A stretch of DNA of 64,000 nucleotides, taken from contig NZ_NQKX01000002.1 in NCBI RefSeq assembly GCF_002252635.1, positions 62,001-126,000 of the forward strand. The letters are read 5' to 3'. The notes beneath the pieces are model-generated. The model had not been told where the DNA came from. It searched no databases and was given only the letters and a program-made list of their open reading frames with translations. This DNA is from Synechococcus sp. MW101C3. Lineage in GTDB: Bacteria > Cyanobacteriota > Cyanobacteriia > PCC-6307 > Cyanobiaceae. Both the position numbers and the translations under genes were made by a program. Positions within the stretch are counted from its first letter, which is position 1. Each line of letters opens with the position of its first letter. Of the stretch, positions 1 through 64,000 are shown piece after piece.

Positions 1-104
1 CTAGCTCTTCTCTTTCACTCTTATACATTTACAAGTAACTATATGTCTTGTCTGCTTCTCTAAGGCTCATTCAGGATCTCGGTCATTGCCCGGCTGGTAG
101 TCAT

Positions 105-290
105 TCAGTCCTCCTCAATTGCTTGACGTATTGCTCGCTGTGCCCTTATGTTGCTTTCAACCGATGAGACAGGACTGCGCCGCAGTCGCTCACTCTCACC
201 GGTCAGGCTCACAGCCTTGATGCTGAGAGCCAAAGTGTCTAATCCTTCCTCCAACAACAGCGCAACTTGCGCACCAACCCTATGCATCAT
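105..290 (-). CDS. possible small hypothetical protein (61 aa)
   Basis: The product is an Ala/Leu/Arg/Glu-rich 61-residue protein with protein-like composition and no recognised domain. Its ATG-ATG start overlaps the end of the gene upstream at 280-624, which is the usual sign of translational coupling. No function can be named. The surrounding DNA is accessory and less GC-rich than the core of the window, so this could be a transferred gene or a chance reading frame. Confidence 0.3.
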   Translation of the reverse strand: MMHRVGAQVALLLEEGLDTLALSIKAVSLTGESERLRRSPVSSVESNIRAQRAIRQAIEED

Positions 291-624
291 TGCTAGCGGT
301 ATTTGCTGCGGCTACAACATAGAAACGCTCCCCCAAGGTCGTACGGATCCCAGCCACTCCCGGTTGTGGTGCCGTCAACCGGTAGGTGCAAACGAGACGC
401 CTGACGGTATTCAATCCGTTCAGCGCAGGGCATGCGGCCCCGTAGAGATACTCGTTCGACCAAACGACGGAGGGGTTTAGCGGGAGGACGAGGGCAGCAG
501 ATGCCCGAGGACGGATCGAGCCGGTGCGCACCGTTGTGCGGGTCAACAGGCTTCCCGTGACTAAGTCTCTCCAGCGTTGCGCCAACACACAACAGGCGCC
601 CATACATGCGCAGGACAGTATCAA
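280..624 (-). CDS. possible hypothetical protein, C-terminal part protein-like
   Basis: The last 70 or so residues read like real protein (aromatic, Gly and Thr spacing, few rare residues), ending in a TAG that overlaps the start of the 105-290 frame by 11 bases. The first 30 residues are Cys-rich and implausible, so the true start is probably internal or the 5' end is lost. No domain is recognised. It may be a phage- or plasmid-derived remnant. Confidence 0.3.
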   Translation of the reverse strand: MILSCACMGACCVLAQRWRDLVTGSLLTRTTVRTGSIRPRASAALVLPLNPSVVWSNEYLYGAACPALNGLNTVRRLVCTYRLTAPQPGVAGIRTTLGERFYVVAAANTASNDA

Positions 625-917
625 TAGACGCTAAGTCTTCCTCCTGCGGGGCCTTGCGGCCCTGACGCGCTACGCCCTTCCTTTGCCCATTGGGGCCCGG
701 CGGTGCCGTCGCAGCGAGATCGAGCACGATCTCCTTCCCTCTTCCCATCTCTTCCAGATGGATCACCAGGGATGCGGTGCAAAACCGGCTTCCAGTCTCC
801 GGATGGGACTGAAAAGAAGGGCAAGAACACCCGACGAACACCATCCAAATCCCCAATCCACCTGCATGCCTTCCAGACCTCTTGGAGGTCACTGCGTAGC
901 AGGCAAGGCGCAGCGAG
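625..917. other. no supported gene
   Basis: Several frames are open here on both strands, but none shows a domain, a start signal or convincing composition. It is best read as degraded island DNA adjoining the insertion sequence. Confidence 0.4.
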
Positions 918-970
918 CGCCTGACGTGACCCCCTTTGCTGGTCCAGTTCCTCTGAGAGCTTGGGGGTAG

Positions 971-1780
971 TCAGGCCGCTCTCCACTGCTGGAGGACTTC
1001 CAGGGGCGTACGCCCCTGGAGCGCCGAATGCGGTCTGTAGGTGTTGTACTCGATTCGGTGCTGTTCCGCCAACAGCCTGGCTTCCGCCACCGTTGCGAAC
1101 AGCTCGATATTCAGGAACTCATCCCGGAAGCGGCCGTTGAACGACTCCACGAATGGATTCTCCCAGGGCGAACCTGGCTCGATGTAAGCCGTACACAAAC
1201 CGCTGCCTGTGCACCACTCCTGCAGGGCATGAGCAATGAACTCAGGCCCATTGTCCATTCGCAGATAGGTGGGTGCCGGAAACAGCCTGAGCAACTCCTC
1301 GATCGTGTCGATCACATCTACAGCCTTGCAGCGGCGGCCGACACGAATGGCCAGGCAGACCCGGCTGTATTCATCCAGCACGTTCAGGAACTTCAGCGTC
1401 CGTCCATCCATCGTCTGGTCAAACTGGAAGTCGATCGCCCAAACCTGGTGGGGGTATTCGGCCCGCAGGAGCTCTCTGGAGCCGCTGGCAGTGCGGGAAC
1501 GCTTGCGCCGGCGCGGCAGGGGCCGCTGGAGGCCCTCCTCCCGCCAGATCCGTTGCACCCGCTTGTGGTTGACACTCCAGCCCTCCAGCCGCAGCCGGCG
1601 GTAGACCAGACGCCGGCCCCAGCGCACATGGCGCCGGGCCAGCTCACGGATCCGCCGGCGGAGCTTCTGCTCCTCGATCGCCGCCACCGGCATGGGCCGG
1701 CGCTGGGTGTTGCGGTTCTGGCCGGCCAGCCGGCAGGCCCGTCTCTGGGAGACCCGGAATTGATCCTGCAGAACCATCAC
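971..1780 (-). CDS. IS3-family transposase OrfB (DDE integrase domain)
   Basis: OrfB carries the HTH_21 region (about residues 30-95) and the rve integrase core. The catalytic triad is visible: Asp in AIDFQFD near residue 115, Asp in RMDNGPEF near 175, and Glu in FVESFNGRF near 210. Length (269 aa) is normal for the family. The listed start is a GTG. The open frame continues upstream to overlap the end of orfA, so the active enzyme is probably made by -1 ribosomal frameshifting as an OrfAB fusion (known for the family, inferred here). Confidence 0.92.
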   Translation of the reverse strand: MMVLQDQFRVSQRRACRLAGQNRNTQRRPMPVAAIEEQKLRRRIRELARRHVRWGRRLVYRRLRLEGWSVNHKRVQRIWREEGLQRPLPRRRKRSRTASGSRELLRAEYPHQVWAIDFQFDQTMDGRTLKFLNVLDEYSRVCLAIRVGRRCKAVDVIDTIEELLRLFPAPTYLRMDNGPEFIAHALQEWCTGSGLCTAYIEPGSPWENPFVESFNGRFRDEFLNIELFATVAEARLLAEQHRIEYNTYRPHSALQGRTPLEVLQQWRAA

Positions 1781-1803
1781 TGCCCTGCGACGTCGTTCCG
1801 GGC

Positions 1804-2100
1804 TCAGAAGTTTCCCTCGGCCAGCTCCTTCAGCATCGCCTTGTCCAGCTCAGCGTCGGCCAGCAATCGCTTGAGACGAGTGTTCTCCTGCTCAAGCTCC
1901 TTGAGGCGCTTGGCTTCTGTGGCCTTCATGCCGCCGTAGAGCTGCTGCCAGCGGTGGTAGCTCGGGACCGACACCTCCAGGGCTCGACACACGTCGGCGA
2001 CGGTCTGACCCTGGTTGAGGAGCTGCTCAGCGGTGCGCAGCTTGCGGATGATCTGATCGGGCGTGTGGCGCTTGCGTTTCATGGGGCTTCTCCTGGCCAA
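1804..2100 (-). CDS. IS3-family transposase OrfA (HTH_Tnp_1)
   Basis: This 98-residue protein has the N-terminal helix-turn-helix (KRKRHTPDQIIRKL onward) and a C-terminal leucine-zipper region with heptad leucines (LKELEQENTRLKRLLADAEL), the standard OrfA layout for DNA end binding and multimerisation. Translation may begin at Met7. It ends at a TGA embedded in AACTTCTGAGC, from which the orfB frame continues in -1. It lies just inside the right inverted repeat, with no separate regulatory gene. Confidence 0.92.
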   Translation of the reverse strand: MARRSPMKRKRHTPDQIIRKLRTAEQLLNQGQTVADVCRALEVSVPSYHRWQQLYGGMKATEAKRLKELEQENTRLKRLLADAELDKAMLKELAEGNF

Positions 2101-2196
2101 GTCTGGCCGGTAGGGAAGCTCTCATAAGGGCTGGCTCAGTTTTCGGGGTCCACGTCACGCCCCCCTGTGTCCCTGCCAGGGGGCGTCTTGCTGTTT

Positions 2197-2221
2197 GGCG
2201 GTTCAAGTCCGCCTGGATTGG
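2197..2221 (+). other. tRNA T-arm-like fragment
   Basis: A perfect 5-bp stem GGCGG/CCGCC encloses the loop TTCAAGT, the shape and sequence of a tRNA T arm. It is followed by 7 bases plus a discriminator-like G. No D arm or anticodon arm is found upstream, where the IS end and a GC hairpin lie. It may mark an old tRNA-targeted attachment site, but a chance match is possible. Confidence 0.25.
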
Positions 2222-2224
2222 TTC

Positions 2225-2249
2225 GCCCCGCTACGTGCGGGGCTTTTTT
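2225..2249 (+). terminator. terminator-like hairpin in the leader of the 2275 gene
   Basis: The stem GCCCCGC/GCGGGGC with loop TACGT is followed by six T. It sits 25 bases before the ATG at 2275, so it either ends upstream transcription or acts as a leader attenuator. Confidence 0.7.
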
Positions 2250-2274
2250 GTGTCCCTCTGATGCTGTGACTTTC

Positions 2275-2688
2275 ATGACTGCTTCCAGCCTCTACCTGCC
2301 AGGTCCACCCCTGTGTCCCCCTGAGCCCGTCTTCCTCAGCAGAAGCGAACGGGATACGCGCCAGCTCTCCCTGGTCAGCTATCTGCTGCCCACCCACTGG
2401 GCCTGCTACTTCATCAACGCTGACCCCACCGGTCTTGAGGATGACCAGATCGCTGCTGCCGATGCCTGGTGGCAGGAGACCTTCTCCTCCCGATGCGCCA
2501 GCTGCGTCGATGCCGCTGAGGAGTACGGCTTTACGGCGTTCCACGACGCTGCTGGCTACTGCCTGGCCACTGACTGCACCATCTACCGCTTCCTCCTGAC
2601 GGCTCCAGTGCCGGCGGTGCCGGCTGTGGCTTCCCCCGTTGGGCCCCCGGCGACTGCTGAGGCTCCCCCGTTGGCTGCAAGGCCATGA
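2275..2688 (+). CDS. small hypothetical island protein
   Basis: The start at 2275 (MTASSLYLPG) is chosen because it lies just after the hairpin and T-run at 2225-2249. The frame extends further upstream but would cross that hairpin. The 137-residue product has a central conserved-looking block (SYLLPTHWACYFINADPTGLEDDQI) reminiscent of small phage/plasmid proteins that share a YLINGD-SGL-type motif. It ends in a low-complexity Pro/Ala tail. The stop overlaps the next start as ATGA, so it is the first gene of a small operon running towards 3660. The function is unknown. Confidence 0.6.
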   Translation: MTASSLYLPGPPLCPPEPVFLSRSERDTRQLSLVSYLLPTHWACYFINADPTGLEDDQIAAADAWWQETFSSRCASCVDAAEEYGFTAFHDAAGYCLATDCTIYRFLLTAPVPAVPAVASPVGPPATAEAPPLAARP

Positions 2689-2918
2689 GCGGTTATTGCA
2701 AGGTCCGCTTCCGCTGTGCCCGCAGCGGCAACGCCACCGCCGGTCTGGTCTTGCCAGCGGAGCGCGTCCGAGGCGCCTCCTACTCCAGCCTCTCGCGCTA
2801 CTTCCCGGCCGCTGCCTTTGCCCGCATTCGCTCTCCCTGGCTGGATGTCTCCCCGCCATTCGATGAGGCCGCTGAAGCCCTGCGGTTCTGTTTCCCCGAG
2901 AACGGACCAGGGCACTGA
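2685..2918 (+). CDS. small hypothetical island protein (77 aa)
   Basis: Its ATG overlaps the previous stop in an ATGA, indicating coupled translation. The product starts MSGYCKVRFRCARSG and ends in an acidic, aromatic segment (DEAAEALRFCFPENG). No domain is recognised. Position and overlap, rather than sequence family, are the main evidence that it is real. Confidence 0.5.
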   Translation: MSGYCKVRFRCARSGNATAGLVLPAERVRGASYSSLSRYFPAAAFARIRSPWLDVSPPFDEAAEALRFCFPENGPGH

Positions 2919-3012
2919 CGCGTGTGCACACCAGTGAGCGCTCTGGTCCCCACCTGCCGCTCCACCACTTCCAACTGGTGAACCCCCTGCCTCCCTCTCA
3001 ATTCCCTCCACC

Positions 3013-3033
3013 GCCTGCTGCGCAGGCTTTTTT
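3013..3033 (+). terminator. terminator-like hairpin abutting a start codon
   Basis: Stem GCCTGC/GCAGGC with a 3-base loop and six T (3028-3033). The ATG of the next gene is at 3035, one base after the T-run. A true terminator at this spot would need that gene to have its own signal, or the hairpin may control coupling. Confidence 0.6.
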
Positions 3034-3034
3034 C

Positions 3035-3358
3035 ATGCATTTCCACAGCCAGATCACCATCCGCCGCCCCGATGGTTCCCTCTTCCCTCCGATCGGCCTC
3101 CTCCATGAAGACGATGACGTCCTCACCGGAATCCTGTTCCTGCAGAGCATGGGCCGCCAGATGGCGTGGCATCGCAATGGCGAGCTCAGCGGCCTCCAGC
3201 TCCAGGTCACCCCTGCCCCTGAGCCTGAAAGCGCCCGAACCGTCAGCCGGGAAGCCGCCAGCTTGCCCCCACCGAGCGCCGCGGAGCTGGAACTGGAAGA
3301 AGCCTTCTCCTTCCTCGATTCCCCTGCCTGCTGCCCCAATGGAGCCCAGAGGCCATGA
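3035..3358 (+). CDS. small hypothetical island protein
   Basis: The start (MHFHSQITIRRPDGSLF) directly follows the hairpin at 3013-3033, and the in-frame extension upstream would read through that hairpin. The 107-residue product has a beta-rich first half resembling a small nucleic-acid or protein-binding fold and an acidic end (AAELELEEAFSFLDSP). Its stop overlaps the next ATG (ATGA at 3355). No family is recognised. Confidence 0.55.
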   Translation: MHFHSQITIRRPDGSLFPPIGLLHEDDDVLTGILFLQSMGRQMAWHRNGELSGLQLQVTPAPEPESARTVSREAASLPPPSAAELELEEAFSFLDSPACCPNGAQRP

Positions 3359-3660
3359 ATATCACCGTGCTGACTGGCACCGCCCCCCTGCCGGTACAGC
3401 TGACCTGCTTTGAGTGCGGCGCCATCCGCGCCGAGCTGCTCCTGCTGGTCCCCAGCGTCACCCCCCGCTGGCACGAAGAGTCCGCCGGTGGCTTCTCAGT
3501 GCTGATCGAGGTCTGGGGGAAGCAGGCACAGGAACTCAGCGACCACGCCACCCCCGGCATGCGGCTGGCCGCCTCCGGACGGCTATGCGGCAACCACTGC
3601 GGCCTGCGGCTGGTGGTCGATCGCTTCCGGCTGCTCAACACATCCCCCTCCTCCAGCTGA
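3355..3660 (+). CDS. small hypothetical protein, possibly OB-fold/SSB-like
   Basis: A 101-residue product starting MNITVLTGTAPLPVQL, with alternating beta-strand pattern and a GKQAQELSDHATPGMRLAASG segment. This resembles the strand order of a single-stranded-DNA-binding OB fold (a segment equivalent to WGKQAE-x-KGS-V-G in SSB). The match is by eye and weak. Start and stop are fixed by the ATGA overlap and by the hairpin downstream at 3705. In context it would be a replication or transfer accessory protein of the island. Confidence 0.5.
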   Translation: MNITVLTGTAPLPVQLTCFECGAIRAELLLLVPSVTPRWHEESAGGFSVLIEVWGKQAQELSDHATPGMRLAASGRLCGNHCGLRLVVDRFRLLNTSPSSS

Positions 3661-3704
3661 TCCGTTCAAACGGGCAGGCGGGTGTGAGCCCCGCCGCAGC
3701 AGTT

Positions 3705-3734
3705 GCCGGTCTCCCCCCCGAGGCCGGCTTTTTT
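3705..3734 (+). terminator. terminator-like hairpin in the leader of the DUF932 gene
   Basis: Eight-base-pair stem GCCGGTCT/AGGCCGGC with one T-G pair, an 8-base C-rich loop and six T. The DUF932 start lies 39 bases on. It separates the small-gene operon from the DUF932 gene. Confidence 0.65.
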
Positions 3735-3773
3735 GTCCTCTCTGGCGGCCTCTGTGCCGCAGCTGTGAACCTC

Positions 3774-4790
3774 ATGTCCCACGATTTCCACTCCGGTGTC
3801 TTCCTCAACAGCCAGCCCGCCTGGCACCGCCTGGGCCTGGTCCTTGACGGCACCCTGCCGGCGCGGGAAGCCTTCCGCCTCGGTGGCGCCGACTTCCATC
3901 TCGCCGGCCGCCCCGTCTACGACGCCGATATGCAGCCCATTGATGGCTACCAGGCAATTACAAGGACCGATACCGGCACCACCCTCTCGGTGATGAACGC
4001 CACCTATGAGGTGGTGCAAAACGAGCAGTTGATCCGGGTCGCCGAGGCCCTCCATAGCGATGCGGTCATGGATGCGGTCTGCGTCCTGGCCGGCGGCCGC
4101 AAGGTGACCTTTACGGCAAGGGTGCGCCAATCAGAAGGGGAGGTGCTCCCTGGTGATCCGGTGAATCAGTACCTGGTTGGCTGCACGAGCCATGACGGCA
4201 CGATCGCTTTCTCCGTGTTCTTCTCCCCCATCCGGGTGGTGTGCAAGAACACGCTCTCTCCTGCCCTGGGTCTTGCCTCAGCGCGTAGCCGGCGCCAGCA
4301 GGGCTGCCGCATCCGCCACACCCGCAATGCCAATGCCTTGATCAGCCGGCTCCCTGAGCTGATTGACCTGCAGCGGCAGCAATTCAGTGGAGGGCTGGCC
4401 GAACTGCGGGCGATGGCCGCCGCCCCCTGCACGGCTGCGCAGTTCCGCAGCTATGTCGAGACCCTGTTCGCCGATCAGCTGCGGGGCTCGATCAATGACC
4501 GCCGGGGCGATGCGGCGACCAGCCGGCCCAGGCGGCTGGAGGATCTCCCCGCCTGGGAGGGTCTGTCCGCCAAGTTCGACGGCCAGGCCATCGGCAGTGA
4601 CATCCCGGGGGTGCAGGGCTCGATGTGGGGCGCCTACCAGGCGGTGACCGAATACCTCTCCCACGACGCTGGCCGCTCGAGAGATCCGATCGAAGCCGCC
4701 CGCCAGCGGCTGGAGGGGCTGTGGTTCGGTAAAGCCGCCGCCACCCTCACCCAGGCGCATGAACTGGCGCTGGCGGCGACCCGCAGCTGA
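3774..4790 (+). CDS. DUF932 / TIGR03299 phage-plasmid-like protein
   Basis: The 338-residue product opens with the family pattern (PAWHRLG then a segment with VYDADMQPIDGYQAITRTDTG) and keeps the family core TYEVVQNEQ, KVTFTARV and VVCKNTL. This family is common on plasmids, phages and integrative elements, and its biochemical role is not established. The start at 3774 is chosen because it follows the leader hairpin; the frame stays open 120 codons upstream but that part overlaps the preceding gene. A strong inverted-repeat terminator follows at 4834-4871. Confidence 0.88.
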   Translation: MSHDFHSGVFLNSQPAWHRLGLVLDGTLPAREAFRLGGADFHLAGRPVYDADMQPIDGYQAITRTDTGTTLSVMNATYEVVQNEQLIRVAEALHSDAVMDAVCVLAGGRKVTFTARVRQSEGEVLPGDPVNQYLVGCTSHDGTIAFSVFFSPIRVVCKNTLSPALGLASARSRRQQGCRIRHTRNANALISRLPELIDLQRQQFSGGLAELRAMAAAPCTAAQFRSYVETLFADQLRGSINDRRGDAATSRPRRLEDLPAWEGLSAKFDGQAIGSDIPGVQGSMWGAYQAVTEYLSHDAGRSRDPIEAARQRLEGLWFGKAAATLTQAHELALAATRS

Positions 4791-4833
4791 GGGCCTGCGG
4801 CTGGCTACAGACGGGATCAGAAGAAAGCAGACG

Positions 4834-4871
4834 AAAAATGGGCAAGGTCTCTGACCTCCTTGCCCGTTTTG
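4834..4871 (+). terminator. intrinsic terminator after the DUF932 gene
   Basis: Perfect 8-bp stem GGGCAAGG/CCTTGCCC, loop of 10, followed by GTTTTG and preceded by an A-run (GAAAAAT), so it may work in both directions. Confidence 0.75.
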
Positions 4872-4879
4872 TCCACACC

Positions 4880-5159
4880 AGCGGGCTGCGATGACCACCG
4901 GTGCGGCTTGATGGTGCCATGGCTTCTTAGGGATTCGGTTGAGCTGGGAGGCGCCGGAGCTTCCCCCGATCCCGTAGATCCTGGCGATCTTGAACTGGTT
5001 AACAACCTTAGGTGTGGTGGTGGCGGCCTTTGCCCCGAGCACGTCAGCAGTGGAGCCCTGCGGGCTTACCGGGGCATCCGACCCTTGTGTGAGCTGAATC
5101 CCCCAGGATGAGTGCCTCCACAACAGAGAAAAGCCCCAATCATCCCATTCCATGAACAA
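4880..5159 (-). other. protein-like remnant, identity unknown
   Basis: One minus-strand frame reads as plausible protein over about 90 codons (including TPKVVNQFKIARIYGIGG and LNRIPKKPWHHQAAP). It then runs on through the terminator into the antisense of the DUF932 gene, so it lacks a believable end. It may be the head of a gene whose remainder was replaced by island DNA. No family is recognised. Confidence 0.25.
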
Positions 5160-5187
5160 TCATCACCCAGCGTTTCGAACAATTCCG

Positions 5188-5394
5188 ATGACTTCCTACG
5201 AACCCAACGTCTGGACAACGATCGCCACCTTCTGTCGGGAGCTAGCTCCTATCAGCGGGGCGTTACTTGACTCCATCGGTCAAACAGCAGCAGCAATCGA
5301 TCGCGCCGGATTCGAATCTCGCTCACTCAGAGCACCGGTAAATCGAAACCAACAGCCGGTGCTAACCAACGAGAACGAATCCGGTCACGGCTGA
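5188..5394 (+). CDS. possible small hypothetical protein
   Basis: The frame starting MTSYEPNVWTTIATF gives a 68-residue product whose first 45 residues look helical and protein-like. The last 20 overlap the decayed transposase on the other strand. There is no domain and no clear ribosome-binding site, so it is a weak call. Confidence 0.25.
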   Translation: MTSYEPNVWTTIATFCRELAPISGALLDSIGQTAAAIDRAGFESRSLRAPVNRNQQPVLTNENESGHG

Positions 5395-5971
5395 TCGGGA
5401 TCCCCTCCCTGGTCAGATATCCCACCATCCGGCGGCTGCGGCTGCAGGGGTCTTCCAGGTCATGGGCATGGATCCTGGCCATGATCCGTAGCGTCGATCG
5501 CGGCAGGCGCAACAGCGCACACTGAAGACTGACGCTGAGCTCTGATGCCAGTAATCGACCAGCTTGCGCAGTTCACGGGCATTAGAGCAACTCAGACATT
5601 TTTGAGCCACTCCAGCTCCATCTGCAGCCACGCGTAGCCGTCAGCCTTCTGCTAGGCAGTACTGATGGAACAGCTCGGCCTCTTTGGCCTGCCCCTCGTC
5701 CTTGCCATTGGGCTCCTTGCCTCTGGTGAAACGCTCGGTGGCTCCGTCGAGCAGCTGCCGCTTCCATTGGCTGCCCTGGATCGGGTGTACAGCGTGGTGG
5801 GCGGCGATCTCATGGATCGTCTTGCGGTCACTGATCGCCGCCATGGCGACCTTGGCCTTGACCTCGGGGCGGTAGGTACGGCGCTTGCTCAACACTGTGA
5901 GCCCCCTTTCAGGGGCGATGCCCCACCTCAGAGGTTAACGATGGGGGCTGTCCAGAAAAACCAGTCCACCT
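5330..5971 (-). pseudogene. decayed IS3-family transposase (second, unrelated copy)
   Basis: Read from 5895 downwards, the first frame is a good OrfA (KRRTYRPEVKAKVAMAAI, EIAAHHAVHPIQ, WKRQLLDGA) that breaks near 5650. OrfB-like pieces then continue in two other frames (ARELRKLVDYWH, then LEDPCSRSRRMVGYLTREG and IPISRDRIR) and stop near 5330, before the catalytic core. At least two frameshifts and loss of the 3' two-thirds make it non-functional. TGTCCAGAAAAACCAGTCCA at 5951-5970 is a likely old right end. It differs clearly from the intact IS at 922-2157. Confidence 0.8.
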
Positions 5972-6358
5972 CTCGGTGGGCAGTTGATCGACCATGGCCT
6001 CCAGCCCTACGTCCCGCGCTTTTTCCGTTTCTGGAGACCTGGAGTCTGGGGCGGCCAGGCCACCGAGCCAGCTGCCGCCGCGTTCTGGCCGGACCTGATC
6101 CAGGCTCTGGTGGGTCCAGGGGGCTTCCCCGCGAGCGTTCTTCGGCAGGCGCACCATCAAGGCCCGATCCCTGAGCCAGTGGGCCAGGGCGCCTTTGATG
6201 CAGCGCTTGAGATAGGCCGCTGCCGTGCTGTGGTCTTTGATGCGGCCACAGGCCCGCAACAGCTCCAGCTGGGCCACACCACGCGCCTCATCGGCTTCGA
6301 CCAAGTTGGCGTAGCGGCGGTGGTCCTTCGGGTGCACCTGGAGGGCATTGATGCACAA
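5972..6358 (-). pseudogene. truncated sigma-70-like factor
   Basis: The readable part resembles sigma-factor region 2 (a segment with NLVEADEARGVAQLELLRAC, then AAYLKRCIKGALAHWLRDRALMVRLPK and WTHQSLD), matching short divergent sigma-like proteins of picocyanobacteria. The 5' side runs into an (AG)n tract at 6371-6383, where the continuing frame shifts. The 3' side ends at the border of the decayed IS, so regions 3-4 are absent. The call rests on motif recognition by eye. Confidence 0.5.
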
Positions 6359-6831
6359 AGCGATCGCGTTGAGAGAGAGAGAGGGCCCATCGTGAGTTGG
6401 CGCAGGACGCGCCCCTCAACAGGCAGCACCGCGTAGGGACCATCGGAGGAAAACCAAGCCAGCAATACGACGCCCCCTCGACCCGCGTGCTGTGCCAGCA
6501 AGGCCCCGACAGGTGCTCCTGAACGACCACCGCCCCAGCCACCGCGCAACCAAGGCGCTGAACCCCACCGGGGAGTGACAAAGACCCGACCGCTGAACTC
6601 AGCCGGTACTTCCTTCTGTCCGCCTCAAAACACCTCCAGCAACACCCACCCGCGCCACGGCCGGGCAAAGCGAAACCCTGAGCAGGCGCTAGCGGGTGAA
6701 GCGAAGACCGCAGGCCCAGGGTCCCGACAGGTCCCATCGATAAGGCCCAGCAGAGCCCTCTGCCGCTCCTGCACTTCAGTTGCACCGAGCAAACACCAGG
6801 TTAGTGAGTTTGTGCATGGGGCTGAAAACCA
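6359..6831. other. gene-poor stretch with simple repeat and direct-repeat copy
   Basis: It holds the (GA)n tract at 6371-6383, probable remains of the sigma-like gene's 5' end, and the first copy of a 74-bp direct repeat (6652-6725). No frame is convincing as a gene. Confidence 0.4.
6652..6725 (+). repeat. 74-bp direct repeat, copy 1
   Basis: It aligns without gaps to 8708-8781 with 56 of 74 bases identical by hand count; the shared core is GAGCAGGCGC followed one base later by AGCGGGTG. The two copies bracket the glycosyltransferase/acyltransferase pair. Confidence 0.7.
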
Positions 6832-7368
6832 CTAAACCGACGCCTGCTGGATCGGCTGATCGCCAGGGTTGTTCTCGCCCTGCCGGTTCGACATCGCCAG
6901 CAGCAGCGGCAATAGCCGCAGCCTGTTGTAACGCTGCAACCACAGGCAGGGCAGGTTGAACAGCGTTGCGAAGCTCAGGTTGATCACCACGCCCACCGGT
7001 GGCAGCCACAGCGCCGTCACGATCCAGAACGGCCAGATGGCGAGGTGAACCAGTTCGGCCCGGCGTGTTTCCTCCACCAGGCGATGCAAGGTGCCGGCAT
7101 CGCGGCCCACCAGGCTGTTCTTCCGCACACCCCCCGGCAGGGCATCGCCGGCATCCGGCATCAGGGGTTTCCATCGCTTGATGCCGAGCCACCGCTCATA
7201 CGTCTTCCTGCTCTCGGGCCAGGGGCGCGGCCGCGTCAGCCAGCTGTCGTCCGCCAGCACCGCCTGCGGCAGGCGCCGGGCCAGGCCACCGATCACCACT
7301 GACCACACCAACCACCCCAGCACACAGGCCAGGGCCGCTATCGCGTCGAGACCTGCCTGCCTTTCCAT
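6832..7368 (-). CDS. CrtO-type glycosyl-carotenoid acyltransferase-like membrane protein
   Basis: The 178-residue product has the layout of glycosyl-4,4'-diaponeurosporenoate acyltransferase: an N-terminal membrane segment, a conserved KTYERWLGIKRWKPLMPDAG block near residues 45-65, an acidic RLVEETRRAELVH segment, and two more membrane segments. The start at 7368 (MERQAGLDAI) overlaps the end of the upstream glycosyltransferase by 31 bases; longer frames upstream are the shadow of that gene. With its partner it would glycosylate and then acylate a carotenoid or related membrane lipid. The exact substrate cannot be read from sequence. Confidence 0.75.
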   Translation of the reverse strand: MERQAGLDAIAALACVLGWLVWSVVIGGLARRLPQAVLADDSWLTRPRPWPESRKTYERWLGIKRWKPLMPDAGDALPGGVRKNSLVGRDAGTLHRLVEETRRAELVHLAIWPFWIVTALWLPPVGVVINLSFATLFNLPCLWLQRYNRLRLLPLLLAMSNRQGENNPGDQPIQQASV

Positions 7369-8420
7369 TCGATCGTTCCTTGTTTCAGATTCAAGATCGC
7401 CATGAAGAACACGGCCAGAAAGAACAGCACGGGGATCGGAAACACCAGGCAGATCCAGGCGAAGTTCCCCACACCCCTGGTGAGCGTGATCAGCTGCACG
7501 GCGAAGGCGAGGTAAAGCAGCAGGTTGGGCAGCACCGACGGTTGGCCCATCAACGGCCAGCCCAGCAGCGATGCCGGCAGGCACCACGCCGCCCAGAACA
7601 GGCCGGAGATCCACAGCAGCACGGCGAGCATCCAGAAGCCATTCACCTCTCCTGCGGCGGTGGCGAAGTTCTTGGCGAAGCCCCGCACCATGTCGCGAAA
7701 GCCGCCGGGATACATGCGGTACTCGATCAGCCCGTCGCCGATGTAGGCGCTCACCGGGAGTCCGGCTTCCTCATAGAGATGGCCCATGAACCAGTCCTCC
7801 ACCACCTTGCCGGCCACGGCCTCATGGCCGCCGACGCGGTTGTAGTCGGCCCGGCTGGTGGCCATCGCCGGCCCGAAGGCCACGCCACAACGGGGCCCCA
7901 TCGGCACTGCCATTAACCCCACCAGGCTGAACAGCACCGACAGCTGCTCATAGGCCTTCTCGGTGCGATGGAACGGCTGCACTGACACCAGTCCGCCCAG
8001 CTTCTGCTGGTCTGCCACCAGGCGTTCCAGAAATTCAGGGCTGGGCTCAGTGTCGGCGTCGAGAAACACCAGCAGCTCGCCCTTGCTGGCCTGCACGCCA
8101 TGGTGCAAGGCCCAGGTCTTGCCGCACCATCCCTCCGCAAGCGGCGGCGGTTGAATCACCGTGGCCCCGGCCGCTGCCGCGATCTCCGCCGTGCCATCGC
8201 TGCTGTGGTCATCCACCACGATCACCTCCAGTGGCGCGAAGGTCTGGGCCTGGAGCGCCGGCAGCAGGTTGGGCAGGGTGCCCTCTTCGTCGCGGGCGGG
8301 AATCAGCACCGACACCTGCGGCTGACCCTCCACCGTGCCCTCCGGCAGCCGGAAGAGCCGCAGACAGAGCGCCCAGCCAAGAAGCCAGCGCACCAGCATG
8401 GAGAGAGCGACGAGATTCAT
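7338..8420 (-). CDS. family 2 glycosyltransferase, CrtQ-like
   Basis: The GT-A fold is clear: SVLIPARDEEGTL near residue 37, EVIVVDDHSSDGT near 65, the metal-binding FLDADTEPS near 118, and the acceptor-side VVEDWFMGHLYEEAG near 205. The N-terminal anchor and three C-terminal membrane helices match CrtQ-type carotenoid glycosyltransferases (360 aa, normal length). It overlaps the CrtO-like acyltransferase, so the two are translated together. A second, different family 2 enzyme is at 51603-52826. Confidence 0.85.
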   Translation of the reverse strand: MNLVALSMLVRWLLGWALCLRLFRLPEGTVEGQPQVSVLIPARDEEGTLPNLLPALQAQTFAPLEVIVVDDHSSDGTAEIAAAAGATVIQPPPLAEGWCGKTWALHHGVQASKGELLVFLDADTEPSPEFLERLVADQQKLGGLVSVQPFHRTEKAYEQLSVLFSLVGLMAVPMGPRCGVAFGPAMATSRADYNRVGGHEAVAGKVVEDWFMGHLYEEAGLPVSAYIGDGLIEYRMYPGGFRDMVRGFAKNFATAAGEVNGFWMLAVLLWISGLFWAAWCLPASLLGWPLMGQPSVLPNLLLYLAFAVQLITLTRGVGNFAWICLVFPIPVLFFLAVFFMAILNLKQGTIEWKGRQVSTR

Positions 8421-8707
8421 GGCGGTTCCCAGGGGAATGGGCTCCAGACGTTGAACGTAGGAAGCGAGTGCGCTGGCGGTGGTCCTCAGTCAGCGGCCCC
8501 GGGAGTGTTGTCACTCGGGTGGAGCAGCAGCGGGAATCCGTTGTACTCCGTGAAAAGAATTAGCAGACCCTGAGGAGGTCACGCCACCGCGGACACAGGC
8601 GCCTGTACCCAAAGGACGGCCTGGCACTGTGGTCCGCGGCGGCGCATTTCAGCTACTGCAGTGGTTTTCGCCAGGCACTTCCTGGCACATCCTCGACACC
8701 CCCCCCA

Positions 8708-8781
8708 GCGCCACGGGCGGTGACGGCGTAACCCCGAGCAGGCGCGAGCGGGTGGAGCAGGCATCGCAGGCGCTGGGAACC
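8708..8781 (+). repeat. 74-bp direct repeat, copy 2
   Basis: Partner of the repeat at 6652-6725, in the same orientation, upstream (5') of the glycosyltransferase gene. It lies in DNA without a gene. Confidence 0.7.
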
Positions 8782-8851
8782 TCCAGGCGCTGCTCGACGA
8801 GCAGCACGTTTCACCTGAGGGAGAGGCAAAGGGGCCGCAGCCCCTCAGGCG

Positions 8852-9016
8852 TCAGTCCAGCTCCCAGCTGCGTTCACAGCGTCGCAGCTCCAGCTCGATC
8901 GCCAGCTTGCGCGGCCGTTGATGCAGTGGCCAAATCAGCCCCAGCAACCAGCGCAGCTGACGCGTGTGGCGCTGCAGCCACTTTCAGCAGGAGATCTTGA
9001 TCGAGCGGCTTTTCAT
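8852..9016 (-). pseudogene. possible small basic protein broken by a TGA codon
   Basis: ATG at 9016 begins MKSRSIKISC. An in-frame TGA at 8986-8984 follows, after which the frame continues as well-formed protein (KWLQRHTRQLRWLLGLIWPL, then KLAIELELRRCERSWELD) to a stop at 8852. A TGG-to-TGA change would explain it. No family is recognised. Confidence 0.35.
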
Positions 9017-9053
9017 GGCTGAGGCGCCAAAGAACACCGCTCGCGAAACCCGG

Positions 9054-9109
9054 GGCCAGATCCGTCAAGGGCGTTGCAGGCCCTTGCAACGCCCTTGACG
9101 GATCTGGCC
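9054..9109. repeat. 25-bp perfect inverted repeat
   Basis: Arms 9054-9078 and 9085-9109 are exact reverse complements with a 6-base spacer (GGCCCT). A hairpin this long and perfect is very stable. There is no T-run on either side, so it is not a typical terminator. It lies between two broken small genes. Confidence 0.9.
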
Positions 9110-9196
9110 GCAGGCCGAAAGGCGCAGCCATAGAAAAGACCTGCCCACCGGGTTACGGTCGGCGGTGTCTGGCGCAGCGGCCATGAAACTGCCGCC

Positions 9197-9483
9197 TCAA
9201 GGCTCCTCAAAGGGATAGAAGCCCGGCTGCTCCTCCACCTGCTGGCGATCCAGATAGGAGTTGGAGGACCAGCTATCCCAATCAGAACCCAACAGGCCCT
9301 GGTCGGCAGCAGGCAGCGAGAGTTCAGCCTGCAGACACTCCGGTCCGGCTCAGGCTCCTGCCAACCCTGGGCGCAGGCAACCTGCCAGGCCTCGATCGTG
9401 GCGGCCAGCTGAGCGCTGGTGGTTGCGGGTGGGAGTGGAGACGTCGGCTCCATGGCAGGAACGGCGTAGAACACCGTCCCCAC
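9197..9483 (-). pseudogene. frameshifted small hypothetical protein
   Basis: The first 45 codons (MGTVFYAVPAMEPTSPLPPA, then AATIEAWQVACAQGW) and the last 45 (LQAELSLPAADQGLLGSDWD, then SNSYLDRQQVEEQPGFYPFEEP) are both protein-like but in different frames, joined near 9350. The intact protein would be about 90 residues with an acidic C-terminus. It looks like a conserved picocyanobacterial small protein that has taken a frameshift or carries a sequencing error. Confidence 0.45.
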
Positions 9484-10110
9484 CCAGCGGCTGCAGCAGC
9501 TCAGGCAGGGGTGCCAAAGGCACTCGCGTCAGCCCTTGCCGGTTGCTGCCCCCATCCCCCCAACCCAGCGAGGGACCGATGGGGTGCGGGTGGATCATCG
9601 GGGCGGGGTTAGGCGTTCCGGTGGAGGTGATCACCAGACGGACACCTGCTGCCTGGCCAAAGGATTGTTGTTAGTTGACGAGCCGAATGGCATGACCTGG
9701 GCGATATCGCTATCGCGTCTTGCCCTGGAGCAGGAATCTGGTCGGTGGTGGTCACCGGCTGATTGCTCTGTAAGAGAAGTTCCACCACCGAACCCCCGCC
9801 GAGACATTGACCTTGAGCGATTAAAACAACAGAATCATTTAACTCTTTACTAGTCACCAGCCAGAGTAAAAGGGCTTGGTACGACAACAGCTGGTCCATG
9901 AATGCCGCGCCACTGCCGGTGGTGGGATCGATCGCTGCAGGGTTGAACCATCACACCAAGCGAGCTGAGTTCAGCTGCACCAGCTAAGCAAGAGTACTGG
10001 GCAGGGAAACAGCACAAACAACTTAACATTTGAGTAGGCAGGAAGACTCATTTCATGGGTGTTTGAAACACCATGTTCGTATTGTGGAGATATCCGCAGA
10101 AGAAAGGACC
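9484..10110. other. no supported gene
   Basis: GC content falls towards 9,800-10,030. Open frames on both strands (for example 9609-9899 minus) have no domain, no start signal and chance-like composition. Confidence 0.4.
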
Positions 10111-10323
10111 ATGGCTCGCTCGACCTACCCAGTTTCCTATTCGGCTAATCAGCACCCCACCGGGAACGACATGGCTCATGGGCTGCAGGTGCCAGAAATG
10201 GATAGTTCCCAGGAGAAGCAATGGGATTCTGTGGAAGCGTATTTTGAATGCATCACCACCTGCTCACTCGACGACGGAGAGTGTGTCACCCATTGCGTGG
10301 AGGAACTACGTGAACACCATTGA
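10111..10323 (+). CDS. small cyanobacterial Cys-containing protein
   Basis: The start at 10111 (MARSTYPVSYSANQH) is supported by GAAAGGACC just upstream; the frame's earlier ATG lacks such a site. The C-terminal block VEAYFECITTCSLDDGECVTHC with three CxxxC-spaced Cys is typical of short picocyanobacterial proteins of unknown role. The product is 70 residues, acidic and has no signal peptide. The Cys arrangement could bind a metal or form disulfides; this is inference. Confidence 0.75.
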   Translation: MARSTYPVSYSANQHPTGNDMAHGLQVPEMDSSQEKQWDSVEAYFECITTCSLDDGECVTHCVEELREHH

Positions 10324-10720
10324 CTGGTTTTCCAAGCCGTCCTCTTTGTGTGCTGGTATGAGCGCAGCTCAGTGAGAGTTTGGGCAATGGCATCAGCCAG
10401 TCGTGGGCCCATTGTAGGGGAGCTATCGGTCGTCGCCGTAGGGCTTGGGACTGTGGAATGGATACCATTGACCAAAAGGATGCTGCCGTATGACCTCATT
10501 GTTTCTATGTTGCGGCAGCATCCCCCGACTTCATCGGCAGGCAGGGCCAGAAAGTGAAGCCTGAGCCGATCAGGTGCTTGGAGACTTAGGAGGAGGTTGA
10601 TTGTTCAGCTGGTAGCAATTATTTAGAAGTATGCCATGAATATTCCAGCTCTTGGCAACAGAGCAAGCGGCAGTCACTCGTTGTTTCACAGTCGCTTGTC
10701 CCCCCGCACGACGCCCCGGA
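10324..10720. other. no supported gene
   Basis: There are short frames on both strands, but none has a domain or start signal. Confidence 0.4.
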
Positions 10721-11155
10721 TTAAAGCCATTCAGCCAGCTCCACAGTGATTCCATCCGGTCCGCAGAGAAAAATGAGCTTTCGGCGATGGAAGGTGATGA
10801 CCTCGTTTCGCAGCTTGATGCCCGCAGCTTTCAGCCTGTCAACTTCAGCATCCAGGTTATCTACCGCAAAGCAGATATGATTGAACCCCAGCTTGGCGAG
10901 ATTGCCAGTCGTTGGAGCAGGAAGGGGAACAGGCTGACGGTACTTCAGCAGTTGTACTTCGATGCGCGGTGAGCAGTTCTCCAAAGCAAGTGTGATGTGT
11001 TCTGCTTCGATACCTTCCACCCCCATGTAACTGGAGAAGACGGGGCCCTTGATCACTACAGCCTTATCCTCCTTGAAGCCCAGGAGCCCGAAAAAGTGCT
11101 TGGCTGCCTCAACATCACTGATCACAACTGTGATGTGGTCAAAATGTTCAATCAT
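10721..11155 (-). CDS. VOC-family (glyoxalase/bleomycin-resistance fold) protein
   Basis: The product has the two beta-alpha-beta-beta-beta halves of the VOC fold: it begins IEHFDHITVVISDVEAAKHF and its second half opens LGFNHICFAVDNLDAEV. Candidate metal ligands are His in DHITV, Glu in AEHITLALE, His in NHICF and Glu in TVELAEWL, the usual H/E-H-E set. It resembles methylmalonyl-CoA epimerase/lactoylglutathione-lyase types, but the substrate is open. A start 39 bases upstream (11194) is possible; the start here was chosen for fold alignment. Confidence 0.8.
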   Translation of the reverse strand: MIEHFDHITVVISDVEAAKHFFGLLGFKEDKAVVIKGPVFSSYMGVEGIEAEHITLALENCSPRIEVQLLKYRQPVPLPAPTTGNLAKLGFNHICFAVDNLDAEVDRLKAAGIKLRNEVITFHRRKLIFLCGPDGITVELAEWL

Positions 11156-11262
11156 GGGGGGCACCTGTTGGTGGATGGAGCAGGTTTCTGTCATTTCTCA
11201 CCACTACCGGTGAAGCGGCAGGTGGAGCATTTAAGCAAGCATGGACCAAGCTGCCCGCTCGA

Positions 11263-12174
11263 TCAGCCAGGGTCGTTTTCTACAGCCTCTGGTAGCACCA
11301 GTTCCACAGCTCGCCTGGCCTCACCCAGCACCTGGAACAACACCTGTGGAGTTTCCCGGAGCAGGTCCAGCCAGTGCCCCGGGTATGCCGCGTGGTTTTA
11401 AAGGGCACTGTCGATCTCCAACCGGTCCCCCAGCAGGACTGAACCGAGTTCCGCCACCAGTTCTTCTCGGGCATAGGCCCGAGAACCAAACCGCCCCCTC
11501 AGATCCCGCTGGAGGCAGCTGGCGTGCCCCGTGGAGTGGATCACCTCGTGGGCCCAGGTGGCGTAGAACCCAGCGGCGGAGTGAAAGGCAGCGTGCTCCG
11601 GCAGCTGGATCCGATCGATCTGGAGGAGGTGGCAGGCTCGTTCACCCCCAAAGCTGAGCGGTACCGGCCAGGCCCCCAGCAGAGCTTCTGCTGCAGCCAG
11701 GCGGTCTGGTTCACTGCGCTCCGCCCCAGCTGCTTCTGCCTGCCTCTGCTCCACCCAACCAGCAAGGGCGTCACCTTCCAGGTCGATCGCGTTGAACACC
11801 ACCACGGGCCGGAAGCTCATCCATACCCGGTCTGTATGCGCGTCGTCCGGCTTGATGCCTGGGGTGGCTGTCGATGCGTCCAGGCTCCCCGACCGCTCCG
11901 TGTCACCTGCCACCCGGTTCACCTGCGGCCTCAGGATCCGCACCCCCTGAGAGCCCTTGCGGGGGAAGATCCCTAAAGCTTTGGCCTCAGCAAACCCGCA
12001 CCAGTAGGGCAGCGCTGAAGCCCTCAGGTGCATCCCGAAGGTCAACAGGATCGGGTTCGCTCCCTGGTAGCGATGCCCTGAGAGCAGGTTGACGTGGTGC
12101 CCACCACCGGAGGCGTCCCACTCCCTCCGCCAGGGCGTAGTGCCAGCCTCCAGCAGCTGGATGATCGCCTCCAC
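11263..12174 (-). pseudogene. ardC: ArdC-like antirestriction protein with premature stop
   Basis: The N-terminal ssDNA-binding domain (AIIQLLEAGTTPWRREWD near residue 5, NLLSGHRYQGANPILL near 30) is followed by the zincin-like domain with the metalloprotease motif HEVIHSTGH near 210, then the family block REELVAELG. The frame meets TAA at 11398-11400, yet continues without shift as NHAAYPGHWLDLLRETPQVL to a stop at 11263, the expected C-terminus. One GAA-to-TAA change explains it. The 5' end is also uncertain: protein-like sequence continues upstream in frame without an ATG (GTG near 12183 possible). ArdC proteins protect incoming DNA from host restriction, which fits an island. Confidence 0.8.
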
Positions 12175-12389
12175 CAGCTTCTCTGTAGAAGCAGCCTCTC
12201 CCTGCCGGTGGTTGCTTCTGGAGCGGGACTCGGGACTGGGACCGGGAGCGGGAGGAAGAAGAAACAGCAGCCATCAGGCATCAGCACAGGACCCGAAGCA
12301 CCAGCACGGCCAGCAGCAAGGGCTGGCCCAGGCACTAAGGCACAAGCCAGTGCCCCAGGCGTTTCGCACGGAAGGCGGGCCAGCTTGCG

Positions 12390-12605
12390 TCAGCCCTTGT
12401 GCGGCCGCGCATGCTGAGGAACCCTGCGCTTGATGACATGAACCAGGAAGACGTCCCCCTTGACATTCATCTGGAGGGAAAAGATGCCAGCGCCAACCAC
12501 ACATCTGTTGGCTAGCCCATAGTCGCCAAAAACCCCGATCCCGCCCCGCCACAGCTCATCAGCAGGCGGTCCCTTCTTACTGAGCTGCTCCGCATCGAGG
12601 CTTCA
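12390..12605 (-). pseudogene. C-terminal fragment of an unknown protein
   Basis: A frame of about 70 codons without a start reads DELWRGGIGVFGDYGLAN, then CVVGAGIFSLQMNVKGDVFL, and ends VPQHARPHKG. The composition is convincingly protein-like, and a stop lies just upstream at 12603-12605, so the N-terminus is lost. It lies just upstream of the ArdC gene in the same direction, as an island gene remnant. Confidence 0.35.
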
Positions 12606-12623
12606 GCGGGATCTGCCATGCGA

Positions 12624-13016
12624 CTAGGCCGCGGCGGCCTTAATGATCGCCGTGGTGGAGGCCTCTACGGCTCGGGCCACCTCCTGCAGGGACGGATCAG
12701 CCGAGAGGCCCGCGAGCATCACCTCGGGGCGAATCATGCCGAGGCGGGTCTGGCCGGCTTCGGTGTAGACCGAAATCCTGCACGGCAAGGCCATGTTGAG
12801 CGCCATTGAGGTGCTAAGCACTGCGGCGGCCTGCTGAGGGTTGCACACCTCGAAGATGCGGCACTGCTCTGGGAATGGCAGACCTTTGCTGCGCAGGGTG
12901 TTGCCCAGATCATGTACTGCCAGTACGCCGAAGCCGTGGTCCACCACTGCCTCCTGGAGGGCGGCACTGGTCTCCTCGAAGGTTTTCAGTGTGTCGGTTA
13001 TGAAGAACGGATCCAT
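12624..13016 (-). CDS. DUF302-family protein
   Basis: The 130-residue protein keeps the DUF302 pattern: FEETSAALQEAVVDHGFGVL at the start, a KGLPFPEQCRIFEVCNPQQA block, and LPCRISVYTEAGQTRLGMIRP. The family is widespread near copper and other metal genes and its biochemistry is not settled. It has no signal peptide. It is the third gene of a MerR-DUF305-DUF302 run on the minus strand (gap of 54 bases from DUF305). Confidence 0.88.
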   Translation of the reverse strand: MDPFFITDTLKTFEETSAALQEAVVDHGFGVLAVHDLGNTLRSKGLPFPEQCRIFEVCNPQQAAAVLSTSMALNMALPCRISVYTEAGQTRLGMIRPEVMLAGLSADPSLQEVARAVEASTTAIIKAAAA

Positions 13017-13070
13017 GGCTGGTGTTGGGTTGGAAGATGCGGAGTCCGTCTGAGCCGCCCTTGATAAGAG

Positions 13071-13733
13071 TCAGGTCGTTCCGTACCAGTTGCGATACCA
13101 CTGAGTCATCTGCTCGATCTCCCTGCTCTGCTCCTTGCCCATCGCCTGCTGCATCGCCTTCAGCTGCGGATGCTGGCTGCTGTTCTGGGCCATCGAGGCC
13201 ATCATCACGCCCATGCGGTGGTGGGGAATCATCTGCTCAATGAAGGCCCGATCGAAGTCGGCGGCGTTCTTGAGGGCGGCCAGGCTCGTGCCCATCATTT
13301 CCATTCCGCTGCAGCAGCCCATGCCCATACCAGGGCCCATGCCACCACCCATTCCCCCGATGCCCATGGCTCCACCACGCGTCATGGCGGGAACGTCGCC
13401 GCCGTACCACTGCCGGTACCAGGTGCGCATCTGAGCGTTCTCACTGGTCTGGCTGGCCTTGATGTTCCTGGCCAGCTCTTTGATCTCGGGCCGCTTAGCT
13501 CGGGTGAGGGCAAGATCGGCCATGGCGATCGCCCCGTGGTGGTGAGGGATCATCATCACGATGAAGTGCTGATCCATCGACTGGGAGCCCATCAGCCCCC
13601 CACCCATCATCCCCGATCCCATCCCGCCTACTGGTGGGATCGCTGAGGCGGGTGGCTGTGACAGTGCTGGAGCTGCCAGGGACAGGACAAGCACTCCCAA
13701 TCCTGCTGTCGTCGCGAAACGGTGATGGTTCAT
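13071..13733 (-). CDS. secreted DUF305-family metal-binding protein, Met-rich
   Basis: A Sec-type signal peptide (about residues 1-28) precedes two ferritin-like DUF305 units, each with the hallmark Met-Ile-Pro-His-His (VMMIPHHHGAIAMAD near 60, EQMIPHHRMGVMMAS near 165). Between them lies a Gly/Met-rich linker with a Cys pair (MGCCSGMEMMG). Such His/Met sets bind copper or silver in the periplasm. The start at 13733 (MNHHRF) precedes the signal peptide directly; an upstream start at 13769 adds 12 unlikely residues. It is likely transcribed with the MerR gene upstream. A paralogue is at 24485-25222. Confidence 0.88.
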   Translation of the reverse strand: MNHHRFATTAGLGVLVLSLAAPALSQPPASAIPPVGGMGSGMMGGGLMGSQSMDQHFIVMMIPHHHGAIAMADLALTRAKRPEIKELARNIKASQTSENAQMRTWYRQWYGGDVPAMTRGGAMGIGGMGGGMGPGMGMGCCSGMEMMGTSLAALKNAADFDRAFIEQMIPHHRMGVMMASMAQNSSQHPQLKAMQQAMGKEQSREIEQMTQWYRNWYGTT

Positions 13734-13825
13734 CAGTTCTGCTCCCTGGGTTCTGCCTGTCATCAACATGGGGACGCAGAAGCAAACTGGACGAAGCTGC
13801 GGGTCATTGCTTCACATGCCAGCTG

Positions 13826-14215
13826 TCACACCTGAAGATTGGGGCAGATCAGATCGCCGTCCTTGGCGGGATCGCTCTGCCAGCCAGCCAGCAAGTCCTG
13901 CAGTTCCTTCCTGAGTTGCCTGAGCTCCTTGATCTGGCCATCGATCCGCTCGATCTGACGCCCCAGCTGGATCTCGATGTCGCCGCAGGGCAGCTCACCG
14001 GCGTCGTGCACCGCCAGGCAGCCCTGGATTTCCTCCAGGCTGAGCCCCAGGGTCTTGAGCCGACGGATGAACTCCAGGCGCCGCAGGCTCTCTTCAGCGA
14101 ACAGGCGGAAGCCGCCTTCGCTGCGGCCGATCGCCGGGAGCAGCCCCAACTCTTCGTAGTAGCGCAGGGTCTTGACCGGCAGGCCACTGCGGCCAGCGAG
14201 GGCACCGATTTTCAT
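13826..14215 (-). CDS. MerR-family metal-responsive regulator (regulator 1)
   Basis: The N-terminal winged helix (KIGALAGRSGLPVKTLRYYEE near residues 2-22) leads into a long dimerisation helix. The metal-sensing Cys are one at the position of ZntR Cys79/MerR Cys82 (GELPCGDIE, near 85) and one near the end (DLICPNLQV). The middle Cys of the usual loop is missing, which is unlike CueR, ZntR and MerR. It is divergent from the DUF3721 genes across a 20-bp-spaced promoter (14247-14278). Three more copies of that promoter occur at 25245-25276, 25327-25358 and 30160-30191, so it is the best candidate regulator of all four; this is inference. Confidence 0.85.
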   Translation of the reverse strand: MKIGALAGRSGLPVKTLRYYEELGLLPAIGRSEGGFRLFAEESLRRLEFIRRLKTLGLSLEEIQGCLAVHDAGELPCGDIEIQLGRQIERIDGQIKELRQLRKELQDLLAGWQSDPAKDGDLICPNLQV

Positions 14216-14246
14216 GCCAGTCGTGACGCCGATGGCCACCATGGGC

Positions 14247-14278
14247 TTGACTCTCCATTCGTGGGGAGACTCTAAAAT
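14247..14278 (+). promoter_or_regulatory. MerR-type promoter, family A copy 1
   Basis: -35 TTGACT (14247-14252) and -10 TAAAAT (14273-14278) are 20 bp apart, the stretched spacing that MerR regulators correct. The spacer holds the dyad CTCTCC/GGGGAG. It faces the DUF3721 gene at 14307. Confidence 0.8.
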
Positions 14279-14306
14279 GGATCTCTGACTTTTTCGCTGG
14301 CATTCC

Positions 14307-14522
14307 GTGAACCGTATCGCCCTGGCTTTTGTCCTGCTGGCCGCTGGCTGCCTGTCCCCTGGCGCCGCCCGCGCCCAGGCCTACGACATGTTCCCGAGCA
14401 AGGCCGCTGCGGAAGTGCGTGCGAAGGAGCTGAAGTGCAGCGGTGTCTTTGCGATGGGCAAGGACTGGATGCCGTGTCAGAACTTTGATGTCTATCAAAA
14501 GGCCGTTTCCAAGGAGAAGTGA
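14307..14522 (+). CDS. secreted DUF3721-family small protein
   Basis: The start is GTG at 14307, about 22 bases after the predicted transcription start. A signal peptide (residues 1-24, ending ARAQA) is followed by the DUF3721 core: MFPSKAAAEVRAKELKCSG then FAMGKDWMPC. Two Cys (KCSG, MPC) frame the core. The mature protein is under 50 residues. The family is cyanobacterial and of unknown function. Here it is under a MerR-type promoter and followed by a second copy, which points to a periplasmic metal role by inference. Confidence 0.82.
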   Translation: MNRIALAFVLLAAGCLSPGAARAQAYDMFPSKAAAEVRAKELKCSGVFAMGKDWMPCQNFDVYQKAVSKEK

Positions 14523-14568
14523 CTCCACATTTCTGCTCTGTTTCCTTTACCCACGCGGTTACCACTCG

Positions 14569-14823
14569 ATGAATCAGCACCACGCCATCCCCCTCTTGAA
14601 AGGAAGCCGGTGGCCTCTGCTGGCTGCCCTTGCAGCGACGACCTTCTCCCCGCTCTTCATCACTCCGCCCGCCGCCGCGCACATGAAGGGCATGTTCAAA
14701 ACAAAGCAGGAGGCGGAGCAGCGCGCTGCTGAGCTCAAGTGCAAAGGAACTTTTGCGATGGGCTCCTTGTGGATGCCCTGTGCCAATGAACAGCAACTGC
14801 ACAAGGCGCTTCAGAACGAGTGA
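14569..14823 (+). CDS. secreted DUF3721-family small protein, second copy
   Basis: An 84-residue protein with a signal peptide ending near AAAH (residue 38) and the same core as its neighbour: MFKTKQEAEQRAAELKCKG then FAMGSLWMPC. It begins 46 bases after the first copy's stop and its own stop overlaps the next start, so three genes form one operon. The two cores share the spacing of both Cys and the Trp-Met-Pro-Cys end. Confidence 0.82.
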   Translation: MNQHHAIPLLKGSRWPLLAALAATTFSPLFITPPAAAHMKGMFKTKQEAEQRAAELKCKGTFAMGSLWMPCANEQQLHKALQNE

Positions 14824-15104
14824 GCCGCCTTCCCCTGCTACGTCGGGTGCACCGCAGCCTCGTGCCCCTGGCCGCCCTGCCACTGCTGCTAACTGCGCTC
14901 TCCGGCTCGCTCTACGGCGCCCTCTCGGCCCAGGGGATCGAGGCCTTCTGGCTGATGAAGCTGCACACGGGCAACTTCGGCCTTCTCAATCTGCAGCCCT
15001 GGTACTCCTCGATCCTGGCGCTGCTCACCCTGTTCGTCATCGGCTCCGGCCTGGGACTGCTGCTGGGTCGCCGCAGGGGGACGCCCGCCAGCCCACCGTT
15101 CTGA
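14820..15104 (+). CDS. small PepSY-type two-helix membrane protein
   Basis: The start overlaps the DUF3721 stop in GTGA, and the reading frame begins MSRLPLLRRVHRSLVPLAAL. The 94-residue product has two membrane helices (residues 14-35 and 62-84) with a conserved-looking MKLHTGNFGLLNLQPWYSSI loop. This resembles the PepSY-associated membrane region found in iron/copper membrane reductase-type proteins. It is the third gene of the DUF3721 operon. Confidence 0.7.
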   Translation: MSRLPLLRRVHRSLVPLAALPLLLTALSGSLYGALSAQGIEAFWLMKLHTGNFGLLNLQPWYSSILALLTLFVIGSGLGLLLGRRRGTPASPPF

Positions 15105-15116
15105 GCAGGCGGGCGA

Positions 15117-16490
15117 TCAGCGGGGGACAGGCAACCCGGGGGAGTTCGCGGCCAGAGGCAGGGTCACCGTGAAACAGCTGCCGGAGTGCCCATCCGAGCG
15201 CACCGTGATCGCCCCCCGGTGGCGACGCACGATCGCCGCCACGATCGAGAGGCCAAGGCCGGTGCCGCCCTGTCGGCGGGAACGACCGGGATCACTGCGG
15301 AAGAAGCGATCGAAGATGCGTTGTTGATCGGCCGGAGTGATGCCGATGCCGCTGTCCTGCACCTCCAGCAGCCCATGACTTCCCTCGCGCTTCAGGCTCA
15401 GCACCACCTCCCCTCCTGACGGTGTGTACTGAATCGCGTTCAAGAGCATGTTGGACACGAGCCGATAGAGCTCTGATTCCACGCCCAACACGTTGAGATC
15501 GTCATCACCACCCTGCAGGCGGAGCTGCACCTCGGCAATCGACGCCCCCTCGCTGGTCTCCTCCAGCAGATCGCGCGCGATCTGTGTCAAGGAGCAGGAC
15601 TGCAGGCCTGCTCCGGCCTCGGGACCATCCAGTCGGGCCAGCAGCAGCAGGTCACTGATCAAGCGGCTCAGCCGCTGACCCTGCCCGTAGACCACCGCCA
15701 GCGCGTGCTCCCCGGCGAGGGGGTCAGCTGACAGTTGCGTCTTGTGGGCCTCCACCACAGCCAGCAGGTTGGCCAGAGGTGCACGCAGTTCGTGGGCTGC
15801 ATCGGCGGTGAACTGCTCCTGCTGCCGGTACGCCGCCAGCAGAGGCCGCATCGCCAGACCCGACAGCCACCAGCTGGCCAGGCCCGCCACCAGCAGGGCG
15901 AGCACAACAATCGTCTGGGTGGCCCACCAGAGCCGTTGCCGCTCTGCGTCGAGCCCGCTCAAGCTGCGTCCGATTTGCAGATACCCCCAATCCAGCTCCT
16001 GCGCATTCGCGCCAGGGTGCGCTGGCGTGTGGGAATGGTGCAGGTGGATCGAATACTGCAGAAAGCGATCACCTCCCAGCCCTGCCACCACCATCCAGGT
16101 GGGGCCGGGGCGTTCAGCCTTGACCCTTGGCGACCCCGGGGAGTGGGCGATCAGCGCACCACGGGGATCCAGCAGGCGCAGGTAGAACCGCTCCGAGTCC
16201 GTGATGCTCACAGCATGGCGCGGGATCAGTGAGGGGGCCGGCTGACAGGGGGATCCGACCAGACAAAGGCCAGGCAGCACCGCGGCCAGCTGGGGCGAGG
16301 GCCTGGCTTCCGCGGGCAGCAACGGCTTGAGGCTGTCATGCAAGGTGCCGGCCACGGTTTCCACCTCGCGCTCAAGGGCCGACCAGTTGGAGCGCATCAA
16401 CAGGCCAAACATGCCAAGGCCTGCGCCATAGAGAATCACCCCGATCACCGCGAGGTAGACAGCCGCCAGTTGCAGGCGGCTGCGGGACAT
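15117..16490 (-). CDS. sensor histidine kinase, RppB/NrsS type
   Basis: Two membrane helices (about residues 8-30 and 190-210) bracket a periplasmic domain that contains a His-rich segment (LQYSIHLHHSHTPAH, near 145), a plausible metal sensor. The kinase part has the H box FTADAAHELRAPLANLL, N box LVSNMLLNAIQYTPSG, G1 DSGIGITPADQQRIFDRFF and G2 GGTGLGLSI. It follows the response regulator by 29 bases. An upstream Met at 16508 is an alternative start. The architecture matches the cyanobacterial RppA-RppB/NrsR-NrsS pairs; which metal it senses is not shown. Confidence 0.87.
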   Translation of the reverse strand: MSRSRLQLAAVYLAVIGVILYGAGLGMFGLLMRSNWSALEREVETVAGTLHDSLKPLLPAEARPSPQLAAVLPGLCLVGSPCQPAPSLIPRHAVSITDSERFYLRLLDPRGALIAHSPGSPRVKAERPGPTWMVVAGLGGDRFLQYSIHLHHSHTPAHPGANAQELDWGYLQIGRSLSGLDAERQRLWWATQTIVVLALLVAGLASWWLSGLAMRPLLAAYRQQEQFTADAAHELRAPLANLLAVVEAHKTQLSADPLAGEHALAVVYGQGQRLSRLISDLLLLARLDGPEAGAGLQSCSLTQIARDLLEETSEGASIAEVQLRLQGGDDDLNVLGVESELYRLVSNMLLNAIQYTPSGGEVVLSLKREGSHGLLEVQDSGIGITPADQQRIFDRFFRSDPGRSRRQGGTGLGLSIVAAIVRRHRGAITVRSDGHSGSCFTVTLPLAANSPGLPVPR

Positions 16491-16519
16491 GGGTCCAGGC
16501 CTGGCCACGGTGAGCCGTT

Positions 16520-17230
16520 CTATTGCTCTTCCTCCGGCTCAGGATCAAAGCGGTAACCCTTCGAGGGGACCGTGGCAATCGGACAGGCCAGCCCGTAACT
16601 GGCGATCTTGCGCCGCAACAGACGCACCTGGGCCGCGACCACATTGCTGATCGGATCCTCATCCAACGACCAGAGCTGGGAGCGCAGCCGCGAACCCGGG
16701 ATGATCTCCCGCGGATGCTCCATGAAATAGGCCATCAGCTGCAGTTCCTTGGTGGAGAGGGTGATCCTGGTGGTTTCCTTTCCCCGCTGAACGGTGAGGC
16801 AGCCCTCGGCCGGATCCAGCACATAGGGCCCGGAATTGAGCAGTGGCTCGCGATAGTTGGGCTGGCGGCGCTGCAGCGCCCGGATCCTTGCCAGCAGTTC
16901 CTCCATCGCGAAGGGCTTGCTCAGGTAGTCGTCGGCGCCGGCATCAAGGCCCTGCACCCGGTGGCTGGTGTCGGCCAGCGCCGTAAGCATCAGCACCGGC
17001 AGGGTGAGGCCAGCCCCGCGCACCCGCTGGCAGAGTTCCGGGCCTGAAACACCCGGCAACATCCAATCAACGATCAGCAGGTTGTAGGTGGTCAGCTCGC
17101 TGCGCAGCAGGCTCCAGGCCCCCAGGCCTTCCGCCACGTGATCGACGACATGCTGCTCGGCCCTGAGCACCGCCTGAATCGCCCCGGCCAGCTCGGCTTC
17201 GTCCTCCACCAGCAGGATGCGCAGGGGCAT
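16520..17230 (-). CDS. OmpR-family response regulator, RppA/NrsR type
   Basis: The receiver domain has the acidic pair VEDEAE near residue 9, the phosphoacceptor Asp in LLIVDWMLPG near 54, and Lys in DYLSKPFAMEE near 104. The C-terminal winged helix (TLSTKELQLMAYFMEHPREI onward) binds DNA. Its 236 residues are typical. It is the first gene of the two-component operon and is divergent from the RND pump genes that start at 17354, which are its likely targets. Confidence 0.9.
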   Translation of the reverse strand: MPLRILLVEDEAELAGAIQAVLRAEQHVVDHVAEGLGAWSLLRSELTTYNLLIVDWMLPGVSGPELCQRVRGAGLTLPVLMLTALADTSHRVQGLDAGADDYLSKPFAMEELLARIRALQRRQPNYREPLLNSGPYVLDPAEGCLTVQRGKETTRITLSTKELQLMAYFMEHPREIIPGSRLRSQLWSLDEDPISNVVAAQVRLLRRKIASYGLACPIATVPSKGYRFDPEPEEEQ

Positions 17231-17353
17231 GGGCCTGGAACAGAAGTCAGAGATTGCGGCTGATCCTAGGTAGCGCAGCCGGTTTCACCTGTTTTTCATC
17301 CCCCTTGCGGCATCCTCTGCGGGTCCTTGTCCTGCCCTTGCGGCACCAGCAGC

Positions 17354-17923
17354 ATGCGCGCCTTTCTTTTGGCCACCAGCCTCAGCCTCGGAACCCTGGC
17401 CCTCGGTGGCCTCAGCCCCGCCATGGCCCACGTGGGCCATGGCGATGAGTTTCAGCAGAAAGGGAATGTGCGCCAGGTGAAGGCCAGCGCGGAGATCGAT
17501 TCCCTGCTGGGCATCACCACCGCCCCCGCCGCTGAAGCCGGTGGTGTGGTCACCATTCCGGTGGCGGCGGTGGTGGATGCGGACGGCAAGCCCCTGGCGT
17601 TCGTGAAGAGCGGCGCCACGTACGACCCGGTCTTCCTCCAGACCGGGGCCAGCCAGGGCGATCAGATCGAAATCACCGACGGCAGCATCTCGCCCGGGGA
17701 CAACGTGGTGACCCAGGGGGCCCTCTCGCTCTACGCCGAATCGAAGAAGAGCCAGAGCGCCGCCGCACCCAGCGGAGAAGGATCCACACCGGAACCGGCA
17801 ACCCCAGTGGCCGCCGCTGCAGGTGAAGCAGGCGGCCTCAACCCCCTTGTGATCGGTGCCGGCGCTGCGGTGCTTGTGGTGGGCGGGGTGCTCGTGGCCT
17901 CACGCATGGGCAAGAAGAACTGA
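17354..17923 (+). CDS. short periplasmic adaptor of an HME-RND pump (NrsB/CusB-like)
   Basis: The product has a signal peptide (residues 1-26, ending MAHVGHGDE) and then the beta-barrel part of RND adaptors (VTIPVAAVVDADGKPLAFVK, FLQTGASQGDQIEITDG, ISPGDNVVTQGALSLYAES). The lipoyl domain and alpha-hairpin of full adaptors are missing, and the C-terminus has an Ala/Pro-rich linker and a membrane helix (residues 160-182). At 189 residues it is less than half the usual 350-500. Similar short proteins precede cyanobacterial metal RND pumps. It lies 42 bases before the pump gene. Confidence 0.8.
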   Translation: MRAFLLATSLSLGTLALGGLSPAMAHVGHGDEFQQKGNVRQVKASAEIDSLLGITTAPAAEAGGVVTIPVAAVVDADGKPLAFVKSGATYDPVFLQTGASQGDQIEITDGSISPGDNVVTQGALSLYAESKKSQSAAAPSGEGSTPEPATPVAAAAGEAGGLNPLVIGAGAAVLVVGGVLVASRMGKKN

Positions 17924-17965
17924 CCTCCGACCCCTTCGCCCTTTGCATCACCACCTCCCGATCCC

Positions 17966-20900
17966 ATGTTCGAACGCCTTCTCAATCAGACGTTGCGCAC
18001 GTCCATCGCCAAGCGCTGGCTGGTTGTTGTTGCCGCCATCCTGATCACCCTCTGGGGTCTGTCGATCATCAGCCGGATGCCCCTGGATGTCTTTCCCCAG
18101 TTCGCCCCTCCCCAGGTGGATGTGCAGACCACCGCTGATGGCCTGGCACCAGAAGAGGTGGAACAACGCATCACCGTGCCGATCGAGTCAGCCGTCAACG
18201 GGCTGCCGGGAGTGGAAACCGTGCGCTCCTCCTCCAAAGTGGGGCTCTCGATGGTGCAGGTGGTCTTTAATCAGAACGCCGACATCAACCGGGCCCGTCA
18301 ATCGGTGGCGGAACGACTGCAGCAGATTGAGGCTGAGCTGCCTGCCAATGCCAGCGCCCCAGCGATCTCGCCGCTCGTGTCGCCGCTGGGCACAATCCTG
18401 CAGTACGCCTTCACGCTGAAGGGCGGCGGACCAACCTCAGCGATGGAGCTGCGCCGGATCGTCGCCACCACCTTCAACAACCAGATTCTGGCGGTGCCCG
18501 GTGTCTCCCAAGTGACCCTCTACGGCGGTGAGGAGGCCCAGCAGCAGATCCAGATCGACCCCCAGCAACTTCAGGCTCGCAATGTGTCGCTGCAGGCCGT
18601 GGCCGAGGCGGCCGCTGCCGCCAGTGCCAACGCCCCCGGCGGCTTTCTGATCGCCGGCGGGCAGGAGAAGCTGATCCGCGCCAGCGGCCAGGCGAGCAGC
18701 AGCGAGGATCTTGCCGATTCTGTGGTGACAGGCAGCAAAGGGCAATCGCTCCGGCTCGGTGATGTCGCCGAGGTGCGGCTGGCCAGCGCCCTCAAGCGCG
18801 GCGATGGCAGCTTCAACGGCAAGCCCGCGGTGGTGCTGATGATCAACAAACAGCCCGACATCGACACCCCCAGAGTCACCCGTGAGGTGGAGGAGCGGAT
18901 CGCCGCCCTCAGCAAGAGCCTGCCGAGCGACATCCAGGTGAAGCGCACCTTCCGGCAGGCCAATTTCATTGACACAGCGATCAAGAACGTCAGCGCTTCC
19001 TTGATCGAAGGGATCGTGATCGTCTCGGTGGTGATGGTGCTGTTTCTGATGAACTGGCGCACCGCCGTGATCACCCTCAGTGCCATCCCTCTGTCGCTGG
19101 TGATCGGCCTGATGCTGATGAGCGCCTTTGGGCTGGAGATCAACACCATGACCCTCGGTGGTCTGGTGGTCGCCATCGGCTCGGTGGTCGACGACGCCAT
19201 CGTCGACATGGAGAACGTCCACACGGGGCTGCGCCAGAACCAGGTGGTCGCCCATCCCAGGAATCCGCTGCAGGTGGTGTTCGAAGCGTCGGTGGAGGTG
19301 CGCCAACCGGTGCTCCTCTCCTCCCTGATCATCGTGGTGGTCTTCGCGCCGATCTTCAGCCTCACGGGGGTGGAAGGGCGGATCTTCGCGCCGATGGGCC
19401 TTGCCTACCTGTTCTCGATCGCGGCCTCCAGCCTGGTGGCGCTCACGCTCACGCCAGCGCTCTGCGCGATCCTGCTGGCCAACACGCGTCTCCCCGCCGA
19501 GAACACCTGGATTGCCACCTGGGCGGAGCGGACCTACCGGCCCCTGCTGGAGATGGCGCTGATCTCCCCCAAACGGGTGCTGGCCGCAGCGTTGGCGCTC
19601 GTGGTGGTGGCCTGCGCCATCCTGCCCAGCCTCGGGCGGGTGTTTCTGCCGGAGTTCCGCGAGAAATCCCTGGTGAACTCGATGGTGCTCTACCCCGGCG
19701 TGTCGCTGGAGATGACCAACCGCGCCGGCCTGGCCCTCTCCAAAACCCTGATGGCCAGCCCCCTGTTCGAGTGGGTGCAGATCCGCGCCGGGCGGGCCCC
19801 TGGAGATGCCGATGGAGCAGGCGTCAACCTGGCCCATGTGGATGTGGAGTTGAGTGATCAGGCGATGAAGGATCGCCCTGTTGCCATCGCCCAGCTACGA
19901 GAGGCCTTCCTGAAGCTGCCCGGGGTGGCCCCGAACATCGGTGGCTTCATCTCCCACCGCATGGATGAGGTGCTCTCGGGTGTGCGCAGTGCCATCGCCA
20001 TCAAGATCTACGGGCCAGATCTGGCGGAGCTGCGCAGGATCGGCGAGCAGGTGCGGGATGCGATTGAGCCGATCCAGGGGGTGGTGGATCTGCAACTCGA
20101 ACCCCAGTTGCCGATCCAGCAGGTGCAGATCGCCTTCGATCGTCAGGCCGCCACCGCCAATGGGCTCACGATGCAGCAACTCGCCGATGCGGTGGAGATC
20201 GCCCTGAACGGCAAGACGGTGGGACAGGTGGTGAGCAACGGCACCGATCGCACCGATGTGGTGGTGATGCTGCCCGAGGACTCCCGTAACAGCCTCGATG
20301 CCCTACGGGCCATACCGATCGCCACCCCCGCCGGCACCTTGCTGCCGCTGGGAAGCCTGGCCACCATCGACTACGGCCTGGGCGCCAATGTGGTGAATCG
20401 GGAGAATGTTTCCCGCTTGATCGTCGTGTCCACCAACGTCAGCGGCCGGGCGCTGGGAACGGTCGTCGGCGACATCCAGAAGACCATCGACAGCAAGATC
20501 AAATTGCCCAGCGGCTATCTGATCCGCTACGGCGGTCAGTTCGAATCGGAGGAGCGAGCCACCGCCAACCTGGTGATCTACAGCCTGTTGGCCATGATGG
20601 TGATCGCCGTGTTGATGTTCGTGTCTGTGAAATCACTACCGGCCACGATCGCCATCCTCCTCAACCTGCCCCTGGCCCTGGTCGGTGGCCTGGTGGCCAT
20701 CCTGCTCACCGGCGGTGTGCTCTCGGTGGCCTCCCTGATTGGGTTCATCACCCTGTTCGGGGTGGCGGTCCGCAATGGCCTGCTGCTGGTGGACAACTAC
20801 AACCGCCGCCACGCGGAAGGAATGGAGCTCAAGGAGGTGATCCGCGCCGGCAGCCTTCAGCGCCTCAACGCGATCCTGATGACGGCCCTGACCTCGGCTC

Positions 20901-21085
20901 TGGGCACGCTGCCCCTAGCCCTGGCCTTCGGGGCGGGCAACGAGATCCTGCAACCGCTGGCGATTGTGGTGCTCGGTGGCTTGATCACCTCCACCATCCT
21001 CACCTTGCTGGTGCTCCCTGCTCTTTACGCCCGCTTCGGTGGCTGGTTGCTTCCCCGCCAAAAGCCAGCTGTGCGCGAGGCTTGA
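17966..21085 (+). CDS. heavy-metal RND efflux pump (CzcA/CusA/NrsA family)
   Basis: A 1,039-residue inner-membrane proton antiporter with twelve helices in the RND pattern: one near residue 20, two large periplasmic loops (about 35-335 and 560-860), and two helix bundles. The helix-4 motif AIGSVVDDAIVDMENVH (near 400) carries the proton-relay acidic residues of the HME subfamily. It does not match the motif of pure Cu/Ag pumps, so a divalent cation such as Ni, Co or Zn is more likely. It is the second gene of the pump operon, divergent from the two-component system, and is followed 4 bases later by a DMT transporter gene. Confidence 0.9.
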   Translation: MFERLLNQTLRTSIAKRWLVVVAAILITLWGLSIISRMPLDVFPQFAPPQVDVQTTADGLAPEEVEQRITVPIESAVNGLPGVETVRSSSKVGLSMVQVVFNQNADINRARQSVAERLQQIEAELPANASAPAISPLVSPLGTILQYAFTLKGGGPTSAMELRRIVATTFNNQILAVPGVSQVTLYGGEEAQQQIQIDPQQLQARNVSLQAVAEAAAAASANAPGGFLIAGGQEKLIRASGQASSSEDLADSVVTGSKGQSLRLGDVAEVRLASALKRGDGSFNGKPAVVLMINKQPDIDTPRVTREVEERIAALSKSLPSDIQVKRTFRQANFIDTAIKNVSASLIEGIVIVSVVMVLFLMNWRTAVITLSAIPLSLVIGLMLMSAFGLEINTMTLGGLVVAIGSVVDDAIVDMENVHTGLRQNQVVAHPRNPLQVVFEASVEVRQPVLLSSLIIVVVFAPIFSLTGVEGRIFAPMGLAYLFSIAASSLVALTLTPALCAILLANTRLPAENTWIATWAERTYRPLLEMALISPKRVLAAALALVVVACAILPSLGRVFLPEFREKSLVNSMVLYPGVSLEMTNRAGLALSKTLMASPLFEWVQIRAGRAPGDADGAGVNLAHVDVELSDQAMKDRPVAIAQLREAFLKLPGVAPNIGGFISHRMDEVLSGVRSAIAIKIYGPDLAELRRIGEQVRDAIEPIQGVVDLQLEPQLPIQQVQIAFDRQAATANGLTMQQLADAVEIALNGKTVGQVVSNGTDRTDVVVMLPEDSRNSLDALRAIPIATPAGTLLPLGSLATIDYGLGANVVNRENVSRLIVVSTNVSGRALGTVVGDIQKTIDSKIKLPSGYLIRYGGQFESEERATANLVIYSLLAMMVIAVLMFVSVKSLPATIAILLNLPLALVGGLVAILLTGGVLSVASLIGFITLFGVAVRNGLLLVDNYNRRHAEGMELKEVIRAGSLQRLNAILMTALTSALGTLPLALAFGAGNEILQPLAIVVLGGLITSTILTLLVLPALYARFGGWLLPRQKPAVREA

Positions 21086-21089
21086 TCCC

Positions 21090-22199
21090 ATGATCCGAGG
21101 TCCCGCCTCGAGTGCCATGGCGAACCCCCAGCGGCGGGGGCTGGTCGCCGGCCTGCTGGCCGCTGTGTTCTTCGGGCTCAGTGCGCCGTTGATCAGCGTG
21201 ATCAGCTGCGAAGCCTCGCCGTTGATGATCGCGGCCCTGCTCTACGCCGGAGCCGCCCTGGCTCTGCTGGTGGTGCGGGCCGCCGGGGGCCGCCAGCAGG
21301 CAGAGTCGCCGGTTCAGCGACGCGATCTGGCCCCCCTGATGGGGCTCACGGTGCTGGGGGGCATCGTCGGGCCCCTGTGCCTGGTGCAGGGGCTCACCTT
21401 GCTGTCCGCCGGGTCGGCCTCGCTGCTGCTGAATCTGGAGGCGGTGTTCACGATGCTGATCGCGGTGCTGATCGGCCGGGAGCACCTCAGCCGCAACGGT
21501 TTGATCGCCGCGGCCCTGATCGTGGCAGGTGCCGTGTTTCTTTCGGAGGGATCGCTGGGCGGGACGACGGTCCAGGGGGGACTGTTGATCGGGTCGGCCT
21601 GCCTGGCCTGGGGCATCGACAACAACCTCAGCCAGCGGCTGAGCCTGCGCAATCCGCTCCAGATCTCCCTGCTCAAGGCCTTCGGAGCCTCGGTGCCGAT
21701 GTTGCTGCTGGCCATGGGCCTCGGCCAGCGGTTCCCCGCCGGGCCCGGGCTGCTGGCCGCCCTGGCGATAGGGGCCGTGGGCTACGGGCTCTCGATCTGG
21801 CTCGATCTGCTGGCCCTCCGGGAGCTGGGTGCGGCCCGCGAGGCGGTGGTGTTCGCCACCGCACCGTTCGTGGGGGTGGTGTTCTCGGTGCTGGTGTTGC
21901 GCGAAGCCTTCACCATCCACCAGGCGCTCGCTGCACTGTTGATCATGGTTGGAGTGGGCGCGCTGCTCAAGGAGAACCACACCCACCGGCACCGCCACGC
22001 GGCCCTGCGGCATGTGCACCGGCATCAGCACGACCCGGCCGGCGGCGATCCCCATCACGCCCACGACCACCGGTTGGTGGATCTACCGCCGCCGGGGTCC
22101 CGGGGGCCCTACTGGCATGCCCACGACCATCTGCATGAACCGATCGACCATGACCATCCCCACGTGAGCGATGCCCACCACCGCCATCGCCACGGGTAA
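21090..22199 (+). CDS. DMT/EamA transporter with His-rich C-terminal tail (copy 1)
   Basis: Ten membrane helices in two EamA repeats (about residues 12-140 and 150-290) keep family blocks such as LLNLEAVFTMLIAVLI, AWGIDNNLSQRLSLRNPLQI and AAREAVVFATAPFVGVV. After residue 300 the protein turns into a cytosolic tail with about 30 His in 70 residues (for example HRHQHD, HHAHDHR, DAHHRHRH). Such tails bind divalent metals. It starts 4 bases after the RND pump, so it is probably part of that operon. The paralogue at 34047-35135 has the same tail. A start at 21117 is also possible. A metal-export role is inferred from tail and context. Confidence 0.85.
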   Translation: MIRGPASSAMANPQRRGLVAGLLAAVFFGLSAPLISVISCEASPLMIAALLYAGAALALLVVRAAGGRQQAESPVQRRDLAPLMGLTVLGGIVGPLCLVQGLTLLSAGSASLLLNLEAVFTMLIAVLIGREHLSRNGLIAAALIVAGAVFLSEGSLGGTTVQGGLLIGSACLAWGIDNNLSQRLSLRNPLQISLLKAFGASVPMLLLAMGLGQRFPAGPGLLAALAIGAVGYGLSIWLDLLALRELGAAREAVVFATAPFVGVVFSVLVLREAFTIHQALAALLIMVGVGALLKENHTHRHRHAALRHVHRHQHDPAGGDPHHAHDHRLVDLPPPGSRGPYWHAHDHLHEPIDHDHPHVSDAHHRHRHG

Positions 22200-22230
22200 G
22201 CAGCGGGAGGAGGCAGGAGCTACGGCCTGA

Positions 22231-24429
22231 TCAAGCCGCTCGGTACCGCCGCAACAGCGACGAGTTGACGATCACCGACAGCGAACTCATGGCCATGGCC
22301 GCACCGGCGATCATCGGGTTCAGCAATCCGAGCGCAGCAATCGGGATGCCGATCCCGTTGTAGATGAAGGCCCAGAAGAGGTTCTGGCGGATCTTGCGCA
22401 TGGTGGCCCGCGACAGGCCGATGGCGGTCACGACCAGCCGCACGTCGTTGCCCATCAGGATGATGTCACCGGCCTCCTTGGCCACATCCGAACCGGAGCC
22501 GATGGCGATGCCGATGTTGGCGGTGGCCAGGGCCGGGGCGTCATTGACGCCATCACCCACCATGGCCACGTTCTGCCCCGCCAACTGCAGGGACTTGATC
22601 GTTCCAGCCTTGTCAGCTGGCCGGACCTCGGCGATCACCTCGGTGATCCCCACCTGGGCGGCAATCGCCTCTGCGGTGGTGCGGTTGTCGCCGCTGAGCA
22701 TGATCACCCGCACCCCACGGCGCCGCAGCAGGGCCACGGCCTGCTCGGCCTCGGGCCTGACAGTATCGGCCACGGCGATCACTCCAAGGATCTGATCGGG
22801 GCGCCCCAGCACCATGGCCGTTTTCCCCTGGGCCTCGAGCCCAGCGAGCTGGCCCTCCACAGGTTCGGGAAGCCGGGGCAGGAAGCGGCTCGCCAGGGAA
22901 CGGTTGCCGAACCAGACGACGTCCCCGCCCTCTTTGGCGGTGATGCCCTCACCCACCTGGGCCGCAAACTGCTCCAGCGGCAACAGCTCCAGATGGCGCT
23001 CTGCAACGGCCTCGGCAATCGCCGCCGCCAGGGGATGTTCTGAGCCATGCTCCAGGGAACCTGCGAGCTGAAGCACTTCCTGCTCCGAATGGCTTGCCAG
23101 GGGCTCCAGATCGGTGAGCACCGGCTTGCCCAAGGTGAGCGTGCCGGTCTTGTCGAAGACCACCGTGGTGAGCTTCTCGGCCCGCTCCAGCACCTCGCCG
23201 CTGCGGATCAGGATGCCCTGCTCGGCGCCCTTGCCCACCCCCACCATCAGCGCCGCGGGGGTGGCGATGCCCAGGGCACAGGGGCAGGAGATCACCAGCA
23301 CGGCAATGAAGGCCAGCAGACCACTGCTGAACTGGCCCGCCAGGGTCCAGAAGGCAAACGCCGCGAAGGCGATCAACACCACGGCTGGAACAAACCAGCC
23401 GGTGACCTGATCGGCCAGGCGTTGCACGCTGGCGGTGCTGGCCTGGGCCTCCTCCACGATGCGCACGATCTGGGCCAGGGCGGTGTCGGATCCCACCCGG
23501 CTGGCCTGGAAGCGCAACAGGCCCATTCCATTCACGGTGCCGCCGATGAGTTCGGCACCAGCCTGTTTGGCCACCGGCAAGGATTCACCGGTGAGCAAGG
23601 ATTCGTCCACTGAGGAGCTGCCATTCAGCACCACCCCATCGGCGGGGATCTTCTCGCCCGGGCGCACCAGAACAGTTTCGCCTGTGTCGATGGCATCGGC
23701 GGGCACGGTCATCTCCACCCCTTCGCGGATCACCGTGGCCGTGGCGGGCTGAAGATCGAGCAACTTGCGCACGGCGGCTGAGGAGCGTTTCTTGATGATC
23801 TCCTCCATGTATTTGCCCATCAGCACGAAGGCGATCACCACCGCCGAGACTTCGAAATAGACATCCCGTTCACTGACGCCAACCGGCAGCCAGGTGGGCG
23901 CAAAGACCACCACCACGCTGTAGAAGTAGGCGACGGAGGTGCCAAGGGCGATCAGCACGTCCATGTTGAGGGCGCGGCGTTTGAGAGCAGCCCAGGCGCC
24001 GGTATAGAACGACCAGCCACCGATGAACTGCACCGGGGTGGCGAGCAAGAACAGCCACTTCCCCCAGCTCATCCAGGGCAGGAAGGACACAGGAGCCCAG
24101 GACACCAGACTCACCCCAGCGGCCAGTGCGATGAAGGCCCCGGCCCGGAACAGCGCCAGCGCCAGCACCCCGCCGATCACGAAGCCCACGCGACGGCGCA
24201 TCACGCGCAATTCGCGGTCGGGATTCTGGAAGGTCTGCAGGCAACTCTGGCTGCAGAAGTAGTAGTCGCGGCCGCCGCGCTGGGTGCTGAGGGCTGTGGC
24301 CCTGGGAACCACCATGCCGCAGATCGGATCCTTGGCCATGCCTTTGCCGCCGCCGGTGGGCGGCGGGCCGTGGCTACCGGGGGGCATGTGGTGATGGTCG
24401 TGTTCCTTGCAGCTCGTCGAAGCGTTCAT
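22231..24429 (-). CDS. Cu(I)-type P1B ATPase with N-terminal YHS domain
   Basis: The 732-residue pump begins with a His-rich stretch (HDHHHM) and a YHS-type metal domain (DPICGMVV near 34, [11 protein letters not shown] near 56) in place of HMA domains. Core motifs follow: TGES near 270, CPC near 381, DKTGT near 426, HP near 465 and GDGVND near 627. The last helix has [15 protein letters not shown], whose Asn and MxxSS signature marks Cu(I)-type P1B-1 ATPases. It lies 55 bases downstream of the DUF305 gene and is probably transcribed from the MerR-type promoter at 25245-25276. Confidence 0.92.
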
Positions 24430-24484
24430 CCTTCCTGCTCCTGATCCATGGGGCTTGCTAAAGGTGGTTTAAACAGGTTTTCGC

Positions 24485-25222
24485 TCAAAGACGGAACAGC
24501 GCGTCGTACTTGAAGTACTCCGGCTTGCGCAATCCCTCCACCGCCAGCATCCTGCGCAGTTCGATGATCTCGGCGCGCTGGGCCACGATCACGCCGCGAG
24601 CAAAGCGCCGGATTGTGGTGTTTGTGCTCTTGGCCAGGGCGTCGTGGGCCATCATCAGTGCCCCGGCGTGGTGCTCAAGCATGCCCTCGAGGAACCACAC
24701 CACCCTGTTCTCCTTGGTGGGGAGCTCGCCCATCATCCGCATGCCATCGATCTGGGCCTGGCTCATGCGCGTGAGGCCGGAGAGGCTGTTCGGATCACCG
24801 CCGCTCGCCAGTGCCACCGGGTAGACGGGTGCCTGGGGGTACCAGGCCTTGCGCCACAGGCCCATCGCCCGGATTTCGTTGGCCTGATCGCGCCAGATCG
24901 TATTGCCCAGAGCACCGACACCAGGGGAACCGATGCCGAACACAAATTCGCTCATTCGCAGCGCGCCGGTGTGGTGCTGCACCATCCCGTCAATGAAGCG
25001 CAGGTCGTAGGTGGCACCGGCCGGGCCCACGTCGTGGGCGTGGCCGGCATGGGCCGGGGCGGATCCGGCCGGAGCAGACATCCCAGGCATGTTCATCATC
25101 CCTGGCATGCCCTGGTGCCCTTCGTGATTCATGCCACCGGGCATCTGGGCCAGGGCAGGAGCCGCAACGGAGAGGGCAGAGGCCAGACCGATCAGGGTGG
25201 CGGTGAAGCGGAATGGGTACAT
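24485..25222 (-). CDS. secreted DUF305-family protein (second copy)
   Basis: A signal peptide (residues 1-26, ending ALAQ) is followed by a Met/His/Gly-rich segment (MPGGMNHEGHQGMPGMMNMP) and two DUF305 units: DGMVQHHTGALRMSEFV near 85 and EGMLEHHAGALMMAHDAL near 180. The His-His and Met residues suit periplasmic copper or silver binding. The start at 25222 precedes the signal peptide and lies 23 bases past the -10 of a MerR-type promoter. The Cu(I) ATPase follows, so sequestration and export appear to be co-expressed. Confidence 0.88.
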   Translation of the reverse strand: MYPFRFTATLIGLASALSVAAPALAQMPGGMNHEGHQGMPGMMNMPGMSAPAGSAPAHAGHAHDVGPAGATYDLRFIDGMVQHHTGALRMSEFVFGIGSPGVGALGNTIWRDQANEIRAMGLWRKAWYPQAPVYPVALASGGDPNSLSGLTRMSQAQIDGMRMMGELPTKENRVVWFLEGMLEHHAGALMMAHDALAKSTNTTIRRFARGVIVAQRAEIIELRRMLAVEGLRKPEYFKYDALFRL

Positions 25223-25244
25223 GGCGGCAAGGTGAGACCTCCCA

Positions 25245-25276
25245 ACGGTATGGTCTCCCCTTGACAGGAGAGTCAA
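25245..25276 (-). promoter_or_regulatory. MerR-type promoter, family A copy 2
   Basis: On the minus strand, -35 TTGACT (25276-25271) and -10 TACCGT (25250-25245) are 20 bp apart, with dyad CTCTCC/GGGGAG in the spacer. It drives the DUF305-Cu ATPase genes and is divergent from copy 3. Confidence 0.8.
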
Positions 25277-25326
25277 GGGCCAAGGGCGCAGCAAATCTGC
25301 GCCGGTCGATGCCGGTCATCACGGGC

Positions 25327-25358
25327 TTGACTCTCCACCTGAGTGGAGGCACTACGGT
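25327..25358 (+). promoter_or_regulatory. MerR-type promoter, family A copy 3
   Basis: -35 TTGACT (25327-25332) and -10 TACGGT (25353-25358) with a 20-bp spacer and dyad CTCTCC/GTGGAG. It drives the DUF411 and multicopper oxidase genes. Confidence 0.8.
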
Positions 25359-25382
25359 TGAGACATTCCCGCATCGCAGACC

Positions 25383-25880
25383 ATGGACTCGACATCTTTC
25401 CGCGGTCATTCGCGGTTCTTTGGGCTGCTGCTGGGGGTCGGCGCTGTTGCTGCCGTTGTCTCAGCGGGCGGGTCGCTCCCGGCACGCGCCAGTGCTCCAG
25501 CCCTGATGCCGGTCACCTCCTACCGATCCGCGAGCTGCGGGTGCTGCAAGGGCTGGGTGCAGCACATGCGCGCCAATGGCTTCGCAGTGCGCGATGTCGT
25601 GGTGGCCGATGTCGGCGTCGTCAAGCGACGCCTGGGGGTCCCCGCCCGCCTGGCCTCGTGCCACACCGCCGAAGTGGCTGGATTTGCCCTTGAGGGTCAC
25701 GTCCCTGCCGCCGATGTGAAACGGCTGCTGCAGAAACGCCCACCTGTGGCGGGCCTCGCCCTTCCGGGGATGCCCCTGGGCTCCCCAGGCATGGAATCGG
25801 CCTACGGCAAGGAGGCGTTCACGGTGATGGCCTTCACGCGGACCGGAGCCATCAGCAGTTTCTCCCAGCACGGCAAATGA
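25383..25880 (+). CDS. secreted DUF411-family metal-binding protein
   Basis: A signal or anchor segment (about residues 12-38) precedes the DUF411 core: SASCGCCKGWVQHMRANGF near 50, then RLGVPARLASCHTAEVAGF near 84 and EGHVPAADVKRLL near 104. The CxCC motif and the later SCHT pair are the proposed metal ligands of this family, which is common in copper and silver resistance loci. It is the first gene after the MerR-type promoter at 25327 and lies 10 bases before the oxidase. Confidence 0.9.
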   Translation: MDSTSFRGHSRFFGLLLGVGAVAAVVSAGGSLPARASAPALMPVTSYRSASCGCCKGWVQHMRANGFAVRDVVVADVGVVKRRLGVPARLASCHTAEVAGFALEGHVPAADVKRLLQKRPPVAGLALPGMPLGSPGMESAYGKEAFTVMAFTRTGAISSFSQHGK

Positions 25881-25890
25881 GGACCCAACC

Positions 25891-27369
25891 ATGACCACTC
25901 CCCTTCGGCGACGCCAGGTGCTCGGACTTGGGCTCGCCGGCCTCGGCACGGCCGTGGTCGGCCCACTTCTCTGGGATCGGGTGCAGCACTCCGCCGCCCG
26001 TGCGCAGCCCGCCGGTGCGACGCGGCTGGGCTCCGTTGGCGGCGTGGCCGATCTGGAGCTGGTGGCCAGCGCCACGCCGGGGAGGCTTCCCGGTGGCCCC
26101 GCCACGTTGCTCACCTACAACGGCCGCTCGCCCGGCCCGCTGCTGGAGGTGAATGCCGGCGATCAGGTGCGGCTCCTGCTGCGCAACGACCTCCAGGAAC
26201 CCACCAACCTGCATTTCCACGGACTGCACATCCCGCCTACCGGATCAGGCGACAACGTCTTCCTGACCGTGCCGCCCGGTGGCTCCTTTTCCTATGAGTT
26301 CACGCTCGCCAAAGACCACCCGGCCGGCCTCTTCTACGTGCACCCCCATCACCACGGTCACTCGGCCGATCAGGTGTTCGGTGGTCTCGGGGGCGCCCTG
26401 GTGGTGCGCGGCAATCTGGATCGGATTCCAGAGGTGGCGGCCGCCAGCGAAAGCGTGCTGGTGCTCAAGGACTTCGCCAGCGCCGACGGTACGGCTGAGG
26501 CCGGCATGGGGATGGGGATGGAGCGCATGCTCGGCCGGGAAGGTCCACTGCTGACGGTGAACGGGGAGCTCAATCCCGGCCTGGCGATCCCCAGCGGCGG
26601 TCTGCTGCGGCTCCGTTTGCTCAATGCTTCCAATGCCCGCATCTACCGCCTCGCCCTGGAAGGGCACCGGATGGTGCTGATCGCCACCGATGGCGGCGCC
26701 ATCGCGACCCCTGAGGCCCTCGACGAACTGCTGCTGGCCCCTGGCGAGCGGGCCGATGTGCTGGTGCAGGGCAACCAGACTCCAGGCAGCTACCGGCTGC
26801 TCAACCTGCCCTACCAGCGCAGTGGCCACATGGGGATGGGCCAGGTGGCGGACGCTCCTCAAACCCTGGCCACCCTCAACTACGCCGGATCAGTGGCGCC
26901 GCTGCCACTCCCAAAAACCCTGATTCCCGTGGCGGCCCTGCCGCAGCCGGAGCGCACGCGCCGCTTCTCCCTGGCCCATGCCATGGGGATGGGAATGGGC
27001 GGCATGCAACACGGCATGGGCGGCGGGGGGATGGGCGGGGGTGGCATGGGCTTCGTGATCAATGGCCAGCCCTTCGATCCAGATCGCATCGACACCCGGG
27101 TGTCGCTGAGTAGCACGGAAGACTGGCTGATCGTCAATGACGATGTGATGGATCACCCCTTCCACTTGCACGTCAATCCCTTCCAGGTGATCAGCCGCGC
27201 CGGCCGCCCCGAAGCCCAGCGCCGCTGGAAGGACACCTTGCAGGTGAAGGCTGGCGAGGAGGTGCGGATCCGCGTCACGTTCAAAGATTTCACGGGGCGC
27301 ACCGTCTACCACTGCCACAACCTCGACCACGAGGATCTGGGGCTGATGGGGGTACTGCAGATCGACTAG
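25891..27369 (+). CDS. Tat-exported multicopper oxidase (CueO/CopA type)
   Basis: The N-terminus has a Tat-like RRRQVLGLG signal. The four copper-site motifs are in order: HFHG near 108, HPHHHG near 150, HPFHLH near 422 and HCHNLDHEDLGLM near 473, which together make the type 1 and trinuclear sites. A Met/Gly/His-rich insert (GMGMGGMQHGMGG, near 365) resembles the Met-rich cuprous-oxidase region of CueO. It likely oxidises Cu(I) to Cu(II) in the periplasm. It is cotranscribed with the DUF411 gene. The length of 492 residues is normal. Confidence 0.92.
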   Translation: MTTPLRRRQVLGLGLAGLGTAVVGPLLWDRVQHSAARAQPAGATRLGSVGGVADLELVASATPGRLPGGPATLLTYNGRSPGPLLEVNAGDQVRLLLRNDLQEPTNLHFHGLHIPPTGSGDNVFLTVPPGGSFSYEFTLAKDHPAGLFYVHPHHHGHSADQVFGGLGGALVVRGNLDRIPEVAAASESVLVLKDFASADGTAEAGMGMGMERMLGREGPLLTVNGELNPGLAIPSGGLLRLRLLNASNARIYRLALEGHRMVLIATDGGAIATPEALDELLLAPGERADVLVQGNQTPGSYRLLNLPYQRSGHMGMGQVADAPQTLATLNYAGSVAPLPLPKTLIPVAALPQPERTRRFSLAHAMGMGMGGMQHGMGGGGMGGGGMGFVINGQPFDPDRIDTRVSLSSTEDWLIVNDDVMDHPFHLHVNPFQVISRAGRPEAQRRWKDTLQVKAGEEVRIRVTFKDFTGRTVYHCHNLDHEDLGLMGVLQID

Positions 27370-27442
27370 TGGATGGTCTGACTCAGCTCAAGATGCTCAC
27401 GCCCATAGCCGCCAAAGACACAGGACTCGAATTGATCCGTGA

Positions 27443-27853
27443 ATGCGCCACGTCCTGACCCTGTTGCTGTCCTGCTGCTGGCTGGCCGCTCCGGCGCTGG
27501 CCGCGGATATGGAGGCGTGCCGGAACCTGTTGGAGCAACGCGATGCCCTGGCCGAGCAGGCCATGAAGGCCGAAATCGCCCTGGTTCGAACCATCCGCGA
27601 ACGAATCTGCTCGGTCCTCAGCCAGCAGGCCGATGGGGCCAATGCCAACGACCGCAAAGTGCGCACCATCGACTACCAGGCCCTGCTCGACTGCCGCCAC
27701 AAGTCGGAAGTACAGCTGCTGCGCAACCAGCAGGTTCTCTACGTCAACCGCCAGCAGTTCAGGTTCTACGTGGCGGCTGGAGCCAAGCTGGCCCGGCAAG
27801 CCGATGGGCTGATGCAGCAGATGCAGAATCAGGAGTGTCCCAAGCTGCGTTGA
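27443..27853 (+). CDS. secreted hypothetical protein (136 aa)
   Basis: A clear signal peptide (residues 1-21, ending ALAAD) is followed by a mostly helical mature protein with long Glu/Gln/Arg-rich helices and four Cys (EACRN, ERICS, LDCRH, QECPK). No family is recognised. It lies 73 bases after the multicopper oxidase in the same direction and just before the promoter of the Zn/Cd/Pb-type ATPase, so it could belong to either unit. Confidence 0.65.
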   Translation: MRHVLTLLLSCCWLAAPALAADMEACRNLLEQRDALAEQAMKAEIALVRTIRERICSVLSQQADGANANDRKVRTIDYQALLDCRHKSEVQLLRNQQVLYVNRQQFRFYVAAGAKLARQADGLMQQMQNQECPKLR

Positions 27854-27888
27854 CGAGCAACCTGTGGCTATACGGTGCCGCCAGATCC

Positions 27889-27919
27889 TTGACCCTGAAG
27901 TGACTACAGGCTGTTAGAT
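27889..27919 (+). promoter_or_regulatory. MerR-type promoter, family B copy 1
   Basis: -35 TTGACC (27889-27894) and -10 TTAGAT (27914-27919) with a 19-bp spacer that holds CCTGAAG/CTACAGG. It precedes the P-type ATPase at 27940 by 20 bases. The likely regulator is the CadR/PbrR-like protein at 30487-30903. Confidence 0.8.
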
Positions 27920-27939
27920 GGGGCCTGGAGGACAGGGCC

Positions 27940-30153
27940 ATGGCGGAACCTTGCTGCAACAGCGGAACCAGCGGGCAGAACGCTGGAGCCACCATGGAGC
28001 CGCAGCCGGAGCTGGCAAGCGCCAGAGAAGCGCTGTTTCGGATCAGCGCAATGGATTGCGCCACCGAGGAAACCGAGATCCGCCATGCCCTCTCAGGTCT
28101 CGACGGCATCCGCAGCCTGAGGTTCGTGCTGGCCGATCGCGTTCTGGCGATCGATGCCGAAGCAGCAGCGCTCAACTCCGCCCTTGCCGCGATCCGCCGT
28201 TTGGGATTCAGCCCGGAGCCGATCAGCGCCGATCACCGACAGACAGCCGATCAGATCCGTACCGAACGGCGCCTCGAACGGCTCCGCCTGGGGGGTTCCC
28301 TGGCACTGGCGCTTACGGCGGAGCTCCTGCATCTGGTCGTTCCCGCCTACCCGGGCTATGAACTGGTGGAGATCGGGATCGCCATCGCCGCGATCGCCCT
28401 GGCGGGCTTCTCCGTATTTCGCAAGGGCCTTGCGGCCCTGCGCCAGGGCCGGCTCAACATCAATGCATTGATGAGCGTGGCGGTCACGGGCGCCTTCCTG
28501 ATCGGCCGCTTCCCGGAAGCCGCCATGGTGATGGCGCTCTATGCCGTGGCCGAGGCGATCGAGGTGCGGGCGGTGGAGCGGGCCCGCCAGGCGATCACCA
28601 GCCTGATGGCTCTGGCTCCCGATGAGGCGGAGATCCGCCAGAGCGATGGCCGCTGGCAGCGCGTGACCGCCAGTGCTGTGGCCATCGGTGATGTGGCGAG
28701 GGTCCGCCCGGGGGAACGACTGCCGCTTGATGGCACGGTGCTTTCTGGCGTAAGTGCGATCGATCAGGCGCCGATTACCGGCGAAAGCCTGCCGGTCGAC
28801 AAAGGCCCAGGTGATGAGGTGTTTGCGGGCACCATCAACCAGGGCGGCGCCCTGGAAATCCAGGTCACGGCACCTGCCTCGCTGAGCACCCTGGCGCGCA
28901 TCATCCAGGCCGTGGAGGAAGCCCAGGCCTCCCGTGCTCCGATCCAACGCTTCGTGGATCGCTTTGCAGCCCGCTACACCCCGGCGGTGTTCGTGGTGGC
29001 CCTGGCCGTGGCCCTGCTGGCGCCACCCTTGCTGGGGTTCACCCCCCTACAGGCGATCTACAAGGCCCTGGTGCTGCTGGTGATCGCTTGCCCCTGCGCT
29101 CTGGTGATCGCCACACCAGTCACGGTGGTGAGCGGCCTGGCCACCGCCGCCCGCCGCGGCATCATCATCAAGGGCGGGCTTTACATCGAGGAGGCCCGCA
29201 AGATCAAGGTGCTGGCCCTCGACAAGACCGGCACAATCACCCTGGGCCAGCCCCAGCTGGTGGCCTTCTCCCCTCAGCAAGAAGGGGCAGACGCTGGCGT
29301 TCTCAAACAGTGGGCCAGCAGCCTGGCGGAGCGCTCCGACCATCCGGTGTCACGGGCCATCGCCGCAGGCCTCGATGGTGAGCGGCTGGCCGTGGAGTCC
29401 TTCGAGGCCCTCCCCGGAAGGGGGGTGCTGGGCGTGATCGCGGGGCGGCCGCTGATGCTGGCCAACCACCGCTGGATCGAGGAGCTGGGGCTCTGCTCCA
29501 GCGACCTGGAAGCATCGATGCAGGTCCATGAGCGCCAGGGTTGCTCGCTCAGCCTGCTGGCGGATGACAGCGGCGTGCTCGCCCTGATTGCCGTCGCCGA
29601 CACCGTTCGGCCCAGCTCCGAGGCCGCCATGGTGGCCCTGCGGGCCCTCGGCGTCACCCCGGTGATGCTCACGGGCGACAACGCAGCCACCGCCGGTGCG
29701 ATCGCGGCCCTGGCCGGCATCGAGGAGGTGAAAAGCAACCTGCTGCCCCAGGATAAGCTCGAGGCGGTGGCCGATCTGCAGGCCCGCTATGGATTCGCGG
29801 CCATGGCCGGCGATGGCATCAACGATGCCCCGGCTCTGGCCCAGGCGGACATCGGTTTCGCGATGGGGGCAGCCGGCACCCACATCGCCGTCGAAGCGGC
29901 CGACGTGGTGATCATGAACGACGATCTGATGCGCGTACCGGAAACGATCGCCCTTTCGCGCCGCACCTTTCGAATCCTGCGCCAGAACATCGCGCTGGCG
30001 TTGGGAATCAAGGCCATTTTTCTGGTGCTCACCGTGGCCGGTAACGCCACGATGTGGATGGCGGTCTTTGCGGACATGGGCACCAGCTTGATCGTGATCG
30101 CCAATGGTCTGCGGCTGCTCCGCAGACCCAATCTCCTCACCCTTCCTGGCTAA
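27940..30153 (+). CDS. Zn/Cd/Pb-type P1B ATPase (ZntA/CadA-like)
   Basis: The 737-residue pump starts with a Cys pair (MAEPCCNSG) and one degenerate HMA-like domain whose metal motif is MDCATEE, a form seen in ZntA/PbrA-type pumps. Core motifs are TGES near 283, CPC near 383, DKTGT near 427 and GDGIND near 624. The last helices contain FADMGTSLIVIANGLRLLR, where the Asp before MGTS is the P1B-2 (divalent Zn/Cd/Pb) signature. A 19-bp-spaced MerR-type promoter lies directly upstream. It exports divalent metal from the cytosol. Confidence 0.92.
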   Translation: MAEPCCNSGTSGQNAGATMEPQPELASAREALFRISAMDCATEETEIRHALSGLDGIRSLRFVLADRVLAIDAEAAALNSALAAIRRLGFSPEPISADHRQTADQIRTERRLERLRLGGSLALALTAELLHLVVPAYPGYELVEIGIAIAAIALAGFSVFRKGLAALRQGRLNINALMSVAVTGAFLIGRFPEAAMVMALYAVAEAIEVRAVERARQAITSLMALAPDEAEIRQSDGRWQRVTASAVAIGDVARVRPGERLPLDGTVLSGVSAIDQAPITGESLPVDKGPGDEVFAGTINQGGALEIQVTAPASLSTLARIIQAVEEAQASRAPIQRFVDRFAARYTPAVFVVALAVALLAPPLLGFTPLQAIYKALVLLVIACPCALVIATPVTVVSGLATAARRGIIIKGGLYIEEARKIKVLALDKTGTITLGQPQLVAFSPQQEGADAGVLKQWASSLAERSDHPVSRAIAAGLDGERLAVESFEALPGRGVLGVIAGRPLMLANHRWIEELGLCSSDLEASMQVHERQGCSLSLLADDSGVLALIAVADTVRPSSEAAMVALRALGVTPVMLTGDNAATAGAIAALAGIEEVKSNLLPQDKLEAVADLQARYGFAAMAGDGINDAPALAQADIGFAMGAAGTHIAVEAADVVIMNDDLMRVPETIALSRRTFRILRQNIALALGIKAIFLVLTVAGNATMWMAVFADMGTSLIVIANGLRLLRRPNLLTLPG

Positions 30154-30159
30154 GCAGCC

Positions 30160-30191
30160 TTGACTCTCCTCTAGAGTGGAGACTGTATGGT
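30160..30191 (+). promoter_or_regulatory. MerR-type promoter, family A copy 4
   Basis: -35 TTGACT (30160-30165) and -10 TATGGT (30186-30191), 20-bp spacer, dyad CTCTCC/GTGGAG. It begins 7 bases after the ATPase stop and faces the small Cys-tail peptide gene. Confidence 0.8.
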
Positions 30192-30215
30192 GGTTTTTCC
30201 TTCAATGACTGTGTG

Positions 30216-30413
30216 ATGAAGCTCACTCCGTTGGTTTTATTGCTTTTGGCTGGGATTGCCGTTGGCTCCATGGCCGCTCCTGCCCAGGCGAATGAATCCT
30301 CCATTCCCACCAGTACCGAGCGGAATCGAGATTCCAATACAGCTCTCCCGGTTGTCGCACAACAACCGGGAGGTGGCACACCTTCCACGGGGGGATGTTG
30401 CTGCTGCAGGTAG
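30216..30413 (+). CDS. small secreted peptide ending in a four-Cys tail
   Basis: The ATG lies 25 bases after the -10 of a MerR-type promoter. The 65-residue product has a signal peptide (residues 1-26: MKLTPLVLLLLAGIAVGSMA, then APAQA), a short polar mature region of under 40 residues, and ends GGGTPSTGGCCCCR. Four consecutive Cys on a flexible Gly tail would bind a soft metal such as Cu, Hg or Cd in the periplasm, like a minimal metallothionein; this is inference. It is not a known family to me. The promoter match ties it to the copper-type regulon, not to the Zn/Cd/Pb pump that precedes it. Confidence 0.75.
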   Translation: MKLTPLVLLLLAGIAVGSMAAPAQANESSIPTSTERNRDSNTALPVVAQQPGGGTPSTGGCCCCR

Positions 30414-30486
30414 TCCAAGCCCGTCATGAACTGACATCGCCAGGCTTTTGAGTTCTGCCAGTCTTCTGATCAACCACTGCGGGTCT

Positions 30487-30903
30487 TCAGGCGACTGGCT
30501 TTCTGCTTTCGGTGCACCGATTCAGCTCGGCGAGAATTCCGCAGATCTCCCCTTGATCCGGCTGCTGGCAGAGCCCTCTGAGCTCCCGCAGTTGATCCTG
30601 AAGTTTGTGCAACTCATTCACGCGGGCATCGACCTCGGCGATCTTCTCGTCCAGCAGGGCATTCACCGTCTGACAGCTTCCTGAGGGTGTGTCGAGCGCC
30701 CCGATCAGGATGCGGACCTCCTCCAGGCTCATGTCAAGGCTGCGGCAATAGCGGATGAAGCGTAACTTCTCCGCATGGCGCGGCGAATAGAGGCGGTAGT
30801 TGCCATCGGTGCGCTGTGGCAGCGGCAGCAAGTGCTCGCGTTCGTAATAGCGGATGGTTTCGATCTTGACCCCGGTGGACCGGGCCAACTCGCCGATCTG
30901 CAT
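30487..30903 (-). CDS. CadR/PbrR-like MerR regulator (regulator 2)
   Basis: The winged-helix N-terminus (QIGELARSTGVKIETIRYYER) is followed by a dimer helix and all three metal-sensing Cys of divalent MerR proteins: GSCQTV (near 78), RGLCQQ (near 112) and GEICGILAEL (near 121). The last block is typical of Cd/Pb/Zn sensors (CadR, PbrR, ZntR). Start chosen at MQIGEL; eight residues further upstream are also open. It is divergent from the VKOR gene across the family B promoter at 30966-30996, and a second family B promoter precedes the P-type ATPase. Confidence 0.9.
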   Translation of the reverse strand: MQIGELARSTGVKIETIRYYEREHLLPLPQRTDGNYRLYSPRHAEKLRFIRYCRSLDMSLEEVRILIGALDTPSGSCQTVNALLDEKIAEVDARVNELHKLQDQLRELRGLCQQPDQGEICGILAELNRCTESRKPVA

Positions 30904-30965
30904 GGATTCATCCCCTTGGGTTGGCAAGTCGGGCGGACAAGCCTCCCTGGCGCAACGCTAGGCCC

Positions 30966-30996
30966 TTGACCCTGAAGCCACTTCAGGCTTTTCAAT
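30966..30996 (+). promoter_or_regulatory. MerR-type promoter, family B copy 2
   Basis: -35 TTGACC (30966-30971) and -10 TTCAAT (30991-30996), 19-bp spacer, with the perfect dyad CCTGAAG/CTTCAGG. It faces the VKOR gene. The -10 covers an in-frame ATG at 30995, so that ATG cannot be the start on this transcript. Confidence 0.8.
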
Positions 30997-31024
30997 GGCC
31001 GTATCTCAGCCGTTCTCTCCCCCT

Positions 31025-31948
31025 GTGAGCAGCGCTACGCGAACCAAACCTCTCTCCAGCCGTCGATCGAGCCAGGAGCCAGGCCGGCCCTGGGTGCGCC
31101 TCACCATGGCCGTGCTCGCCACGATCGGCATGATCGATACCGGCTCGATCACCGCCAAGCGCTGGGGTTGGATCGGCAGCCTGTCCTGTCCGGGCGGTAG
31201 CGATGGCTGCGACAAGGTGCTCGGCAGCGCCTGGGGCACGCTGCTGGGCCAGCCACTTTCTCTCTATGGGTTCCTGGCCTACGGCACGGTGCTCCTGCTG
31301 GCCCTGATGCCGTTACTGCGAGGAGGTCTGCGCGTCCCAGCCTCGGAGGGCAATCGCTGGGCTCTGTTCCTCGTCAGCTGCGGCATGGCCGTCTTCAGCC
31401 TGGTGCTGATGGGGCTCCTGGTCTTCGAGATCAAGGCCTTCTGCACCTTCTGTGTGGTCTCAGCCGCCCTCAGCCTCGCGCTGTTCCTGTTGAGCCTTGT
31501 TGGAGGTGGCTGGATCGACCGCAACCAACTGATCTTTCGCGGAGTGATGACAGTCCTCCTTGTTGGTCTGCTGGGGCTGGGCTGGGCAGCATCGGCGGAC
31601 CAGCCTGTCGCTCAAAGCGGACGGGCGGCTCCAGCTGTCATCAGCGCCAGTTCGCCGGCCAAGATTGCCCTGGCGGAGCATCTGAGCAGCGTCGGCGCCC
31701 GGGTGTTCACGGCGTACTGGTGCCCCCACTGCCATGACCAGAAGGAGGCCTTCGGCAAGGAGGCCGCCGCCAAGCTCCAGGTGATCGAATGCGCCGAAGA
31801 CGGCGCCAACAGCCAAGCGCAGCTGTGCAAGCAGCAGGGGGTTCAGGGCTATCCCAGCTGGCAGATCAAGGGCGTCGTGGATTCGGGCGTCAAGCCACTG
31901 AACACCCTCGCCGATCTCAGTGGCTACACCGGTCCGCGTGACTTCTGA
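31025..31948 (+). CDS. VKOR-thioredoxin fusion (disulfide-forming membrane protein)
   Basis: Four to five membrane helices form a VKOR domain with the loop Cys pair (SLSCPGGSDGCDKVLGS) and the active CxxC (FCTFCVVS, near 150). A periplasmic thioredoxin-like domain follows with YWCPHCHDQKEAFGKEAA near 237. This fusion makes and passes disulfides to exported proteins and is the standard cyanobacterial form. The start is set at GTG 31025 because the ATG at 30995 overlaps the -10 of the MerR-type promoter; ATG 31106 is another option. Its control by a metal promoter is unusual. Confidence 0.88.
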   Translation: MSSATRTKPLSSRRSSQEPGRPWVRLTMAVLATIGMIDTGSITAKRWGWIGSLSCPGGSDGCDKVLGSAWGTLLGQPLSLYGFLAYGTVLLLALMPLLRGGLRVPASEGNRWALFLVSCGMAVFSLVLMGLLVFEIKAFCTFCVVSAALSLALFLLSLVGGGWIDRNQLIFRGVMTVLLVGLLGLGWAASADQPVAQSGRAAPAVISASSPAKIALAEHLSSVGARVFTAYWCPHCHDQKEAFGKEAAAKLQVIECAEDGANSQAQLCKQQGVQGYPSWQIKGVVDSGVKPLNTLADLSGYTGPRDF

Positions 31949-32049
31949 GCAGGCCGTGATCCCTTCCCTAGGGCGGGGTCAGGCCAGCCATGCCCCAGCA
32001 GGATCGCAGCCACCCTCGCCTTAGCCTCCAGCTCCGCTGACGTCGCTTC

Positions 32050-33360
32050 ATGCCTGATGCACCGATCGGCACCGCCTCTCGCATCGACACGCAGGCCGTG
32101 GAGGTACCCGCCGGCCTGGGCACCCTGCGCACCTTTCTGCGGGTGCTCGGCCCCGGCTATCTGGTGGCCGTGGGTTACATGGATCCCGGCAACTGGGCCA
32201 CGGATCTGGCGGCCGGTTCCCAGTTCGGCTATCGCCTGCTGTGGGTGATCGGGCTCTCCAGCCTGATGGCGATGGTGCTCCAGTCGCTCTGCTGCCGGCT
32301 GGGCATCGCCACGCGGCTGGATCTGGCCCAGGCCTGCAGCCAGCTCCTGCCGCGGTTCTGCCGGATTCCCCTGTGGCTGCTGGCCGAGGTGGCGATCATT
32401 GCCTGTGACCTGGCCGAGCTGGTGGGCAGCGCCATTGCCCTGCAGCTGCTTTTCGGTCTTCCTTTGCCCTGGGGGGTGGGCCTAACGGCCGCCGACACCC
32501 TGTTGCTGCTGGCCCTGCAGCGCTTCGGGATCCGCCGGCTGGAGGCCCTTGTGATCGCCCTGGTCGCCCTGGTCGGGGGTTGCTTCGCGGTGGAGATGTT
32601 CCTGCTGCAGCTCAATTGGAGCCAGGTGGGCCAGGGCTTCTTTCCCCAGGCCGCCAGCCTCAGGGACGGGCAGCAGCTGTTTCTGGCTGCCGGGATTCTC
32701 GGGGCCACGGTGATGCCACACAACCTCTATCTGCACTCCTCGCTGGTGCAAACCCGCCGCTGGATCGGCGGCCAGGTGGCGCAGCGCAGGGCCCTGGCTT
32801 TCAGCACCTGGGACACCCTGATCGCCCTCAGCCTGGCCTTTCTGATCAATGTCTCGATCCTGGTGCTGGCCGCCGGCAGCTTCTACGGACGGCTACCGCA
32901 GCCGGTCACGGACCTGAGCGAGGCCTACCGGTTGCTGACGCCGATGCTGGGCACGTCGCTCGCCAGCGTGCTGTTCGGGGTGGCCCTGCTGGCGGCGGGC
33001 CAGAGCTCCACCCTCACCGCCACCATGGCCGGCCAGATCGTGATGGAGGGGTTCCTGCAGATCCGACTGCCCGACTGGAAGCGGCGACTGCTGACCCGCG
33101 GCCTCGCCCTGATTCCGGCGATGGCCACGGTGATCCTGTTCGGGGAACGGGCCACCACGAATCTGCTGGTGCTGAGCCAGGTGTTGCTGTCGCTGCAGTT
33201 GCCGTTCGCGGTGATCCCGCTGGTGTGGTTCTGCGGGCGGCGCAGTCTGATGGGCGAGCTCAGAGCGCCGCTCTGGCTTCAGGCAGCAGGCTGGCTGTGC
33301 GCCAGCGTGATTGCGATGATCAACCTCTCCTTGCTCAGCGCGGTGCTGCGGGGTGGCTGA
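32050..33360 (+). CDS. mntH: NRAMP-family Mn/Fe/divalent cation transporter
   Basis: The product is a 436-residue membrane protein with eleven helices. The two metal-site motifs of NRAMP proteins are intact: DPGN in VAVGYMDPGNWATD (near 44) and MPHNLYLHSSL (near 221). It imports divalent metal, most often Mn(II), with protons. The methyltransferase start overlaps its stop by 8 bases. Presence of an importer amid exporters suggests management of Mn or Fe during metal stress, which is inference. Confidence 0.92.
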   Translation: MPDAPIGTASRIDTQAVEVPAGLGTLRTFLRVLGPGYLVAVGYMDPGNWATDLAAGSQFGYRLLWVIGLSSLMAMVLQSLCCRLGIATRLDLAQACSQLLPRFCRIPLWLLAEVAIIACDLAELVGSAIALQLLFGLPLPWGVGLTAADTLLLLALQRFGIRRLEALVIALVALVGGCFAVEMFLLQLNWSQVGQGFFPQAASLRDGQQLFLAAGILGATVMPHNLYLHSSLVQTRRWIGGQVAQRRALAFSTWDTLIALSLAFLINVSILVLAAGSFYGRLPQPVTDLSEAYRLLTPMLGTSLASVLFGVALLAAGQSSTLTATMAGQIVMEGFLQIRLPDWKRRLLTRGLALIPAMATVILFGERATTNLLVLSQVLLSLQLPFAVIPLVWFCGRRSLMGELRAPLWLQAAGWLCASVIAMINLSLLSAVLRGG

Positions 33361-34018
33361 ACTGTTGACAGCCGCCTCTGCGTGGACCCATGACGAGCAA
33401 AAACCACTGGGAGTCGATCTACGCATCGAAGCCCCTGAGTCGTTGAGCTGGTATCAAGCCCATGCCGATGACTCACTCCGGCTGCTTCAGGCTGCCGGCC
33501 TACCACTGGATGCGACGATCATCGATGTGGGCGGGGGTGCCTCCACGCTTGTGGATGACCTCCTGAACCTTGGCTATCAACGGATCACGGTTCTGGACCT
33601 TTCCAGCGCGGCACTGGCCGTGACCCGAGAGCGGCTTGGCGCACGCGCCGCTGCGGTGCAGTGGCTGGAGGCCGACATCCTCACGGCCACCCTGCCCGAC
33701 CATGCCTATGACGTCTGGCATGACAGGGCGGTGTTTCATTTCCTCACCAGCCCCGCCGATCAGCAGGCCTATGTCCGGGCCGTGCTGCAGGCGCTCAAGC
33801 CTGGTGGCACTCTGCTCCTGGCAACCTTTGCAGAAGATGGCCCCACCACTTGCAGTGCCTTGCCTGTGGTGCGGTACAGCCCTGAGAGGCTCCAGGAAAC
33901 TTTGGGGACAACATTCCGTTTGCTCGATCATGGGTGGTTCCGCCATCGCACACCAAGCGGCGCGGAGCAACACTTTCTGTCCTGTCGGTTCCAACGGACT
34001 TCCCCATCGTTTGCATAG
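33353..34018 (+). CDS. class I SAM-dependent methyltransferase
   Basis: The 221-residue protein has motif I as IIDVGGGASTLVDDLL (near 57), the acidic end of strand 2 in VLDLSSAAL (near 80), DVWHDRAVFHFL (near 118) and a post-motif strand LKPGGTLLLATFAEDGP (near 148). The WHDRAVFHFLT block resembles a group of small-molecule methyltransferases related to thiopurine/metalloid types. The substrate is unknown. It overlaps mntH by 8 bases and precedes the DMT transporter by 28, so the three look like one operon; a methylate-and-export role for a metalloid is a speculation. Confidence 0.8.
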   Translation: MAELLTAASAWTHDEQKPLGVDLRIEAPESLSWYQAHADDSLRLLQAAGLPLDATIIDVGGGASTLVDDLLNLGYQRITVLDLSSAALAVTRERLGARAAAVQWLEADILTATLPDHAYDVWHDRAVFHFLTSPADQQAYVRAVLQALKPGGTLLLATFAEDGPTTCSALPVVRYSPERLQETLGTTFRLLDHGWFRHRTPSGAEQHFLSCRFQRTSPSFA

Positions 34019-34046
34019 GAGCCTGCCCGTTGCTTTGGTGATCCTG

Positions 34047-35135
34047 ATGACCTCCCAGCCGCGAGAACAGCGCCGCGGCTGGTTGGCGGGCCTGATTGCT
34101 GCCGCCCTGTTCGGCTCCAGCGCTCCGCTGATCGGCAGCTTGAGCCACGGGCCGTCCCCCGTGCTCGTGGCGGGTCTGCTGTATGCCGGTGCGGCATTGG
34201 TGCTGTTGCCCCTGGCCGTGGTCGAGGCCCCGACCAGCCGCCACGCTCCGATCCAGCGGCAGGATCTCCCCCTTTTGGGGCTGATCACCCTGCTGGGCGG
34301 CATCGCCGGTCCGATCGCCCTGGTCAAGGGCCTGGGGCTGCTCACCCCGGGGGCCTCGGCGCTGCTGCTCAACCTGGAGGCGGTGTTCACGGTGCTGATC
34401 GCCGTAGGGGTGGGGAAGGAGCATCTCGGCCGTGACGGCTGGGCAGCGGCCGCCCTGACGCTCACCGGAGCCCTGGTGCTCTCGGTGGGTCCCATGGGCG
34501 GCAGCCAGTGGCAGGGCGTGCTGTGGATCGCCCTGGTCTGCCTGTGCTGGGGCATCGACAACAACCTCTCCCAGCGCCTCAGCCTACGCAACCCCCTGCA
34601 GATCTCCGCCGCCAATGCCCTCGGGGCTGCCCTGCCGATGCTGGCCGTGGCCCAGCTGCAAGGGCACCCCATTCCGTTCGCCTGGATGAGCGTCGCCCTG
34701 CTCGGCATCGGCGGCCTGGGCTATGGCGTGTCGATCTGGCTGGACATGGTGGCCCTGGCCTCCATTGGCGCCGCCAGGGAAGCCGTGGTCTTCTCCACCG
34801 CTCCCTTCCTTGGTGCTCTGGTAGCGGTGGGCCTGCTGGGTTCACCGCTCAGTCCATCGCTGCTGCTGGCGGCGGCCGCCATGGCGGTCAGCACAGGCTT
34901 GCTGGTGCGATCCAGCCATGGCCACTGGCATCGCCATGCCGAACTCGATCACCAGCACCGTCACTTCCACACCCCTGTAGACGGCGATGCGCACCACCTT
35001 CATTCCCACCGTCCGGAGGATCTCGCGGACCTCGAGCCTGGCCAGCCCTTCTGGCACAGCCATCGCCACCGCCATGCCCCGCTGTCCCACGAGCACCACC
35101 ACGTCAGCGACGTTCACCATCGCCATCAGCACTGA
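34047..35135 (+). CDS. DMT/EamA transporter with His-rich C-terminal tail (copy 2)
   Basis: A 362-residue paralogue of the protein at 21090-22199, with the same blocks (SALLLNLEAVFTVLIAV, CWGIDNNLSQRLSLRNPLQI, AAREAVVFSTAPFLGAL) and the same kind of tail after residue 290: HGHWHRHAELDHQHRHFH, then HSHRHRHAPLSHEHHHVSD and HHRHQH. About 28 His lie in the last 75 residues. The start at 34047 follows the methyltransferase stop by 28 bases. The doubled occurrence of tail plus metal context makes metal export the leading idea; no metal can be assigned. Confidence 0.85.
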   Translation: MTSQPREQRRGWLAGLIAAALFGSSAPLIGSLSHGPSPVLVAGLLYAGAALVLLPLAVVEAPTSRHAPIQRQDLPLLGLITLLGGIAGPIALVKGLGLLTPGASALLLNLEAVFTVLIAVGVGKEHLGRDGWAAAALTLTGALVLSVGPMGGSQWQGVLWIALVCLCWGIDNNLSQRLSLRNPLQISAANALGAALPMLAVAQLQGHPIPFAWMSVALLGIGGLGYGVSIWLDMVALASIGAAREAVVFSTAPFLGALVAVGLLGSPLSPSLLLAAAAMAVSTGLLVRSSHGHWHRHAELDHQHRHFHTPVDGDAHHLHSHRPEDLADLEPGQPFWHSHRHRHAPLSHEHHHVSDVHHRHQH

Positions 35136-35307
35136 GTCGCCCGCTCTGCCTACTCCTCAGATCCGGATCAATGGCCAGCTCCCCGCTGGTGATCCCAAGC
35201 CGCTGGTCAGTGCGCTCCAAGCCGGTTCGGGCAAAAGCGCAGCACCTGGCGGCCATGGATCAGCCAGCCCTCCATTGGGGTCAGGGAGACACGATGTGAT
35301 GGACGAC
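35136..35307. other. short gap, no supported gene
   Basis: A short + strand frame (MASSPLVIPSRWSVRSKPV, from about 35171 to 35299) is open, but nothing marks it as real. Confidence 0.3.
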
Positions 35308-35820
35308 TCATGCCTCTGTGAGTATGGCCTCGATCAACCGGCAGCACTCCTGCACATTGCTCACGCTCTGTACCCCCTTGCTCAGCGAGCAGAAGAACTC
35401 ACGCCACAGCGGCGGCACCGCCAGCAGGATCAGTGGCCTGCCTGCATTGAGCGCATGGGCGGCTTCTGAGGCTGTGCCGGGGCCGCCGCCCCCGCAGATC
35501 ACCACCACATCGGCGCTGAGCACGTTGATCACGTTGCGGGCCTTTCCCAAGCCGGTGAACAGGGCCAGATCCAGCTCCGCAGTGCTTTGCCTCTCCTCTC
35601 TGCTCCCTTCATCGGGCAACACCCCCACCACCAGGTGCCCCTCCACCCGATTCGCTCCGCGGCTCGCTCCCGCCATCACCCCCGCAGGTCGGCCACCGGT
35701 GAGCAGCACCCATCCCCTGGTGCTGATGCACTCCCCCAGCTCCTCGGCCAGGGCCACCGCCTTAGCGGAAGCGCCCTCTCCCGCACCCATCACACCCACC
35801 ACTGTTCGTCGGTTGCTCAT
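35308..35820 (-). CDS. SLOG/LOG-like Rossmann protein (TIGR00725 type)
   Basis: The product is 170 residues. It opens with a nucleotide-binding strand and Gly loop (TVVGVMGAGEGASAKAVALA), then GWVLLTGGRPAGVMAGASRGA and VVICGGGGPGTASEAAHAL, the GG-x-GT-x-xE pattern of the lysine-decarboxylase-like/SLOG family. Members bind nucleotides or nucleotide-derived signals. Its start overlaps the stop of the upstream gene by 4 bases, so the two are co-translated. A start further upstream would only read the neighbour in another frame. Confidence 0.85.
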   Translation of the reverse strand: MSNRRTVVGVMGAGEGASAKAVALAEELGECISTRGWVLLTGGRPAGVMAGASRGANRVEGHLVVGVLPDEGSREERQSTAELDLALFTGLGKARNVINVLSADVVVICGGGGPGTASEAAHALNAGRPLILLAVPPLWREFFCSLSKGVQSVSNVQECCRLIEAILTEA

Positions 35821-36092
35821 GCCACCTCCGGGCACCAGCCCCGCTGGCGCGTCATGTCCTCGGTCCAACCCTGGCAGCGGCAGGTGAGGTGCTCCCCTTG
35901 GGGCAGCAGGCCCTGGTGCAGCTGGCAGGTGAGCAGGGGGATGCAGCTCACCCCCGCGTAATGCCGGAAGAAGTGGCAGGTGAGGCAAACCGTGTGGCTG
36001 CGGCTGGCCACCAGCACCTCCTCATCGAGATAGGGCCATGCCTCCGATTGATGCCTCCTGCCCAGCAGGGTTTGCGCACCGATGGGAACCAT
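35817..36092 (-). CDS. small Cys/His-rich cyanobacterial protein
   Basis: The 91-residue product (start MVPIGAQTLL) has HTVCLTCHFFRHYAGVSC near 45 and LLTCQLHQGLLPQGEHLTCR near 62, ending QGWTEDMTRQRGWCPEVA. Six Cys and five His in this spacing suggest a zinc or iron-sulfur site. It resembles a conserved cyanobacterial hypothetical protein. It overlaps the SLOG gene by 4 bases. The frame stays open far upstream, but that part lacks protein character. Confidence 0.7.
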   Translation of the reverse strand: MVPIGAQTLLGRRHQSEAWPYLDEEVLVASRSHTVCLTCHFFRHYAGVSCIPLLTCQLHQGLLPQGEHLTCRCQGWTEDMTRQRGWCPEVA

Positions 36093-36315
36093 GGGAGCGA
36101 GCGGGGTGAGCAGACACGGGCGTCTATGCTGTGGAAGTACAGCCGTACTAGCGGGGATGAGTCTTGCTTGGCCAGCGAGGGAGCGACATTCCTCGTGCAT
36201 TGGCGGGTGGATGGAGGCTCGGCACCGTGGCCTGTGCACGGTCTTCGTGCGCTGTGCCACTTGGGCCTCCTTGCCGCAGCTCGGGCGACTTTCAGTCGTC
36301 CTTGAGGCGGGCGTT
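36093..36315. other. no supported gene
   Basis: Intergenic sequence between two minus-strand genes. The open frames here are extensions of the neighbours without coding character. Confidence 0.4.
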
Positions 36316-37308
36316 TCACATGTCTTCGGGCTTGCGTTCTTCCTGGAACTTCCATCCGCAACCCTTCCCTCCTCTAGGGTCACTCATTGAAACGACGAAC
36401 CAGCCAGGGAAAATTGGAAGTGGCTGAGGCAGGGGGCCCGTCGCCGAGGCGTTTCGCGCATGCCGTTTGAGGGTGTCCGTCGTCGCGTGCACCTTCTTGG
36501 CCAGCTGCTTCGTGGTGTACACCTCAGGGGAGAGATCGGGAATCGAAACCGGAATGGTTGAGCGGGGAACCATCAATCCAGTGCCGAGCTGCTGGTGGCC
36601 ATCCGGTACTGCCTTCAGTCCGAGCTGCGACCGGATGAACGCCTGCACAATCAGATTGAACTCAAGGCTCTTTCCCGAGGTGAGCCGGTTCTGATTCAGC
36701 TGACACCACGCGAGGATGGCACTCAGCCCCTCGCGACCATCGATGGGGATCTCCTCGGACAGAACAAAACGGCTCAGCTGCGCCAGAAGCTCGTCAATGA
36801 GTGTGTCGTCCAGCCAGCCAGTGGCCTCATCCTGCGCCTCCGGGGGCGACGGGAACAGCGCCTTGTACGTGAGGTGGCCCTTGCATCTCCTGGACCGGGC
36901 GACCCGTTGAGACCGCAGGCGGGGAACCGCATGGATCATCACCGGGCGATGCGGATCACATAGAGCGCCACGATCACTCAGAGTCCCAAGGGAACTGATC
37001 ACATCGACCCCCAGGCCGATATCAAATGATGAAAAGCGTGGGGCGCAGACCTCAGCTATTCGGAGGAGGGAGATGTTGCTGATCTCAACTCGCGCCAATT
37101 CACAGAGATGCTGCATGCGCAGATCCAGTTTCTGGCAGAAATCTGGGATCTCCGCTAACGGCTGCAGAAGCCTACGCTCCGCTTCCAGGATTGAATTAGT
37201 TGGCCATGCGGCGCTGATTCCTGAAGAGATTTGCTGGATGCTCTGCAGGTCGAAAGCAATCAGATTCCCGATCTGCTTTTCGTTAATGAACAACCTGTTG
37301 GGCTGCAT
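36316..37308 (-). CDS. hypothetical protein with a C-terminal HTH-like segment
   Basis: The 330-residue product has mixed helices and strands and no recognised enzyme motif. Near residue 265 it has VYTTKQLAKKVHATTDTLKR, which looks like a MerR/excisionase-type helix-turn-helix, followed by a short PLPIFPGWFVVSMSDP segment. This suggests DNA binding by the C-terminus. A 38-codon frame (about 37310-37426, minus) ends 1 base before its start and could be a leader or a small partner. It is accessory in character, with GC content below its neighbours. Confidence 0.6.
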   Translation of the reverse strand: MQPNRLFINEKQIGNLIAFDLQSIQQISSGISAAWPTNSILEAERRLLQPLAEIPDFCQKLDLRMQHLCELARVEISNISLLRIAEVCAPRFSSFDIGLGVDVISSLGTLSDRGALCDPHRPVMIHAVPRLRSQRVARSRRCKGHLTYKALFPSPPEAQDEATGWLDDTLIDELLAQLSRFVLSEEIPIDGREGLSAILAWCQLNQNRLTSGKSLEFNLIVQAFIRSQLGLKAVPDGHQQLGTGLMVPRSTIPVSIPDLSPEVYTTKQLAKKVHATTDTLKRHARNASATGPLPQPLPIFPGWFVVSMSDPRGGKGCGWKFQEERKPEDM

Positions 37309-37426
37309 CTTAACAGCGGGGGGGCTTCAGAATCACCTGGTAGGTTTCGGATGCGTTGCGCTCAACCCTTTCCTTGGCCAAGGCGATCCCTGGCTGAAAC
37401 GCTTGCTGATCTGCAACCCTCATCCC

Positions 37427-37966
37427 TAAGGGATGTTGGTCAGGAGAATATCTGGGGACGGCTTGGAGTCGGGGCGTTCGTCCCACTGCTGTGATGCAGT
37501 CGGTGCCTACTCGTGCTCTCGTGGTGGACATTCCTCTGAACGCCGGCGGAGCCGCACCCGGTGATGATGAGGCTCATTTGAGTCTAACTGTAGCAGGATT
37601 TCCCCGTTTGCTCCCTGACGTGACCACTAGTGATGGTTGCAGGCTAGCGAAAGCGCTGGTCATGGGCACTACCTGTGGATTCTCAGCAGTGAGAACGGCC
37701 CTACCTGGGGACTGCCCTGCCCACATGGGGACAGCTACGTCAACGATTGGGTATGCCTTAGGCACAACACGCGTGAGAACTCGTATTGAAGTCGCTTTTT
37801 GTACGGACTCATAACGCCCTTAGCCAGGTTCTAGGTGACAATGACGACTGAGCGATGCGCCAAGTCGACCTTAGATCGGAGGACGATCTCTCAGACCTGA
37901 GCGCACCCTCACTACGTCACTACCAGCGCTGGGTGCTGTTCGTCAGGTAGCGGGTTGCTGCAGGTT
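37427..37966. other. no supported gene
   Basis: Short open frames on both strands have chance-like composition; AT content is raised near 37,560-37,850. Confidence 0.4.
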
Positions 37967-38134
37967 TCAAAAGAATTCAGTGGCTTCGTTGATCAGCAGC
38001 ATCTGACCAAACCCCACGAGCTGCCGGCGTGAAACCTCCCCCTGCAGCTTGCTGATCTCTGATTCCCAGCGTTGGGCAGGGCATTGTCTTGCAGATTCTC
38101 TTGCAAGCACCTTGGCCAATCCCAGAAAAGTCAA
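37967..38134 (-). pseudogene. C-terminal protein fragment beside tRNA-Pro
   Basis: A minus-strand frame with no start reads AKVLARESARQCPAQRWESE, then ISKLQGEVSRRQLVGFGQML and LINEATEFF, to a stop at 37967-37969. Read upstream, it runs straight into the tRNA gene, so its N-terminus is missing. Composition suggests the tail of a real helical protein. The junction with a tRNA 3' end is where integrative elements insert. Confidence 0.35.
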
Positions 38135-38208
38135 TCGGGGCGACAGGATTCGAACCTGCGACCTAGTGCTCCCAAAGCACCCGCGCTACCAAGCTGCGCC
38201 ACGCCCCG
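38135..38208 (-). tRNA. tRNA-Pro(TGG)
   Basis: All four arms fold. The acceptor stem CGGGGCG/CGCCCCG carries an A discriminator; the D arm is GCGC/GCGC; the anticodon arm has loop TTTGGGA with anticodon TGG; the T arm is CAGG(TTCGAAT)CCTG. It has 74 bases and CCA is not encoded, as is usual in cyanobacteria. Confidence 0.97.
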
Positions 38209-38862
38209 TCGAGCCAACCCTACCGCACGCACCACCGGAAGCCTGCAACCCCTAAATCCCTGTGAGAGCAGCAGGTTTCAGCGCCCATTGATCACGCCAC
38301 GCCCTTGCCTCAGTGCTTGCCAGCACGGCAATCGAGAGCCTGGAAGGCTCAGCTGTGATCAGCACCAATCTGTTGGATCAACCTGGGATCCAAGGGAAGC
38401 GCGCTGGACTGCCCGAACGCAGCCAACGCATAGACCTCGCCCCATACCGAGGCGGCCGACCGGTTGGGGTGGGGAGATGTCTGCTGCCGCGCTCGGGTCC
38501 CGACTGCGGCACCTCAACGGAGCCGCGTGGGAATCCGCATCCACGATCAGGCTGTTCCCAGCGCCTGCACTCACCGAAAGGAAGCAGAAGCAGAAGTAGA
38601 AGTAGAACGACCCGTTCAGAATTGCAACGCCTGCGTGGTTAAGAATGAGGAAGGAAGGATGTCACAGCCCCCTTCTCGGCGTCTGGTGAATGGACACCCC
38701 ATCGTGGTGTTGATGGACTCAGCCCATCCCTTCTGTCGGCAACCGATTTCCCGCCTCGCTCCGGGTACGGCTCCGCGCCTGCAGCCGGGCCAACGGAGGC
38801 AGATGGTCCCAGCAAAGGGGAGAACGACACCGTCCCATCGCCCTGCTACGTCGCCGCACTCC
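38209..38862. other. no supported gene
   Basis: Several frames stay open on both strands, but none has motif, start signal or protein-like composition. A short GAAGCAGAAG-type simple repeat lies near 38,580-38,605. Confidence 0.4.
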
Positions 38863-39246
38863 ATGTCCAGCAGCACCGACTCCCCCAGCTTCGACATCTA
38901 CGCCTCCCGCACGTTGCTGCTGACCGTCACCCGCAGCCTCTCGGTGGTGTCCATGGTGCTGTTAATGGTGTTCACCTCCGCCATCTTTGGCGTGCCAGGC
39001 CGTAAGTGGCGCGGGCAGCTCCGCCGAGCTCAACCCGCAGAGCCGGCAGACGGGCTGAACCCCGCACCAGAAGCGGCACCCACGCCTGAGGCGGCACCGC
39101 CACCTCAGGCCCTGCATCGCAGAGCACCATTGGTGGTTGGCAATCCTCTCCGGCGGCATCAGCATCGCCAAGGAGCGCCTTTCTGCCACCGCGCCCGGTA
39201 TCAATGGGATTCGCTTCACCTCGCACCTACACCCTGGTTTCGGTAG
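38863..39246 (+). CDS. possible small membrane protein
   Basis: The frame from ATG 38863 starts MSSSTDSPSFDIYASRTLLL and has one membrane helix (VVSMVLLMVFTSAIFGVPG, residues 29-47). The Ala/Pro-rich tail that follows looks less real, and its end overlaps the CDF gene by 43 bases. The first 50 residues may be all that is coding, with a frameshift after. Confidence 0.4.
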   Translation: MSSSTDSPSFDIYASRTLLLTVTRSLSVVSMVLLMVFTSAIFGVPGRKWRGQLRRAQPAEPADGLNPAPEAAPTPEAAPPPQALHRRAPLVVGNPLRRHQHRQGAPFCHRARYQWDSLHLAPTPWFR

Positions 39247-40112
39247 GGGCGGCCGTGGCCACGATCGTGCTCAAAACCGCCGCTTGGAAGCTCACCGGGT
39301 CGGTGGGGCTGCTCTCCGATGCGATCGAATCCGGGGTGAACCTGGTGGCGGCGCTCGGCGCCTTCTGGGCGCTCACGCTCGCCGCCAAGCCAGCCGACCG
39401 TTCTCACCCCTACGGCCATTTCAAGGCCGAGTACTTCTCCAGCGGGCTGGAGAGCGTGCTGATCGTGGTGGCGGCTTTGGCGATCATCACGGCGGCCGTG
39501 GGACGACTTCAGCACCCGGAGCCCCTGGAGCAACTCGGCATCGGCCTGGCGCTCTCCCTGGTGGCCACGGCCCTGAACGGCCTGGTGGCCTGGTTGCTGC
39601 TGCGGGCGGCGCGTCGCTTCCACTCGATCACGCTGCGGGCCGATGCCCACCACCTGCTCACCGACGTCTGGACCTCGTTCGGTGTGGTGCTGGGAATCGG
39701 ACTGGTCAAGCTCACCGGTCTGACGATCCTCGACCCGCTGATCGCCATTGCTGTGGCGCTCAACATCCTGGTCACCGGCTGGAAGCTGCTGCACGAAACC
39801 GCCTCCGGACTGCTCGATCGGGCCTTGCCCGAGCCCGACCAGAAACAACTGGAAGACCTGCTCGCTGCCTACGCCACGCCGGAGCTGCATTTCCACGCCT
39901 TGCGCACACGCGTGGCTGGTTCACGCCGCTTCGTGGCCTTCCACGTGCTCGTGCCAGGCCACTGGACCGTGCAGGCCGGCCACGATCTCTGCGACCGGCT
40001 GGAGAGGGAGATCGCCCAGGCGCTGCCACGCACCCACGTGCTCACCCACCTGGAACCGCTCGAAGATCCGAAAGCCTGGGACGATCAGGGCTTCGGTTGG
40101 GACGAGGGGTGA
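39204..40112 (+). CDS. CDF-family cation efflux protein
   Basis: Six helices are predicted. Helix 2 carries LLSDAIESGVN and helix 5 carries ADAHHLLTDVWTS, the paired transport-site motifs of cation diffusion facilitators (HxxxD in helix 5; DxxxE/S variant in helix 2). HPYGHFKAEY follows helix 2, as in the family. The C-terminal cytosolic domain has ELHFHALRTRVAGSRRFVAF and HVLTHLEPLED, which usually bind regulatory Zn. Exports Zn, Co, Fe or Cd from the cytosol; the non-canonical helix-2 site leaves the metal open. The length of 302 residues is normal. Confidence 0.9.
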   Translation: MGFASPRTYTLVSVGAAVATIVLKTAAWKLTGSVGLLSDAIESGVNLVAALGAFWALTLAAKPADRSHPYGHFKAEYFSSGLESVLIVVAALAIITAAVGRLQHPEPLEQLGIGLALSLVATALNGLVAWLLLRAARRFHSITLRADAHHLLTDVWTSFGVVLGIGLVKLTGLTILDPLIAIAVALNILVTGWKLLHETASGLLDRALPEPDQKQLEDLLAAYATPELHFHALRTRVAGSRRFVAFHVLVPGHWTVQAGHDLCDRLEREIAQALPRTHVLTHLEPLEDPKAWDDQGFGWDEG

Positions 40113-40656
40113 GGATTGGACGTGATGCCTCTTTGGACACGCTCAGGAGGCTGCTGGAAATGGGGGAAGAGATACGGGAGTTCGCCTGTTGTGTGACCGT
40201 CGTTAGTGCCGCAACAATCCGGTTGAGTGAGCGGTACGCAGGGGCTGGCCAGCGGCTTGACCAGGCCGAAATGAATGGTTAGGAACCTTCGTTGTGGTCT
40301 TCCTGGTTCCCTGTTGGCCTCACTCGTGCCATGTCAGTTAAATGGTTCGCAAAGACCGATCAGCACCTGCCAGGCGGCACCTTCATCCTCTCCGCCATGA
40401 CCTTTTGACGCTTGGAGCGCTGCCTGATCGTGCACGTGCTGGTAGGCACCAACCCAAGCCGCAGGGCCGCCCATGAATCCAGCCCTTCCCTGCGATCGCA
40501 GGGTCATGGCTCAGTTGATGCGATGCCCTTTGCTGAGTTTCCCTGGGAGGCTTCAGAAGGGCTGGATCATTTGTTTCGAAGCTTGTTTTGGATCTGAAGA
40601 ATGGCAAGGGAAGCCTCTATCATCATCGAACTGCAACACGAAATAATCGTTCGACA
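40113..40656. other. no supported gene
   Basis: Composition changes from GC-rich to more AT-rich across this stretch. A HIP1 palindrome GCGATCGC lies near 40,494. No frame is convincing. Confidence 0.4.
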
Positions 40657-41490
40657 ATGATCATTAGGCACGATCTCAGATTGGTCTTTCTTCATATCCC
40701 GAAGTGCGCAGGCAAAGAGTTGCGTGCAGTATTTTCTGCTGGCTCAAAGCCTGAGGATATGGAGAGTTACTTCAACTTTGCCTACAGTCAAAAGCTTAAA
40801 CGGCATGTTGACTTGGCCCACCTGCCCATTGATGATATAATCCATTTCCCTGCCTACCACTCGTTAAGAAACTACACCGTCATCGCTGCAGTGCGCAATC
40901 CCTATCAACGACTACGCTCTGCGATCAAGGAGTATTGCCGTCAATACTCCAAAGAAGACGAACGAATTGCAAATCAAAGTGGGCCCACAATGTTATCCAG
41001 ATCAACTTACATGCGAGAAGTCCCGGTCAGGCACGGTCTACGTGATCCTCGGTTCGTTCACTCAATGCCAATGCACTGGTTCTCTCACTATGGCCAAGAA
41101 CCTTGGGTTGACCATATTGTACGCTGCGAAAGCCTACGAAACGACGTGTGCAATCTTGCGCAAAAACTGAATTTGCCGCCAGAAATCGAAGATCTGGCGA
41201 CCAAGACTCTTGCAGACCAAGATCCTGCCGGCAACACCGAGGCCGTCACTCCGGAGGAAGTAAATCTCGCGAATACTCTGTATGCTGTGGATTTTGATGT
41301 GTTTGGCTACTCTCGGCTCCAGGCAGAAGGAACGAATCATGGCCTTATTGCAGAAACCATCTCTGCCCTAACTCCTGGTGAAAGGCATTCCCATAGCATT
41401 GGGCTTCTCGAAAGGGCACAAAGAGTGGAGTGGCACTGGGGGCCTGTGAGTGAAATCCCGAGCCAATCTCAAATGACGCCAACAAGATAA
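40657..41490 (+). CDS. sulfotransferase-family protein
   Basis: The 277-residue protein has the 5'-phosphosulfate loop LVFLHIPKCAGKELRAVF near residue 8, and the 3'-phosphate strand TVIAAVRNPYQRLRSAIKEY near 78, both typical of Sulfotransfer_2 enzymes that use PAPS. The start is placed at MIIRHDLRLV; 23 residues further upstream are open but unlike the family. Codon and base use are more AT-rich than the metal region, matching the next two genes and suggesting a transferred surface-glycan block. Confidence 0.82.
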   Translation: MIIRHDLRLVFLHIPKCAGKELRAVFSAGSKPEDMESYFNFAYSQKLKRHVDLAHLPIDDIIHFPAYHSLRNYTVIAAVRNPYQRLRSAIKEYCRQYSKEDERIANQSGPTMLSRSTYMREVPVRHGLRDPRFVHSMPMHWFSHYGQEPWVDHIVRCESLRNDVCNLAQKLNLPPEIEDLATKTLADQDPAGNTEAVTPEEVNLANTLYAVDFDVFGYSRLQAEGTNHGLIAETISALTPGERHSHSIGLLERAQRVEWHWGPVSEIPSQSQMTPTR

Positions 41491-41986
41491 GTCTTGAGTA
41501 GGGCCTCCTGAGATAGTGACGCATGGACTCACTCCACACAAAGGGAGCAGCAGCAACGGCGTGATAGCAAATTCTCTGGTTGCAGCAGTTCGATCACAGA
41601 AGAGCGTCCATGGGGAGCCTCTGGCCACCTCATTCCCCATGAGAAGCTGCAGCCAGTAGGTACAAGCACATAGAGGCTCCCAGAGCTATTCGGATCCATT
41701 GCCAGCACATTCAGTGCATTGGTTGAACTCTGGGTGACTGTGAATTTGTCGCGAATCAGACCCATCTCATCCTAATCGACCGATGATCGCTATAGAGTTT
41801 GCCGCCACGGGGACGGAAGAACTGTCTAACGCGAACTGATGACGATGCTCGCGCTGTTACGTGCGGAGATCATAGGCCGGCTATTCGGCTTAGTGGAGCT
41901 GATCTACGATCATTATCTGTGAGCGGTTCGGGCTTCTATCGCAAGCAAGAATGATGAAAACAGCGCCAAACTGTTATCCGAGTATG
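41491..41986. other. no supported gene
   Basis: Short frames only. The sequence is AT-richer than average, and no RNA-like fold is obvious by eye. Confidence 0.4.
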
Positions 41987-43372
41987 CTAGCCTACTTCGT
42001 AGAAAACTAAACTCTGATCATCTCGAGACAACTGTACTTGCTGAAAGACAGGAAGCTCATCATCAATGTATCCAGGAGTTTCCACCCTTACGTTCCCTGA
42101 TTGCTCAACTTCATCCTGGCTGAGCCTGGCCACAACACTCCATGTCACACCACCATCAGAGCTGGAGCTGACCTCGGCTACTGTGTTGAGACCTATTCTA
42201 GCGTTATAAGTAATATAGAGTGTGCCGTCATCTGCTATGCTCATTTGCATGTAGTCGCCGCTTCGATAGTTAACAATCTCCTCTGGCTCGCTCCAAGTGT
42301 TAGCAGTAGAATCATAGCGAAGATAGACAACCTGTCCCTCTCCATTGTTGGTAGCAACATGGATGTTTCCTTCGGGATCAGTTACAGAGCTGAAATGGGT
42401 CGCATTTGGATCGCGCTGGTCGTTGCCAAGCTCAATCAATACTTGATTCGTAATCCGAGATCCAGTGCTGTCTGGATAGGCGAATTCAGCCCACTTTAAT
42501 GTCAGCCCATCTTTATAGAGCAAGCCAACTCCCCTGTCAGTAACAATGACTTCCCCGGAAATTGGGCCATCACCAGTTGAGCTTGGGATGGTGCGGGGGG
42601 CCTGAACCCAACTTTCCCCACCATCCATGCTGTAGGAAACCATTAAGCTAACGTCACCGGTCAATCGGTTAGTTGCCGTATAGGAAACGAATAGAGTTCC
42701 ATCATCAGACCTTGCAACGGACGGTCTCTCGTAGATCATTGTTCGATCTCGAGCAACATCGACGGTGGCTTCTATCTCCCAGGAAGCATCACTATCAGAG
42801 TAAGCAAGCTGAGAGAAGGCAATGGATCCAAAGTCAGTAGAAAATGCAACGTACAACCCGTCCCCAATCAATACACCATCGGACGTTGAGGAGGCATCTG
42901 AGCCTGGCAGGACTACCGAAGAATCCCAAGTCTCCCCTCCATTCACAGCTGTGTATAGTGTAAGTTCGCCAGTATTGGGCAGAATATGAATGATGCCATC
43001 ATCTGTGATCCAAGAATGCTCCTGGAATCGAGCTGAAATCATACCTTCACCACCTTCTATCGAGGTTGGCGTGCCCGTGATGGCGTCAATTTCGTCCTGA
43101 GTGAATGCAGCTTTAATAGAAGAATAAGCCTCAAGAACCTGATCTTCTAGATTCGATCCAGCAACCTTCGCTCCCGAGATAGACTGAAGGGTTGGGAGTG
43201 TGTCATTGGAGATCCTCGTAGTGTCGAGTAACCAATCTGTTCTTGCTGAATCAGTGTGAATCAAAAGAGAGCGATCGACCTCGTTGAAGAAGGGAGCCAC
43301 TCCTGCTTCAAGGCCAGTGGAGGCGGAAGGCCACCAAGGCTGGTTCCTAGTGAAGCTTTCAGAAAAATCCAC
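41987..43372 (-). CDS. Asp-box (BNR/sialidase-like) beta-propeller protein
   Basis: Three good Asp boxes (YTAVNGGETW near 140, SYSMDGGESW near 250, SSSSDGGVTW near 405), each at the turn of a propeller blade, together with repeated blocks such as RPSVARSDDGTLFVSYTATN and MSIADDGTLYITYNAR, indicate a six- or seven-bladed propeller. No sialidase catalytic Arg triad, signal peptide or membrane segment is evident. The protein is acidic and Ser/Thr-rich, consistent with secretion by a non-Sec route or binding to cell-surface sugars. Divergent from the repeat protein at 43551, with about 180 bases between. Confidence 0.8.
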   Translation of the reverse strand: MDFSESFTRNQPWWPSASTGLEAGVAPFFNEVDRSLLIHTDSARTDWLLDTTRISNDTLPTLQSISGAKVAGSNLEDQVLEAYSSIKAAFTQDEIDAITGTPTSIEGGEGMISARFQEHSWITDDGIIHILPNTGELTLYTAVNGGETWDSSVVLPGSDASSTSDGVLIGDGLYVAFSTDFGSIAFSQLAYSDSDASWEIEATVDVARDRTMIYERPSVARSDDGTLFVSYTATNRLTGDVSLMVSYSMDGGESWVQAPRTIPSSTGDGPISGEVIVTDRGVGLLYKDGLTLKWAEFAYPDSTGSRITNQVLIELGNDQRDPNATHFSSVTDPEGNIHVATNNGEGQVVYLRYDSTANTWSEPEEIVNYRSGDYMQMSIADDGTLYITYNARIGLNTVAEVSSSSDGGVTWSVVARLSQDEVEQSGNVRVETPGYIDDELPVFQQVQLSRDDQSLVFYEVG

Positions 43373-43550
43373 GACGCTACACTTGAATCAAAACTTAACC
43401 ATAGGTGCGTTGCATGGTTTTGCAATAGTCCTGTAACAATTAACTTCTAGTTAAGAATGCGGAACGTTTTGCTTTGAACACAGGCTTCCTTGCGGGGAAG
43501 GCAATATGGTACTCATGTGCGTAGAGTAAATGAGATTTGAGTTAGTTCAA

Positions 43551-45257
43551 ATGAGCATTAATCTCGCATTGTTAAACTTCAATGAAAATTCGAACTTGTA
43601 TGAATTTACTGAGGAAGAGCTTTTCATTCCTCTGGGTGCAGCCGTCACCACTTTGGCTGGCGACGATGTCATCAGAGTAACGGATTCGCTTGGAACGGGC
43701 CTGACGGTTGAAGGGTCGCTGGAGGCTGGAACAGGTAATGACAGATTTGCTGCAAGCGCGTCCGAAAACGGAATTGTCAATCTAGGTATCGTCAATACAG
43801 GTGATGGAAATGATGTGTTGGCTGGGCGAGGCGGCTCTGGCTTCGGTGTAGCCAACTCTGGCTCCATTATCTTTGGAGGAGGGGAAGATGTATTGCTGGC
43901 CGAAGGCGTTACATCTGGTTTATTCAATGACTCCCTCATTAACATGGCCTCTGGGGCCGATGCGATCAGGGCGATCGGTCGAGATGGTGATGGAATCATC
44001 AACTCATCGGTGATCTTTCTAGGTGACAGTGATGACATCGTTAATGCAAGCAGCGAGGGTGATGATGGAATTGATAATCGTGGGTTGCTGGATGGTGGTA
44101 CTGGTGATGACACGGTTAGAGGATCAAGTACTTCTGATGCTGGCATTGAAAACAACGGAGGAAATCTTTTCTTGGCAAGGGGTGATGACGCCATCATTGG
44201 CAAGGGCGGCCAATATGGAATCTTTAACCTTAATAGTGGGTTGATTGGCTCTGGCCCGGGTAACGACCTTGTTAAGGGTGAGGGCGCTGGCTATGGAATC
44301 TTTAACCAAGGTGGAATCAATACTGACGAAGGGTCTGATCAAGTTGTTGGAATAGGGGGGGCTTGCGGCATCCAGAACGAATCACTGATTCAGACATCAG
44401 AAGGAAATGACTCTGTGGTTGGCAGTGGTGATACCCTTGGTATCTCAATTGGTGAATCGGGTCGCATCTTCACTGGCTCCGAGGATGACACAATCGCGGG
44501 AGAAGCTGATAATGGAGATGGCGTTTCTAACGCCGGAATTATATTCACTGATGTAGGCGATGATCTCCTTATTGGCAATAGTGAGAATGGGATTGGGGTT
44601 GTTAATTCTAACCTGATTAACTTTGCTAATGGGTCCGATCGATTGATTGCACGTTCACTTGATGGAGACTCCTCGGGCTTGCTCAATGATGGCGGCTCAG
44701 TCTTTATGGGTCGAGACGGCGACGCTGTGGAGGGTGAGAGTCTTGGTGGGTATGGAATCTCTAACACCAACAATGGCATTCTAAACGCTGGGTCTGGTGC
44801 TGATCAGATTGTCGGCATAGGCGGCTCAGCTGGTGTTTTTAATCAGGGAACCATTGATGCTGGTGCAGATGATGATTCTCTTGTGGGTCAAGTGAGAGGA
44901 GCAGAAGGGGCGGCTATCTGGAACGAAGGGTTTATCAGTATGGGAGAAGGCAATGACACGGTTGACGCCATCTTGGGAGGTTTTACAGGTGGTGGCATCG
45001 TTGATTTAGGGAATGGAAACGATGCCATCTTGGGTTTTGGCGATGTCAACGCGAATGGCGGAGCAGGCACTGATCGACTGCTGCTTGACGCTGGGACTTA
45101 CCAGATTTCGGAAGGCGTGCTTACGCGCTCTGGCTCTAGTGCTGTATTGACGTTTCAAGGAATTGAACAGATCGGCAGTGCCACTTCTGGGGACAGCGTG
45201 AATCTTCTTAATGGCACTCTCGTCGTTGGAGTGGATGGAGCTATTGCTTTTACCTAG
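43551..45257 (+). CDS. long repeat protein with about 18 GxGxD-type units
   Basis: After a 50-residue head (MSINLALLNFNENSNLYEF), the protein is about 18 tandem units of 22-28 residues. Each unit begins with a loop like GxGND or GxGDD and ends with a strand like YGIFNQGxI, for example GDGNDVLAGRGGSGFGVANS and GPGNDLVKGEGAGYGIFNQG. This mixes the Ca-binding RTX nonapeptide with a beta-helix strand, so a Ca-dependent beta-solenoid is likely. A C-terminal cap (residues 520-568) follows. Such proteins are exported, typically by type I secretion. An ATG at 43530 is an alternative start. Low GC. Confidence 0.78.
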   Translation: MSINLALLNFNENSNLYEFTEEELFIPLGAAVTTLAGDDVIRVTDSLGTGLTVEGSLEAGTGNDRFAASASENGIVNLGIVNTGDGNDVLAGRGGSGFGVANSGSIIFGGGEDVLLAEGVTSGLFNDSLINMASGADAIRAIGRDGDGIINSSVIFLGDSDDIVNASSEGDDGIDNRGLLDGGTGDDTVRGSSTSDAGIENNGGNLFLARGDDAIIGKGGQYGIFNLNSGLIGSGPGNDLVKGEGAGYGIFNQGGINTDEGSDQVVGIGGACGIQNESLIQTSEGNDSVVGSGDTLGISIGESGRIFTGSEDDTIAGEADNGDGVSNAGIIFTDVGDDLLIGNSENGIGVVNSNLINFANGSDRLIARSLDGDSSGLLNDGGSVFMGRDGDAVEGESLGGYGISNTNNGILNAGSGADQIVGIGGSAGVFNQGTIDAGADDDSLVGQVRGAEGAAIWNEGFISMGEGNDTVDAILGGFTGGGIVDLGNGNDAILGFGDVNANGGAGTDRLLLDAGTYQISEGVLTRSGSSAVLTFQGIEQIGSATSGDSVNLLNGTLVVGVDGAIAFT

Positions 45258-45291
45258 ATCTATTCTGCATGAATAGAACACAGCAACACTG

Positions 45292-45311
45292 GGTAGCCCC
45301 TTGGGCTATCT
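45292..45311 (+). terminator. possible terminator hairpin
   Basis: GGTAGCCC/GGGCTATC with a 3-4-base loop lies 35 bases after the repeat-protein stop. It has no T-run, so this is weak. Confidence 0.35.
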
Positions 45312-45393
45312 AGTGGTCGCTGAAGGCGGGCCATCAAGCTGACAATTCTCCTGCTGCTTCAGCAGCAGCGCATTCAACGGGTGGCTGCAGCGA

Positions 45394-45882
45394 TCAGGGC
45401 TTTGGTGCCAGCAGCTCGGCCAGGAAGCTGGAGAGGCGGAATCCAGCCGGACTGGAATAGACGATGTCGGAAATCCTCCAGGTGCCTGCAGGCCCCGGCA
45501 CCAGCTGATAGCGCAGCTGCTGCGGCATCTCAGAGGGGCGGTTGCGCAGGCCTGCCTGCACCGCCACCCGGGCTTCCAGCCCTCCGCCGGGAAGAGCGGT
45601 GCAGCCGAGCACTTTCGCGCCAAAGGTTGACACCTGGGTGCCGCTGAACAGATCGAAGTCAACGAATCGACCGCTGGCTGGATCGAGCGCATAGGCACGC
45701 CGCAACTTCTGATACAGCCCATCAGTGAATCGGCTTTGCTGGCTCGTGATCTCGATCGGCCCGCGCCGCTCCTGCCGAGCCACCTGCCAGCGGTAGAGGC
45801 CATCAAGCTGGGCCTTCGCGGAAGCAGGGCACGGGGTGATCGCCACAGCCAGCAACGCTGGCAACAGCAGGGGTAGTGGCAT
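45394..45882 (-). CDS. secreted DUF3828-like protein
   Basis: A signal peptide (residues 1-23, ending ASAKA) is followed by FTDGLYQKLRRAYALDPAS, GRFVDFDLFSGTQVSTFG and a C-terminal strand set (LRYQLVPGPAGTWRISDIVY). The FDLFSGTQ block recalls the DUF3828 pattern of secreted stress proteins; the match is by eye. It is 162 residues long. A broken copy with the same layout lies at 46763-47251, on the same strand, with a cupin gene between. Confidence 0.65.
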   Translation of the reverse strand: MPLPLLLPALLAVAITPCPASAKAQLDGLYRWQVARQERRGPIEITSQQSRFTDGLYQKLRRAYALDPASGRFVDFDLFSGTQVSTFGAKVLGCTALPGGGLEARVAVQAGLRNRPSEMPQQLRYQLVPGPAGTWRISDIVYSSPAGFRLSSFLAELLAPKP

Positions 45883-46195
45883 GACGTCGTGCTGGCGCTT
45901 GTTTCGATCCTGGCAGCCAGGACACGCTTCAGGGCGAGGCCATTCCGATTGCAACAGCACTCTGTGAATTGGCGATGCCCAGGCCGCTTCATGGTGCGGG
46001 GTGGCGTCCTTCTCGAGATCCCCCTCTGCCAGGAACGATGACGTCCCATGCTCCAGCCATTGAAGCTCTTGCCTCTCCGCACCTCTTGTTCGAGCAGTTC
46101 CCCAGGCCTGGCTGGCTGCGTGGTCACCCCCACCACAATGGCCATCTGCATCTGATCTGGGGCAGATTGGAGCGCTTGCGGAGGTAGCTGTGCTG

Positions 46196-46717
46196 ATGGA
46201 TGGTCGTGCACTTGCCCTGGCTTGTGGGCTGGGGCTGCTGGCGCAGGCGTCGCCTGCTCGTACGGACGAGGTGATCGGCCGTCCTGGCGACGGCGGGGTG
46301 ATCACGGTGCGGCCGGCCACGCAGCTGGACAGCCGCCAGGGTCTGGGGCGCTTCGTGGGCATCTCCGGTGCCAACAGCGGGGCGCGCACGCTCTCGCTCA
46401 ACCGCGTCGTGATCCCGCCCGGTGCCAAGGCCCGAGCCCATCTCCACCGCAACTACGAGACGGCGATCTACCTGCTGCAGGGAACGGTGGAAACCCGCTA
46501 TGGCGCCGGCCTGCGCCATCGGGTGGTGAACCGCGCCGGCGATTTCATCTTCATTCCCGCTGATCTTCCCCATCAACCGGTGAATCTCAGCGCCACCGAG
46601 CCAGCGATCGCCATCGTCACCCGCTCCGACCCCAATGAGCAGGAAAGCGTGGTTCTGCTCGACGATCAGGGTCAGCCCCTGCCGGCCCACCTCCAGCACG
46701 GTCACGCCCATCCCTGA
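46196..46717 (+). CDS. exported cupin-domain protein
   Basis: A signal-like N-terminus (LALACGLGLLAQASPART) precedes a single cupin barrel. Its metal site is the HLHRNYE motif near 83 and the later PADLPHQPVNL near 123, giving the usual two His, Glu and third His. The protein ends in a His-rich tail (HLQHGHAHP). The substrate is unknown; it could be a sugar, oxalate-like acid or a sensor role. The ATG at 46196 is preferred over a GTG at 46190. It lies between the two DUF3828-like copies on the other strand. Confidence 0.78.
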   Translation: MDGRALALACGLGLLAQASPARTDEVIGRPGDGGVITVRPATQLDSRQGLGRFVGISGANSGARTLSLNRVVIPPGAKARAHLHRNYETAIYLLQGTVETRYGAGLRHRVVNRAGDFIFIPADLPHQPVNLSATEPAIAIVTRSDPNEQESVVLLDDQGQPLPAHLQHGHAHP

Positions 46718-46762
46718 GCGCGGGCGATTGCCAACGAGTGATAGGCGTCGCTGCTGCAGCCT

Positions 46763-47251
46763 TCAGGCCTGGGGTGCCAGCAGCTCGTCAAGATAGCTGG
46801 AGAGGCGGAACCCAGCCGGATGGGAATAGATGATGCCTGCAATCTTCCAGCTGCCAGCGGCGCCGCGCACCAGCTGATAGCGCAGCTTCTTCGGCGCCTC
46901 CTTGGGGCGGTTGCGCAGGCCTGCCTGCACAGGCACCAGGGCCTCCAGCCCTCCGCCGGGGGCGGCGGTGCAGCCCAGCACCTAGGCACCGAAGGTCGAC
47001 ACCTGGGTGCCGCTGAACAGATCGAAGTCGACAAAACGGCCGCTGGCTGGATCGAGCCCATAGGCGCGCCGCAGCTTCTGGTAAAGCCCATCGGTGAAGC
47101 GGCCTTGCTGGCTCTTGAGGTCGATCGGAACGCGCAGCTCTTGCCGCGCCACCTGACAGCGGTAGAGACCATCCAGCTGGGCCTTCACCGGAGCTGGGCA
47201 TGGCGCGATCGCCGCGGCCGCCAACAGCGGCATCAGCTGGGGCAGGGTCAT
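46763..47251 (-). pseudogene. DUF3828-like paralogue with in-frame stop
   Basis: It is the same length and layout as the gene at 45394-45882 (signal peptide, FTDGLYQKLRRAYGLDPAS, GRFVDFDLFSGTQVSTFGA), but a TAG at 46984-46982 replaces the Lys codon of the paralogue. The frame then continues unchanged (VLGCTAAPGGGLEALVPVQA) to the normal end. One base change explains the break. The duplicated pair may have diverged and lost one member. Confidence 0.75.
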
Positions 47252-47474
47252 GACGGCGCGCTGGCATTGCCGGGAAACCTGGCAGCAGGTATGGGCTCTG
47301 GGCGGGGAGATTCGCCTTTGGCAAGGTTGTTTCGCTCGTCGTCTGGGCCTGCTGGCGCTGCTGCCCTCCCTGCCTGAAGGCCAACGCCCCCTTCTTCCAT
47401 GGGCCCCAAACGCTGGTGATCAGGCCGCGCCTTCGGCTCTTCCCTGCTGATTCCCCCACAAACCATCTATCATT

Positions 47475-47488
47475 GATGCAAATGCATC
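47475..47488. promoter_or_regulatory. palindromic operator of the toxin-antitoxin module
   Basis: GATGCA-AA-TGCATC is a perfect 6-bp dyad with a 2-base centre, ending 6 bases before the antitoxin ATG at 47495. The position suits autorepression by the antitoxin. Confidence 0.6.
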
Positions 47489-47494
47489 GGGTTG

Positions 47495-47881
47495 ATGGCT
47501 GTAGTTGATCGCTCGCCGCCGCTCGCCGCCGCAGCGGCTCCGCTCACGGATGCCCAGCTGCTGATCCAGGCGGTGCTGCGGGCCTCTGATGAGCTGGCGC
47601 TGAGCCGCTCGGCCCTGGCGCGGGTGCTGGGTCGCGATCGCTCGCTCTTCGCCCGCGGCAAGGGCATCGACCCGGCCTCCAAGACCGGTGAGCTGGCCCT
47701 GTTGGTGGTGCGTCTGTACCGGAGCCTGGCGGTGCTGGTAGGCAATGACCGCGAGCAGATGTGCCACTGGTTTCACACCGCCAACCGCCACACCGGCGGC
47801 GTGCCGGCGGAGCAGGTGCAGCGAACCGAGGAACTGGTGGAGATCGTGCACTACCTCGACGCCATGCGCGCCCGCCTTTGA
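47495..47881 (+). CDS. Xre/MbcA/ParS-type antitoxin
   Basis: A 128-residue protein with an N-terminal helical region (TDAQLLIQAVLRASDELALS), an Xre-like helix-turn-helix (RSALARVLGRDRSLFARGKG) and the DUF2384 C-terminal segment (LALLVVRLYRSLAVLVGNDR onward). In this family the C-terminus blocks the RES toxin and the HTH represses the operon. It is followed 5 bases later by the RES gene. Confidence 0.85.
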   Translation: MAVVDRSPPLAAAAAPLTDAQLLIQAVLRASDELALSRSALARVLGRDRSLFARGKGIDPASKTGELALLVVRLYRSLAVLVGNDREQMCHWFHTANRHTGGVPAEQVQRTEELVEIVHYLDAMRARL

Positions 47882-47886
47882 CGGCG

Positions 47887-48627
47887 ATGGATCTGCTCGC
47901 CATCGTGCAGGCCGCAGCGGAGGTCCCCTTGGCGGGAACGGTTCTACGGCTTGTGCAGCAGCAGGGCATCGATTCGCTGGGCCCCCTGGTGGATGACCTG
48001 GAGCAGCTGGCGCGGCTGGAGGCCCTGGTAGAACGCAGCAAGCCGCCGAGGCCCTCCCTGCTGGCGAGCCATCCGCTGCTCGCCACCCCGTTCCGCTACC
48101 CGCCCCTGCGGCATGGCTCCCGCTTCGGGGGTCGGGAGCATCGGGGGATGTTCTACGGCTCCCGCACGCGCATCGGTTCGTTGGTGGAGGGGGCGTATTA
48201 CGCCCTGCTGTTCTGGGAAGGATTCAGCGAACCGCCTAAGGCGCCCATACGTCGCCGGCAGACCCTGTTCTCTGTGCTGCTGCAAACCAGCAGGGGACTG
48301 CAATTACAGGATTTGGCCGACGCAGCCGCCCAGGCTGACTTGCGGGACCCACGGCACTACGGACCCACCCAACGGCTGGGGACCTGGATGCGGGAGGAGG
48401 GAATCGAGGCGTTCGAGTATCTGAGCGCCCGCACCCGTGAGACGCTGGTCCAGGTGGGGGTGTTCACGCCGGCGGCACTGGTCTCCACGCCGTTTGATCA
48501 GGTGGAGATCACCGGCGAGGTCAACGCCGATCACGCGTCCTTCCTGAGCCATGACGACGGGACGGTGCATCGCTTCCCCCGGGAGTTGTTCCTGGTGGAG
48601 GGAGAGCTGCCGCAGGCTGCAGCGTGA
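47887..48627 (+). CDS. RES-domain toxin (NAD-degrading)
   Basis: The 246-residue protein has the RES core with FRYPPLRHGSRFGGREHRGM (near 68) and FYGSRTRIGSLVEGAYYALL (near 90). The Arg, Tyr and Glu residues here match the NAD+-binding positions of RES toxins, which phosphorolyse or hydrolyse NAD+. The N-terminal extension of 65 residues (MDLLAIVQAAAEVPLAGTVL) is longer than in minimal RES proteins. It forms a type II module with the upstream antitoxin. Confidence 0.85.
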   Translation: MDLLAIVQAAAEVPLAGTVLRLVQQQGIDSLGPLVDDLEQLARLEALVERSKPPRPSLLASHPLLATPFRYPPLRHGSRFGGREHRGMFYGSRTRIGSLVEGAYYALLFWEGFSEPPKAPIRRRQTLFSVLLQTSRGLQLQDLADAAAQADLRDPRHYGPTQRLGTWMREEGIEAFEYLSARTRETLVQVGVFTPAALVSTPFDQVEITGEVNADHASFLSHDDGTVHRFPRELFLVEGELPQAAA

Positions 48628-48649
48628 GGGTCAGGCCCTCGCCGGGGAT

Positions 48650-50521
48650 TTAGCCAGAATCGCCAGACGGATCCAACCTCTCGCGGAAATAGGTCTGCAG
48701 CTGGGGATCGCAGGCAAACACCCAGCAGCTCTTCATGCCGCGGGTCATCAGGGTGCGGTAGGTGTTGCGGATCAGGCGGCTGAGCCGCTCCTCGGTGCCC
48801 TCCGGGTCGGTGGCCATGGCGGCCCGCCAGCCGCTCAGGCTCTTGTCGCTGCGGGCCCTAGTGGTGGGATTCGCCAGCAGCCGGCCACCTCGGAACTGGA
48901 GATCCGGCCCGATGATCACGCCGATCGTGTCGACCTCCAACCCCTGGCAGGTGTGCACGCAGCCCACCTCCTCAACGCCGGTGGGACTGATGATCCAGGT
49001 GTTGCCCTCCGAGGCCAGGTTCCAGCGGGCGGCGTAGCCATGCTCGGGGATCACGATGTCGCTGAGATCCGGGCTGCGTTTCGAGGCCCAGTTCCAGCAG
49101 TAGCCGGCCACCAGCCGGGCGCGGTTGTTGCCATTGGCGTGGCGGATCGCCGCATGCAGGCTCTGCGGGTCATCGAAAAGGCGGAAGTCGAACACCTCCC
49201 GGTCGAGCTCCGGGTTGGCGGTGGAGCGGATGCCGAGCAGATCATCCAGCCAGGCCAGATAGCCATCGGAGCCGGCACAGCGGAACTGGGAAGGCAGCTC
49301 ATCGCACACCACCTGCGCGCCTAGCTGGCTGGCGTGCTCGCGGATCTCGGCTTCTGTGCCGATGTCCTTCCAGGCGACCTGCTGGTCTTCATCGAGGAAG
49401 AACACACTCAGGTGGCTGGCGTTGATGATCTCCCTGACCTGGTTCTCTCCCTGGTTGCCATAAAGGCCGCTGAAGCGGTTCAGCCGGTGGGCCTCGTCGA
49501 CCACCAGGGTGTCGTACAAACCGGGGGGGCAGTCAACAAAGGCACCCGATCCGCAGAAGAGGTTGTCGAAACGGGTGCGCCGAAGCTGACCGGTGAGTTT
49601 GGCCTTGAACACTGTGCGCGGGGCGGCGTTCTTGCTCACGTAGCGGATGTTGAGCCCCTTCTGCAGCATGGCCGCCATCAAGTGGATCGCCACCACTGAC
49701 TTGCCGGTCCCAGGGCCGCCCCGCACCAGCAGCACGGTGCGCTTGCCGGGCCGCAGCTTTCTCGCGAACTGCAGGGCTCGCTCATAGACGACCTTCTGCT
49801 CCTCAATCAGGGTGAATTCACTGTTTCCAAGCACCATCTGCTCGAACACTTCCGCCAGCTGCCGTGATGGCCGGGTCCGGCCATCACGGATCCGCTTGAT
49901 CGTCTCGCCGCCATCGCCCTGCGTAAGGCAGCGGGTCAGGAAGCCAACCAGTTCATCGGTGTGATGCCTGAGGAACACCGGAGCCCGCTCCAGGTAGTCC
50001 TGGTAGCAGTCCGCGAGAACCCCGCTGCCGTCGCTGCAGTTGTGAAGGTAGGCGCAAGGGGTGATCGCGATGGCGTGCTCCTGTACGGCGGTGTTGAAGT
50101 CCTCCAGCAGGCAGGAGTAGCTCCAGGCCTGGTAGGAGGGGTGGGTGAGATCCCGTGGGCCGCCACCCACGACGGAGCGCACCACACCATCCATGGCTGT
50201 GGCATCCACGGTTTCCCACTGCTTGAGCTCCACGATCACCGCCGCATGTCGCTCGTCCGGGGAGCGGCCGGAGAGCAGCAGATCGATCCGGCGCGAGGTG
50301 TTGTGGATCTGATACTCGATCGCCACCCCCAGCCCCGCAGGGATCTGGGGGGCCAGCAGGAATTGGCTGACGTACTGAAAGGAATTACGCCAGGCCCGCA
50401 CCTCTGCCGGGCTGACCCGCCGACCGGCAAGGGCCTTGAGCCGCTCTCCAACCTCCTCCTCAATGCGATTACGGCGCACATGCTCCAGGAAAACCTCGCG
50501 GGTTTCCAGGTAGATGATCAT
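48650..50521 (-). CDS. DUF2075 / Schlafen-group helicase-like ATPase
   Basis: A 623-residue protein with an N-terminal nuclease-like or DUF region (VAIEYQIHNTSRRIDLLLSG, AAVIVELKQWE; a PD-(D/E)xK-like D-ELK pair), followed by the DUF2075 P-loop ATPase: Walker A RGGPGTGKSVVAIHLM (near 285), Walker B TLVVDEAHRLNRF (near 345), sensor FFLDEDQQVAW, and a late motif EVGCVHTCQGLEVDTIGVII. The nuclease-helicase fusion is a common anti-phage layout; here it adjoins the toxin-antitoxin module. A role in defence is inference. Confidence 0.85.
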   Translation of the reverse strand: MIIYLETREVFLEHVRRNRIEEEVGERLKALAGRRVSPAEVRAWRNSFQYVSQFLLAPQIPAGLGVAIEYQIHNTSRRIDLLLSGRSPDERHAAVIVELKQWETVDATAMDGVVRSVVGGGPRDLTHPSYQAWSYSCLLEDFNTAVQEHAIAITPCAYLHNCSDGSGVLADCYQDYLERAPVFLRHHTDELVGFLTRCLTQGDGGETIKRIRDGRTRPSRQLAEVFEQMVLGNSEFTLIEEQKVVYERALQFARKLRPGKRTVLLVRGGPGTGKSVVAIHLMAAMLQKGLNIRYVSKNAAPRTVFKAKLTGQLRRTRFDNLFCGSGAFVDCPPGLYDTLVVDEAHRLNRFSGLYGNQGENQVREIINASHLSVFFLDEDQQVAWKDIGTEAEIREHASQLGAQVVCDELPSQFRCAGSDGYLAWLDDLLGIRSTANPELDREVFDFRLFDDPQSLHAAIRHANGNNRARLVAGYCWNWASKRSPDLSDIVIPEHGYAARWNLASEGNTWIISPTGVEEVGCVHTCQGLEVDTIGVIIGPDLQFRGGRLLANPTTRARSDKSLSGWRAAMATDPEGTEERLSRLIRNTYRTLMTRGMKSCWVFACDPQLQTYFRERLDPSGDSG

Positions 50522-50858
50522 TGCGCCCGCCTGTCATGGCGAGTTGATCCTATGGATGGGCAACAACACCCTTCCCGCCAGGGCCATGCATTCGCTGCAT
50601 TGTTTGATCTGTTGCTGCTGCTTGCAGGCTTGAGGCCTGCCAGGGCTCTTGCCATGTAGAGGTCCCGTTGGAGGCCCGGCCCCGCGTACCGATTGGGCAT
50701 CAACCGACACAGAGCGGCAGAGGCGGGACCTCGCGGTAGAGGGGCCGAACACTTGGGTGCGCTGGGCTTCCGTTCCCAGTGGCAGCGGATCCTGCCGGTA
50801 ACGATGGCGTGGCGTGGATGGAACCCATGGTGCCGATTCCCTTCCGGCAGACCAGGGC
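50522..50858. other. no supported gene
   Basis: Intergenic between two minus-strand genes; open frames lack coding character. Confidence 0.4.
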
Positions 50859-51527
50859 TCACCCCTCCAGCATCCCCCGCACAAACCGATCACTCCAGGC
50901 CACCGCCGTCGCCCAGTTCTCCGCCTCGATGAGGCCGGAGCTGCGGGTGGGCTTGAAGCTGTGGTCCCCGCTGGCGATCCAGCGCAGCCGCACATGGGGA
51001 GAAAGGCTGTAGGTCTCCACCTCCTCCCGTCGCCCGAAGTTGTCGCGCTCCCCCTGCAGGATCAGGGTGGGGGTGTGCAGGGCGGCCAGGTGCTCGGTGC
51101 GCAGCTGCAGCGGCTTGCCGGGCGGATGGAAGGGATAGCCCAGGCACAGGCAGCCCCGCACCCCATCACCGGCGGCCAGTTCATCCACCAGCTGGCTGGC
51201 CACCCGGCCGCCCATCGACTTGCCGCCGATGAACAGCGGCCGCTCCGGGCTTTCGCCCCTCTCCAGCCGCACCTGCTGGCGGAACGCCTCCTGCAGCACG
51301 GGCATCCGATCAGGCCCCTGGCGGCGGGCCGTTTCGCGCATCCGGGCCATGTAGGGAAACTCAAAGCGCACCACCCGCCAGCCCTGCTGCGCAAGGCCGC
51401 TGGCGATGGCCGCCATGAACGCGCTGTCCATCGGTGCACCGGCCCCGTGGGCTAGCAGCACGGTGGCCGGCGCGGCATCGGGACCATCGATCAACCGTGG
51501 CGCGGAAGTGGGGGCCTCAGTCGTCAT
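50859..51527 (-). CDS. alpha/beta hydrolase (KANL3/Tex30 or dienelactone-hydrolase-like)
   Basis: The fold's elements are visible: oxyanion strand VLLAHGAGAPMDSAFM near 22, the nucleophile elbow GGKSMGGRVAS near 100 (Ser in GKSMGG), an acidic residue in LILQGERDNFG near 160, and the catalytic His in GDHSFKP near 190. The start is set at MTTEAPTS; 16 residues upstream are open but overlap the divergent gene. The substrate is unknown. It is 222 residues long. Confidence 0.85.
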   Translation of the reverse strand: MTTEAPTSAPRLIDGPDAAPATVLLAHGAGAPMDSAFMAAIASGLAQQGWRVVRFEFPYMARMRETARRQGPDRMPVLQEAFRQQVRLERGESPERPLFIGGKSMGGRVASQLVDELAAGDGVRGCLCLGYPFHPPGKPLQLRTEHLAALHTPTLILQGERDNFGRREEVETYSLSPHVRLRWIASGDHSFKPTRSSGLIEAENWATAVAWSDRFVRGMLEG

Positions 51528-51602
51528 CCGCCAATCCTGGATCGGTTCAGGGTGATGCGTGAGCCGGGCCACCATGGGCTGATCAATCCTGAGGGCTACG
51601 CC

Positions 51603-52826
51603 ATGGATCCAGCCACGGCCCTCGCCTGGGCGCTGCTGTCGATGGCCGCCGCCGCGGCGCTTGGCCTGGTGATCCTGATCGCTGGCCTGGCGCGGGTGTT
51701 TGCGCGGGCGCCCAGGCTGGCGGAACGGCCGCAGCCGGGAACTGACGTGTTAGCTGCCCTGGCCAACACTTCGCTTACGGCGGTGGTGCCCGCCTACAAC
51801 GAAGCTGCCAACATCGCCGCCTGCCTTTCCAGCCTGCTGAGCAGCGAGGACCCCTGTGGCGACTGGCGGGTGCTGCTGGTGGACGATCGCTCCAGCGATG
51901 CCACGGTGGCGATCGCCCTGGAGGCGGCAATGGCCTGCGGCGCCACGGAGCCGCACTTCTCGCTGCTTGATGCCGGGGCCCGGCCGGTGGGCGAGCGCTG
52001 GGTGGGCAAGAACTGGGCCTGCAGCCGCGCCATGGAGCACGTTGTGAGCGAATGGGTGCTGTTCGTCGATGCCGATGTGCGCCTGCAGCCGGCCACCCTG
52101 CGGCGCGCCCTGGCCCAGGCAATCGCAGACGGGGCCGACCTGTTCAGCCTGGCGCCGCGGCTGAGGTGCGGCTGCCTGGCGGAGTGGATGGTGCAGCCGA
52201 TCATGGCCAGCCTGCTGGGGCTCGGCTTTCCGATCGAAGCCGCCAACGATCCCGCCAGTCCGGTGGCCTTCGCCGCCGGGGCGTTCATGTTGTTCCGCCG
52301 CAGCGCCTACCTAGCGATCGGCGGCCACCGGGCCCTGGCGGCGGAGGTGGTGGAGGACCTGGCCCTGGCGCGGCGGATCAAGCAAGGCGGCCATCGTCTG
52401 TGCTACCTGCTGGGGCTGGATGCGCTCGAGTTGCGCATGTACAGCGATTTCGCCTCCCTCTGGGAGGGCTGGACCAAGAACTGGCTGCTTGGCCTCGATG
52501 GCGATGTGGCCAGGGCCCTGGCGGCCTCGTCGGTGGTGCTGCTGATGTTCAGCGGCCCCTGGTTGCTGACACCGGCCGCTGCGATTGCGGCCGCGCTGCT
52601 GCCCGGCCAGCGGCTCGTATCGCTGAGCGCCCTGGCCCTCGCCCTGGTGGGCATCGCCCTGCAACTGGTCCTGCGCCTGTGGACCCGCCGCCAGTTCCAG
52701 GTACCGCTCACCCTCTGGTGGCTGATGGGAGCCGGTGGCCTGGTGGTGGCCGCGATCGGTCCGGTATCGGTGTGGCGCACCCTCAGCGGCCGCGGTTGGA
52801 CCTGGAAGGGGCGGCCGTTGGCGTAA
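51603..52826 (+). CDS. family 2 glycosyltransferase, CruG/HpnB-like
   Basis: N-terminal membrane helix, then GT-A motifs: LTAVVPAYNEAANIAACL near 58, VLLVDDRSSDAT near 90, and LFVDADVRLQPATLRRAL near 155. The WVGKNWACSRAM block near 133 and VVEDLALARRIKQGG near 248 are shared with HpnB and the cyanobacterial carotenoid glycosyltransferase CruG. Four C-terminal membrane helices follow. A role in carotenoid (myxoxanthophyll-type) or hopanoid glycosylation is likely but unproven. A longer start at 51552 is possible. It is divergent from the hydrolase. Confidence 0.82.
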   Translation: MDPATALAWALLSMAAAAALGLVILIAGLARVFARAPRLAERPQPGTDVLAALANTSLTAVVPAYNEAANIAACLSSLLSSEDPCGDWRVLLVDDRSSDATVAIALEAAMACGATEPHFSLLDAGARPVGERWVGKNWACSRAMEHVVSEWVLFVDADVRLQPATLRRALAQAIADGADLFSLAPRLRCGCLAEWMVQPIMASLLGLGFPIEAANDPASPVAFAAGAFMLFRRSAYLAIGGHRALAAEVVEDLALARRIKQGGHRLCYLLGLDALELRMYSDFASLWEGWTKNWLLGLDGDVARALAASSVVLLMFSGPWLLTPAAAIAAALLPGQRLVSLSALALALVGIALQLVLRLWTRRQFQVPLTLWWLMGAGGLVVAAIGPVSVWRTLSGRGWTWKGRPLA

Positions 52827-53169
52827 ACAGTGACCGGTTCATGAAGAGCCGTTACCGCAGATCACAAGCGGTGTCCTCCTGACAGGAAAGTCTTGCCGCC
52901 TGCGGCCGGCGGATCGATGGTGAATGCATCACGAACCGGGAGGCTCCAGACCATGGATGACACCCCACCCGAGCAGGTGTGAGGAGCGCGCTGACGATCC
53001 GGCCCCTGCTCCAACACTCTCATCGGATCTCTGGCTTCCCTGGCGTGTTACGCCGTCGCCGTCCATAGCACCGCTATAGGTGCCCCGGACCCAAAGGGGA
53101 AGCCCCACTGGAACCCTGGCCCCAGGTGCCAGCGTCAGCACCTCCGCCCCCATCAACCAGACTCCTTCA
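52827..53169. other. no supported gene
   Basis: A leader-like stretch ahead of the small genes at 53217; no frame is convincing. Confidence 0.4.
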
Positions 53170-53199
53170 AAGCCCGGTGGCCTCGTCACCGGGCTTTGT
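53170..53199 (+). terminator. terminator-like hairpin in the leader of the 53217 gene
   Basis: Ten-base-pair perfect stem AAGCCCGGTG/CACCGGGCTT with a 7-base loop, followed by TGTT. The ATG at 53217 lies 17 bases on. It mirrors the hairpins before the small genes at 2275, 3035 and 3774. Confidence 0.65.
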
Positions 53200-53216
53200 T
53201 GTGTCACCCCTTTCGC

Positions 53217-53450
53217 ATGCCTGACCTCGGCGACATCCACCAGGCCCTGGTTGAGGACAATCGCGGGTCCTTCGAGATTGCAGCTGGCCAGCTGCTGGCC
53301 CAGCCCAGTTGGACCCTGGAGGCCATCGTGGTGCTGATGCACACCGAGACCGGTGAGGTCAGCATCGGGCCGGTGCGCAGCCTGCCCCTCTGGCTGGATC
53401 ACCTTCCGCCTGAGCTGGAGCCTTCGTACGCCTTCAGGAGCAGGGGGTGA
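53217..53450 (+). CDS. small hypothetical island-type protein
   Basis: A 77-residue product (MPDLGDIHQALVEDNRGSF) with a helical start and a beta-strand second half (TLEAIVVLMHTETGEVSIGP, then SLPLWLDHLPPELEPSYA). It starts right after a leader hairpin and its stop overlaps the next gene's GTG, the same layout as the small genes at 2275-3660. No family is recognised. Confidence 0.55.
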   Translation: MPDLGDIHQALVEDNRGSFEIAAGQLLAQPSWTLEAIVVLMHTETGEVSIGPVRSLPLWLDHLPPELEPSYAFRSRG

Positions 53451-53677
53451 GTTTTGAGGCGGCCTACGCCCAGTGCCTGGCGGAGCAAGGCCAGGAGTTT
53501 GTCGAGGCCTGTGAAGCCGGCAAGCGGAGCAAGCCCTTGGTCACCCACGACAACCTGGCCGAGCTCACCGCCCTCTCCCAGAAGGGCTTTGCTCGGCAGC
53601 CCCGCGAGCTGCTGGCGCTGGCCAAGTGGTCCGACCACGTCAGCGGTTTCCTGGGGTCCTGCCAGCGATTTCGTTGA
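53447..53677 (+). CDS. small hypothetical island-type protein
   Basis: The GTG start overlaps the previous stop as GTGA. The 76-residue helical product starts MSFEAAYAQCLAEQGQEFVE and contains THDNLAELTALSQKGFARQP. No domain is recognised. It is likely co-translated with its neighbour. Confidence 0.5.
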   Translation: MSFEAAYAQCLAEQGQEFVEACEAGKRSKPLVTHDNLAELTALSQKGFARQPRELLALAKWSDHVSGFLGSCQRFR

Positions 53678-53760
53678 CCTTGAAGCGAGCGCCCTTCTGC
53701 CACCCGGCTCACGCCCTACGGCGTTTCTTTGAGAAGGCTTCGCCTCCGCAGAAGCCTGCG

Positions 53761-53920
53761 GCTCGGTTTCGTGCAGCGCCTCAACGAAGGCAGTGAAGTT
53801 CAGACGTTCGCTGCCATCGTTCCTGCTGCTGAGCTGGCCGGCGGCCCGCACCAGATCGGGAGTCGAGGCAACACCCAGCTCCTGCCCTTTAGCGAGCGGT
53901 TCAGATCCGGTGAGGGGCAT
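53761..53920 (-). pseudogene. 5' fragment of a cyAbrB-type transcriptional regulator
   Basis: The frame from ATG 53920 reads MPLTGSEPLAKGQELGVAST, then DLVRAAGQLSSRNDGSERLN and FTAFVEALHE. This matches the conserved N-terminus of cyanobacterial AbrB-like regulators (LTG-x-LL-KVKELG, SDLVRACGYVSTKKDGGERL, NFTAFYEALLEAKG). After about residue 53 the similarity ends and the frame runs into the antisense of 53447-53677. The rest of the gene is missing, so it is a truncated remnant. Confidence 0.7.
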
Positions 53921-53944
53921 GGTGGTGAAGCTTCAATCAGCTGA

Positions 53945-54613
53945 ACACAACGACCAGGCAGATGGCGGTTTGGGTAAGAAGGTGCGGCTGTCCGTCCCTG
54001 CCTCGTTGACTTTCGTAGGCCTTTTCATCACCCATTCCATCGACGGACGTGTGCCCTTGGCGCGACCATCGCCTCCTGTCCCGACAGCCAGCTGGCCTTG
54101 CGGCACCAGTCACTGAACATGTGCGTGCGGAGCGCGAGTGCTCTCATGCCTCGGTTGGCTTCGGGGATCGGGGCCAGTCAGCACGGAGAGTCCAGGTTTA
54201 CTTCAACCAACTCGCTCCGGCATACACGTCCCCAAGTGAGCCTGCCGTCAATCCAGGTTTGGATTTGTAGAAACGCCTGCGCATAGTCCGCTTGACTGTT
54301 GCGCATGGCCGGATTGAGCGTCAGCTGTCTAAACAAAGCTGCACCATCCAGGTTCTGTTCCTTCCCTCACCAGTGACACCGTCCGCTCCCGCTGCATCTG
54401 ACTCCAGGACTGCCCTGTCACTGAACCATCATCGCCGCAATTGTTCCAACCACCAAGCACGTCACGCCGGGGGTGAGGCGGGGGGAAGTGCCACGATTGC
54501 TACAGTTGCGCGGCTGTTGGAAGTTTATGGTACAGCTGAATGGCCAGCTCACCATTCCGATACGGCTTCGAAAACGTCTTCGATGATGTCCTTCTTTTGA
54601 GCTCGCTGAATCA
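53945..54613. other. no supported gene
   Basis: GC content falls across this stretch towards the cyclase-like gene. Open frames on both strands are not protein-like. Confidence 0.4.
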
Positions 54614-56758
54614 ATGCCTTCGCTGAGCCATTTGAGCATCAAGTCAAAGCTAATCTTGATGCTGCTCGCAGTGAGCGGCTTTTCAATCTTTGTCACAGCC
54701 ATTCTTGGCTATCGGAGCGGCAAAGACAATCTCACCAGCCGGGTATCCAATCAACTGACCAGTGTGCGGGCCTCTAAAGCACACCAGATTGAGTCCTACT
54801 TTCAAACCATTCGCAATCACACTCAGACCCTCAGTGAAAATCCATCGGTAATCTCTGCCGTTCAAGAGTTTGCTTCAGCTCACAAGCAACTGGACAAGAC
54901 CTCATTGTCCAAAGAAGCAGACCGGAAGCTGTCAGAGTACTACGCTCAGATCTTTCTGCCGCGTCTTATGGAGGGACGCTCGGGAACACCGATCCTGCGC
55001 TCCTATTTGCCCAAGCCGCAAGCTTCCCAATATCTTCAGTCCCAATACATCGCAGCCAATCCTAATCCTGTTGGCAAGAAGCAGCTTCTCAACAGTGCTC
55101 CTGACGGCAGCGCATATTCGAAGGTGCATGCCACCTACCATCCAATCTTCCGAAACATCATCGAACGATTTGGATATTATGACATGTTTTTGATCAACCC
55201 AGAAGGAACAGTGGTCTATACGGTGTTCAAGGAAACTGACTTTGCCAGCAATCTGCTGAGTGGGCCGTATAAGAGTACAAATCTGGCGACCCTTGTTCGC
55301 ACTGTGATGGATGCAAAGGAGCAGAATTACACCAGGCTTGTGGATTTTGCCCCCTACCCACCCTCTTATGATGCCCCCGCTGCCTTCATCGCTGCGCCTA
55401 TCTATAGAGGATCAGAGTTGGTTGGAATTCTGGCCTTTCAGATGCCGGTGAATGAGATCAACAATGTGATGACGGGTAACCGTAACTGGAAGGAAGATGG
55501 TCTTGGTCATTCCGGCGAAACCTACTTGGTCGGCAATGACCAGTTGATGCGGTCCACATCCAGATTTCTGATTGACGATCCGAAGGCTTTCTTTGCCAGT
55601 CTTCGTTCGCTGAACATCAAGGAAGATATCATCAGAAGAATCCAACAGTTTGATACCACAATTCTCCAGTTGATGGTTAGAACACAGGCTGTCAGCCAGG
55701 CCTTGGCAGGAAAGCAGGGCACCGAGATCATCAAGGACTATCGAGATATTCCCGTTCTTAGCTCATTTTCCCCATTGAAGATCAGGGATCTGGATTGGGT
55801 AATTCTTGCCGAGATGGATCTGGACGAAGCCTATGCGCCGATCCACTCTTTTCAGCGCCAGGTTCTCATTTCGGCAACACTCTTGATCCTCCTTACCACG
55901 TTAGTGGCAATGGGTCTTGCACACTTTTTCGTGAAGCCGATCAATTCTCTCATCAGCAGTGCCCGCAAGGTGGCCACTGGCGAGTTGGAGTCGATCCCAA
56001 CCCTTGAAACCGGAGATGAGTTTGGTGAACTCGGTCGTTCGTTTAACTCGATGCTGCATAGCTTGCGTTCCCAGCGAGAACTGGTCGAACACAAGAGCCG
56101 GGAAAATGAAAGCCTTCTCCTGAGTGTGTTCCCGGCAGCCATTGCACGCCGGCTGCAGCGCGGTGAGAAGCAAATCGCCGAAGACATTTCTAATGTTGCA
56201 GTGTTGTACATGCAAGTGACAGGATTTTCTGAGCTTGCTGCCTCCCTCAGTGCTTTCGAGTCTGTTGCAATCCTCAATGATCTGGTTGCGTCATTTGATG
56301 ATATTGCGCTGAGTCATGGTATCGAAAAAATCAAGACGATTGGCGATCGCTATCTGGCTGTCTGTGGATTGTCCGCCCCTTATCTCGACCATGACAGACG
56401 AGCGGTCGACTGTTGCATCGAGATGTTTGGTGTCATCCGCAGGTTCAATCTAGAGCGTGGTTTTGATCTTAACTTGAAAGTTGGCATCGATTCTGGCGAC
56501 ATCGCTGTTGGCATCGTTGGAAAGAGCAAGGTGGTCTATGACGTCTGGGGCAAAACCATGAATTTCGCCGTCGAGCTGAAGGATGCATGCACACCAGGTT
56601 CAATTCTTGTGTCGCAGACTGTCCACCATCGCCTCGAAGATCTTTATCCTTTTGAGCAACTCGATAAGGTTCCAGATCATGAGCCGATCACTCTCAGAGC
56701 GTGGACCCTCAAAGGCACTTTGATGCCTGTGGAAACAAATTCACGCGAGCAATCCTGA
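54614..56758 (+). CDS. dCache-HAMP receptor with a degenerate class III cyclase domain
   Basis: Helix 1 (about 12-30) leads to a large extracytoplasmic dCache domain (about 40-405; YDMFLINPEGTVVYTVFKET, GETYLVGNDQLMRS, DWVILAEMDLDEAY), helix 2 (416-438), HAMP (439-490) and a cyclase homology domain (525-690). Three key cyclase residues differ: the first metal Asp is Gln (LYMQVTGFSE for LFADIVGFT), the base-side Asp is Lys (VWGKTMNF for VWGDTVN), and the transition-state Arg is Glu (FAVELKDA). The second Asp in KTIGDRYLAV remains. So catalysis is doubtful and a sensor or effector role is likely. It overlaps the next gene (TGATG). Confidence 0.88.
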   Translation: MPSLSHLSIKSKLILMLLAVSGFSIFVTAILGYRSGKDNLTSRVSNQLTSVRASKAHQIESYFQTIRNHTQTLSENPSVISAVQEFASAHKQLDKTSLSKEADRKLSEYYAQIFLPRLMEGRSGTPILRSYLPKPQASQYLQSQYIAANPNPVGKKQLLNSAPDGSAYSKVHATYHPIFRNIIERFGYYDMFLINPEGTVVYTVFKETDFASNLLSGPYKSTNLATLVRTVMDAKEQNYTRLVDFAPYPPSYDAPAAFIAAPIYRGSELVGILAFQMPVNEINNVMTGNRNWKEDGLGHSGETYLVGNDQLMRSTSRFLIDDPKAFFASLRSLNIKEDIIRRIQQFDTTILQLMVRTQAVSQALAGKQGTEIIKDYRDIPVLSSFSPLKIRDLDWVILAEMDLDEAYAPIHSFQRQVLISATLLILLTTLVAMGLAHFFVKPINSLISSARKVATGELESIPTLETGDEFGELGRSFNSMLHSLRSQRELVEHKSRENESLLLSVFPAAIARRLQRGEKQIAEDISNVAVLYMQVTGFSELAASLSAFESVAILNDLVASFDDIALSHGIEKIKTIGDRYLAVCGLSAPYLDHDRRAVDCCIEMFGVIRRFNLERGFDLNLKVGIDSGDIAVGIVGKSKVVYDVWGKTMNFAVELKDACTPGSILVSQTVHHRLEDLYPFEQLDKVPDHEPITLRAWTLKGTLMPVETNSREQS

Positions 56759-58305
56759 TGATCACGAGCACCTTCATTCTTTGGGTGGGGATACTGGCAG
56801 TGGGCTTTCCGCTGTTGTCTGTCCTGCTTGGTGAAGCGATCCATCGGCTGCGGCGACATGGCGAAGGCTTGGCTGAGACCTTGCGACTGCTTCGCAACCT
56901 GATCATTCCTATCTTTATTGGTCTGTTGTTTTTGCAGCATGTTCTCGGCCTCAGTACCAGTACTCGCATCTTCAAAACTGGAGAGACAATCCTTTGGATC
57001 TGCATGATTCATGCAGCTCTGTCTCTGCTTAACCTTGCTCTCTTTGAGAAAGCAGAAGCTGATACATGGAGATCAAGAGTTCCCAAGCTGTTGGTAGATC
57101 TTGCACGCTTGTTTCTAATTCTTCTTGGCACAGCCTTCGTTCTGGCCACTGTTTGGGATGCCGATTTGGCCGGACTGGTGACTGCCTTGGGCGTGAGCTC
57201 AATCGTTATCGGTCTGGCACTTCAAGACACCTTGGGAAGCGTGATGTCCGGCATCGCCCTTCTGTTTGAGCGACCTTTCTCCGTGGGTGACTGGCTTGAG
57301 GTGAATGGGGTGGTGGGTCAGGTGATTGACATCAACTGGCGGGCCGTCCGTCTGCTGACGCTCGAACACGAAATGGTTGTGATCCCTCATAAGCTGATCA
57401 GCAGTGAAATGATTCGCAACTTTACGCAACCGACCCCAATCCACGCCGAGAGAATCAAGCTGGGATTTTCATATAATGATCCACCTAATCTTGCTCGGCA
57501 AGTGCTGAAGAGCACTGCACTAGAGACAAAAGGAGTTTTGGCGGATCCAGAGCCCAATGTCTTTACTCTCGACTACTCCGATTCGGCGGTAACTTATGAG
57601 GTGAAGTTTTTCATTCGAGATTATGGTGACATTGAAAATATTCGTGAGCGATTCATGACCAGGGTGTGGTATGCCGCCAAGCGGAACAATCTTTCGATTC
57701 CCTTTCCGATACGCACTCTCTACCACTTCAATGGCCCAACTTCTCAGCAAAAGGGTATCTCCAAGAAGTTCGCAGAGAGCTTACAGGCTCTGCCGGCCTA
57801 CGTACCGCTGAACAAGGAGCAGGAATTGATGCAGGCTCCTTCCTTGGGTATCTCCCTTCAGCATTTTGCTGCCGGCGAAAAAGTGGTTCGGCAAGGCCAT
57901 TCTGGGAATGCTCTCTACATCATTGTTTCGGGCCAGGCGGTGATGTCCACAGCCGATGGACATCAGCAGGATCGGGAGGTACTGTCTTTGCGATCCGGTG
58001 AGTTCTTCGGCGAGATGGCCTTGTTCTCAGGTGACCCGAGTTCCGTCACCATCACAGCCCTTTTTGACCTTGAAGTGATGAAGATATCCGGCCACGTGGT
58101 CAATCAAATGATCGAGCGTCAGCCCAGCTTCGCCCGTGAAATCGGGCACATTCTTGAGATCCGACGTCGCGCTGTCCAGGAGGCATCGCAGCTTCTGGAC
58201 AAAGCGAGCCAACAGCAAAAAGCCAGGTCGCCAGGCCTGAAGCCAGAGGAATCGTTCGGCGACCCCACTGGCTCATGGAGGGTTGATGTGCCCCATGGAA
58301 CCTGA
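56758..58305 (+). CDS. MscS-type channel with C-terminal cyclic-nucleotide-binding domain
   Basis: Helices at about 5-25, 45-65, 82-100, 118-140 and the pore helix (GLVTALGVSSIVIGLALQDT, near 140) are followed by the MscS beta domain (FERPFSVGDWLEVNGVVGQV). A CNB domain follows (about 365-485: GEKVVRQGHSGNALYIIVSG, then EFFGEMALFSGDPSSVTITAL). In the phosphate-binding cassette the usual PRSA is PSSV, so the Arg that grips cNMP is lost. Cyanobacterial relatives are the bCNG channels. The start is fixed by the overlap with the cyclase-like gene. It is 515 residues. Confidence 0.88.
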   Translation: MITSTFILWVGILAVGFPLLSVLLGEAIHRLRRHGEGLAETLRLLRNLIIPIFIGLLFLQHVLGLSTSTRIFKTGETILWICMIHAALSLLNLALFEKAEADTWRSRVPKLLVDLARLFLILLGTAFVLATVWDADLAGLVTALGVSSIVIGLALQDTLGSVMSGIALLFERPFSVGDWLEVNGVVGQVIDINWRAVRLLTLEHEMVVIPHKLISSEMIRNFTQPTPIHAERIKLGFSYNDPPNLARQVLKSTALETKGVLADPEPNVFTLDYSDSAVTYEVKFFIRDYGDIENIRERFMTRVWYAAKRNNLSIPFPIRTLYHFNGPTSQQKGISKKFAESLQALPAYVPLNKEQELMQAPSLGISLQHFAAGEKVVRQGHSGNALYIIVSGQAVMSTADGHQQDREVLSLRSGEFFGEMALFSGDPSSVTITALFDLEVMKISGHVVNQMIERQPSFAREIGHILEIRRRAVQEASQLLDKASQQQKARSPGLKPEESFGDPTGSWRVDVPHGT

Positions 58306-58703
58306 ACCAGCCAGTTGATCAGTGTGTGCATCCCCCACCAACGCACTGGGAGGCCGAACGTTTATCAGAACCTTGTGGGAAGAACCAATGATCAAGGGCC
58401 ATCTGAACAGATGATGCGCAGTGGATAAAGCTACGACGGAAGACCGGGCTTTTGCTCAGCCAGGGCGATCCACATCTCTTGGAGGCGATTATCGGCAGGG
58501 ATCAGCACCTCACGCACGCTGGCCATCTCCCGCTGGTTAACCAGCGGATGTTGCTAGCGATTACGGTCGCCGCAAACCACGGCTTAGTGATCCACGCTGG
58601 CCAGCCGCACCAGCACCGGGGATTGTCCCGGCTGACCGTGCTGACCAGCGGAGCTCTGGATCCAAACACTTCAACGGCCAGTAGCCCCAACAGATCTGAT
58701 GGA
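58306..58703. other. no supported gene
   Basis: A minus-strand frame near 58,510-58,690 (LLGLLAVEVFGSRAPLVSTV) is mildly protein-like but lacks start and family, and could be a remnant. Confidence 0.35.
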
Positions 58704-59057
58704 TCATTCGAAGCGATCCTGGCGCTGCAGGTGCTGCTCTCCCCAGGCACAGAGTGACTGAATCAATGGGATCAGGCTCCGGCCGTAGGCACTGAAGCGA
58801 TAACTCACTTGCGGCGGTTTGGCAGGCATCACCTCCCGCTCCACCAACCCGCCGCGTTCCAGGTCGCGCAGGTGCTGGGTCAGCACCTTGTCGCTGATCT
58901 CTGGAATCGCGCGGCGCAGATCTCCGTAGCGCTGAGGGGTCTCCCGCAGCTGCCAGAGGATGGGCAAGGTCCACTTGCCCTCCAGCACCTTGAGGGCAGC
59001 TCTCACGAAGGTGGTTGCTTCGATGGGATCAGTCCCCGTCGGCAGGGTTGCGCTCAT
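58704..59057 (-). CDS. HxlR-family transcriptional regulator
   Basis: The 117-residue winged helix has the family pattern KVLEGKWTLPILWQL (near 24), RYGDLRRAIPEISDKVLTQH (near 43), then LRDLERGGLVEREVMPAKPP and YRFSAYGRSLIPLI. HxlR proteins respond to aldehydes, quinones or redox stress. It is divergent from the SDR gene at 59172 with 114 bases between, so it probably controls that gene and itself. The start at 59057 fits the family. Confidence 0.9.
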   Translation of the reverse strand: MSATLPTGTDPIEATTFVRAALKVLEGKWTLPILWQLRETPQRYGDLRRAIPEISDKVLTQHLRDLERGGLVEREVMPAKPPQVSYRFSAYGRSLIPLIQSLCAWGEQHLQRQDRFE

Positions 59058-59171
59058 TGGAGATGGCGAGCCTGGCCCGGCAACGCACCTGAAGGTAAGC
59101 CCTTCCTTTCCGTGGCGGGCCGCCATAGGTTGCCGCTTGATCCCCTCCGTCCCCGGCGCACCACAACGACG

Positions 59172-59906
59172 ATGACGCGATTGCAAGGCAAGGTGGCCCT
59201 GGTCACGGGCGGATCCCGCGGCATCGGCCGGGCCATCGCTGAGCGGCTGGGGCGTGATGGAGCCGATGTGGTGCTCACCTACGCCGGCAATCACGAGAAG
59301 GCAGAGGCCGTGGCGGCTGCGATTCGAGCAGGTGGGGTGCGGGCCCTGGCACACCAATCCGACCTCAGCCAGGTGAGCCAGACCCGGGCCCTGTTCGCAG
59401 CCGTCCTCGAGCAATTCGGTCATCTGGACATCGTCGTCAACAACGTCGGGGTATCCGTGTTCAAACCCACGACTGACATCGAGGAAGAGGACTATGACCG
59501 CGTGATGGGCACCAATGCCCGCGGCACGTTCTTCGCCTTGCAGGAGGCGGCCCGCCACGTGGCCGACGGTGGCCGGATCATCAATCTGGCCAGCGGTGCC
59601 ACCCGCCAGGCCCTGCCCGCCGCAGGTGTCTACGCCGCCAGCAAGGCGGCGGTGGAGCAGTTCGGCATGGCCCTCTCCAAGGAGCTCGGCCCCCGTGGCA
59701 TCACCGTCAACCAGATCGGCCCCGGGGTCACCGACACAGACGGCCTGGTGATGCCAGCCGATGCCCTGGCCCATCTGATCGCTGCCACTCCCTTGGGTCG
59801 CCTCGGCCAGCCCGCCGATCTGGCGGATGTGGTGGCTTTTCTCGCCTCCGATGATGCCCGCTGGGTGAACGGACAGACGCTTCAGGTGAATGGCGGCATC
59901 CTCTGA
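59172..59906 (+). CDS. short-chain dehydrogenase/reductase (SDR)
   Basis: Classical SDR of 244 residues: cofactor loop TGGSRGIGRAIAE near 12 (NADP type by the position of basic residues is not clear), NNVGVSVF near 90, catalytic Ser in INLASGATRQ near 138, Tyr-x-x-x-Lys in GVYAASKAAVEQF near 153. It resembles 3-oxoacyl-ACP-reductase-like enzymes that accompany HxlR regulators. The substrate is unknown. It is followed 22 bases later by the monooxygenase gene. Confidence 0.9.
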   Translation: MTRLQGKVALVTGGSRGIGRAIAERLGRDGADVVLTYAGNHEKAEAVAAAIRAGGVRALAHQSDLSQVSQTRALFAAVLEQFGHLDIVVNNVGVSVFKPTTDIEEEDYDRVMGTNARGTFFALQEAARHVADGGRIINLASGATRQALPAAGVYAASKAAVEQFGMALSKELGPRGITVNQIGPGVTDTDGLVMPADALAHLIAATPLGRLGQPADLADVVAFLASDDARWVNGQTLQVNGGIL

Positions 59907-59928
59907 GATCTTCCCTGCACGTCATCCA

Positions 59929-60369
59929 ATGACCGGAACAACTGCCAGCTCTGACAACGGCTTTCCCGTCAACACGATCAGCGTCGGCGATGGCATCGTG
60001 CTGATCAACGTGTTTCATCTGGATCCAGATCAGGCCGAGGCCTTCGTGGCCACCCAGGTGAGCGAATACAAGCGCCTACAAGGCGTCTTTCCGGGCAGCC
60101 TGAGCGCCAACCTGCACCTCAGCCTCGATCGCACCCGCGCCGTCAACTACGCCCACTTCAGCTCCGTCGAGGCCTATCTGGCCATGCGGTCAAGCCCTGC
60201 CTTTGCGCAGCATCTGGAGCGGCTGAAGGGACTGGTTCTGAAGGCCGAGCCTCAGCTCTACACCGTGGCCTACACCCAGAACGCCGCTGAACCCGCGTCC
60301 AACGCACCCCTGCCGCCCCTCCTGGATCCCGCCAAGGCGCCGCGGCTTGGCCCGGTCACGCCTCAGTGA
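59929..60369 (+). CDS. antibiotic-biosynthesis-monooxygenase (ABM) family protein
   Basis: The ferredoxin-like ABM core lies at about residues 15-110 (IVLINVFHLDPDQAEAFVAT, GFVPGS-like turn VFPGSLSANLHLSLDRT, RAVNYAHFSSVEAYLAMRSS). The C-terminal 30 residues are Pro-rich. Members break down aromatic or quinone compounds without cofactor. The start is set at MTGTTASSD; 13 residues upstream are also open. With the HxlR and SDR genes it makes a small xenobiotic or aldehyde-response cluster, which is inference. Confidence 0.85.
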   Translation: MTGTTASSDNGFPVNTISVGDGIVLINVFHLDPDQAEAFVATQVSEYKRLQGVFPGSLSANLHLSLDRTRAVNYAHFSSVEAYLAMRSSPAFAQHLERLKGLVLKAEPQLYTVAYTQNAAEPASNAPLPPLLDPAKAPRLGPVTPQ

Positions 60370-60495
60370 AACCGCTGGGGACGGTGGTCTGCCACGCCTG
60401 AGCTCACCGACCCAGGCTGCTTGAACATCTGCCTACATGCAACTTTAACCTGACGTTGCTATATCCCAGTGAAGACTGAAGCGATCGGGAGCTCC

Positions 60496-61557
60496 ATGAC
60501 GGCCTTCAAAGTGATGAACTGGAATGTGGAGAACCTGTTCCTTCCTGATCCCTCGAAGCCGGAGGCTCAGCAGCAATTCCAGGACAAACTCACCAAGCTC
60601 GCCGCCGTGATCGACGAAGAGCAGCCTGATCTGCTGGCTCTCCAGGAGATCGGTCCGAACGGCGCCCTGGCGGCTCTGCAGCAGGCCCTGACCCATTCGA
60701 TGCCCCATGCGGCGGAAGGAGTCCCGGAAGCCGGCGGAGAACCGAGCCGTGCCATCCGCGTGGCGATCCTCTCCATCCGCCCTCTGAGCGGTATCCGGTC
60801 CATCAGCCCGTTTCCGGATCTGATCCGTCCGGTGCAGCAGAAGGATCCGGTCTTCGACAAGCCGGGCACCGTCGCCGATGAATCGCTACTCGCCGCCATG
60901 GGCCGCAGCGCCCTGGAGGTGGTGGTGGAGGTTGACGGTACGGAGGTGACCGTGATCACCGCCCACTTCAAATCGAAGCTGATCAGCTATCCCCGGCCGA
61001 AGGGCAACTTCAGCCCGAAGGATGAGGACGAGCGCTACCGCTATGCGGCCTACGCGCTCTACCGCCGCACCGGGGAGGCGCTGACGATCCGTGACCGGAT
61101 CAATGCGATCCTCTCCTCCAGTGCCGGAGAGCCCGATCCCGATGACGGACTGGGGCGTGAGAAGGCCGTGGTGTTCTGCGGGGACCTCAACGACCAGCCC
61201 GATGCCGCCACCACCCAGATCATTCAGGGTCCGACGGGCTCAGAGCTTGAGACCGCAGGGTTCCTCACTGGCGACAAGGGAGACGGCTATCGGATGTGGA
61301 ATCTGGCTCCGCGCCTCAACGTCACGCCGGATGGCGAGCCACCCGCAGAGCCTCCCTACACCCGGGTGTTCAAGGGCCGTGGTGAATTGATCGATCACAT
61401 CTTTGCCAGCCACCGCCTCGTGAACCCCAAGAACATCCCAGACGCCCGCACCGTTCTGGCGACGAACCGGCTGCCATCGGTGAATGAGGTTCCCACCGAG
61501 CGCAAATCTGACCCGGCATCCGATCACGCAGCGGTGGTGGCGACCTTCATGATCTGA
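60496..61557 (+). CDS. endonuclease/exonuclease/phosphatase-family protein
   Basis: All signature blocks of the EEP fold are present: VMNWNVENLF near 5, LLALQEIGPNG near 47, VITAHFKSKL near 160, FCGDLNDQPDAAT near 235, and SDHAAVVATF at the end. It has metal-binding Glu, Asp and His. A GTG 27 bases upstream is an alternative start. The substrate could be DNA, RNA or a phosphodiester lipid. No signal peptide is visible. Confidence 0.9.
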   Translation: MTAFKVMNWNVENLFLPDPSKPEAQQQFQDKLTKLAAVIDEEQPDLLALQEIGPNGALAALQQALTHSMPHAAEGVPEAGGEPSRAIRVAILSIRPLSGIRSISPFPDLIRPVQQKDPVFDKPGTVADESLLAAMGRSALEVVVEVDGTEVTVITAHFKSKLISYPRPKGNFSPKDEDERYRYAAYALYRRTGEALTIRDRINAILSSSAGEPDPDDGLGREKAVVFCGDLNDQPDAATTQIIQGPTGSELETAGFLTGDKGDGYRMWNLAPRLNVTPDGEPPAEPPYTRVFKGRGELIDHIFASHRLVNPKNIPDARTVLATNRLPSVNEVPTERKSDPASDHAAVVATFMI

Positions 61558-62046
61558 TCATTCAAGTGCACACCTGGCATGAACTGGGCTGAACCCACGG
61601 AACGTTGCCAGAGACCCAGAGGTTTTGAATGGCTCTGTTCATGAGTTAGCCTGAGTGTGCTCAAGCTGGTTTGGCTTGTTGGCCACCTGTGAAGCAAGTC
61701 CTGTTCATTGGCTGATCGGACTTAATCGTTGTCCGAACGTTCGCCACGTTTGAGGCAGTAAGCGCGAGTTTCTAGTGGTTGGGGTTAAAGCACCGCCTCT
61801 GTCTGTCATGTGAAGTGACGGATCATGAAATTGTGCCGCATGCTGCGTGGTTGGGTGTCAATGCGGTAAAGCATTGGGGTGACATTGGTTGATGAACACC
61901 CCTGCTCCGCCGCTCGAGCTGGCTGCGGATAACGTTCCAGCTCCAGAGTTGCGATCTGGACATCCTGTTGAGGCACACAGGCGACGCACCGATAGCGGCT
62001 GGGGGGTGAGACTGCCCCAGGCCATACCGGCGGCCACGGCATCGCG
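61558..62046. other. no supported gene; possible protein remnant
   Basis: A minus-strand frame near 61,806-61,990 (CVACVPQQDVQIATLELERY, then VTPMLYRIDTQPRSMRHNFM) reads like a protein tail. It has no start and runs into antisense of the next gene, so it may be a fragment. Confidence 0.3.
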
Positions 62047-62310
62047 CTAGGGGTCAGGCTTCCGCAACCGCCTGGCGCCCAGCACCGCCAGGGCCACGAG
62101 GGAGAAAGCGGCCAGCCACAGCAACAGCAGCACCGCGAGGGAGGCGAGACAGTCGAGTGGGGTCTTGATGGCGCAGTAGAGCAGGCCCCAGAGCGTGAGC
62201 GGCAGCAACACCACCAGGGAGGCCAGCGCACCGGCCAGTGCCACCACGAACAGCAGGACGCGCAGCAGCCGGCGGAGCTTGGCGCGACGATGGCGTGGGT
62301 TGCTGGTCAT
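62047..62310 (-). CDS. small two-helix membrane protein
   Basis: A 87-residue protein with a basic N-terminus (MTSNPRHRRAKLRRLLR) and two long hydrophobic helices (about 17-42 and 52-76), ending LGARRLRKPDP. No family is recognised. The start at 62310 is chosen over 62328. Confidence 0.6.
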   Translation of the reverse strand: MTSNPRHRRAKLRRLLRVLLFVVALAGALASLVVLLPLTLWGLLYCAIKTPLDCLASLAVLLLLWLAAFSLVALAVLGARRLRKPDP

Positions 62311-62520
62311 CGCCCCGGCGCAACCCAAGCGGCGGTAGCCACCTGTGCGGCGATAGCCACCCGTGCGGTGGGGATCGCCTGGAGGGGGAGGGTCATGGCG
62401 AGCAAAGCAACGGAGGTGCGGCGGGCACGGCCCATCCCTGCGGCGATGGTGCGGTTGTTGGTTGTGCTGGCTGCCGCCAGGCCATCAGACTCCTGGATGA
62501 TGCCCTTGGATCCTCGCGCC

Positions 62521-62796
62521 ATGAAGACGTCACGCTGCGCTCTGGCCGCCAGGCTCCTGGCCCTGCCGCTGCTCACACTGCCGCTGCTGATCCCCGCAGC
62601 GGCGGTGGCACAGAAGCGGATCCCCAAGCTTCCGGGCTACGACCAGTGCCCGCTGGGGTATGTGAATGACCTGAAGCAGCACTGCAATTCACCCATCTAT
62701 TACGAAGTGAGGCCCACTTACGGCAAGCCCTGCGAATCGGGCTGGATGAACATCGGCGCCGGTTACTGCAAGAAGAAAACTCTGGGCATTTTCTGA
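62521..62796 (+). CDS. small secreted four-Cys protein
   Basis: The signal peptide (residues 1-30, ending AAAVAQ) is followed by a 60-residue mature protein with four Cys (YDQCPLG, KQHCNSP, KPCESG, YCKKK), likely two disulfides. The aromatic/Gly pattern (CPLGYVNDLKQHCNSPIYYE) resembles small exported cyanobacterial proteins of unknown role. Confidence 0.7.
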   Translation: MKTSRCALAARLLALPLLTLPLLIPAAAVAQKRIPKLPGYDQCPLGYVNDLKQHCNSPIYYEVRPTYGKPCESGWMNIGAGYCKKKTLGIF

Positions 62797-62879
62797 CTGT
62801 TGCTGCCGCAGCCCCCAGTCGCGCAGATCAGAGGCAGAGCCTGCAGCACCCCCGTACCGCACCAGGAACGACGTGGCTC

Positions 62880-63404
62880 TCAGAAGGAGTCCTCCGTCTG
62901 GCCAGCGAAGCCGCCGGCATAGATCTCGCTCCCCTCCAGCTTCTGGAACACGAACTGGCAGACCGCGGTGCCGGGAATCACGGCCAGGGGAGCGGGGCCG
63001 AAGTTGCTCATCTCCAGCACCTGCTGGCTGTCGATCCCCGGCCCCATGAAGGGGGCGCTGATGTGAACCATCAGGCCCAGCCGCGCAAAACGGCTGCGAC
63101 CCTCCAGCCAGCCGCACAGCCCTGGCCCTAGGCGTAGCCGCTCCTGGGTGATGCCCAGCACCGTTTCGCCCGGCATGATCAGGATGTGCTCGTTCTGGGG
63201 CACCTTGATCTTCTCGGTGAGCTGCCGGTAGTCGGTGTGCTCGCGCACCTCGATCACCTCGTGCACCTTGCGGAACACGCGAAAGGTGCCGGCGAGGGTG
63301 AGGTCGAGAGAGGCGGGGCCCAGCCGCTCGGGAACGAACGGCGTGACTCCGATCGCGCCCGCTTCGATCGCCTGCAGGATCGCCTCTCTGCCGAGAACGG
63401 CCAT
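62880..63404 (-). CDS. dcd: dCTP deaminase
   Basis: The 174-residue protein has the dUTPase-like trimer fold motifs of Dcd: ERLGPASLDLTLAGTFRVFR (near 24), NEHILIMPGETVLGITQERL (near 71), LEGRSRFARLGLMVH (near 100), and VLEMSNFGPAPLAVIPG (near 127) containing the catalytic Glu region. It makes dUTP for thymidylate synthesis. It is a little shorter than the usual 185-195 residues. The start at 63404 is preferred; 55 codons upstream are open but not family-like. Confidence 0.88.
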   Translation of the reverse strand: MAVLGREAILQAIEAGAIGVTPFVPERLGPASLDLTLAGTFRVFRKVHEVIEVREHTDYRQLTEKIKVPQNEHILIMPGETVLGITQERLRLGPGLCGWLEGRSRFARLGLMVHISAPFMGPGIDSQQVLEMSNFGPAPLAVIPGTAVCQFVFQKLEGSEIYAGGFAGQTEDSF

Positions 63405-63438
63405 GTTTTTCGCTGGGCACAGGCGAGGGTGGATTGTC

Positions 63439-64000
63439 TCAGGCGGTCGGCCGGGGCCCACCGGCCAGGTCGTCGATGGTCTGCTCCAGCAGATCGCGGC
63501 CGCTGTCGTACACGACGCGCGGCGCCGGCCGGCCAGCCTCGGTGGCGCGCAGTCGGCAGGCGGCGGCACGGCGGCGCTTCAGCTGGGAATCGGCGTGGCG
63601 GGCCGCCTGGGCCCAGGCCTGACGGCGGAAATTGCGGGCGGCGATGGCGCGGTTGCGCCAGTGCTGCAGCGGCAGGTGGGCCAGGGGCAGGAGCAGCAGC
63701 AACAGGGCGTAGCCGATGGCGAATCGGGCCAGCCAGGCCACGGGCGGCAGCCAGGCGGGGGTGATCGCCAGCAGCCACGGCGAGAGCACCAGCAGGCCCC
63801 CCACGGCGACGCCATAGGCGACCCGTTGCCCGCGTCCGGCCCGACTGAAGCGAAAGGCCCGCTCACGCAGGGGCGGCACCGGTCCATCAGCGCGGGCCGC
63901 TCTGGCCGGCAGGGAGGGGAAGCCATAGATCAGATCCCCGTCCTCACTCACCTCGGGGCGGCCGTCGAAGCGCAGCAGCACCGGCAGCATGGCGGCATCG
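63439..64000 (-). CDS. membrane protein, similar to plastid At5g03900-type proteins (partial)
   Basis: The frame is still open at the right edge, so the N-terminus is missing. The visible part begins DAAMLPVLLRFDGRPEVSED, then GDLIYGFPSLPARAA, a conserved block of cyanobacterial/plastid membrane proteins. Two membrane helices follow (about 60-80 and 85-105 from the edge), and a basic, Arg-rich tail ends near VYDSGRDLLEQTIDDLAGG. The function is not known. Confidence 0.7.
   Translation of the reverse strand, partial: DAAMLPVLLRFDGRPEVSEDGDLIYGFPSLPARAARADGPVPPLRERAFRFSRAGRGQRVAYGVAVGGLLVLSPWLLAITPAWLPPVAWLARFAIGYALLLLLLPLAHLPLQHWRNRAIAARNFRRQAWAQAARHADSQLKRRRAAACRLRATEAGRPAPRVVYDSGRDLLEQTIDDLAGGPRPTA

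Follow-up and report, generated by a model that had tools for sequence, protein, structure and literature searches.

The window analysed here, 64,000 nt of Synechococcus sp. MW101C3 DNA (contig NZ_NQKX01000002.1, positions 62,001–126,000), contains a 65-residue open reading frame that ends in four consecutive Cys codons and lies between a heavy-metal ATPase gene and a MerR-type regulator gene. This raises the questions of whether so short a frame is a gene, which regulator its promoter answers to and which metal its product might bind. Peptides this short that bind metal escape annotation, and the handling of copper in the cyanobacterial periplasm is poorly known. Features of the locus are listed in Table 1.

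Table 1. Positions in the window of the peptide gene, its promoter, further copies of the promoter motif and genes discussed in the text
Feature	Position (nt)	Strand	Remarks
Cys4-tail peptide gene	30216–30413	+	65 residues, from ATG at 30216 to a stop ending at 30413
Predicted mature part of peptide	about 30291–30410	+	
Tail GCCCCR	30393–30410	+	Four Cys codons at 30396–30407, TGT TGC TGC TGC
MerR-type promoter of peptide gene	30160–30191	+	-35 TTGACT, 30160–30165; -10 TATGGT, 30186–30191
Motif copy	14247–14268	+	Upstream of two DUF3721 small secreted-type proteins (14307–14522; within 14443–14823)
Motif copy	25255–25276	-	Upstream of DUF305 (CopM-like) gene in 24485–25294 (-)
Motif copy	25327–25348	+	Upstream of DUF411 (25383–25880), then multicopper oxidase (25891–27369)
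Two motif copies on another contig			Before a glutaredoxin-domain protein; before a second DUF305 gene
MerR-family regulator MerR2	13826–14242	-	MerR Pfam matches
P1B-2-type Zn/Cd/Pb ATPase	27940–30153	+	Upstream of peptide gene; own CadR-type promoter TTGACCCTGAAGTGACTACAGG at about 27889
CadR/PbrR regulator	30487–30927	-	Convergent with peptide gene
VKOR-thioredoxin-like disulfide-forming protein	30995–31948	+	Pfam VKOR; CadR-type promoter TTGACCCTGAAGCCACTTCAGG at about 30966; outside motif regulon

The translation, MKLTPLVLLLLAGIAVGSMAAPAQANESSIPTSTERNRDSNTALPVVAQQPGGGTPSTGGCCCCR, reads as a hydrophobic signal peptide, an AxA cleavage motif, a low-complexity body and a GGCCCCR C-terminus. 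The candidate signal peptide has K2, a hydrophobic core and A23-x-A25, and both alanines are invariant in four homologues. The mature peptide of the MW101C3 copy would comprise ~40 residues with no His and no Met, and therefore the four Cys are its only strong soft-metal ligands. AlphaFold modelling (single sequence, low confidence) predicts the signal helix alone, with a pLDDT of 60, and leaves the mature peptide without predicted structure. The whole window contains 929 stop-to-stop frames of 40 aa or longer, and at least four Cys among the final six residues are found in the peptide frame alone. In simulated windows such Cys tails arise at 0.05 per window, and never together with a signal-peptide-like start.

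Intact copies of the peptide number four, one in the host and three in relatives, among 400 genomes drawn from the cyanobacterial family of the host. Identities of the homologues are 85% (genome G197), 80% (G113) and 55% (G107), and the G107 homologue has the extra residues QPMKNMN beyond the Cys tail. Positions M1, A23, A25, G59, G60 and C61–C64 are invariant in the four copies, none of which has an internal stop; in the tail of G197 a Cys codon differs synonymously and the residues are kept. The promoter is conserved together with the gene in all three relatives. Third codon positions are the most variable in most homologue pairs, and dN/dS is 0.22–0.31 in the divergent pairs (those with G107) and 0.28–0.53 in close pairs, with values mostly of about 1 or higher in frames whose wobble position is a different one. 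The homologues, the dN/dS values and the simulated windows rule out a chance open reading frame, and thus the 65-residue frame is a real gene under purifying selection. The original prediction had called for a peptide of secreted type with four terminal Cys, to be abandoned if relatives did not conserve the tail; the gene stands, its secreted character being read from the sequence, and the tail is kept in every intact relative. A leader peptide or attenuator was considered as well and is rejected, since the next gene is the convergent CadR gene and no co-directional gene follows.

Two further copies have decayed, and both have lost the Cys tail. In genome G179 the frame is interrupted by a TAA and all four Cys codons of the tail have changed, and the promoter there carries TTGAGT in place of TTGACT with a spacer one base shorter. 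In G128 the promoter and signal peptide are gone, a TGA is present and the tail reads CYYRK.

One of the homologues belongs to Cyanobium sp. N.Huapi 1H5, and no further relatives were found elsewhere in the genus of that strain. Named genomes and 60 sampled relatives, covered in an initial seeded scan, gave no convincing homologue. None convincing was found outside the family among 386 genomes drawn from the phylum, and seeded scans of 84,980 species genomes produced no relative beyond the Cyanobium copy. Weak tblastn-type matches (E 0.001–0.01) occur in other genomes, with no comparable small gene at those inspected, and neither plasmids nor viral contigs yielded a copy. The absence of matches in Pfam, NCBIfam, PHROG and PDB speaks against identity with a known family, in keeping with the original remark that no family was recognised. 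The peptide is apparently a rare, undescribed family.

The -35 and -10 elements of the peptide promoter are separated by a 20-nt spacer, which is the MerR-type spacing, and the spacer holds the dyad CTCC-N8-GGAG. The ATG lies 25 nt downstream of the -10 element, the distance originally given. In most copies a conserved tiny frame (ATG ACT GTG TGA, 30205–30219) overlaps the peptide start codon (TGATG); this may represent translational coupling to the peptide, or chance.

The exact motif TTGACTCTCC-N8-GGAG (TTGACTCTCCN8GGAG) occurs six times in the 3-Mb genome, four times in the window and twice on another contig, versus no occurrences in the reversed control. A survey of 271 family genomes, each at least 90% complete, shows the motif in 47, and the controls are nearly empty. 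Most sites were fetched and 106 were inspected; at 99 of these, a frame matching one of seven listed kinds is found within about 200 nt, namely DUF305 (39), DUF3721 (27), DUF411 (13), heavy-metal ATPase (10), the Cys4 peptide (4), glutaredoxin-like protein (4) and multicopper oxidase (2). Where the sequence of a motif-preceded ATPase was followed far enough, it shows CPC, YN and MxxSS, the signatures of Cu(I) P1B-1 ATPases. The motif targets can be regarded as copper-type because CopM, a DUF305 protein of Synechocystis, binds copper, is induced by it and occurs in both the periplasm and the medium (PMC4335983). Membership of the peptide in the regulon of this promoter is well supported, and the promoter set is copper-like by gene content. 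The assignment of the promoter to the copper set, and not to the neighbouring Zn/Cd/Pb set, is therefore upheld, as the motif copies precede copper-type genes and the CadR-type promoters differ. The motif also provides a handle on the whole regulon, with its DUF305, DUF3721, DUF411, multicopper oxidase, copper ATPase and glutaredoxin-like genes.

The likely activator, judging from gene arrangement and co-occurrence, is MerR2 and not the adjacent CadR, because MerR2 co-occurs with motif copies and adjoins them. In the window, 5 nt separate the MerR2 start from a copy of the motif, and in most of ~30 loci that hold an orthologue the gene is divergent from a copy at 5–42 nt. Every one of the four genomes whose peptide is intact has an orthologue of at least 76% identity. 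Both MerR2 and exact motif sites are absent from G128, where the peptide copy is the most damaged; the correlation is imperfect, however, since G179 retains MerR2 and has lost the peptide. MerR2 scores 74.4 bits against the CueR equivalog TIGR02044, below the cut-off of 147.4. Its residue at position 77 is Cys (HDAGELPCGDI) and not Ser; it aligns with the metal-site Cys of CadR and is retained in relatives. Of the two C-terminal Cys, one appears to be missing from MerR2. Sensors of Cu(I)/Ag(I) in the MerR family usually carry Ser77, and a CueR variant with Cys in place of Ser77 is responsive to divalent ions as well as to Cu(I) (PMC11591864). The Cys77-type residue and the apparent missing C-terminal Cys thus suggest a divalent or broad soft-metal response. 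With its copper-type targets, MerR2 may be an exception to the rule by which residue 77 sets selectivity, and the likely regulator of this regulon would then not conform to what is usual at this residue in copper sensors. Two MerR2-type regulators are encoded in the genome, that of the window and one at G000:C8:171169-171561, which are 74% identical.

The genes on either side of the peptide belong to a Zn/Cd module. The ATPase has the CPC and DMG motifs without YN/MxxSS, and its best non-generic matches are Zn/Cd/Pb ATPases. The regulator scores 160 bits against NCBIfam TIGR02047, above the cut-off of 151.45. In ~14 closely related modules, including the second module of the same genome, the gap between ATPase and CadR genes is about 50–70 nt and empty. 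The gap is ~340–360 nt in cassette-bearing modules and ~220 nt in G128, where the copy is damaged. Because the related modules have an empty gap and the peptide promoter is not of CadR type, the peptide is an accessory promoter-gene cassette inside the Zn/Cd module, wired to another regulator. The second module, which has no peptide cassette, is outside the window at G000:C2:202500-202919.

What, then, might the peptide do? The favoured reading, given slightly better than even confidence, is that it belongs to the copper regulon, reaches the periplasm through Sec and binds a soft metal, Cu(I) or another, with its Cys4 tail. On soft-metal stress, MerR2 would switch on the copper-type regulon through its TTGACTCTCC-N8-GGAG promoters, the peptide gene being one member. 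Sec would export the peptide and signal peptidase would cleave it after Ala25, leaving a short product of ~40 residues, probably unstructured, in the periplasm or released. The four consecutive C-terminal Cys would sit on a flexible Gly/Pro/Ser/Thr linker and would most likely form a small thiolate cluster around Cu(I) or a different thiophilic ion. Metal would thereby be buffered beside the DUF305 protein, the DUF411 protein and the multicopper oxidase of the same regulon. We infer the activator, the export, the metal binding, the identity of the metal and the benefit of the peptide. Counted against the copper reading are the Cys77-type residue of MerR2 and its apparently missing C-terminal Cys, the position of the gene inside a CadR (Cd/Pb/Zn) module, the presence of VKOR in the cell, by which the tail thiols could be oxidized rather than metal-bound, and the low number of intact copies, only four, together with the retention of MerR2 in G179 after loss of the peptide. 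If the reading is true, the peptide is a minimal, genetically portable exported thiolate ligand. A wider proposal falls a little short of an even chance: an undescribed family of exported unstructured peptides with four terminal unmodified Cys as the sole metal site, which would act as a periplasmic or extracellular thiolate trap of a MerR-type copper regulon and be carried as a ~300-bp promoter-gene cassette between an efflux ATPase and a regulator.

The location of the gene could be taken differently. Since the peptide is always found between a Zn/Cd-type ATPase and CadR, it might be a periplasmic trap for divalent metals (Cd, Pb, Zn, Hg) that serves the P1B-2 ATPase/CadR module, with MerR2 as a broad soft-metal sensor; the Cys77-type residue, given the behaviour of the CueR Ser77 to Cys change (PMC11591864), is in keeping with this. 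Yet the peptide promoter is of the MerR2 set and not the CadR set, the other motif targets are copper-type genes, and most CadR modules, the second one of this genome among them, have no peptide, and the divalent-metal trap is considered unlikely. A role in thiol chemistry, in which the product would be a periplasmic redox peptide and no metal store, its tail either reducing Cu(II) or sacrificed in thiol exchange with VKOR and the glutaredoxin-like protein, draws on the VKOR gene just beyond CadR and on the glutaredoxin-domain protein in the motif regulon. Four adjacent Cys without CxxC would be an atypical redox active site, however, and the VKOR promoter is of the CadR type, which makes this role improbable.

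Two other explanations concern the nature of the product itself. The combination of a Sec signal peptide, Cys and a copper context is also that of bufferins and oxazolins (PMC12452194), and the gene could accordingly encode a RiPP precursor of this kind, with the tail Cys converted to copper-chelating heterocycles. The MNIO enzyme (PF05114) is absent from all six genomes, with the same search positive in control genomes; there is no adjacent maturation gene and no curated-family match. The lack of MNIO was taken to rule out a bufferin/oxazolin RiPP, and a precursor of this kind is given very little credence. Conservation of the 3′ flank, which is roughly as high as that of the peptide gene, might point to a metal-induced RNA within which the frame arose by chance. 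The low dN/dS of the divergent pairs compared with frames not sharing the wobble position, the conserved signal peptide and Cys tail and the stop-free intact copies all argue for a protein. Rfam shows no match, and shuffled sequences fold at least as well as the 3′ stem, by which an RNA family was rejected; a non-protein origin of the frame is scarcely credible.

Taken as a copper-regulon peptide, the product would resemble known small periplasmic metal-buffer proteins in its presumed action; it is a member of no tested family. With CueP, PcoE, CopK and CusF it shares small size, export (predicted for the peptide), a copper-resistance regulon and a proposed function in the buffering or chaperoning of periplasmic copper. 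Several proteins of the CueP/PcoE/CopK/CusF type use Met/His ligands. The peptide differs from this group in its lack of a Pfam, NCBIfam or PDB match, in a 40-residue mature part without predicted fold and in having the terminal Cys4 run as its only ligands. CueP is CueR-regulated (as cited in PMC4335983). CopM is likewise an exported cyanobacterial copper-resistance protein, and DUF305 genes share the motif regulon of the peptide, but CopM is of another family and is under the CopRS two-component system, whereas the peptide is under a MerR-type promoter. Bufferins and oxazolins are MNIO-modified and are associated with copper stress (PMC12452194); the peptide genomes, in contrast, have no MNIO, and the four Cys are adjacent and at the very end. 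Bacterial metallothioneins also present a short Cys-based set of soft-metal ligands, but the peptide is predicted to be exported and has merely four Cys, all adjacent, and it matches no metallothionein family in Pfam or NCBIfam.

Several minor observations concern other genes of the locus and the regulon. A 136-aa protein with a signal-like start (27443–27853), located between the multicopper oxidase and the P1B-2 ATPase, has no Pfam or NCBIfam match. An ArdC-like anti-restriction/metallopeptidase protein (11398–12174) lies near the metal island, which suggests a mobile element. The tandem small secreted-type DUF3721 proteins are the commonest motif targets after DUF305, and no mention of DUF3721 was found in the literature searched. 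In genome G265, a 46-residue metallothionein-like open reading frame, MTCTCSLPTPQPSEPVELCPCGCGCTADCTCSTDGSCDCGCSCSKG, is found downstream of the same motif (L125:1068-1208), and a second copy (L126) has an early stop and looks decayed. In G113 the motif (L043, site 17690, minus strand) precedes a 360-aa unclassified membrane-like protein (MNLSPFRSRSRILNLLLTSLLFTPGWQ...), which is a possible further member of the motif regulon.
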